A DNA stretch of 30,784 nt from a virus, in IMG/VR virus record IMGVR_UViG_3300021356_000103, positions 1 through 30,784 of that record. One strand, 5' to 3'. A program made the position numbers and the translations under genes. This document shows positions 1-30,784 of this stretch, one piece after another. Positions within the stretch are counted from its first letter, which is position 1. Each line of letters opens with the position of its first letter. Under the pieces are notes generated by a model that searched no databases, was not told the origin of the DNA, and saw nothing but the letters and a program-made list of their open reading frames with translations.

Positions 1-339
1 GCTTGCTAATTGATTTTCTAAACCAACATAAGCTTCTTTAGCTTTTTGTTGTTTTTCAACTTCAATACGCTTGAGCTCTTTAGTCCTTTGCGCGCCTCTA
101 ACACTTCTTCTTTTTGGTTGTGAGACCAAAGAAGTATCTACCGACTCTAAATCCATACTCGGTTGTTCGGGCGCTGCAGTTTCCTCCACAGCCGCACCCT
201 GAACTGCGGGAGTTGTCTTTCCCGGCTCTAAAGTAATTAGGCCGGTTGCTTTGATGTATTCATCTAAAGTTTTATTTGATTTTGCCGCAGCTGCTTCAAC
301 TTGCGCTAAAGTATACTGCTTACCGTTTAATTCAAACAT
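1..339 (-). CDS. N-terminal part of a probable virion protein, cut by the window edge
   Basis: An ATG at 339-337 opens a frame that stays open for 113 codons to base 1, so the stop lies outside the window. The protein starts MFELNGKQYTLAQVEAAAA. Residues about 8-32 look like a short helical unit (YTLAQVEAAAAKSNKTLDEY). Then comes a Pro/Ala/Glu-rich linker, then a basic Lys/Arg-rich helix (residues about 78-113) that could be a coiled coil. It starts 13 bases after the 553-aa gene and follows the same operon. No enzyme motif is visible in the part present. From memory, marine phages often carry similar N-termini on large internal virion or scaffold-like proteins. The function is inferred from position only. 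Confidence 0.7.
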   Translation of the reverse strand, partial: MFELNGKQYTLAQVEAAAAKSNKTLDEYIKATGLITLEPGKTTPAVQGAAVEETAAPEQPSMDLESVDTSLVSQPKRRSVRGAQRTKELKRIEVEKQQKAKEAYVGLENQLAS

Positions 340-352
340 AATTATTATTTTA

Positions 353-2014
353 TTAAAGAATTGGTAAATCAGCTGTGTCTTCTGTTTCTTTTTTAGAAGT
401 ACTAAACGAACCTCCAGCTTCTATAAATTTTAATAAATTTTTAACTTCTTCTGGACTCATGTCTTCAAATATAGTTACAGATCTATCTGCTCCTTCTACT
501 GATTTTGTTATTGTTCTTGCTCGTCTACCATCAACAACTTCGGACTTACTCACTCTAAAACCAAACGGAGCTATAGATCTCTCTAAAGTACTTACATCTA
601 TAAGCTCAGCGCCTTCTTCAGCTGGTCCTGTACCTATTGGTATTTCTATGTCGTCTATATAAGATACGTCAACTTCTGCTTCCGTTGGTTTTTCTTCTTT
701 TATTTCTTGAGATTTTAAAACTTTATATTTTATATCGTCACCTACTTGAATAGTGGTATTAGGATTGCTTTCTTTTAATTTAGCAACGTCTGCTTCTGTA
801 GCTTTTCTTGTGTTGTATTGAGAAAATTTAGTTTCAATAGAGTTTTGCATTAAAGCATCGGCTATAAACTTTTGTTGAGAATTAAAATCAGTACCAACCT
901 GCTCTATAAAGCTATCATATGTTAAGGTAGCTCTGTTAGTGCCAAACTGTAGAAAAGCTTCAATTTCTTCGGGACTACCCTGCAATACGGCTTTTGCGTT
1001 ACCCATCATTTCACCATATAAAGAAACGTTGTTTTCAATGTCTTTTAAATTAATAATATCCTCGTTTAGCTGCGTTTTACCATCTACTCTAGTTACATTA
1101 GCAGAGTACAACGCGGTGGTGTTGCCTTTATCATCTTCTATTTGAGCTACATTATACGCGTTTGAATAATCAGGTAGTTTATCAACATCATCTACAAACT
1201 CACCGTCCCATATATTAGTGTCTTTTTTAAAGTCAAATTGGTAGTATTGTTTACCGTCTTGCTCTACAATGTTCACGCCTTCAAGTTCTTGAGGTGTTAA
1301 CGTTTTTGACAAAGCCCCAGACTTCATTTCATCTACAGGTATAAGGGTTTTAGTAGTTAAAAAGTTTTCACCGTTCTCACCTCTTTCCATTTTTCTACTT
1401 TCTATAGTATTTGGAGAAATCATAGAGTCGGTGTTTAATGCGTGGTATGCTAATTGGTTGTTAAACCTTTCTAAGTTATTTTTACCTTTAAAAATATACC
1501 CACCAGGCGTACCTAAATCAGTAGCTTTTTTACCTTTAACATAATCTATACCACTAATAACCTTACCAAAACCATCCACCATTTCTGTTTGGTAATTTTT
1601 AGCGTCATCAACTATTTTTTGATATTCCTTGCGTTGTTCAGTTGTTAAATCTCTACCTAATTGTAATTGAACTCTAGCATCGATAGCACCCATTTTATAA
1701 CCTTCTTCGCCTGGAACACCAACACCGTCTAAAAGTCTAGCCGTTTCCTGTTTGAATTGTTCCGCAACAGTATCATCACCTTGTTTTTTAAGTGCAAGAT
1801 AATGTTCTCTAGCAGAGTCTGTGTATTTTTCTCTGATTTGAACCTCAAGAGACTGCATTGCCTGCTGATTTTTTTTAGTAGCTTCAATCTCAGCTTTTCT
1901 AGCTTGACCATACGCGGTAATACCAGCAGCAACTTGTTGACCAAAGTTTGCTATAGTCTGGGCCCAAATATCGCCTGATTTATCTACAATTATAGGTGGA
2001 TTTCTATAACTCAT
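353..2014 (-). CDS. Hypothetical virion-associated protein, 553 aa
   Basis: Begins with ATG (MSYRNPPIIVDKSGDIWAQ) behind an A-rich leader with no Shine-Dalgarno. Residues about 25-100 are charged, helical and probably coiled coil (Ala/Lys/Glu/Gln-rich). The middle mixes strands and helices, and the C-terminal 100 residues include an acidic linker and a KSEVVDGRRARTITKSVEG stretch. There is no signal peptide, transmembrane segment or catalytic motif that I recognise. It follows the 252-aa Ala/Gln-rich protein and precedes the partial gene at the left edge. In podovirus-like genomes this position after the tail genes usually holds internal or ejection proteins, so I infer a virion internal role. 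Specific function is unknown. Confidence 0.8.
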   Translation of the reverse strand: MSYRNPPIIVDKSGDIWAQTIANFGQQVAAGITAYGQARKAEIEATKKNQQAMQSLEVQIREKYTDSAREHYLALKKQGDDTVAEQFKQETARLLDGVGVPGEEGYKMGAIDARVQLQLGRDLTTEQRKEYQKIVDDAKNYQTEMVDGFGKVISGIDYVKGKKATDLGTPGGYIFKGKNNLERFNNQLAYHALNTDSMISPNTIESRKMERGENGENFLTTKTLIPVDEMKSGALSKTLTPQELEGVNIVEQDGKQYYQFDFKKDTNIWDGEFVDDVDKLPDYSNAYNVAQIEDDKGNTTALYSANVTRVDGKTQLNEDIINLKDIENNVSLYGEMMGNAKAVLQGSPEEIEAFLQFGTNRATLTYDSFIEQVGTDFNSQQKFIADALMQNSIETKFSQYNTRKATEADVAKLKESNPNTTIQVGDDIKYKVLKSQEIKEEKPTEAEVDVSYIDDIEIPIGTGPAEEGAELIDVSTLERSIAPFGFRVSKSEVVDGRRARTITKSVEGADRSVTIFEDMSPEEVKNLLKFIEAGGSFSTSKKETEDTADLPIL

Positions 2015-2029
2015 TTTTATTTTTTATTT

Positions 2030-2128
2030 TTATTGAAATAACGGATTAGTAACTTTAAATGTGTCCGCTAATTGTGAACTTGTATACGTTGAAGTAGGAC
2101 TTACGCTAGAAGCGGCCCCTAATTTCCC
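2030..2128 (-). other. Candidate -1 frameshift site and 30-aa C-terminal extension
   Basis: Just before the TAG of the 252-aa gene the minus strand reads TGG GGA AAT TAG. The heptamer G GGA AAT (2128-2122) closely resembles the lambda G/T slip site G GGA AAG. A -1 slip continues with LGAASSVSPTSTYTSSQLAD and then TFKVTNPLFQ to TAA at 2032-2030. Without this extension the 104 bases to the next gene would be the longest gene-free gap in the window. With it the spacing falls to 15 bases, typical here. A one-base indel in the GGGG run, natural or an assembly error, would give almost the same protein and is the main alternative. Confidence 0.5.
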
Positions 2129-2877
2129 CAGCCTTTTCCAAAATTATCACTCTCTGCAGCAGCACCCATATATGCTTGAGCAACACCACCAACACCGGAT
2201 ATTGCACTTCCCCATGCAGCTGCTTGAGCTTGTCTTGACTGAGCTTCTTGAGCTTGAGCTTGAGATACAGCAGCAGATGCTCTATCTAGATCCATGTTAG
2301 TTCTAGCTTCTTGGGCTTGGTACTCAAATTGTTTACCAGCAGCTTCAGCAGCTTGTACTCTTTGTCCTTCAGATATTGCTATGCTTTGTAAGCGTTGTTG
2401 TTCTGATATTTTAGCAGCTTGTAAAGCTTGCTCTCCTTGAGCTCTTAGTTTTTCGTTTTGAGCTTCTTGTTGTTCAATATTAGCAGCAACACCTTTTTTA
2501 CTCTGTAAAGCAGCCATCGCAAGAGCGGTAGCTCCACCAGCACTAGCGCCAGTTTCTCTAATAGTATCTAATGTATTAGCTAAAGCTATATCAGCTTCTT
2601 CAGCTTGCATTTCAGCTGCTTGAGTAGCAACACCTAAATTAGCAAAAGGATTTGTCATTTGAGAAGACAAATCTTTAGCCAAACCAGCTAAACTTTCTGT
2701 ACTTTCATACGGATTAATAATTTGTTGTCTACTGTCTAAAAGCTCTTGAACCTTAGCCTCTGCTTTTCTTTTGTCGTTGGCTGCTCTACCGGCGGCTTTA
2801 TCAGCTTGGTTTGCTTGAACAGCACCGCCTATTACGCTCGTTGCTGCTCCAACTATTGCTGCTGTTACAAATCCCAT
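2119..2877 (-). CDS. Probable internal virion protein, 252 aa (T7 gp14-like in style)
   Basis: ATG start 3 bases after the GNAT-like gene. The N-terminus is hydrophobic and Gly/Ala-rich (GFVTAAIVGAATSVIGGAV, residues 2-20), suggesting a membrane-inserting helix. Residues 25-225 are a long Ala/Gln/Glu helix of coiled-coil type, followed by a second Gly/Ala-rich segment (SAISGVGGVAQAYMGAAA). This design is typical of small podoviral internal or ejection proteins that leave the capsid at infection. The assignment rests on composition and position, not on a recognised domain. The zero frame ends at TAG 2121-2119, but the -1 frame continues for 30 residues of protein-like sequence (see the separate entry), so the true C-terminus may lie at 2030. 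Confidence 0.75.
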   Translation of the reverse strand: MGFVTAAIVGAATSVIGGAVQANQADKAAGRAANDKRKAEAKVQELLDSRQQIINPYESTESLAGLAKDLSSQMTNPFANLGVATQAAEMQAEEADIALANTLDTIRETGASAGGATALAMAALQSKKGVAANIEQQEAQNEKLRAQGEQALQAAKISEQQRLQSIAISEGQRVQAAEAAGKQFEYQAQEARTNMDLDRASAAVSQAQAQEAQSRQAQAAAWGSAISGVGGVAQAYMGAAAESDNFGKGWGN

Positions 2878-2880
2878 AGT

Positions 2881-3291
2881 TTATATATTTTTTGTTAATT
2901 CGTAGGAAGGGCTTTCATCTACTCCCCAGCCCAGTTTTTTATGTGTATTTATTAAGTGTTTATTTCTACAAACACTGAACATGTATTTTTTATCTAAGTT
3001 TTTACAAACGCCCTCTGCGGCTGTTATTAAAAGCTCTAGAGCTTGTTTCCTGTCTTTTTCTCTATATTCTGGATCTGAAACAATCCACTCTAACAAAACA
3101 ACATCAGAGTTTGTAAAATAAAGAAAACCAGCCATTATCGGTTTGTTATTTTTTTCAACCATTAACCCACCAGTACCGTTGTCTGGTAAAAAGTCTTTAG
3201 GTGGATTAACCCATTTAGGCCAAGCCTCCCACCACTTACACAACGTGTCCCAATCGTTTTCGTTTAAAACACGTGTAGTTAATTTTTCCAT
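2881..3291 (-). CDS. GNAT-fold N-acetyltransferase-like protein, 136 aa
   Basis: ATG start, 10 bases after the 451-aa tail gene. The sequence follows a GNAT order: an N-terminal strand (LTTRVLNENDW), a central pair of strands (GGLMVEKNNKPIMAGFLYF), a strand with the motif-A-like segment EWIVSDPEYREKDRKQALEL, and a C-terminal helix and strand (NKHLINTHKKLGWG). GNAT enzymes move an acyl group from acyl-CoA to an amine. The usual pyrophosphate loop Q/R-x-x-G-x-G/A is not clean here: REKDRKQA lacks the glycines, so CoA binding or catalysis may be altered or lost. Similar small GNAT-like genes recur among marine-phage tail genes (from memory). Substrate unknown; modification of a virion protein is only a guess. 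Confidence 0.65.
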   Translation of the reverse strand: MEKLTTRVLNENDWDTLCKWWEAWPKWVNPPKDFLPDNGTGGLMVEKNNKPIMAGFLYFTNSDVVLLEWIVSDPEYREKDRKQALELLITAAEGVCKNLDKKYMFSVCRNKHLINTHKKLGWGVDESPSYELTKNI

Positions 3292-3301
3292 TTAATTAAA
3301 T

Positions 3302-4657
3302 TTAATATGATGATTCTACATAGTTTGTAGAAACTGCAAATAATTCTTTTTTACCACCCAAACTGTTATCTACACTCATTTGTACAGTGGCAAAGAAACC
3401 TTTTATACCTGAGTTGTCTTGACCCCAAACCACCTCGCCTGGTTGCGAAATAGTGTTGTTTATTAGATTAGCAAAGTATTTATTTTCTTTTACTTTGAAA
3501 TTGTTTTGTAATAATTGATTCTCTAAATCAACAAGTGTTGAAGCGCTGGTTTGAATATCTATAGCTTTTGTTATAGATAAAGATGTATCTGTTGACGACG
3601 CAAAAGATAACATTTCCCAATCGCTGCTACCTTCGTAATTTATTGTTTTAAAGTTTTTAACAAGTGATTGGTTACTATTAAAAATAAATGTTACCGTTGA
3701 ATCGTTTTCTACACCGTAGAAAATACCACGCTGATCTGGAAAGCTTGGGTCAAAAGTATAGTGTTGCCATATTTTACCATCGTTGGTAGAATATAACGAT
3801 GTGTTTAAACTAAATAAAAAGTCTGGTTTAAAACTAAAGAAACTCGTCCAACCGTTAACACTGTCATCAAAGTTTACGGTTTTGTATTCACCATTTTGCT
3901 GTATAGAAACTATATAGTTTTTATTATGTATATCCCAACCACCAATAATATTATCTGTCGGTTGTAGCGCGCCTAGATTGTCTCTAAAGAAATCTTGCAT
4001 ACCATATGACGATATTTCTGTTAAACCGTCCATAGAAAGCCTTAAAACAGCATTTCGTTTTCTGTCTGTAAAATACTTTCTATAACCGTAAACAGCAAAG
4101 CTCTCTGGGTTTGTACTAATGCCATAGTTACCACCGTAAGGTATTATTTGACCTATAACAAGTGTTGATGATGTAACAGCTGCGTTACCTTCTGCCGAGT
4201 AAATAGCATCTTTATCTATAAGAGCTTTACTTACTTTGTCTTCTTGTAATATAATTAAGTTAGTATCTTCAGCATAAAGTTTCTGTATAGAGCCATTAGC
4301 TGGATCAGCTGATTTAGTTATTTCCTCACCAACAGAAAACACGTTTGTTCTATTTATACCAGTTCTAGAGTTGAATATTCCAGAATATATAATAGAGTTA
4401 AACCTGTGTTGTTGTTGTGTTTCTTCTTCTACTAAATAAGCTTTAACACCAAAATCTACAGAGGTATTATTATAACCACCTCGTATGCGAGCTTCTTCAA
4501 TAAACCAATCTCTATTTGGCGTAGTCGTACTAGAAGCATATCCACCTGGTATTTTCTCAGGTGTAGTACGAGGATCAGTTGGTTGGTTTGCAACCATACT
4601 ATCTATCTTCTTTATCCAAAAAGAGTTAAAATATTTTAAATTTAATACTGCTCCCAT
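3302..4657 (-). CDS. Tail structural protein, 451 aa, probably partner of the giant tail protein
   Basis: ATG start (MGAVLNLKYFNSFWIKKID). An in-frame TAA lies just upstream, so the start cannot be moved far 5'. The protein is rich in strands and aromatic residues. It has beta-propeller-like or tail-hub-like stretches such as FNSIIYSGIFNSRTGINRTN (residues about 86-105), ALIDKDAIYSAEG, and ESFAVYGYRKYFTDRKRNAV (about residues 184-203). No enzyme motif. It starts 34 bases after the 1564-aa protein and continues the same kind of sequence, so the two probably assemble together. In related phages they could be one polypeptide. I infer a tail hub or muzzle component; the name is not certain. Confidence 0.7.
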   Translation of the reverse strand: MGAVLNLKYFNSFWIKKIDSMVANQPTDPRTTPEKIPGGYASSTTTPNRDWFIEEARIRGGYNNTSVDFGVKAYLVEEETQQQHRFNSIIYSGIFNSRTGINRTNVFSVGEEITKSADPANGSIQKLYAEDTNLIILQEDKVSKALIDKDAIYSAEGNAAVTSSTLVIGQIIPYGGNYGISTNPESFAVYGYRKYFTDRKRNAVLRLSMDGLTEISSYGMQDFFRDNLGALQPTDNIIGGWDIHNKNYIVSIQQNGEYKTVNFDDSVNGWTSFFSFKPDFLFSLNTSLYSTNDGKIWQHYTFDPSFPDQRGIFYGVENDSTVTFIFNSNQSLVKNFKTINYEGSSDWEMLSFASSTDTSLSITKAIDIQTSASTLVDLENQLLQNNFKVKENKYFANLINNTISQPGEVVWGQDNSGIKGFFATVQMSVDNSLGGKKELFAVSTNYVESSY

Positions 4658-4691
4658 GTTTTATTATCACTTATTTTAAAGATATATTACA

Positions 4692-7600
4692 TTAACTATA
4701 ATCACTAAATAGATATACCTGTGGATCATTTGCTCCAGTTAAAAAGTTATCACTACTAGCCGGTGAATCACAAGATTTTCTCCAAGTATCACCAACTGTG
4801 TCACTGTAGTCTATATCTACATAAAATTTATTTGTTTTATACCCATTAGCATTTATAGAATTTGCTGATCCAGTAGTTGTTTGTGTTATACCGTCTATAT
4901 AAGCAGTTCTTTTGTTTACAAGACCATCTTTTGTCGATGAACCTGGCACGTATTGATATGCTTTGGTTGCAGATGTATAAGCTGTCGTAAAATCTGTTAA
5001 AGCAGTATCGGTAAAAAATTGAGTTACTGTGTGACCATATGGAGTTCTTGCGTAAACAGTGTCTGTAAGAGAAGTGCTACAATCTGCGCCAATAGGACTA
5101 GCTGGAGAACTTACTTCGTATTGAAAATAATCCGCGTCTCTACCAGCAGAGCCAATAGCGTTGTCACCGTTTATAGGCGCGCACGATGGATAATTCGAGT
5201 CATTTGTATTTATCCAAGTGCTAGAAGCCCAGTTATTTGTATTATTTCCTACGTTTCGTATTTGGCATCGTATAAAATATTCACCTTTTTTACTCAATGA
5301 TACTGGTATGTTTATAGCTGACCTATTGCCGACGCTTATTGAACCACCGGCGCTAAGCCCAGGTTGAGATCCGTTGAAAAATGTACTGCTATTTAAGTCT
5401 ACATTGTTAGTATCAACAACGTTCGTAAGCGTCCAAGAACCTCCAGGAGTTGATGAATAGTAAACATACCAAGTAAAATAACAAATGTCACTAGAATCTG
5501 TATTACCTGTTTTTCTTACTTCAGTCATTAAGTCCATCAGTATAGTAGCTGTTGGTGCGTTGTTTGACTCTGCAAAACCTGCACTACCAACTCTTACTGG
5601 GTTTACAAATACTGGTGAGCTACCAGGTGGTATAAATCCGTATACTTGACCTGATGGAAGTGTTGGGTATGTTACACTGGCATTGCTACTTACAAACCAA
5701 CCGTAATTTGCAACTACAGTAGTTCCGCTAAATTGTCTAGAGTCTCCATTGTGAGTGGTTAAACAGGTTGATACAAGACCTGAATCTATTGAGCCAGGTA
5801 AAATTCTAATTTTTTTATTGTAATCAGAGGTAGAGTTTAAAGTACTTGCACTTGTGCTGCCTTGATCAGTTATATTTTGATAACCAGTTCCTCCAACGTT
5901 GGTCATGGCGTCTTTAACTCTAAACGTTAAATCATAATAACCAACTATACTTCCACCTCTTGACCAAGGCGAACTATAACCGCTTTGGTTATACATCTGT
6001 AAAGCACTTACAGTATGATCTATTTTAAATACATCATAGTACTGACTAGGTCTAGAGGGTATTGTTTGCAAATAAACACCTACTTCTTGATTATATGACG
6101 AGTAACCAGATTTGTAATATGCTCCGTTTGATTGTCTATAAAACGTGGTTGAATTATCAGTTATATCACCTAAACCAATAGTACGAACCGTTGTAAACGG
6201 CCAGTCCTCTTTATTTAGTTGTGTTAAAGTTTGAGAGACAGGTGTATTTCTATCAGTTCCCCATAAAAATGGCACTTTATTTATTAAAGTTGTAGAGAAA
6301 GTAAAATTAGTAGACATTCTGCCGTCATCATCTAATACAGATAAAGAAACATTATAAGTTGTTGAATCAGGATTACTACCAGCGTAATTTAAAGTTGGTT
6401 GAGTAGTTGGTGTTGTTGGCGTTAGTTTTAATCTATAAGAACCATAATCTGTGCTTACCGGGTCAATGTCTTGTTCAATAGTAAACTGTCCTGTTACTGT
6501 GTTACCTAACTCTGTTGTTATAGTTAGAGTATACCAAGTTGAAATACCGGGATAAAAACTCGATAATTGCCCAGTATTTTCAAGTTCTAAACCTTCAGCA
6601 TTTAGTGGCCAAAAAGCATCTGTTACATAGGGAGAATCACTTTCTCCAGTTGTAGTACCCGTGCCATCTGGATTTTGATTTTCAGAATATGTAAAGTCAG
6701 CATCTGTAATATCAACAGGTGTATCTACGCCAGTTAAAACATCTTCATTTAAATCAGATATTAAACCAACAGTTGTGGTTTCCCAAAATATATCTAAAAG
6801 AGAAGTTACAGGCTCAGTTTCATAAATAGCTAATTCAGCTACCATGTTTGTAGCTGTAACACCAATAGCTTGATCAAGCGTAGATATTCTAGCTATAATT
6901 GGGTTCGTGTCTAGTTGATAAAAGTTACTTGTAGAGGCTATTTCATCATAGCCCATGTTTAAATCAACAGCGTAACCTATCGTTGAAGCTGTGTTTGATT
7001 TTCTTTCTGGAAAATACTGTATATTTATAGTTGTTGCTGTGCCTGTGTCGTAATTATTTTGAACTCTACCAAACAATTGAACTGAACTACGATATTGTTT
7101 TTGGTCTGGACCTACCTCAGACAAATCTCTAGGTATTTTATTGATATTATCGTTAATTAAAACAGCGTGAGCGGTTAAGTTTGTTTCATTGGTTGGATAT
7201 GGCGGTGAGCCAGTGTGGGTTGGATAACCATCTAACAAGCCAGGTAAATAACAGTTGTAATATTCTTGCTCTGTTTGTTTTACTACCACCTTATAAGAGT
7301 ACCAGCCAGTTTGGTTTATTATATACGCAAACTTTATATCAGCTGATAAACTTGATACACTTTTATTATAAGAGTCATTTATAGTACCGTCACAACCAAC
7401 GGTGTATGTCCCAGCGTTTTCACTAACGCTTGTTACTTTTACATAATCTCTGTATTCACCTCTTAAATAATCACCAACCCTTGGAACATTTATATTATTT
7501 GGTTTACTAGTATTTAAAGTAAAAACAAAAGAAGCGTTTGGATTACCTTGATAAGAAGTTAAATAACCAGTTGCAATAGCAAAACCATCACCAGTACCAT

Positions 7601-9386
7601 AAGCTTTCTGCCTATTAGCGTATAAACCAGGTGTTCCAAGTGAAATACTTTTTGTACTTTCTATAGGTAGATTAACGAGCACTTGTATTTGATCCCCAAA
7701 CCAATCTCTAACATTTGGCTGCGTGGCACCTGTTTTATATGGGTGAAAAATAGTTGAACCGCCTTTAATATTCAAACCAACACCTTGCCTCCAGTCAAAA
7801 TCAACTGGCGAAAGTATTACAGGTGATTGTCTACCAAACTTATCAGCTAATATAAAACCTATTTGGTAGTTTCTGTTTTGTTTTACTGTGTGGTTTGGAT
7901 ATTGTACAAATGAATCATCTAAAACAGTATCTTTAGGAAAGACATCTACGTTATAATCTATATAATCAGGCGGAGTGTATTCGTCATAAAAATTACCATA
8001 CATAACTCTGTTTCCAGAAGTTTCTTGAGCTTTAGCTCTAACAGGCACTTTGTCATATACTCTAACTGTTTCTGCCTGAGTAAGTGTTTTATATGGTTTT
8101 CTTGATTGATATTCGTATGTATAAACATTACCAACAGAACTACTTTGTATTTGCCCAACTGGTATTGTTTCTAAAACTTTTACAACTAAATCATTTGACT
8201 CTTTGTAAAGTATATCTATACCTTTTATCTTATATTGTTGTTGCAATAAAGAACTTTCAGCAGGAAGATCAATTAATAACTCAACATTGTTAATTTCATT
8301 TTCCATAAACTCTAACACAGTAGATCTATAAGATGCGTCTTCGTCACCTGAAAAGAAATAACCTTTTTGCTTTGGTATGTATGCTATTTGAGTAAACGGT
8401 GCCATAATAGAATATTCACCATCATCAAATTGAAATCTGTATGAAAATCTTACGTATTTATCTTCTAAATATTGAGGATCACCAGGCCAATCAGCGGTTT
8501 CTTCTTCGTTAGTCATTGTTGACTTTAAAAAAGTAATAGTATCTGTGGTTGTAGTTGATACAGAAACTGTAGCGCCGTCTTGTCTAGTTAAAACTATATT
8601 ATAAACTGGGCCCGTCCCAGTATTTTTGCTAAGAACACTAACATAGTCGCTAGACTCTAAACCTGATATTGCAACACCGCTTGTATCACGCCCAATAACA
8701 ATCATACCAGCCTCCACGCTATTGTACGTTTGTAGATCAACTTGTATATCAGTAGAACTTGTTAAAGCCGCAGCTGGAACTCCAACTACTTTTTTAACTA
8801 AACTTATAGGTGAATAAGGATTGTATTTTGCTACAGAAATATTATCTTCAGAAGTATAATAGTTATTTTCTTCTATAGCTGTTTGTATATTTATTTTTCT
8901 AGGTTGATTTCTATTATCTGTAAAAAATAATAAGTTTTCTATTAGATTAACACCTAGAACTTTATCAGTTGTAGAAAAATTTAAAAATTCTCCACTAACA
9001 ACAGAGTTGTAATTTTGGGTATTTTGATCGTAAACACATATGTGGCAATTGTATAGTGGACTAGGCGTTGGAGTAGCCATGTTCGCGTCATATATGTATG
9101 TTGGCTCACCGTTAGTGTATGGATCTGTGTAGTTAGTTACAAAAGTTATAATTCTGTCATTTACAGCATCACTATAATAACCTATAATTTCAAAGTCATC
9201 TCCATAAGGAAGGTTTGGCGTAACGTTAGAGTTACCTATAATATTTTCTAAAGCACCTACGTCAGCATCCTCTGATTTACCTACAGATATATTCTGCGCA
9301 TCACGATATTCACCATTTGGTAACAGTCTATCGTCCAAGTCTTTATTCATCTTGGACTTTAGAAAAGTATTTTTAATTTCAGCCAT
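4692..9386 (-). CDS. Giant tail structural protein, 1564 aa (muzzle or tail-hub candidate)
   Basis: ATG start (MAEIKNTFLKSKMNKDLDDR) six bases after the 408-aa connector candidate. The N-terminal part (residues 1-170: MNKDLDDRLLPNGEYRDAQN, then strand-rich sequence with DNRNQPRKINIQTA) resembles the start of large tail-hub or muzzle proteins of crAss-like and related marine phages, as I remember them. Around residue 510 is VKQNRNYQIGFILADKFGRQ, also typical of that group. The second half, from about residue 850, is Ser/Thr/Gly/Asn-rich and looks like a chain of beta-sandwich domains. No protease, lysozyme or coiled-coil motif is seen. As the largest complete gene after the two ring candidates it probably forms the distal tail and may hold the fibres. 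Confidence 0.75.
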   Translation of the reverse strand: MAEIKNTFLKSKMNKDLDDRLLPNGEYRDAQNISVGKSEDADVGALENIIGNSNVTPNLPYGDDFEIIGYYSDAVNDRIITFVTNYTDPYTNGEPTYIYDANMATPTPSPLYNCHICVYDQNTQNYNSVVSGEFLNFSTTDKVLGVNLIENLLFFTDNRNQPRKINIQTAIEENNYYTSEDNISVAKYNPYSPISLVKKVVGVPAAALTSSTDIQVDLQTYNSVEAGMIVIGRDTSGVAISGLESSDYVSVLSKNTGTGPVYNIVLTRQDGATVSVSTTTTDTITFLKSTMTNEEETADWPGDPQYLEDKYVRFSYRFQFDDGEYSIMAPFTQIAYIPKQKGYFFSGDEDASYRSTVLEFMENEINNVELLIDLPAESSLLQQQYKIKGIDILYKESNDLVVKVLETIPVGQIQSSSVGNVYTYEYQSRKPYKTLTQAETVRVYDKVPVRAKAQETSGNRVMYGNFYDEYTPPDYIDYNVDVFPKDTVLDDSFVQYPNHTVKQNRNYQIGFILADKFGRQSPVILSPVDFDWRQGVGLNIKGGSTIFHPYKTGATQPNVRDWFGDQIQVLVNLPIESTKSISLGTPGLYANRQKAYGTGDGFAIATGYLTSYQGNPNASFVFTLNTSKPNNINVPRVGDYLRGEYRDYVKVTSVSENAGTYTVGCDGTINDSYNKSVSSLSADIKFAYIINQTGWYSYKVVVKQTEQEYYNCYLPGLLDGYPTHTGSPPYPTNETNLTAHAVLINDNINKIPRDLSEVGPDQKQYRSSVQLFGRVQNNYDTGTATTINIQYFPERKSNTASTIGYAVDLNMGYDEIASTSNFYQLDTNPIIARISTLDQAIGVTATNMVAELAIYETEPVTSLLDIFWETTTVGLISDLNEDVLTGVDTPVDITDADFTYSENQNPDGTGTTTGESDSPYVTDAFWPLNAEGLELENTGQLSSFYPGISTWYTLTITTELGNTVTGQFTIEQDIDPVSTDYGSYRLKLTPTTPTTQPTLNYAGSNPDSTTYNVSLSVLDDDGRMSTNFTFSTTLINKVPFLWGTDRNTPVSQTLTQLNKEDWPFTTVRTIGLGDITDNSTTFYRQSNGAYYKSGYSSYNQEVGVYLQTIPSRPSQYYDVFKIDHTVSALQMYNQSGYSSPWSRGGSIVGYYDLTFRVKDAMTNVGGTGYQNITDQGSTSASTLNSTSDYNKKIRILPGSIDSGLVSTCLTTHNGDSRQFSGTTVVANYGWFVSSNASVTYPTLPSGQVYGFIPPGSSPVFVNPVRVGSAGFAESNNAPTATILMDLMTEVRKTGNTDSSDICYFTWYVYYSSTPGGSWTLTNVVDTNNVDLNSSTFFNGSQPGLSAGGSISVGNRSAINIPVSLSKKGEYFIRCQIRNVGNNTNNWASSTWINTNDSNYPSCAPINGDNAIGSAGRDADYFQYEVSSPASPIGADCSTSLTDTVYARTPYGHTVTQFFTDTALTDFTTAYTSATKAYQYVPGSSTKDGLVNKRTAYIDGITQTTTGSANSINANGYKTNKFYVDIDYSDTVGDTWRKSCDSPASSDNFLTGANDPQVYLFSDYS

Positions 9387-9392
9387 TTAATT

Positions 9393-10619
9393 CTAGTGTT
9401 TTATCCATTTAGATTTACCGCGCATAACTTGTACAAACTCGTTAAGCTTGATATTAGATAATCTTATTTTAGCGTTTCGTAATTTAGCGCTTTTTTCTTG
9501 ACGTAATCTTTGTACTAAATATTCTGGTTGGTTCATTCTAGTACCTACAATAGCATGTAGGATATAAGCATACATAGCTTCTTCAGCCATTTTTGGTACT
9601 CTAGTGTCCAAGTCATATGCTAAACCATCAGAAATGTATTCTAAAATGATTAGGCGATCAACTAAATCATTTGAAAAAGAAAACTTATTTTCTCTTTCGT
9701 TTATTGTAAACCAACCATTGATTTGGCTGATTTCTGGTTGTATACCATAAAAGCCACTGTTCCAAGCAAAGCCTTGCCCAAACCCACCACCATATATGTT
9801 AGCCCAAACAGGTGATCCGTCTTGTAGTTCGTTATTTATATTCTTTAAACCATTTGTGTCCCAACGATTTTCTGTTATTGATGTACCTTCAATGTTGTTA
9901 TCAAAGTTACTTTGCGTTGGTATACCGTCATTATCTTGTATTGGCGTTTCGTAAGGATTACTAGTAAGAGTGGTTGGGTATATAATATGTTTTGCTCCAG
10001 ATTCATCTATCCAACTCATATTTACGTAGTTAACGTAATCTTGAGGCATTGGTACGCTTAAGTTGTGAGGTACTGTTAGTTCTTGCGATTTAATACTTTT
10101 AAGTGTATCATAACTAAACTCTTGCATTGCTCTTTTAGCAAAGAAAATTACATCTGTTCTTTTTACGTCAGAAATAATTTTACCAGTGCCAACATAAGCA
10201 ACCATAAAGTTGTTTATAATATCATCTAGTTTTATATAAGAATATGAGCCCCAATTTTCTTCTACAGTGTTACCATAAGCGTCTCTATCGCCATAGTTAC
10301 CACCTAAATTAGATTTCAACTGAATAACAACGGCTGTGTTTGCGACTAAAGCACCAGTAATTGTTATTGTATTGCCAACAACAGTGTATGCAGAAGTATA
10401 TTCTGTATAAACTAAATCACCCGGCGCAGCTGTATAAAGCTTAAAATTGTTTAAAGCATAATCAGTCTGTAACGGATCGTAGTTTCCAAAAACTAAATCA
10501 GTATCAAAAGTTGTAGTAAAAGATTCACCCGCAACACCTGTGCTTGATAAAAAGCTCTGCGCTCCCGCGTAATATTGTCGATTATTTTCGGTTATTAAAC
10601 CGCCATTAGGTGTAGGCAT
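9393..10619 (-). CDS. Head-tail connector or tail ring protein, 408 aa
   Basis: ATG start (MPTPNGGLITENNRQYYAGA). Three parts are visible. First, an N-terminal strand-rich unit (residues about 20-105) with AYTVVGNTITITGALVANTA, which recalls small beta-sandwich adaptor domains of podoviral tails. Second, a helical core from about 130 (KLDDIINNFMVAYVGTGKII, then DVKRTDVIFFAKRAMQEFSY) followed by VPMPQDYVNYVNMSWID, of the type seen in P22 gp4-like or crAss-like ring proteins. Third, a basic helical C-terminus (EYLVQRLRQEKSAKLRNAKI). The gene lies directly between the 232-aa ring candidate and the giant tail protein, which fits a ring joining portal and tail. The family assignment is from recalled sequence style and gene order. 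Confidence 0.7.
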   Translation of the reverse strand: MPTPNGGLITENNRQYYAGAQSFLSSTGVAGESFTTTFDTDLVFGNYDPLQTDYALNNFKLYTAAPGDLVYTEYTSAYTVVGNTITITGALVANTAVVIQLKSNLGGNYGDRDAYGNTVEENWGSYSYIKLDDIINNFMVAYVGTGKIISDVKRTDVIFFAKRAMQEFSYDTLKSIKSQELTVPHNLSVPMPQDYVNYVNMSWIDESGAKHIIYPTTLTSNPYETPIQDNDGIPTQSNFDNNIEGTSITENRWDTNGLKNINNELQDGSPVWANIYGGGFGQGFAWNSGFYGIQPEISQINGWFTINERENKFSFSNDLVDRLIILEYISDGLAYDLDTRVPKMAEEAMYAYILHAIVGTRMNQPEYLVQRLRQEKSAKLRNAKIRLSNIKLNEFVQVMRGKSKWIKH

Positions 10620-10625
10620 AGTTTA

Positions 10626-11324
10626 TTAGCTTTTTTGATTTATTTGTTCTTTTTGAATTTCTGCTGCAGCTGCTTGTATTATAGTAGGATCTTTAACAAC
10701 AACGCCAGCATACAACAACACTTTTAATATAACTTCTGGTTGCTCCGATGGGTGCAGTTCAAAATCAACAGAGTTATTAGAATCGTATTGATAATAGTTT
10801 TGACCAGGCGGTATTGTAAAATTCCATACAACGTTCGCTGGTTTTTTAACATACGATACACTAATATTAGAATTTATACTACTTGGGTATAAATAAAGTT
10901 TTTCGTCCTCGTATATATACAACGGGTATTTATCTGTGGGTTTTGTAAGAGGCGATTGGTTTATATATAAAAGATCGTTTCTTTGTATTCTTTGTACTTC
11001 TGTTTCGTCTTTATATATAACAGTACCTAATCTATAAAAATCTGTTCCTCCTGGAAGCGTGAAGTGATCTGTGCTAAAAGTAGCGTTACCAATTGTTTTG
11101 AATATCGCTATTTTTTCGTCAATATTTTTAATACGATCAGCATATTCGCTATCGTTATCTGGCACTCTTAACTGTTGATTTAAACTTTCAAAATAATTTT
11201 CAAAAGTTTCAAGTTGAACTTGAGTAGCTATCTTATTAAACTCATCAGGCGTCATATAGCCTCTTTGTTCTTTATTTAGTATTAATAAGACTGTTTTGTA
11301 AACTAAATCTACATTTATTGCCAT
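10626..11324 (-). CDS. Head-tail connector or tail ring protein, 232 aa
   Basis: ATG start (MAINVDLVYKTVLLILNKEQ) behind a strong hairpin (11341-11380). The N-terminal segment LVYKTVLLILNKEQRGYMTP followed by DEFNKIATQVQLETFENYFE is a helical signature that I associate with ring or connector proteins of crAss-like and related Bacteroidetes phages. A strand-rich middle (residues about 85-165) includes FYRLGTVIYKDETEVQRIQR and YPLYIYEDEKLYLYPSS, and a C-terminal helix (EVILKVLLYAGVVVKDPTII) closes the protein. No enzyme motif. Position after the capsid genes and before the tail genes supports a connector role. The exact ring number cannot be given from sequence alone. Confidence 0.7.
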   Translation of the reverse strand: MAINVDLVYKTVLLILNKEQRGYMTPDEFNKIATQVQLETFENYFESLNQQLRVPDNDSEYADRIKNIDEKIAIFKTIGNATFSTDHFTLPGGTDFYRLGTVIYKDETEVQRIQRNDLLYINQSPLTKPTDKYPLYIYEDEKLYLYPSSINSNISVSYVKKPANVVWNFTIPPGQNYYQYDSNNSVDFELHPSEQPEVILKVLLYAGVVVKDPTIIQAAAAEIQKEQINQKS

Positions 11325-11340
11325 TTGTTATTTCTTTTTA

Positions 11341-11380
11341 TAATACATAGAGGACCGCGTGAAGCGATCCCCTTGTATTA
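11341..11380 (-). promoter_or_regulatory. Near-perfect 40-nt RNA hairpin between structural genes
   Basis: On the transcribed strand TAATACA (11380-11374) pairs with TGTATTA (11347-11341). Inside, AGGGGATCGC (11373-11364) pairs with GCGGTCCTCT (11358-11349, two G-U pairs). One A (11348) is bulged and the loop is 5 nt (TTCAC). That gives 17 pairs. The sequence after it is A-rich (TAAAAAGAAATAAC), not a T run, so it does not look like a simple Rho-independent terminator. It ends 16 bases before the ATG of the 232-aa gene, so it could be an RNase processing or stability element or could limit translation. Confidence 0.6.
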
Positions 11381-11390
11381 ATATTACATG

Positions 11391-12155
11391 TTAAGAGAGT
11401 TTTTTCTCTATAGATTTAAAAACTTCTAAACCTTCATCTGTTTTAAAGAAAGCAGCCATAGCTGAGTATGGGTGTTCATCAAATGGAACTGTCATTAGCT
11501 TCTTACCGTTTGATGCCCAAGTAAATGTTCTTTGGTCATCTGCTAGTTTAATAATATTAGCTTCAACGGCTTTAATAGCAAAGTTTCTTAATTGCACGTT
11601 TTCATCGTTAGCAAGCTCAATAAATAATTCAGCATTATCTTTCGCGAAAACCATTAAGTCTCTTTTTATTTCTCGACTAGTCATTTTAGAAACTTCAGAT
11701 CCAATTTCAACTCTAAGTATAGCTTCTGCTTGGTCTATATCCATTTGAGCAGCAGCGTTTAAAGCTTCAACCTGTAGTTCTAAATCATCTAACTCATCTT
11801 CTGCTTCTTGTACCTTGTTAAACTCGTAATACTTTTTGTTTAAAGCAGGGTGATAAATAGATAAAAGTTTTTGTAAGTTTTGTTTTTGTTTAGGTACAAA
11901 TAAAGTACCGTTTTCAAATATAATATGCCCAAGTGTTACTTCACCCTTTTGTTCTTCTACAAGTGGTGAATTTTGATTTGTAGCATATCTTAGTTCTTTT
12001 TGCTCACCTGATTCTTCATCAAACCAAAGCAGTGGAAATCTTGCTGAATGTCTTGATGGTAGTGTAGCTGTTAAAGGCGTGAAAGCACCTTTTAAAATAT
12101 AAGTTCTATCTTTAATTTGCCAAGATTCTTTCTTGGCTTGTATTTGTTTTGCCAT
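11391..12155 (-). CDS. Conserved post-capsid structural protein, 254 aa, function unknown
   Basis: ATG start (MAKQIQAKKESWQIKDRTYI). N-terminal residues 15-110 form a compact strand-rich domain (TLPSRHSARFPLLWFDEESG, then ELRYATNQNSPLVEEQKGEV). Residues 115-150 are an acidic coiled-coil-like helix (VQEAEDELDDLELQVEALNA). Residues 150-225 contain a helical part with NDENVQLRNFAIKAVEANII, resembling a HEAT-like helix pair, and the C-terminus is ETGLEVF-like (KTDEGLEVFKSIEKKLS). It sits right after the MCP and is flanked on both sides by hairpins, so its expression may be set separately from the MCP. I infer a head or neck protein from position. I do not recognise a named family. Confidence 0.65.
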   Translation of the reverse strand: MAKQIQAKKESWQIKDRTYILKGAFTPLTATLPSRHSARFPLLWFDEESGEQKELRYATNQNSPLVEEQKGEVTLGHIIFENGTLFVPKQKQNLQKLLSIYHPALNKKYYEFNKVQEAEDELDDLELQVEALNAAAQMDIDQAEAILRVEIGSEVSKMTSREIKRDLMVFAKDNAELFIELANDENVQLRNFAIKAVEANIIKLADDQRTFTWASNGKKLMTVPFDEHPYSAMAAFFKTDEGLEVFKSIEKKLS

Positions 12156-12192
12156 GATATAATATAATAAAAATGTTAATAAGAGTAATAAA

Positions 12193-12218
12193 TACCCTCG
12201 CCAATAAAGACGAGGGTA
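12193..12218 (-). terminator. Hairpin terminator or attenuator after the MCP gene
   Basis: On the transcribed strand TACCCTCGTC (12218-12209) pairs with GGCGAGGGTA (12202-12193), 10 pairs with one G-U, loop TTTATT. It is followed by a T-rich stretch, TTTATTACTCTTATT. The element lies 20 bases after the MCP stop and 38 bases before the next ATG. It fits a partial Rho-independent terminator that would let MCP mRNA outnumber downstream mRNA. The T run is interrupted, so read-through is likely. Confidence 0.6.
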
Positions 12219-12237
12219 AATACTACATAAGGTATTC

Positions 12238-13662
12238 TTAGTCAGTGAAGATCACGAAGTTGTTAGCTCCTTGAACACACAAACATCTTTCAGATAGGAA
12301 GTGTACTTCCATTGCATCAAGATCAGAAGTGTAAGCTCCTCCAACAGAACCAGTCAACCAAGACTTCATACGACGATCGTCAGTTTGAGACGCTCGGTAA
12401 CGTACGTGCAAGAATGGACGACGGATATTAGTTCCTAGGATTTGATCGTAAACTGTAGAAGTACCAGCAGGAACTAGTACACCTTCGATACCAGAATCAG
12501 CAACAGCTCCACGAGTTGAAGCATCGTTCAAGTATTTCCAGTCAGTTTTATAGAAATCGTAAGAACCTCTGCGGAATCCAGAGAAACCAAGGTTAAGTGC
12601 CATATCTTCTGAATTTTCAAACAATCCATAAGCAACACCACCATCAGGTCCGCTTGATACACCACCTAGCATGTTATCGATAGTCAAAGAAAGTTGACGG
12701 TTTACGAAAAGCATGTTTTCTTCGATAGCACCCTGAGTGTCAAGGTTTTTAAGAATAGCATCAAAGTCAGTCAAGTCTCCAGCAGCAGGTGCAAACGCAG
12801 AGAAAGTATTTCCTCGTGATTTGATAGCAGCGAAAAGTCCTTCAGTTCCTTTGTACTTAACGTCTCCAACGATGTTAGCAACACCAGAACCAGCAGCAGC
12901 TTTAGTTCCTTCAACCACGCTCATTTCAAGATAATCTTCGAAACGTAGACGAGTTTCAGACTCAGCTTTCAAATACCAAAGGTAACCTCCAGTTCCGTCT
13001 TCAGTAGCAACTTCTACCCAACCGATTTGAGAAGCATCAGATCCAGAAATAGCATATTTAGATTTGATGATAATTGGTTGATTAGAGAATTGAGTAAAAG
13101 AAGGAGTGATTGATTTAATATCAGCGTCTCCAGTTCCTTTTTTGTATTCAGAACCGTATACGAAGATTTTAACAGTGTCACCTACAGTAAATGTAGCGGC
13201 AAGGTTAGCTCCAGTATAAGTAGCAACAGTAAGAGTTGCAAGTGTTCCAGCACCGTTATCAACGCTCAACTCAACCAAAGCAGTTACTTCAGCTCCTGTA
13301 GCAGGATCCAAAACAACGATAGTTTGGTTAGGAGAAATTACGTTGCTAACATTAGTAGTACCTCCGATAGCAAAAGTCAAAGTAGTGTTGGTGGCAACAG
13401 TTACATCGTTGTAAGCAACGTGTAGACGGTTTTGCTCAGACCATACTACTTGATCAGAAGTCATAGGCATTTCAGCTCCTACCATACGCAAAAATCCAGA
13501 AAGTGTACGGTTTCCGTAACGCTCTACTTCTTGCTCGTAGATTTCAGGTAGATACTGTTGTGCAAAGTCATTATTTCCATCTGTAAAACTCAAATAGTTA
13601 TCAGATAGCAATTGTTGTTTTTGGCTAGGTACAATTGAGCCAAAAGTTGGTGTTAAAGCCAT
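12238..13662 (-). CDS. Major capsid protein, 474 aa
   Basis: ATG start (MALTPTFGSIVPSQKQQLLS) behind an A/T leader with no Shine-Dalgarno. The N-terminal block YEQEVERYGNRTLSGFLRMV (residues about 42-61) and then MTSDQVVWSEQNRLHVAYND (about 67-86) match what I remember of MCPs in crAss-like and marine metagenomic phages. Residues about 88-190 are a Thr/Val-rich beta domain (TTNVSNVISPNQTIVVLD) that could be an insertion on the capsid surface. The rest is alpha/beta and fits an HK97-fold subunit, although the fold cannot be proved by eye. Position after portal and scaffold and before connectors supports the call. Codon use differs from neighbours: Arg is mostly CGT rather than AGA, with many C-ending Phe, Asp and Asn codons. 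This fits high expression. Confidence 0.85.
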   Translation of the reverse strand: MALTPTFGSIVPSQKQQLLSDNYLSFTDGNNDFAQQYLPEIYEQEVERYGNRTLSGFLRMVGAEMPMTSDQVVWSEQNRLHVAYNDVTVATNTTLTFAIGGTTNVSNVISPNQTIVVLDPATGAEVTALVELSVDNGAGTLATLTVATYTGANLAATFTVGDTVKIFVYGSEYKKGTGDADIKSITPSFTQFSNQPIIIKSKYAISGSDASQIGWVEVATEDGTGGYLWYLKAESETRLRFEDYLEMSVVEGTKAAAGSGVANIVGDVKYKGTEGLFAAIKSRGNTFSAFAPAAGDLTDFDAILKNLDTQGAIEENMLFVNRQLSLTIDNMLGGVSSGPDGGVAYGLFENSEDMALNLGFSGFRRGSYDFYKTDWKYLNDASTRGAVADSGIEGVLVPAGTSTVYDQILGTNIRRPFLHVRYRASQTDDRRMKSWLTGSVGGAYTSDLDAMEVHFLSERCLCVQGANNFVIFTD

Positions 13663-13673
13663 TTTTAATAATT

Positions 13674-14891
13674 TTAATTGTTAAATCCTAATTTTTTAAT
13701 TTTCAATTTTGAAGAACTAAGAGCATTATCATTTAACACTTTTACTTTTAAACCATTTTTAAATTCAGATTGAGCTGCTTGTCTCGGAGCTGTGCTCGGG
13801 TTTTTAGAACCGTCTACAACTTGTTTGATAGCATCTGCTCTACCTTGCTCATAAAAATGATGTGCAATAGCATCAGCGTTAGAAGCGGCGTATACAGCTT
13901 TGTGATAACCAACCGGATCTTTTACACTACCGTCTTCTGCAAGGAACTTCCCTAGAAGATTGTTAATGCTTGATTGGTTTTCTGCAACCTTTGCAGGATC
14001 TTTAACGCCGTATCTAAACTTCTTTTCACCTAAATTGAAATCAAAACCTTTGAAATCTTCAGTAAATAATTGTTTTGTTTGGGTTTTAAACTGCTCATGT
14101 TGCTTAGCTGCTACATCTTGCTCTTGGTTATATCGATTGAAAAAGTCCATAGCTTTTTGTTGCTCTTGAGTTACGCCTGGTCTCAACTTGATCTCATCGT
14201 AGTATTTACTCTTTGTTTGCTCTAAAAAGTTTCTGGCTTTTGCAATTTCTTCTTTATACGCAAGTTTTTTCTTGCGAATGTCTTTTTGCTCGTCTAACTC
14301 TTCATCGTATGAAAAGTCTTCAAGTAAAAGACTTATATCATCGCCTTCTAAATAAGGCTTTGTTTGTTTATAATATTCTCTCAATAGAGTATTATTGTCT
14401 ATGCTAGAATAATCAGCGTTTAATCTTACGTAATCTTCTAACGTTCCACCCGTTTCGTTCATAAACGTAACAAGTTTTTCAATATTTTCAGGAAGAGGTA
14501 CTCCAGCTACTTCGTTGTCTCTAATAGCTTCTTTTACCTCTTGTTCAACCTGCTTAACTTCTTGTTGTACTTCTTCTTCAGTTATTTCTTGAATTACTGA
14601 CGCTTCATCTTGAACGGCGCTTTCCCCTTGTGGTACTTCTTCAACCACTTCCTGTACAACTGCGGCTTGTTGATCTGAAGCCACGTCTGTTGCTTCTTGC
14701 TTTGTATCGGCATCTTCCTGTGTTTTTTCTTCAGACGGGATTACCACTTTGGTAACTTCATCTACTGTTTCACCTTGTTTAGGCTCAGATAAAGTAACTT
14801 TAATAACTTCATCTTTAGATTTACCTAAATTTTTAGGCTTAGAAGGAGTTTTTATTTTAAACTCTCCTTCTTGTTTTACTTCTTCTGACAT
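13674..14891 (-). CDS. Probable head scaffolding or assembly protein, 405 aa
   Basis: ATG start (MSEEVKQEGEFKIKTPSKPK). The first 160 residues are strongly acidic and Gln/Val-rich (VIQEITEEEVQQEVKQVEQE), with low complexity. The middle (about 185-290) is helical and charged (LREYYKQTKPYLEGDDISLL, then EEIAKARNFLEQTKSKYYDE). The C-terminus is basic (LKVKVLNDNALSSSKLKIKK), as in scaffolding proteins whose C-terminal tail docks on the capsid protein. It lies exactly between portal and MCP, the usual place of the scaffold. No protease triad is visible. Assignment is by composition and position; an internal head protein is the alternative. Confidence 0.65.
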   Translation of the reverse strand: MSEEVKQEGEFKIKTPSKPKNLGKSKDEVIKVTLSEPKQGETVDEVTKVVIPSEEKTQEDADTKQEATDVASDQQAAVVQEVVEEVPQGESAVQDEASVIQEITEEEVQQEVKQVEQEVKEAIRDNEVAGVPLPENIEKLVTFMNETGGTLEDYVRLNADYSSIDNNTLLREYYKQTKPYLEGDDISLLLEDFSYDEELDEQKDIRKKKLAYKEEIAKARNFLEQTKSKYYDEIKLRPGVTQEQQKAMDFFNRYNQEQDVAAKQHEQFKTQTKQLFTEDFKGFDFNLGEKKFRYGVKDPAKVAENQSSINNLLGKFLAEDGSVKDPVGYHKAVYAASNADAIAHHFYEQGRADAIKQVVDGSKNPSTAPRQAAQSEFKNGLKVKVLNDNALSSSKLKIKKLGFNN

Positions 14892-14924
14892 AATATAATA
14901 ATATAAAATTAATAAAAACTATTT

Positions 14925-17333
14925 TTAACGAGGTTCAAACTGTTCTAGTCCAAATCCTCCAAGCGTATCAAAACCAGCTGATTCAAAGTTTTTAGGTAAT
15001 TCATCATTTTGTCTTTGAGCTATCAGCTCTGACTGTTGTGTTGCTTGTATTCTTGTTCGCTCGTCTTTGCGATCTTCTATTTCTTTTTCTTTATCTCTTT
15101 CCGCTTGAGCTCTTATCTGCGCTAATTGCATTTGATAGTTAAACTCTTCGGCCATTAGCTGCTTTTTAATTTCAGCTTCAGTTTGTAGTCTTTGTATTTC
15201 AAACTGAGACTTAGCCTGCTCTAGGTTAACTTTTTCTTGAGTAAGAGCTTGTTGTTTTTGTACTTCAGCCATAGCAGCGGCTTCTGAAGCTTGAGCATTT
15301 GCTTGTGCTTGAGCTTGAATATTAGCTTGAGCAGCGGCTTGATCTTTTTCTTGTCTTTGCTTCTTTTTAAGCTTCAACAATTGATTAGCCATTTTTAAGT
15401 TTCTAACTTGACGAATATCAATAGCATCGTCAAGATCTATACCTCCAGACTGTAAAGCAACTTGTATGTTTTGCTCCAACTGCGCTTTATCCTCTTCATC
15501 TGGCTCTAATTCTAAATAAATTCCAAAATCATGAAGATTTAAAGAATCTATTTCTTTCAACGTTTCAAAATTATAAACAGATATACTTTCTTTAAGTGAG
15601 TTAGCTGTAAGCGGAAAGTCTAATGAGTCTGATATTTTAAGCGATATATTTTCACACACTCTAAGCGTTAGATACAACTGAGCCTGCATAAGGTGCCTAG
15701 TTGCTGTGTTTGACGCGTTAGCAGCTAGTTTCTGTAATCCTAGCAACGTGTCTTTATCTGGCATAGAACCATCTCTAGCCTCATTAAGACCCGTCACGTC
15801 ACGAATCATTTTTAAATAATATTCATACGTGCCTATTAAACTTTGTATTTTAGCTTGACCAGAAGACGATGCTAGTTCTTGAATTGGAACTTTACCAGCG
15901 TTCATAGCACCGTCTTGAGTAAGTGATCTACCCACAATACTACCAGTTTGGAAATACATATTAAGCGCCTCAGCTGGGTTGTAATTAGTACCATTACCTA
16001 AATCAACTTCAGCTAAACCGTCCATATCTAAAAATACACCATCAGGCACTATTCTAGACATTACTTGTTGTAGTTTCAAATGTGTTAACTGAATCATATC
16101 AGCAAAACCAGTGATACGACCAACTAACGACTCTATTCTACCTTTGTACATACGAGGAGCGCAAATAGCGTAGTTCATTTCTACTCTAGTTGTATCAGCG
16201 TATGGCCTAGACATATTTTCTGCTAATTTCCACTCTAGCATATAATTATTACCTAAAACCTTAGCTCCTCTGTATAAAACCTCTATACTTCTACCAACTC
16301 TTTCAAAATTATCATTTTCAGGTGGATTAAAAGTATCTGGTTTTTCTATAGCTTTTAAAAGCCCTTGTTCTGTTTGTTTTATTTTAAACACTTGGTTCAT
16401 ATAAGTTTTGTATTCAAAATACATCACTTGAACAGTATTTTCGTCGTAATTACCCCACCCAGTTATATACTGAGAATTACCAGGCATATTTTGTATTTTT
16501 TCTAACTCTTCCTCCGGTATATCTGGAAACTGTTTTTTAAGCTCTGGTATTGTTATAGATTTAACTTCACCAACATAGTATATATCGTCAAAGTTTGGAT
16601 CTTCGGTATATGAATAAACCATATAAGCTGGATCCACATATTCTATATTTATACCATTAGCTACGTTAAACGTTGTTTTAACCGCCGCGATACCAAGAAC
16701 AGCTAAATCATAATTTAATCTACGTCTAGTTAGATTATATTTGTTTCTAGCTAAAGTATTGTTTATAACTTCTTCTTCAGCTACTTCTATACCTTGTTTG
16801 TATGAAAGCTGCATATGAAGCTCTAGTTCTTCTAACGTAGACGGTAATTCGCTAGGTGGTATATTTGATCTTGAAAAATCTTGACCAGTTACAGCTTTGG
16901 CTTCTTCTATTAAATCTTGTGAAACCATATCAGCTGCTATAGAGTTCGCGTGATCTGTTCTTTTCTTTTGAGATTCAGGATCTTGCGCATAAGCTATAAT
17001 ATCGTACTCCTTATTAGACATACCATTAACAACTATATCTACAAACTTTGGTATAATTGGTACTGGTTTCCAGTCTAAGTTTAAATAAGACAAATCACCG
17101 TTAATTGATAATTCATCTTTATATTTTGCAATAGACTGCTCGCCTCTAGCGTACAATCTTAGTTGATGAAAATTACTATAACTTTGGGCATACCTGTTTC
17201 CTGAACGACCTTCTTGAAACCACTCGCCTTCAATAGCTCTTGCTACCTGTAAGCCGTAATCTAAGCTTGCTTTTTCTTCGTCGCTAACAACTTGGCTAGG
17301 AAAAGAGCTATTACTATTAGTGTATACTTTCAT
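14925..17333 (-). CDS. Portal protein, 802 aa
   Basis: ATG start directly after the TerL stop (TAAATG). The body has typical large-portal stretches: SYLNLDWKPVPIIPKFVDIV (about 83-102), helical YKQGIEVAEEEVINNTLARN, an aromatic wing-like section with YVDPAYMVYSYTEDPNFDDI, the stem-like RIESLVGRITGFADMIQLTH and DVTGLNEARDGSMPDKDTLL before a long helix. From about residue 645 to 770 the protein is an Ala/Gln/Lys/Glu coiled coil, likely the barrel and an extension into the capsid. The length is within the range I recall for crAss-like or podoviral portals. Order TerL-portal-scaffold-MCP makes the role secure. It forms the ring at one capsid vertex through which DNA is packaged and ejected. Confidence 0.85.
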   Translation of the reverse strand: MKVYTNSNSSFPSQVVSDEEKASLDYGLQVARAIEGEWFQEGRSGNRYAQSYSNFHQLRLYARGEQSIAKYKDELSINGDLSYLNLDWKPVPIIPKFVDIVVNGMSNKEYDIIAYAQDPESQKKRTDHANSIAADMVSQDLIEEAKAVTGQDFSRSNIPPSELPSTLEELELHMQLSYKQGIEVAEEEVINNTLARNKYNLTRRRLNYDLAVLGIAAVKTTFNVANGINIEYVDPAYMVYSYTEDPNFDDIYYVGEVKSITIPELKKQFPDIPEEELEKIQNMPGNSQYITGWGNYDENTVQVMYFEYKTYMNQVFKIKQTEQGLLKAIEKPDTFNPPENDNFERVGRSIEVLYRGAKVLGNNYMLEWKLAENMSRPYADTTRVEMNYAICAPRMYKGRIESLVGRITGFADMIQLTHLKLQQVMSRIVPDGVFLDMDGLAEVDLGNGTNYNPAEALNMYFQTGSIVGRSLTQDGAMNAGKVPIQELASSSGQAKIQSLIGTYEYYLKMIRDVTGLNEARDGSMPDKDTLLGLQKLAANASNTATRHLMQAQLYLTLRVCENISLKISDSLDFPLTANSLKESISVYNFETLKEIDSLNLHDFGIYLELEPDEEDKAQLEQNIQVALQSGGIDLDDAIDIRQVRNLKMANQLLKLKKKQRQEKDQAAAQANIQAQAQANAQASEAAAMAEVQKQQALTQEKVNLEQAKSQFEIQRLQTEAEIKKQLMAEEFNYQMQLAQIRAQAERDKEKEIEDRKDERTRIQATQQSELIAQRQNDELPKNFESAGFDTLGGFGLEQFEPR

Positions 17334-19544
17334 TTATTTTATAATTTTTGACGATATTCCACTGTTATCGTATCTTTTTATACCTAAATCTACTGGTTTG
17401 TATTCTTTTTTAGCTACTGGTGTATATCTATTTTTATTACAAGCCATAATAGCTAAACCCGAACTAATAGATGCGTCGTGGCTTGTTCTATTATTTATAT
17501 TAAATTTTGCCCAATCTTCTAGCGTTCTTTGAAAATACATATTACCATAACCATTAGCTGTAAGTCCAACAAATTCTTCTATATATGTTTCAATAGCAGC
17601 TGCGTGAGCTTGCTTCATATCTTCACTAGAGTTTGGTATTCCACCTATTTCTCTTTCTGTTACAGATAACTTGTTTATAACTTTGTCAGGTCTATTCATT
17701 GAAAAACCTCTATAACCTCTTCTTTTGAAATGATATAATAATCGAGGTTTGTTGTTTTCTGCAAGTAGTGGCATACCGTAAAAAACGCAAGCCATTAAAA
17801 CATCTTCAAAAAATATTTCAGCTGTTTGGGGTCTTGCAATATATTCTAAAAAAAATAAATTAGGTGGTACGTTTTCCATGCTAAATTTTGTAAGCCCGTG
17901 TAAAGATCCGTTAGAACCTCTTTTGTCTACTGTACCAGATATATCGTAACTATCACAACCAAAAGCACCGCAATGCTCATTACCTGGATATTTAACACCG
18001 TTTCTAATTATTATTCTATTTTGTAGCTCAGCTGGTGGCACCCAAGATATTTTAAATCTACCATCTTTGTTTGGGTAAAAAACAACTCTACTATCTTTAG
18101 CACCGTTTTCCCATTGAAAACTTCCAACTGTAACTACAGATGTATTTTTTAAATCAGAGTTGTAATCTATTTGCTCGTATATTTTTGTTAGATTAAACAA
18201 AGACTCTTTTGCTTCATCTCTGAAAGCGTGTTCCTCTGTTCTTGGAAACTGACGGTAATACTCGTTTAAACCGTCTTGATCATCTTTTAAACCATCAACT
18301 TCATTTTGCCAGTGGTTTATAACACCTTCTGTTATTTCGTCACCGTATGGTCCATATGTTGGTTTTGATGGAGTCTCGAATACAGGTAACCCATAAGAAT
18401 CGATGAATCCCTCGTAGTTCCATTCCATAGGTATGAACAAACTATATAATCCCGAGCTAGTCTGTCCATTCCTGTTTCTTTTTGTAACATCTGAAGCATA
18501 GTAAAGTTTTTTAAAGTTATCACCTCCTTTATCTAACGCATTGGATGTGGATCCCATCATACATTTACCAATAATTCTAGAACCTAATCGTAAACAAGTT
18601 TTTGTTACTCTCCAGTTATTTAGAATATTATTTGGTTTTTCCCACTTACCACTTTCATCGTGTATAAGTAGTTTTAATTTTTCACCATCATAAGAGTTGT
18701 CACCAGTATTTTTCCAATCAATAGTTGTATCAAGACCTTGTAATTCTTCTGGCCTATCTGTTGATGTTATATTCCGCCTTGTTAGTTTAGACGCTGGCAC
18801 TCTATATGCTAGCTCTGTTTTTGGACGGTCCATACCGTCTTGTATTGGCTTAAAAAAAAACGGGTAGTTAACTGATATTGGTACTACCTTGTCAGTAAAC
18901 ATTTTCTTTGCATCAGGACCAGACTTTGATAGTATACCAAATCTAGAATCACTTGATATTGTAGCTTCATTTACTATTTCACCCGAAGCCATGAAAGAAA
19001 AACCTGATCGACGGTTTTTAAGGTAGCACATACCAAAACATCTTTTATCAGCTTTGCAAGCTTCCCAGAAAATAAAAAATATTCTATTTGATTCTCTAAA
19101 TTCTGGGTGGCCAACATCAATTTTGCTCCATTGCAAATACACATAATGTGTGCCAGTAATATAAGTAGGTTTATCTTTGTTTATATACCAAAAACCTTTT
19201 TCACGTCTTTTAAACTCTTCGTCAATATAGTCGTACCATCTTTCTTTGAACGCCTCGTCATAAGTTTTCCAATCAAATATAGTTTTTATTCTTTGTAATT
19301 CTTTTGGATATTCAAACGCCGACCATTTATTATCTTTAAACTTATAAGCGTTTTCTTCTTTTGGTAGAGCTATTTTAAGATTTTGTATTTCGTATATATC
19401 ACCTATTTTTCCAGTTTTACTAATTACAACCATATCGTATTCTTCGTTGTAACCGTACTCCCATTTATTATACCTATTTTTTTTACTTATTACATTAGGT
19501 TTAATATAATCAGGTAATATTTTTACTAATGACTGCTCGTACAT
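17334..19544 (-). CDS. terL: Terminase large subunit, 736 aa
   Basis: The packaging ATPase and nuclease. The Walker-A-like motif is the arginine form KNRRSGFS (about 176-183). Walker B with the catalytic Glu is LKLLIHDES (about 290-298). A coupling motif GKCMMGSTSNAL follows (326-337). The C-terminal RNase-H-like nuclease shows a first Asp in FGCDSYD (531), an acidic pair in IFFEDVL (580-581) and a third Asp in SHDASISSGLA (690). The order ATPase then nuclease and the length fit a large TerL. The ATG overlaps the stop of the 90-aa gene by one base (TAATG), so translation is probably coupled, and the gene runs straight into the portal. Confidence 0.9.
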   Translation of the reverse strand: MYEQSLVKILPDYIKPNVISKKNRYNKWEYGYNEEYDMVVISKTGKIGDIYEIQNLKIALPKEENAYKFKDNKWSAFEYPKELQRIKTIFDWKTYDEAFKERWYDYIDEEFKRREKGFWYINKDKPTYITGTHYVYLQWSKIDVGHPEFRESNRIFFIFWEACKADKRCFGMCYLKNRRSGFSFMASGEIVNEATISSDSRFGILSKSGPDAKKMFTDKVVPISVNYPFFFKPIQDGMDRPKTELAYRVPASKLTRRNITSTDRPEELQGLDTTIDWKNTGDNSYDGEKLKLLIHDESGKWEKPNNILNNWRVTKTCLRLGSRIIGKCMMGSTSNALDKGGDNFKKLYYASDVTKRNRNGQTSSGLYSLFIPMEWNYEGFIDSYGLPVFETPSKPTYGPYGDEITEGVINHWQNEVDGLKDDQDGLNEYYRQFPRTEEHAFRDEAKESLFNLTKIYEQIDYNSDLKNTSVVTVGSFQWENGAKDSRVVFYPNKDGRFKISWVPPAELQNRIIIRNGVKYPGNEHCGAFGCDSYDISGTVDKRGSNGSLHGLTKFSMENVPPNLFFLEYIARPQTAEIFFEDVLMACVFYGMPLLAENNKPRLLYHFKRRGYRGFSMNRPDKVINKLSVTEREIGGIPNSSEDMKQAHAAAIETYIEEFVGLTANGYGNMYFQRTLEDWAKFNINNRTSHDASISSGLAIMACNKNRYTPVAKKEYKPVDLGIKRYDNSGISSKIIK

Positions 19545-19816
19545 TACTTAGATCTTCCTTCAGCGAAACCCTTGAAAGTATTTTCTTTTATCTCTATAGG
19601 TTTCTCATTAAGTATGTTTTCTTCGTCTTCAATACGTTTTAATATTTCAAAAGCATCGAAGATAGCTAGCTTTTTAGTAGCGGCAGCATTTTTAAGACGA
19701 TCAGCAGAAATGTCATCATCAGAATCAACAATAGCTTCTTTAGCAACTTTAATTAATTCTTCAACTGCTTTTTGCCCAGCTTGGATTATACTCTTTTTCG
19801 TCTCCTTTACGTTCAT
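19544..19816 (-). CDS. Small helical protein before TerL, small-terminase candidate, 90 aa
   Basis: The only Met in frame is the ATG at 19816, so the gene overlaps the end of the 201-aa gene by 56 bases. It ends in TAATG with TerL. The protein is fully helical and charged (KSIIQAGQKAVEELIKVAKE, then RLKNAAATKKLAIFDAFEIL), with an acidic turn SDDDIS between the two halves. Small terminase subunits usually sit directly upstream of TerL and bind the packaging site. This protein is short for that family and shows no clear helix-turn-helix, so the call rests mainly on position. It might instead be an accessory packaging protein. Confidence 0.5.
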   Translation of the reverse strand: MNVKETKKSIIQAGQKAVEELIKVAKEAIVDSDDDISADRLKNAAATKKLAIFDAFEILKRIEDEENILNEKPIEIKENTFKGFAEGRSK

Positions 19817-20366
19817 ACTTAATTACAATATCATTTGATTTCATACAATATAATCGCTCATCATCTATTATAAATTCAAACTCACCAAAAGGAGTATAAC
19901 CTACAAGATCTCCAGGAACGATTTTAAGCGCTTCTAAGGAACTATTACCATATTTTAGTATTCCTATAAGTTTGCGCTCTTTATCTAATGTTAGATCATT
20001 TGTATCTAACAGCGGTTTTATAAAGCATCTATTTTGAAAAGCTTTCCAACCACCAGTATTTTTATATAAATATATTTGATCTGCACTACAAAAATATAAA
20101 TCATCAACAAACTTTGATCTACTATCCTTGCGTTTACCTTTCATATCAAAGAAACTTCTAAACACATTGTGGTGAATAACAACTGTATCACCCTTTTTTA
20201 TCGATGTGTTATAAGCTGATGGCGTTGATATAACTTCAGCCATGTTGTTTACAGCTCTAAAGTTCTCAGTGCTACCGTTAGTTACAAGGCTTTTGTCACC
20301 TATTTTAATTTCATTATCGTATCTTTTACCAATTGGTTTTACGATAAAGTCAAATAAACTATTCAT
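19761..20366 (-). CDS. Tandem GroES-like (two co-chaperonin folds) protein, 201 aa
   Basis: Two GroES-type units can be read. Unit 1 (residues 5-104): DFIVKPIGKRYDNEIKIGDK, then AEVISTP, IKKGDTVVIHHN and DDLYFCSADQIYLY. Unit 2 (about 113-188): RCFIKPLL, KLIGILKYG, VPGDLVGYTPFGEFEFIIDD and ERLYCMKSNDIVIKYE. The pairs [V/I]xxGD-[T/L]-V and L-Y/x-[C/M]-x-S-x-x-[Q/D]-I match GroES (KVGDIVIF and VLIMSESDILAI). Neither unit has a clean GroES Ile-Val-Leu mobile-loop tripeptide, so binding to GroEL is uncertain. It is start-stop coupled to the 75-aa gene (TAATG) and overlaps the 90-aa gene. It could be a capsid-folding co-chaperonin of the T4 gp31 kind, or a structural protein that reused the fold. 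Confidence 0.6.
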   Translation of the reverse strand: MNSLFDFIVKPIGKRYDNEIKIGDKSLVTNGSTENFRAVNNMAEVISTPSAYNTSIKKGDTVVIHHNVFRSFFDMKGKRKDSRSKFVDDLYFCSADQIYLYKNTGGWKAFQNRCFIKPLLDTNDLTLDKERKLIGILKYGNSSLEALKIVPGDLVGYTPFGEFEFIIDDERLYCMKSNDIVIKYERKGDEKEYNPSWAKSS

Positions 20367-20593
20367 TAGTATGTTAAATCATACTCAACGGATATAGCCA
20401 TGTTAGAATTAAATTTCTTCCATGGCAATACCTCGTTGTTTTTCTTGATATGAATGCTGTAAGAATCTTCTTGTTCGTTGTGGAGTATGTGAGATATTTC
20501 GTGTCCACCATAAACTTGCTGACCTACAGCGTAATGCATTGCATCATTTTTGTAATCAGAACCTATACTTATTTTTCTAATTACAGAGCTCAT
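20366..20593 (-). CDS. Hypothetical protein, 75 aa
   Basis: The gene is bounded by TAATG overlaps on both sides (20593 and 20366), which supports it as a real translated unit. The protein (MSSVIRKISIGSDYKNDAMH and so on) is predicted strand-rich with Tyr/His/Ile alternation (DSYSIHIKKNNEVLPWKKFN) and no membrane segment. No known motif is seen. Its fixed place between the coiled-coil 88-aa gene and the tandem GroES-like gene suggests that the three work together or are assembly factors; this is inference only. Confidence 0.65.
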   Translation of the reverse strand: MSSVIRKISIGSDYKNDAMHYAVGQQVYGGHEISHILHNEQEDSYSIHIKKNNEVLPWKKFNSNMAISVEYDLTY

Positions 20594-20859
20594 TAATCTT
20601 CAGATTTTACAACAGCTAATTCACCGTCATCTTCTTTTTTGATTTCAGTATAACTACCGTCTTCTAAATTAATGTTAATAGCTCCGTACTTCTCTTCAAG
20701 ATCTTTTTTAGTTTGTTCAATTTCTTGAGACAAAGCAGCTTGTGCGTGCATGGCTTCATGCTTGCGAACTTCAATTACACCAATATCAGTCAAAATAGAC
20801 TGTAGCTTTTTTTGTTGATCTTGGATTTTTTCTAATTGCTCTTTAGTAATTTTACTCAT
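20593..20859 (-). CDS. Coiled-coil protein, 88 aa, function unknown
   Basis: ATG start behind a leader (CAATTAAATTAAATCAA) resembling the one before groEL. Residues 3-60 form one long helix with heptad-like Leu/Ile spacing (EQLEKIQDQQKKLQSILTDI, then AALSQEIEQTKKDLEEKYGA), broken near Gly-Val. It ends with an acidic tail. It could form a helical hairpin. The gene is start-stop coupled to the next. The last residues GAININLEDGSYTEI recur in marine phages as I remember. Role unknown; assembly factor or spanin-like roles are not supported because there is no lipobox or membrane anchor. Confidence 0.65.
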   Translation of the reverse strand: MSKITKEQLEKIQDQQKKLQSILTDIGVIEVRKHEAMHAQAALSQEIEQTKKDLEEKYGAININLEDGSYTEIKKEDDGELAVVKSED

Positions 20860-20888
20860 TTGATTTAATTTAATTGTGTTGTTATTAA

Positions 20889-21293
20889 TTACTTATCTTT
20901 ATTATCACTTGCTTTTTTATTCTTTTCCCACGTTCGTCCTACGAAATACGCACCATAAACAGTTATTAATAATGATTGAAAAATAGGTATATAGGCTTCA
21001 TCAACTTGAAAACCGCCAATATTGCCATCAAAAAACGCTAACGCGGTAAATATAATGGTAAGGTATATTAATACCAGTGGGCGAATGTTTTTTGAAAGAA
21101 AACTATCACTTTGCATATCAAGCTTCCAGCGCTCAGTAATTTGAGTCTGCGCGTCTTGATCTGCTTTTTCTAAAAGCTCTTGTATCTTTTGCTTAGCAGC
21201 TAATCTTTCCTCGTCTGTAGTTGTAAGCTTGTCAATTACATTACCTACGTCTTTAATTAACCCGCCTGTTAAAAGACTTAAAAGTTTTTTCAT
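20889..21293 (-). CDS. Holin of the 3-TM type, 134 aa
   Basis: ATG start (MKKLLSLLTGGLIKDVGNVI). The N-terminal part is amphipathic (residues 1-30), followed by a charged helix (AAKQKIQELLEKADQDAQTQ) and the marker ITERWKLDMQSDSFLSKNIR. Two clear membrane spans follow: PLVLIYLTIIFTALAFFDG (about 74-92) and IPIFQSLLITVYGAYFVGRT (about 103-122). The WKLDMQSDSFLSKNIRPLVL block is what I recognise from the Holin_3TMs family (Pfam family recalled, not searched). Holins make the pore that lets endolysin reach the cell wall. A basic Lys-rich tail follows. No endolysin is found next to it. Confidence 0.75.
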   Translation of the reverse strand: MKKLLSLLTGGLIKDVGNVIDKLTTTDEERLAAKQKIQELLEKADQDAQTQITERWKLDMQSDSFLSKNIRPLVLIYLTIIFTALAFFDGNIGGFQVDEAYIPIFQSLLITVYGAYFVGRTWEKNKKASDNKDK

Positions 21294-21313
21294 TAAATTT
21301 TTTATTTGCTATT

Positions 21314-21655
21314 TTAATTAAATAAAGGTTTATAAGGGCCTAATCCTTCTTTTACTTCACCTTTTGATCGCTCAGCTAAACCGCTGTAAAGATCTTGTAC
21401 TGCTTTAACCTTTGCCTCGGTGTCTTCACCATATACTTTATCAAAAGTAGCAAATGATTTTTTTACGTCTACCGGCCTTCCTGTTACGCCGCTAATACTA
21501 GCAGGTCCTCTGCTGCTCATTATAAATTTATCTTTGAGCATTTTATATTGAGCTTCGTTGATTGATTTTGGTGGTTCTTCTAATCTAAAAGGCGTTGTAG
21601 CGTCTTTGTCATAACCAGCTTTTTGCAACGGCCCAGATTTTTGTTTATATCCCAT
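21314..21655 (-). CDS. Hypothetical protein, 113 aa
   Basis: ATG start (MGYKQKSGPLQKAGYDKDAT) with an A-rich leader. The protein is Pro/Gly/Lys-rich at the start, then helical (SINEAQYKMLKDKFIMSSRG, then DTEAKVKAVQDLYSGLAERS). No transmembrane segment, motif or metal site is visible. It follows the mini-metallopeptidase and precedes the holin. Short Lys- and Gly-rich proteins in this position are common in marine phages and may be minor virion proteins. I do not recognise a family. Confidence 0.65.
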   Translation of the reverse strand: MGYKQKSGPLQKAGYDKDATTPFRLEEPPKSINEAQYKMLKDKFIMSSRGPASISGVTGRPVDVKKSFATFDKVYGEDTEAKVKAVQDLYSGLAERSKGEVKEGLGPYKPLFN

Positions 21656-21657
21656 TT

Positions 21658-21966
21658 TTATTTTGTTTTATTATAGGCTTCTTTTTCCCATGGCAGGTTT
21701 TTAGCGCCTTCGTTCATTGTTTTTCTTGAATATGTTTTACCTTTCCAGTAAACATTTTTATTGTCATAATTTAAATCACCACGTTTTATTTGGTCAATAT
21801 GGACCATTTCGTGCTTGATAACTTCTTTTGCTTTAGCTGGACTTAAATACTTAGATATAAGTATACTGCCGTTATTATTAGCCATACCTAAAACACCGTC
21901 TTCTAAATCCGTCTGATATATAGGAGTATTATCGCAATTAAAAGGTGGTTTTAGTTTAAACGCCAT
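21658..21966 (-). CDS. Small HExxH metallopeptidase-like protein, 102 aa
   Basis: The longest frame opens at a TTG (22008), but the ATG at 21966 (MAFKLKPPFNCDNTPIYQTD) is one base after the previous stop and is the better start. Residues about 49-60 of this form read VIKHEMVHIDQI, a zinc-binding HExxH motif. About 37 residues on, NLPWEKEAYNK offers a possible third Glu ligand, the order seen in gluzincins. No signal peptide. The N-terminal part has two short strands (NTPIYQTDLEDGVLGMANNN). It could be a lysis or virion peptidase, though its small size suggests a minimal fold. It lies beside the holin gene, which fits but does not prove a lysis role. Confidence 0.6.
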   Translation of the reverse strand: MAFKLKPPFNCDNTPIYQTDLEDGVLGMANNNGSILISKYLSPAKAKEVIKHEMVHIDQIKRGDLNYDNKNVYWKGKTYSRKTMNEGAKNLPWEKEAYNKTK

Positions 21967-21967
21967 A

Positions 21968-22222
21968 TTAATACTTACTGCAGCCTTTTTTCTTAATAGG
22001 TGATGCAAATCTAGACTGACAATGTTTAGACATAAATGATCCAGAAGACTTATCTACAACAGGGTTGTATTTTAATAAATCTTTTTTCATCATTTTAGCT
22101 GATTCCATTCTAACTGGAGAATCTTCATCGTGTCTTGCATTTTCTAAATAGTGCAACCTAGCTTTGGGTGTTAATTCTTTATTATAAGCCTCTTTGTAGT
22201 CGTATGCTTTACCTGTTTTCAT
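21968..22222 (-). CDS. Hypothetical protein, 84 aa
   Basis: Two ATGs compete, 22231 and 22222. The second (MKTGKAYDYKEAYNKELTPK) begins 2 bases after the previous stop and gives 84 residues; the first overlaps that stop and adds three residues. The helix-rich N-terminal half has LTPKARLHYLENARHDEDSP. The C-terminal half is Lys/Ser-rich with three Cys and His (KHCQSRF, KKKGCSKY), which might bind metal. No family recognised. It is tightly packed between the basic 90-aa gene and the HExxH gene. Confidence 0.6.
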   Translation of the reverse strand: MKTGKAYDYKEAYNKELTPKARLHYLENARHDEDSPVRMESAKMMKKDLLKYNPVVDKSSGSFMSKHCQSRFASPIKKKGCSKY

Positions 22223-22224
22223 AA

Positions 22225-22497
22225 TTACCATTTTACTTTATCAGCCCACCAAGCGGCGGACATTTTTCCTTTTTTAATATTCTTAGCGTGTCTAGCTTTA
22301 AAACTTGCACGTCTTGCTTTTTGTTTAGCCGACTCTCCTTTTTTAGGTTTACCAGCTGTTGTTACACCTTGCTGGCCAAATCTAATTATTTTTTCTTTAC
22401 CACCTTCACAAGCTTTAACGACGTGTGATTTAGTTGGGTGGCTAGGAGTTCTTTTAGGCTTATTACAAGCCATTTTAGATTTGTCAACTCTGCTCAT
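22225..22497 (-). CDS. Small basic conserved marine-phage protein, 90 aa
   Basis: ATG start (MSRVDKSKMACNKPKRTPSH); a later ATG (22473, at MACNKP) would also be possible. The protein is strongly basic, with HPTKSHVVKACEGGKEKIIR, FGQQGVTTAGKPKKGESAKQ and an Arg/Lys-rich tail (KARRASFKARHAKNIKKGKM) ending SAAWWADKVKW. I recognise this as a common small protein of cyanophages and other marine phages, but I cannot give a secure family name. The composition suggests nucleic-acid binding. It overlaps the preceding 56-aa membrane ORF by 14 bases. Confidence 0.7.
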   Translation of the reverse strand: MSRVDKSKMACNKPKRTPSHPTKSHVVKACEGGKEKIIRFGQQGVTTAGKPKKGESAKQKARRASFKARHAKNIKKGKMSAAWWADKVKW

Positions 22498-22654
22498 CTT
22501 TTTCGTTTTTGTTTAGGTAATACCACTTCTGAAGTGTATAACCAATAGACACCGCTAATAGCGTTAACTTTAACATCACATCGATGTCAGATAACGATAC
22601 GGCAAATGCTGTTGTATTAAACGCGTACAATTTCAAATCGCTTATAGAAATCAT
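22484..22654 (-). CDS. Small single-span membrane protein, 56 aa
   Basis: This gene is too short for a usual ORF cut-off but fills the only sizeable gap in this cluster. ATG 22654 overlaps the previous stop (TAATG), and its TGA at 22486-22484 overlaps the next gene by 14 bases. The protein begins MISISDLKLYAFNTTAFAVS. The membrane span is about residues 27-42 (MLKLTLLAVSIGYTLQ), followed by KWYYLNKNEKDEQS, a basic then acidic tail facing one side. It could be a second holin or antiholin, a spanin-like anchor or an infection factor. No name is given because the sequence has no diagnostic motif. Confidence 0.6.
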   Translation of the reverse strand: MISISDLKLYAFNTTAFAVSLSDIDVMLKLTLLAVSIGYTLQKWYYLNKNEKDEQS

Positions 22655-22845
22655 TATTTTTTAGCTTTCTGAGTGATCGGACCCTCAGAATAAGGAACAC
22701 CATCTAATTTTAATCTCATACCTTTTGCTCCGCTGCTAGATCCGGCCCCGTGAGGTCTACCCACTTGACTTAATGGTCCGTCCCATATTGTGTTTTCACC
22801 GACTACCCCGCCAGCGTTAACATCTGCTTTTGTTTTCTTTGCCAT
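22654..22845 (-). CDS. Hypothetical protein, 63 aa
   Basis: ATG start (MAKKTKADVNAGGVVGENTI). Gly/Ser/Lys-rich and probably mostly unstructured (GRPHGAGSSSGAKGMRLKLD). Ends QKAKK with a TAATG link into the 56-aa membrane ORF. No motif seen. The intact start-stop coupling and the common operon support it as a real gene. Confidence 0.55.
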   Translation of the reverse strand: MAKKTKADVNAGGVVGENTIWDGPLSQVGRPHGAGSSSGAKGMRLKLDGVPYSEGPITQKAKK

Positions 22846-22856
22846 GGTTTATATAT

Positions 22857-23189
22857 TTATTTTTTATATCCTTCGATTCTAGCCTTTATAACGTCGGCTC
22901 TTGTAATTTTACCATCACCTGTTTGATCCTTAAAGTACATAGGAGCTTGCATATAACCGTTTTGTGTCTGTAAAGATCTTTGTCTTTGATCAACAGTACC
23001 AAACACTTGATTGCCTCTAGCAGTTACAGCGTCGTTAAATAAAGGTTTAGCCGCGCCAGTCATAGCCCCAGGAACTGGAGTTTCATAAGTTAACTGCTGA
23101 TCAGGTATTTGCTGTCCGGTGATTGGATCAACATACATAGTAGGCGCGTTACCTGTAGTAGCTTTTAAATCTTGTTTGTAAGTAGGCAT
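22857..23189 (-). CDS. EF-hand-loop protein, 110 aa
   Basis: ATG start (MPTYKQDLKATTGNAPTMYV). The first 80 residues are Pro/Gln/Thr-rich with few regular elements (VDPITGQQIPDQQLTYETPV). At residues 88-99 is DQTGDGKITRAD, a fit to the 12-residue Ca-binding loop (acidic or polar 1, 3, 5; Gly 6; Ile 8; Asp 12), followed by a helix VIKARIEGYKK. This arrangement is like a single dockerin or EF-hand half. One loop alone may bind calcium in a dimer. The role is unknown; stabilising a virion part in Ca-rich sea water is a guess. Confidence 0.6.
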   Translation of the reverse strand: MPTYKQDLKATTGNAPTMYVDPITGQQIPDQQLTYETPVPGAMTGAAKPLFNDAVTARGNQVFGTVDQRQRSLQTQNGYMQAPMYFKDQTGDGKITRADVIKARIEGYKK

Positions 23190-23191
23190 AA

Positions 23192-23638
23192 TTATCTTTC
23201 TTTATCTTTGTTTACATTGTAAATAGCAGCTGTTAAAACTTTGCTAGTGTAATTACTGCCACTTATTATTTTATTTCGTCTTGAGCTAGTTGGAATATCT
23301 TCTTCACCTAGCATTATTCTGTACATGCGGTTTATAAGTTGTTTACACTTGAAGGAAACTTGGTATAAGTGGTACTTCTGTGTTGTTCTATTTCTTTTTC
23401 TCCAAACAACTATCCAGCCTTCTTTTAAAAGTCTATTCCAACGCCTATTGTCCCAGCTGTAAGAATAAGAACCAGTTTTAAAATCCTGCTTGCTAAAAAA
23501 CCCCATGCAGTCAAGATATATTAAAAGCTCTAAATCAGCATCGTTTAAATTGTTGTTTTTGCAAGCCCATTTGCGTATTATACGGTAATGTTTTAGCAAG
23601 TTCATTTCTTTAATATCCCTTGCATCTAGCCTTTTCAT
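23192..23638 (-). CDS. Winged-helix-like protein, 148 aa, possible regulator
   Basis: The ATG overlaps the groES stop (ATGA). The protein begins MKRLDARDIKEMNLLKHYRI and has helices with the order expected for a MarR-like wHTH: NLNDADLELLIYLDCMGFFS (helix and first part), WNRLLKEGWIVVWRKRNRTT (recognition helix and wing) and YHLYQVSFKCKQLINRMYRI (wing strand and helix). It is Lys/Arg-rich (C-terminal SSRRNKIISGSNYTSK), so DNA binding is plausible. No enzyme motif. It is translationally coupled to groES and may set late-gene timing, but this has no direct support. Confidence 0.5.
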   Translation of the reverse strand: MKRLDARDIKEMNLLKHYRIIRKWACKNNNLNDADLELLIYLDCMGFFSKQDFKTGSYSYSWDNRRWNRLLKEGWIVVWRKRNRTTQKYHLYQVSFKCKQLINRMYRIMLGEEDIPTSSRRNKIISGSNYTSKVLTAAIYNVNKDKER

Positions 23639-23895
23639 AAAACAACAACTATATCTTCTAGCTTGATAACATGATAACTATCTTTATCTATTTCTATTTT
23701 GTGACCGGCGTGTTTATCGAAAAATATCTTATCATTTTCTTTTACGCCAACTACATCACTTCCAATAGACACTACGCTAGCTTCTATATATCTAATATCG
23801 TCTCTATGAGTTTCAGCTAAAAGAAGACCACCTTTTGTTTTAGTAGTACCTTCTTTTAACTTTTTTATAATTAAGTTTCTACCTATTGCTTTCAT
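23635..23895 (-). CDS. groES: Phage GroES co-chaperonin, 86 aa
   Basis: The frame also opens at a TTG (23901), but the ATG at 23895 (MKAIGRNLIIKKLKEGTTKT) is the likely start. The mobile-loop region reads GTTKTKGGLLLAETHRD, with LLL where E. coli has the GroEL-contact Ile-Val-Leu. Then come SVVSIGSDVVGVKENDKIFF and a C-terminal YHVIKLEDIVVVL like the GroES LIMSESDILAIVE. GroES caps GroEL and encloses the client. The gene overlaps groEL by 17 bases, so the two are probably made in fixed ratio. Short by about 10 residues compared with the usual 95-100. Confidence 0.85.
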   Translation of the reverse strand: MKAIGRNLIIKKLKEGTTKTKGGLLLAETHRDDIRYIEASVVSIGSDVVGVKENDKIFFDKHAGHKIEIDKDSYHVIKLEDIVVVL

Positions 23896-25438
23896 CTCCA
23901 ACTCTTAAATTATTGATTACACAATCTGTAGACAATATTGTAGTTGCTACTGAAGCTGCATTTCTAAGTGCGCTTTTAGTAACTAGAAGAGGATCTATAA
24001 TTCCGGACTTAATCATATTTACCATATTTCCTGTAACCACGTTTAATCCTCTTCCTTTTGTTGTTGGCACTTCGTAATTTTCAATACCAGCATTGTCTAG
24101 TATAGTTTTAAACGGAGCTTCAATAGCATCTAACAAAATTTGTTCGCCAACATTTTTGGCTTTTATATTTTTAGAAGCATTCAAAAGAGCGATGCCACCA
24201 CCAGGTACAATACCTTCTTTTATAGCAGCTTTCGTAGCACAGATAGCGTCCTCAACTCTGTCTGTTTTTTCTTTAAGCTCAATTTCTGAGTTTGCTCCAA
24301 CTTTAACAACTGCAACCTTAGCAGATAAACGAGCAAGTCGTTTTTCAAGTCGTATAACTTCCGCAGGAGCTTTTTCAGTTTTAAGCTGTTCTTTAATACG
24401 ATCAATGACTTCATTTACTTCGTCTGATAATTCTTTAACTTGTATAATTGTTTCTTGATCGCTTGTAACGCTTTTAACACATTCACCAAGTTTGTCTGGT
24501 GATATTAAATCAAGATCGTCTCCTAGATCTTCATTTATAACCGTAGCACCTGTAAGCATAGCTAGATCATTTAATGTATCTTTTTTGCTAATACCATATG
24601 TAGGCGCATTGATAACGTTAACTTTTATATTGCCTTTGACTTTATTCATAGCTAGAGCAGCAATAACAGGTTGCTCCATATCAGCTATAATAAGTAAAGC
24701 TTTTTTATTTTTAATTACGTACTCCAGCACAGACTGTATTTGTCTAATATTTTCAACAGGTGAATCGATAAGTAAAACTAAAGCGTTTTCAAGTTCAGCT
24801 GTTTTATTGGCTTTGTTTGTTACAAAGTTAGAGTTTGTAAGTCCTTTGTCATATTCTATACCTTCTACAATATCAACTAGCGTTTCAGATCCAGTTGTTG
24901 GTTCCATCATAACTACACCAGTTTCACCAACAGCTCTAAAAGCGTCCCCGATTATTTTACCTAAGTAAGCATCGTTATTTGTAGAAATAGTAGCTACAGA
25001 GTCAATCATATCACCTGTAACTTTGATAGAGTTTTTATTTAGGTATTTAATTACTTTTTCAACCGCATCGTTAATACCATCTTTTAAATCTCTACTATTA
25101 TATTTTTCTTTAAGCTTGTAAGCTTCTTTTAAAATTGAGTGCGCTAGCACCGTAGCCGTTGTTGTTCCATCGCCGGCTTCTTTGACGGTTTTCCTAGCAG
25201 CTTCTTTCAAAAGCGTAGCACCCATATTTTCAACAGGATCTAACAAGATTATAGAGTCAGCAACTGTAACTCCATCTTTTGTAATAATCGGTCGTCCTGT
25301 ATTATCTTCAAGAATCACACATTTACCGCTAGCCCCGAGTGTGGAGCTAACGGCTTTTGTGAGTTTTTCTATTCCTTTAAATACCGTATTTTTAGCGTCT
25401 TCACCAAAATTCAGGTTTTTGACAATTTTGTCTGACAT
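23879..25438 (-). CDS. groEL: Phage GroEL chaperonin, 519 aa
   Basis: A group I chaperonin subunit, the ATP-driven folding cage. Equatorial ATP site: TLGASGK (33-39), TKDGV with Asp55, GDGTTTATVL with Asp90, and RVEDA with Asp397 near the C-terminal domain; IVPGGGIALL is also kept. The length is short of E. coli GroEL (548 aa), mainly by absence of the Gly-Gly-Met tail; it ends TDCVINNLRVGDESNR. In the apical domain, by-eye comparison with E. coli GroEL, residues for client and GroES contact differ: Y199 is Leu200, Y203 Asn204, L234 Gln235, V263 Ala263, V264 Met264, while F204, L237 and L259 (Ile) stay hydrophobic. It precedes groES, the opposite of the bacterial order. The leader is A/T-rich with no Shine-Dalgarno. 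Confidence 0.93.
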   Translation of the reverse strand: MSDKIVKNLNFGEDAKNTVFKGIEKLTKAVSSTLGASGKCVILEDNTGRPIITKDGVTVADSIILLDPVENMGATLLKEAARKTVKEAGDGTTTATVLAHSILKEAYKLKEKYNSRDLKDGINDAVEKVIKYLNKNSIKVTGDMIDSVATISTNNDAYLGKIIGDAFRAVGETGVVMMEPTTGSETLVDIVEGIEYDKGLTNSNFVTNKANKTAELENALVLLIDSPVENIRQIQSVLEYVIKNKKALLIIADMEQPVIAALAMNKVKGNIKVNVINAPTYGISKKDTLNDLAMLTGATVINEDLGDDLDLISPDKLGECVKSVTSDQETIIQVKELSDEVNEVIDRIKEQLKTEKAPAEVIRLEKRLARLSAKVAVVKVGANSEIELKEKTDRVEDAICATKAAIKEGIVPGGGIALLNASKNIKAKNVGEQILLDAIEAPFKTILDNAGIENYEVPTTKGRGLNVVTGNMVNMIKSGIIDPLLVTKSALRNAASVATTILSTDCVINNLRVGDESNR

Positions 25439-25471
25439 AATTTAATTTGATTTGATTTAATTGAAATAATA

Positions 25472-25765
25472 TTATTTAAAGGTTTTTACAACTACGGGTC
25501 CTTTGGCAAATTCCAACCTTTTTTTGTAATGGTCAATCGAAGCATCTATTGCAGCTTCTGCGCCCTTGATAGTTTCTCTGCGAGTAACATCAACCCAGTT
25601 GTTTTCTTTTTGTGGGTTTAGATATTCAGTTTGAAAATATCCGTTTGGTAGTTGTACAATTCTCCAGTTTTTCTTTTCCACTAAATGTGAATAATACTGG
25701 ACTTCTTCATCGGTTATACGAGGCGCACCTGTGCCCCACGTATAGGTTTTGTAATAAAGTGTCAT
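25472..25765 (-). CDS. Hypothetical protein, 97 aa, first gene of the chaperonin unit
   Basis: ATG start (MTLYYKTYTWGTGAPRITDE), 33 bases before groEL. Aromatic-rich N-terminus, a helix (EEVQYYSHLVEKKNWRIVQL), then a strand pair (GYFQTEYLNPQKENNWVDVT) and a C-terminal helix (IKGAEAAIDASIDHYKKRLE). No membrane segment or known motif. It follows the longest untranslated spacer of this end (90 bases), so it may be the first gene of a separate transcription unit with groEL and groES. Function unknown. Confidence 0.65.
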   Translation of the reverse strand: MTLYYKTYTWGTGAPRITDEEVQYYSHLVEKKNWRIVQLPNGYFQTEYLNPQKENNWVDVTRRETIKGAEAAIDASIDHYKKRLEFAKGPVVVKTFK

Positions 25766-25785
25766 AGGTTTTGGTTTTTATGTTA

Positions 25786-25791
25786 ATTATA
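25786..25791 (-). promoter_or_regulatory. Weak -10-like box upstream of the chaperonin unit
   Basis: TATAAT lies on the minus strand 20 bases before the ATG of the 97-aa gene, in a 90-base spacer with no gene. No convincing -35 and no Bacteroidetes-type TTTG / TAnnTTTG pair is at the right distance, so this is tentative. A weak GCTC/GAGC hairpin lies next to it (25797-25810). Confidence 0.2.
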
Positions 25792-25855
25792 GGTTTGCTC
25801 TTTCCCGAGCAGGGTATGTTTGTATTATCACTCGTTTTTTTGGTTTTTTACCTTT

Positions 25856-26200
25856 TTAACCACCAATTGTCATAGTTACAGACGTTGGGTTTATTTTTTG
25901 TTCTATTTGATTAGCTATTGATTCTTCTATTGCAGTAACCTGCTCAGCGCCCATAGCTTCTTTAGTCCAACCAACTACTATTTCATTTGTTAGATCTTCA
26001 AAAGGAATAAATTGACTTTCAGGGTCTAATGGTACTACTTGTGTTCCAATATTCGTCGCTTGATATGGATTTCCTTCAGAATCTAATTGATCTGATACTC
26101 CTGTTACTTTCCAATGCACATTATAAACTACATCTGTGTAATCTGCCTCTGTTGGGTGTACGTCTACTGTTTTACAATTCCATTCGTAAGTTGTTGCCAT
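25856..26200 (-). CDS. Conserved phage protein, 114 aa, paralogue of the next gene
   Basis: ATG start (MATTYEWNCKTVDVHPTEAD). Shared with the 113-aa neighbour: T-Y-x-W start, Y-x-D-V-V/Y-x-V-H-x-x-x, a Gly-rich DSEGNPYQATNIGTQVVPLD section, then FIPFEDLTNEIVVGWTKEAM. The pattern [FI]-x-x-[FY]-x-D-L-T-x-x-x-V-x-G-W is one I associate with small proteins near tail-fibre genes in marine phages. Strand-rich, with a C-terminal helix (QVTAIEESIANQIEQKI). Duplicated genes beside a fibre suggest a fibre-associated or adhesin-associated role, which is inference. Confidence 0.65.
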   Translation of the reverse strand: MATTYEWNCKTVDVHPTEADYTDVVYNVHWKVTGVSDQLDSEGNPYQATNIGTQVVPLDPESQFIPFEDLTNEIVVGWTKEAMGAEQVTAIEESIANQIEQKINPTSVTMTIGG

Positions 26201-26215
26201 TTTTTATTTATTTTT

Positions 26216-26557
26216 TTACCAAGGTGTTTCTACCTCTCTTTGTAATTCTAAATTATCAACAGGTTTTTTAACTCTAACATCTGCTGTAAATTTAAACTTG
26301 TCCATATTTAATTTACTCTCTAACCATCCGATAACTTGATCTTCTGTTAAATCTTCAAATTCTATAAAGTTTTCACCATCAGGAACATCTATATCCATTT
26401 TACCCTTTATACTACCAGTATAGTTGTTTCCTTCTTCGTCAACTTCTTCAGATGTAGCTATATACTCATAATGAACTTTATAAACAACATTGTTTAAATC
26501 ATTTAAAGATGTTAGAACATCTAGACTATTTATAACCCAATTATATGTATTAGCCAT
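26216..26557 (-). CDS. Conserved phage protein, 113 aa, paralogue of the previous gene
   Basis: ATG start one base after the fibre gene stop. Same plan as the 114-aa gene: MANTYNWVINSLDVL, then LNNVVYKVHYEYIATSEEVD, a Gly turn (EEGNNYTGSIKGKMDIDV), FIEFEDLTEDQVIGWLESKL and a basic tail (ADVRVKKPVDNLELQREVET). The two copies are clearly divergent, so the duplication is not recent. Position right after the fibre gene fits a fibre accessory protein; no direct evidence. Confidence 0.65.
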   Translation of the reverse strand: MANTYNWVINSLDVLTSLNDLNNVVYKVHYEYIATSEEVDEEGNNYTGSIKGKMDIDVPDGENFIEFEDLTEDQVIGWLESKLNMDKFKFTADVRVKKPVDNLELQREVETPW

Positions 26558-26558
26558 T

Positions 26559-29500
26559 TTAATTATTTTCTAATATTTGTATTCTTGATTCTAATTGTTC
26601 TATTTTAGAGCTTAGCTCTTGTATTGCTTTTATGTAATAAGCGTGTAGCGGTTCGTATGTTATACCGTCTATTTGCGGCGTGTCAAAACCTTCAACATCT
26701 GCCTTGTAAGTAATCTCAGGCATTACCTCTGCTACTTCTTCAGCAATCATACCTGTGTTATACTCTCCAGTGTCTTTCGATTTAAAATTAACAGGTCTTA
26801 GTTCTTTTATTTTATCAACTGCGTTTTCTAAATCCGTAACATCTTTTTTGTATCTAATAGAAGAAGTGTATCTATATATTTGACCCGTTGTTGGGTTATG
26901 CATTAGGGTAGCGTTAGAAGAACTGCTGCTTGCCATACCTAAAGAAAACAACGCACCGTTTGTAGCTATAGAAAATTCTTCATTACCAGTAGTGTCTCTA
27001 AATATAGCTATATCTGTGCTATTGCCGCCTCCTTGAACTTCTAAGCCTACATTTAAACTAGAAACTATTTTTGCGCCTTGTCCAATGCCCACCACGTGCA
27101 AACGAGCGGCTGGGTTTGTTTCATTAATACCAACGTTGCCGGTTGAACTATCAATAGTCATACGGGTATTATTGTATGGGGCTTGTAGTGTTAAGTCTTC
27201 GTTGTAACTAGCAAAAATACCGGTGTCTGCAACAATTCTTTTATCGAAATAATAACCATTAGATCTATCTGTATAGAAATGAGCCCAGCTAGTGTTATTA
27301 GGGCCTATACTTACATAGCCGCTTGGAGTTTGCACTTTCCATTGCCCAGTAGCACCAGAGCCTGGCTCAAGGTAAAAAGCCGAGTTATCTATATCAGAAT
27401 ATCTTGGAGCTGATATTCCTGAAGAATTAATAAGAGCCTTGTTATTTGCATTATGAGCTCCGCCGATTCCAAAATAAATATTTCCAGATGCATTGGCATT
27501 CGTAACATAAAAACTAGTTCTACTACCCATTATGCCGTACCCGCTAAGCCTTATTTCATCATTTGCTGCAGAAGGATTTCCAGTATCAAGACCTTGAATA
27601 GAAACAGCGTTATTAAAAGTGCCAAGCCCACCTACGTCTAAAGTGTAACCAGAATCTACAGTTGATTTCCCAACAGCTAATTTTTCAGTGAAATATGATG
27701 ATCCACTGCTTGCACCATTTAGATAAACTCTAGTAGCAGCGTCGTTTCCTTTAACGTGTACCACACCATTATTTGTACCATCTGTGCGTACAGCAAACTG
27801 TTCGTTTGTTCCGGCGCTAACTGATATAGCCGTGGCGCTGCTACCTATATTGTCTATATCCAAAAACGCGCTAGGAGATGGATTTCCAATACCTAATTTA
27901 CCAGCGAAGTTTGAATTACCTGTTGATATTGTTGTTGTAGCTGCTGTACCACCAGTTCCATTTGACTTATAAAGGTAAAATTCTGAATCTGATGTATTGT
28001 AACTGGATTTAAGTCTAGCGTACCTAAAGCTATTCCAAGCTGTTTCGTAATTAACATAGTGAATAAAGTTTCCCCCTTTAAGAGTTAACTCTGAATTACC
28101 ACCACCGCTAGGTATAAGTGTAGTTTTGGTGTTACTTCCATTAGCTATAGCAATACCAGAACCTTCAACGTGAAGTTTAGCATCAGGATTAGTCGTTCCG
28201 ATTCCAACGTCGCCGCTTTGGTCAATCATAAACCTGGTTGAGCCAGCCGCGCTATTAAAATGATAGTTAATTTCAAAATCACCAGCAGCACCCGAAGTTC
28301 TATGTGCTCCAATAGAATATCCATAATTTACAGCGGTTGATGTTGCAAATGTCATACCTAAAAATCCTCCGTCTGTAGCGGTTGTTGAGGTAACAGCTAT
28401 AGCAGGATTTGTAAATGCGTTACCTGTAGTTTGAGCATGAGCTACGTCTAGTTTACCATCAGGACTAGTTGTATTAATTCCAATATCACCTGAATCGTCA
28501 TAAATAGCACTAGTTGTTATGGTATCTGGATCTGTAAATTTTGGAATATAATTAGCAAAACCACTACCATTTATATACGTAAGATTAGAATCAAGCCACA
28601 AGTCACCACCCGCATAAAATCTAATTCGGTCGGCATCAAACTGCATATACGTATCAGTATCACCAAGATGCCTTAGTCTATATGGTATATCAGCATAATC
28701 ATGAGCTAATTTTAATCCAACTGGTAAATCTACAGCCGTACCAGATGTGACAGGACTAGTAGAAAGCTCAAACTGCATTTCAGCTTCAGTAGTGGTGTTA
28801 TCTGTATTCACAACTATACGCGCTGATTGCCCGTTTTGTTCAGGTGTACCGTTTACGTGATTAAAAGTAACGTTGGCATTTCCGTAACCATCATTATCAG
28901 TTAAACCAACACCACCACTTCCAGATCCTGCGATAACAAAATCATTAAAACGACCTGTGCCATCTACATGCAGTTTAGAAGATGGGTTACTACCAGTTCC
29001 AATACCAACAGAGCCTGTAGAGGTTAGCCATATATGATTTGCGGTTGTGCTGTTTTGTCGTATTGCAAGAGCATTACCAGAAGAACTAAATTGACTATAT
29101 GAGCCGTCGTCAGTATCTCTAAGTCTTAACTGACTATTCGGAGCATCTATTTGAAGTTTGTCAATAGGATTAACAGTATTAATCCCAACATTTCCGCCTT
29201 CTGTAAAGGTATGAAAATCTGTTCCGTTTATTTCAATATCCATTCTATTAGAAGCGCGGTTGTGTCCAATAGAAAATGAATCTCCCGTAGAATCATCTAC
29301 AAAAGAAATTTCAGGCTGAGTTACAGAGCTTCTTATTATTATACCTTCATTATCTACTGTTTGAACTATATCAAGCTTAGCTAATGGGTTGGTAGTTCCA
29401 ATACCGACATCACCATCGCTTTTTATGGTAACTCTATCTCCAGCCGCAGTTCTAAAACGCATTTCATCCGTGGCGTTTAGATAATTCACAGCACCTCTTT

Positions 29501-30784
29501 TTTCTGCGGCGCTATCACCAAATGATATACTAGCGGTGGCAGAGGTTCCAGATAACACAGATATATTAGCATTAGCTACTGAGGCTGGTATTGTTTCTGC
29601 AAGTATCAAGGTATCTGAGGCTATAGTTGGTAAACTACCAGTTCCGCTTGTATAACTAGTTACGTGCAACCTTGATTTTGGACCGTTGGTATCAATACCT
29701 ACGTTTCCGTTTGGTAAAACACAAAACGCAGTTGATCTGTTAACATCAGAAGCACCGTTACCAACAGCAAATAAATGACCGGTTGTTATACCTGAATATT
29801 CATTATATTGACCTACTACAAACTGATTAGATATATAAGCAGCGGTTGCACTTGTAGGCGTAGTAACTCCCTCTCCTATAGCGAACTGTCTATTACCAGT
29901 ACTTCCAACAGATCCAAGACCTAGTACCAAACCGTTTTCAGAAAAGTTTGTGTTTTGATAACCAGAAACTATAGAGTAAGAACCACTGTTAAAGTTATTA
30001 TAACCACCCATTATAGATCCAGTTCCTGTATTAGTCTGTACTGAAGCGCTTCCAATAGTGTTACTGCCACCCACCATTAAACAGTTTTCTGCCCAATAAT
30101 TTACATTATATGCACCTCCAATTATATTTGCAGATGCTGGATCATTAGAACTAGCGTTTACACCTAGAGTGTTTCCAAGGCCACCAACAATGTTGTAACC
30201 GCTAAACTGACTGTTTATTTCATTACCTCTACCTAAAACAGTATTACAACCCACGGCGGTAACAGTGCCACCTTCAACAAAGTTATCAAAACCAAAAGCC
30301 ACGTTCCAATTTCCCTTAACCTCATTGTTTTCTCCGCTGCTAAAACCGTAATTACCAGAAACCGTATTAGACGCTCCGAAAGAACCGTTATAAGCTCCGG
30401 AAACTGTATTTCCATTACCGTTAGAAAAAGAACCAACACCACTAACCGTGTTGTTACTACCAGTTGCAAAAGACGCACCGCCACTAGCCGTGTTACTGTA
30501 GTTAAAAGCGGCTGACTGAGCACCTGAAGCAACGTTTAATTGGTTGCCAGCAAAGCTAGCGAAACCTGATACCTCGTTTTCTTGACCTATTGCTGTAGCA
30601 TCTTGACCAACAGTTGTTGAGCTATGCAAAGATCCAATAAAAGCGTTACCCGAAACATCAAGTCTAACATTTGGCTGCAAAACCCCAACACCAAGTCTTT
30701 GTTGTAGATGGTTAACGTATAAAGGCGTAGGTACATCATTTACACGACCTGCACCAAATACTTCTATTGTACCGTTTGTAGCAT
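26559..30784 (-). CDS. Giant tail-fibre protein with YadA-like repeats and C-terminal S74 chaperone, 5' partial
   Basis: The frame is open to the right window edge (1407 residues visible), so the true start is outside; a TTG at 30680 that an ORF caller may use is internal. Order: residues about 50-340 hold Gly/Ala/Asn/Ser repeats such as ASFATGSNNTVSGVGSFSNG, like YadA-type adhesin heads. Next come repeats of type G-[ND]-V-G-I-[GN]-T-x-x-P-x-x-[KR]-L-[HD]-V. The last about 101 residues are an S74 intramolecular chaperone: SSIRYKKD with the Ser/Lys dyad near 26864, then TGMIAEEVAEVMP, and a coiled coil SKIEQLESRIQILEN. S74 domains fold the trimeric fibre and then cut themselves off. It recognises the host surface and is the first gene in this direction. 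Confidence 0.85.
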   Translation of the reverse strand, partial: ATNGTIEVFGAGRVNDVPTPLYVNHLQQRLGVGVLQPNVRLDVSGNAFIGSLHSSTTVGQDATAIGQENEVSGFASFAGNQLNVASGAQSAAFNYSNTASGGASFATGSNNTVSGVGSFSNGNGNTVSGAYNGSFGASNTVSGNYGFSSGENNEVKGNWNVAFGFDNFVEGGTVTAVGCNTVLGRGNEINSQFSGYNIVGGLGNTLGVNASSNDPASANIIGGAYNVNYWAENCLMVGGSNTIGSASVQTNTGTGSIMGGYNNFNSGSYSIVSGYQNTNFSENGLVLGLGSVGSTGNRQFAIGEGVTTPTSATAAYISNQFVVGQYNEYSGITTGHLFAVGNGASDVNRSTAFCVLPNGNVGIDTNGPKSRLHVTSYTSGTGSLPTIASDTLILAETIPASVANANISVLSGTSATASISFGDSAAEKRGAVNYLNATDEMRFRTAAGDRVTIKSDGDVGIGTTNPLAKLDIVQTVDNEGIIIRSSVTQPEISFVDDSTGDSFSIGHNRASNRMDIEINGTDFHTFTEGGNVGINTVNPIDKLQIDAPNSQLRLRDTDDGSYSQFSSSGNALAIRQNSTTANHIWLTSTGSVGIGTGSNPSSKLHVDGTGRFNDFVIAGSGSGGVGLTDNDGYGNANVTFNHVNGTPEQNGQSARIVVNTDNTTTEAEMQFELSTSPVTSGTAVDLPVGLKLAHDYADIPYRLRHLGDTDTYMQFDADRIRFYAGGDLWLDSNLTYINGSGFANYIPKFTDPDTITTSAIYDDSGDIGINTTSPDGKLDVAHAQTTGNAFTNPAIAVTSTTATDGGFLGMTFATSTAVNYGYSIGAHRTSGAAGDFEINYHFNSAAGSTRFMIDQSGDVGIGTTNPDAKLHVEGSGIAIANGSNTKTTLIPSGGGNSELTLKGGNFIHYVNYETAWNSFRYARLKSSYNTSDSEFYLYKSNGTGGTAATTTISTGNSNFAGKLGIGNPSPSAFLDIDNIGSSATAISVSAGTNEQFAVRTDGTNNGVVHVKGNDAATRVYLNGASSGSSYFTEKLAVGKSTVDSGYTLDVGGLGTFNNAVSIQGLDTGNPSAANDEIRLSGYGIMGSRTSFYVTNANASGNIYFGIGGAHNANNKALINSSGISAPRYSDIDNSAFYLEPGSGATGQWKVQTPSGYVSIGPNNTSWAHFYTDRSNGYYFDKRIVADTGIFASYNEDLTLQAPYNNTRMTIDSSTGNVGINETNPAARLHVVGIGQGAKIVSSLNVGLEVQGGGNSTDIAIFRDTTGNEEFSIATNGALFSLGMASSSSSNATLMHNPTTGQIYRYTSSIRYKKDVTDLENAVDKIKELRPVNFKSKDTGEYNTGMIAEEVAEVMPEITYKADVEGFDTPQIDGITYEPLHAYYIKAIQELSSKIEQLESRIQILENN
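27088..30700 (-). repeat. Nine spaced G-x-[VIL]-G-[IV] protein repeats in the fibre gene
   Basis: Repeat units of about 16-18 codons lie near 30680, 29690, 29390, 29170, 28990, 28465, 28190, 27880 and 27115. Examples are GDVGIGTTNPLAKLDI, GDVGIGTTNPDAKLHV, GNVGINTVNPIDKLQI and GNVGINETNPAARLHV; a weaker one is near 27660. They are separated by variable beta-rich spacers of 60-170 residues. This is typical modular fibre architecture in which spacers are exchanged. The DNA identity between units is limited. Confidence 0.8.
29770..30610 (-). repeat. YadA-head-like short repeats (about 270 residues)
   Basis: Repeats of about 13-15 residues with the core [SA]-x-[AS]-x-G-x-x-N-x-V-[SA]-G recur, for example GSNNTVSG, GNGNTVSG, GASNTVSG, GENNEVKG and GNTLGVN. 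This spacing is that of left-handed beta-roll heads of trimeric autotransporter adhesins. Low-complexity DNA in this part produces spurious antisense and out-of-frame ORFs. Confidence 0.75.

What the first reader, a model, noticed from the sequence alone, without database searches (positions are those of the whole stretch)
2030..2128. Possible programmed -1 frameshift (G GGA AAT TAG) adding 30 aa to a virion protein
The heptamer is one base from the lambda tail-gene slip site GGGAAAG and sits directly before the TAG. The -1 frame then runs 30 residues of ordinary protein-like sequence (TYTSSQLADTFKVTNPLFQ), ending 15 bases before the next gene. A short and a long form of an internal virion protein would be new for this kind of gene. 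A homopolymer indel in GGGG gives the same picture.
Basis: partly seen in the sequence, partly recalled or inferred. Interest (0 to 1): 0.6.

Follow-up and report, generated by a model that had tools for sequence, protein, structure and literature searches.

The report
Conserved frameshift tail on phage protein
A gene for a probable DNA-ejection protein in an uncultured crAss-like phage very likely makes two versions: at a slippery sequence before its stop codon some ribosomes slip back one base and add a 30-residue tail, and dozens of related phages keep the same arrangement.

Summary
On the minus strand, the 252-aa gene at 2119-2877 ends G GGA AAT TAG (heptamer 2122-2128). The -1 frame is open for 30 codons and stops 15 nt before the next gene. 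Alone this is weak: about 5% of shuffles stay open that long, and the local RNA fold is not unusual. Relatives decide it. Of 226 non-redundant homologues, 29, with cores down to about 50% identity, have an in-phase GGGAAAN or AAAAAAG heptamer 0-2 codons before the stop, plus a -1 ORF of 16-49 codons. GGGAAAN occurs in 18/170 of these genes against 0/596 other ORFs of the same loci. A short hairpin follows the heptamer by 3-7 nt in 23 of 29; a ten-sequence alignment shows compensatory changes in all four pairs. Tails are conserved as protein (window versus L380, an independent dataset with the same GGGAAAT TAG: 71%). An assembly indel, TAG read-through and a separate ORF are excluded or very unlikely. 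Most likely this is a programmed -1 frameshift giving a minor, tailed isoform of a crAss-like internal virion protein. The long protein, its ratio and the tail's partner are unproven. The mechanism is known (T7 10A/10B); the gene and phage group appear new.

The parts
2119..2877 (-). zero-frame gene: 252-aa Ala/Gln-rich helical protein with a hydrophobic N-terminus; probable internal virion (ejection/cargo-type) protein
   Evidence: ORF; relatives; model; best BFVD match 'Internal virion protein' E 3e-5
2122..2128 (-). slippery heptamer G GGA AAT, directly before the stop
   Evidence: same heptamer class in 29/226 relatives, 0/596 control ORFs for GGGAAAN and for AAAAAAG
2119..2121 (-). zero-frame stop TAG
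   Evidence: TAG used in 22/29 frameshift members vs 19/197 others
2096..2119 (-). candidate 3' stimulator: 9-bp stem with a 3-nt bulge (GGGGCCGCU UCU AGCG UAA GUCCU); not significant on its own in the window
   Evidence: -8.7 kcal/mol, z -0.5 and 0.1; family hairpin supported; window clade inconclusive
2030..2122 (-). -1 frame tail, 30 codons plus TAA: LGAASSVSPTSTYTSSQLADTFKVTNPLFQ*
   Evidence: conserved with L041, L166, L380 and L542
353..2014 (-). next gene (553 aa), starting 15 nt after the -1 stop; function unknown
   Evidence: no Pfam/PHROG match
2881..3291 (-). upstream neighbour, 136-aa acetyltransferase-like protein (PHROG 17252; positional counterpart in MW202828 annotated as N-terminal acetyltransferase)
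3302..4657 (-). crAss-like muzzle protein gene (PF25729 C-terminal domain)
   Evidence: E 5.8e-10, above curated cut-off

Best explanation
The gene uses a programmed -1 ribosomal frameshift at its last two sense codons. With tRNA-Gly on GGA in the P site and tRNA-Asn on AAU in the A site, the ribosome pauses before TAG and a downstream RNA element; both tRNAs slip back one base onto GGG and AAA, and translation continues with UUA in the -1 frame for 30 codons. Most ribosomes stop at TAG and make the 252-aa protein; a minority make about 282 aa with a flexible linker and polar tail. The protein is probably a membrane-interacting internal virion protein of a crAss-like podovirus (comparable in position to the cargo protein beside the muzzle gene), so the likely use is a fixed ratio of untailed and tailed subunits in the virion, the tail docking a few copies on a partner. 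Shown by sequence comparison: slip site, open -1 frame, hairpin in the family, protein-level conservation of the tail. Inferred: that frameshifting occurs, its efficiency, the virion location and the tail's partner.
For: 29/226 non-redundant relatives have in-phase GGGAAAG (17), AAAAAAG (5), GGGAAAT (3), GGGAAAC (2) or GGGAAAA (2) within 0-2 codons of the stop, each with a 16-49 codon -1 ORF (median 31, against 9 codons in frame 0 and 6 in +1), mostly ending 4-31 nt before the next gene. Control: GGGAAAN 18/170 target genes vs 0/596 other ORFs, AAAAAAG 4/170 vs 0/596 (Fisher 8e-13 for GGGAAAN, not corrected for kinship). Hairpin 3-7 nt after the heptamer in 23/29 vs 22% of upstream control sites and 12% of stops of relatives without the site. 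Ten-sequence alignment A2: all cells paired, 4/4 pairs with double changes, 0/500 shuffles reach the covariation score, partly through synonymous third positions. Tails conserved as protein: window vs L380 71%, L166 61%, L041 45%; pooled pN/pS 0.49 vs 0.41 for the cores. L380, from a Bacteroidetes MAG in another collection, has the identical GGGAAATTAG with a homologous tail. L141, without a slip site, carries an in-frame C-terminus ...FAVTNPLFD like the window's FKVTNPLFQ.
Against: No protein or reporter data. In the window the slip is GGGAAAU (Asn codon in the A site), weaker in E. coli than GGGAAAG by general knowledge, and the local fold is not unusual; the window's clade shows a conserved nucleotide block but no well-supported hairpin. 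197/226 relatives lack the site. Tails are short and many show little similarity between clades.
Confidence: 0.85

Rival explanations
1. Sequencing or assembly error: a lost or gained G in the GGGG run makes one continuous long ORF look frameshifted.
For: The site lies in a short homopolymer (GGGG), and read data were not available.
Against: The same break at the same kind of heptamer occurs in 29 non-redundant relatives from different samples, including L380 with the identical GGGAAATTAG from another project; identical copies recur in separate contigs (L001/L002, L039/L040).
Confidence: 0.03
2. A real but non-programmed frameshift mutation: the tail is a relic that is no longer translated.
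For: Most relatives have no tail; presence/absence changes at least 19 times on a quick tree.
Against: Tails evolve under amino-acid constraint (pooled pN/pS 0.49), the slip site is kept in separate lineages, and hairpin pairs co-vary; a relic would show none of these.
Confidence: 0.04
3. The frameshift serves mainly to carry ribosomes to the -1 stop close to the next start codon, coupling translation of the downstream gene, with the tail a by-product.
For: The -1 stop lies 15 nt before the next start in the window and within -8 to +31 nt of it in nearly all members.
Against: The tail is conserved as protein and is shared between phages whose downstream genes are not similar (L041/L542: tail 86% identical, next-gene alignment score 0.03 of maximum); most relatives without the site have a next gene directly behind the stop as well.
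Confidence: 0.07
4. Stop-codon read-through or TAG reassignment (known in some crAss-like phages) rather than frameshifting.
For: TAG is strongly favoured in members with the slip site (22/29 vs 19/197).
Against: Zero-frame read-through would add a median of only 9 codons, 5 in the window; 7 members have TAA; the conserved tail is in the -1 frame.
Confidence: 0.01

Closest known systems
Phage T7 gene 10A/10B and T3 major capsid -1 frameshift
   Same: -1 slip near the end of a virion protein gene gives a minor C-terminally extended form (review PMC5009743)
   Different: There it is the major capsid protein; here a probable internal/ejection protein of a crAss-like phage; slip site and tail unrelated
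Lambda gpG/gpGT tail assembly chaperone -1 frameshift (slip GGGAAAG)
   Same: Same heptamer class; -1 extension on a minority of the product; recurrent across phages
   Different: Lambda gpG and gpGT are absent from mature virions and act with the tape-measure protein (PMC5009743); here the gene follows the crAss muzzle gene and no tape-measure gene was identified
Listeria phages PSA/A118/A500 and Lactobacillus phage A2 structural gene frameshifts
   Same: Interchangeable C-terminal extensions reached by -1, +1 or in-frame decoding (PMC5009743)
   Different: Those extensions are on capsid or tail proteins and often Ig-like domains; here short tails behind a Gly/Ser-rich linker on a different protein
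PhicrAss001 gp45 cargo protein C1 and T7 gp14 internal virion protein
   Same: Gene close to the muzzle gene; N-terminal membrane-like segment (PMC10172136)
   Different: No detectable sequence match to solved crAss proteins; 252 aa against 90.8 kDa for gp45; the word frameshift does not occur in the PhicrAss001 structure paper

Membership tests
Programmed -1 ribosomal frameshift (tandem slippage) | X XXY YYZ heptamer in the correct phase | tested here: met
   G GGA AAT at 2122-2128; GGGAAAN or AAAAAAG in 29 of 226 relatives, window included
Programmed -1 ribosomal frameshift (tandem slippage) | Slip site and -1 reading frame conserved across divergent homologues | tested here: met
Programmed -1 ribosomal frameshift (tandem slippage) | -1 product not explained by independent initiation | tested here: met
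   no ATG/GTG/TTG in the window's -1 frame up to ten codons past the slip; none in 20 of 29 members
Programmed -1 ribosomal frameshift (tandem slippage) | 3' stimulatory RNA structure at about 5-9 nt, in the family | tested here: met
   hairpin 3-7 nt after the slip in 23/29 with compensatory changes
Programmed -1 ribosomal frameshift (tandem slippage) | 3' stimulatory structure in the window itself | tested here: inconclusive
   z about 0; clade alignment ambiguous
Programmed -1 ribosomal frameshift (tandem slippage) | Trans-frame protein observed | not testable with these tools
   needs mass spectrometry or a reporter
crAss-like virion gene block | muzzle, portal and TerL genes of crAss-related type nearby | tested here: met
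   PF25729 muzzle domain; PHROG portal 6547 and TerL 6681; TerL relatives are Flavobacterium/Cellulophaga phages. Formal Crassvirales membership not tested
crAss cargo protein C1 (gp45) | sequence or fold match to gp45 | tested here: not met
   profile search of PDB sequences finds no phage cargo protein; only a weak fold hit to a 'Cargo protein 1 compact domain' protein (E 1.2)
T7 gp14-type internal virion protein | fold match | tested here: inconclusive
   best BFVD match 'Internal virion protein' [uncultured virus] E 3e-5; named podoviral ones only E 0.25 or worse; model pLDDT 74, pTM 0.41
Lambda-type tail assembly chaperone | gene lies directly before a tape-measure gene | tested here: not met
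   neighbours are muzzle, acetyltransferase-like and a 553-aa gene without family match

The most novel reading that the evidence does not exclude
Slip site, hairpin-encoded Gly/Ser linker and tail form an exchangeable cassette that crAss-like phages repeatedly gain, lose and swap on an ejection protein, reached by several kinds of slip (GGGAAAN, AAAAAAG, possibly T TTT TAR, G GGG GAR and even +1 at GGG TAA C), so that a tailed minority of ejection subunits is a general, so far unrecognised feature of the virions of this phage group.
Probability: 0.4. Interest if true: 0.75.

Novelty: new member of a known kind. Interest (0 to 1): 0.62.

Why it matters
Annotation of these phages would miss the tail, since by standard rules the gene ends at the stop. 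If the tailed isoform exists, an ejection-type protein of a crAss-like phage is made in two forms at a set ratio, which would bear on how its internal proteins are arranged and leave the particle; not all cargo proteins of PhicrAss001 were resolved (PMC10172136). The many natural versions of the site also form a ready comparison set for how frameshift sites arise and move in DNA phages of Bacteroidota.

Tried and rejected
1) Judging the window alone: open -1 frame p about 0.05 and fold z about 0, so not decisive. 2) Annotated phages: tblastn of the window protein (E 0.01) and of L041 (E 1) found nothing; the L065 search found only phages that match its S74-like C-terminus. The nearest annotated phage, MW202828, has at that position a 302-aa protein with no slip site at its end. 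3) Intrinsic terminator as the reason for the hairpin: no T-tract follows it (mean 2 T in 8 nt), and there is no terminator-like site in the window region. 4) Known RNA families: nothing credible in Rfam. 5) Co-evolution of the tail with the core or the downstream gene: no rank correlation. 6) The tail motif was not found in other proteins of the fetched loci in a convincing context, apart from the in-frame C-terminus of L141. 7) PDB sequence and fold searches of the core gave no useful match. 8) Literature searches for frameshifting in Crassvirales or internal virion genes found no report of this case; only an open-access subset was searched and one query failed on syntax.

Full report
WHAT IS THERE. 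The window is a 30,784-base virus record whose structural genes are on the minus strand. The gene in question, 2119-2877(-), encodes 252 aa and ends ...GGC TGG GGA AAT TAG. The heptamer GGGAAAT (2122-2128) is in the phase G GGA AAT. The -1 frame continues for 30 codons, LGAASSVSPTSTYTSSQLADTFKVTNPLFQ*, and stops 15 nt before the 553-aa gene that starts at 2014. There is no ATG, GTG or TTG in that frame from the preceding stop to ten codons beyond the slip site.

WHICH PHAGE AND GENE. Upstream lie an acetyltransferase-like gene and a gene with the crAss muzzle C-terminal domain (PF25729); portal and terminase match PHROG families. The terminase is closest to MW202828 (64%) and to Flavobacterium elemo and Cellulophaga phages. 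The protein has no Pfam or PHROG match of its own. Its model is all helical (pLDDT 74, pTM 0.41) and the only good structural match in BFVD is an 'Internal virion protein' (E 3e-5). The N-terminus (FVTAAIVGAATSVIGGAV) looks membrane-active by inspection. In PhicrAss001 the gene numbered after the muzzle (gp44) is cargo protein gp45, with a predicted transmembrane helix (PMC10172136). I therefore take it as a probable ejection/cargo-type protein, but homology to gp45 was not detected.

COMPARISON WITH RELATIVES. Eight scans of IMG/VR and one of genome contigs yielded 535 loci with the gene, window included, 226 after removal of identical sequences. In 29 the zero-frame ORF ends within 0-2 codons of an in-phase GGGAAAG (17), AAAAAAG (5), GGGAAAT (3), GGGAAAC (2) or GGGAAAA (2), and the -1 frame is then open for 16-49 codons (median 31; frame 0 median 9, frame +1 median 6). 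In the first 172-member set the GGGAAAN class occurred in 18/170 target genes and in none of 596 other ORFs of the same loci; AAAAAAG in 4/170 and 0/596. The homologues are not independent, but presence/absence of the trait changes at least 19 times on a quick FastTree, so it is scattered rather than confined to one clade.

RNA ELEMENT. In 23/29 members an uninterrupted stem of 4-7 bp begins 3-7 nt after the heptamer, against 22% of upstream control sites and 12% of stops without the site. In ten sequences aligned without gaps from the heptamer, all 40 cells of a 4-bp stem pair, all four pairs show double changes, and 0/500 shuffles reach the covariation score. These ten were chosen because their stems lie at the same offset, which favours pairing; the slid and shuffled controls and the unselected count are the guard. 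The stem codes for a Gly/Ser-rich linker (for example AGSG, NTGSG), and several compensating changes are at synonymous third positions. The window's own clade (L380, L395, L051, L394, L003, L067) instead shows a conserved GGC...GTAAGNCCT block, kept even though L003/L067 read it in another phase, with only weak support for the window's predicted stem.

TAIL. Tails of related members are alike in the -1 frame: window/L380 71%, window/L166 61%, L041/L542 86%, L003/L067 84%, L036/L037 89%; pooled pN/pS is 0.49, against 0.41 for the cores (the pairs overlap, and the single pair L003/L067 shows no constraint). L041 and L542 share a tail whose last 60 nt are 97% identical, while their cores are 49% identical and their flanking genes dissimilar, which points to recombination of the tail. 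L141 has a similar end, FAVTNPLFD, in frame.

MECHANISM. The best reading is tandem -1 slippage of the tRNAs on GGA AAT to GGG AAA with TAG and an RNA element behind, giving a minority of a 282-aa product. Tandem slippage on X XXY YYZ, and minor C-terminally extended virion proteins made this way, are established (PMC5009743). The G GGA AAT version places an Asn codon in the A site; that it slips well in this host is inference. What the tail does is also inference: a docking or anchoring tail on a few subunits of a virion-internal assembly.

ALTERNATIVES. An indel error is refuted by the recurrence in independent data; TAG read-through by the frame of the conserved tail; a separate gene by the lack of start codons in 20 of 29 members, the window among them; a terminator by the absence of T-tracts. 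Coupling to the next gene could be an added effect.

NOVELTY. No report of frameshifting in this gene or in Crassvirales virion genes was found in the searchable open-access literature; this is not proof of absence. As a mechanism it is a known kind; gene, phage group and the exchangeable tails appear new.

Noticed in passing
L183, L521, L522 (ends of the homologous gene): These homologues end TTT GGG TAA C and have the +1 (not -1) frame open for 39, 21 and 21 codons up to near the next gene: a candidate +1 frameshift version.
   Followed up: partly
L051, L120, L230, L394 (ends of the homologous gene): -1 tails behind non-standard sites (T TTT TAA, T TTT TAG, G GGG GAA GAC TAG, G GGG GAG TAA); L230 has a hairpin CGCCG GGGA CGGCG directly behind the stop, and L051 and L120 have tails that begin like the window's.
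   Followed up: partly
L395 and L407, homologous gene: An in-frame TGA lies shortly before a GGGAAAGTAG slip site with a normal -1 tail; premature stop, error or recoding not resolved.
   Followed up: no
L005, L058, L065, C-terminus of the homologous gene: An S74/endosialidase-chaperone-like C-terminal domain appears fused in frame; tblastn hits of this part of L065 include proteins annotated peptidase S74, tail spike/chaperone and ejection protein.
   Followed up: partly
L041 and L542, tails: Tail DNA 97% identical over its last 60 nt although cores are 49% identical and flanking genes dissimilar: recent exchange of the tail cassette.
   Followed up: partly
29 members with the slip site: The zero-frame stop is TAG in 22/29, against 19/197 in relatives without the site.
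   Followed up: no
window 2089-2121, L380, L395, L051, L394, L003, L067: The nucleotide block GGC...GTAAGNCCT is conserved even where the reading phase differs, suggesting an RNA-level signal that is not a simple hairpin.
   Followed up: partly
window 23635-25438 (-): By inspection, GroEL-like (519 aa) and GroES-like (88 aa) genes precede the structural block; an elemo phage also has a cpn10 gene directly before its terminase gene.
   Followed up: no
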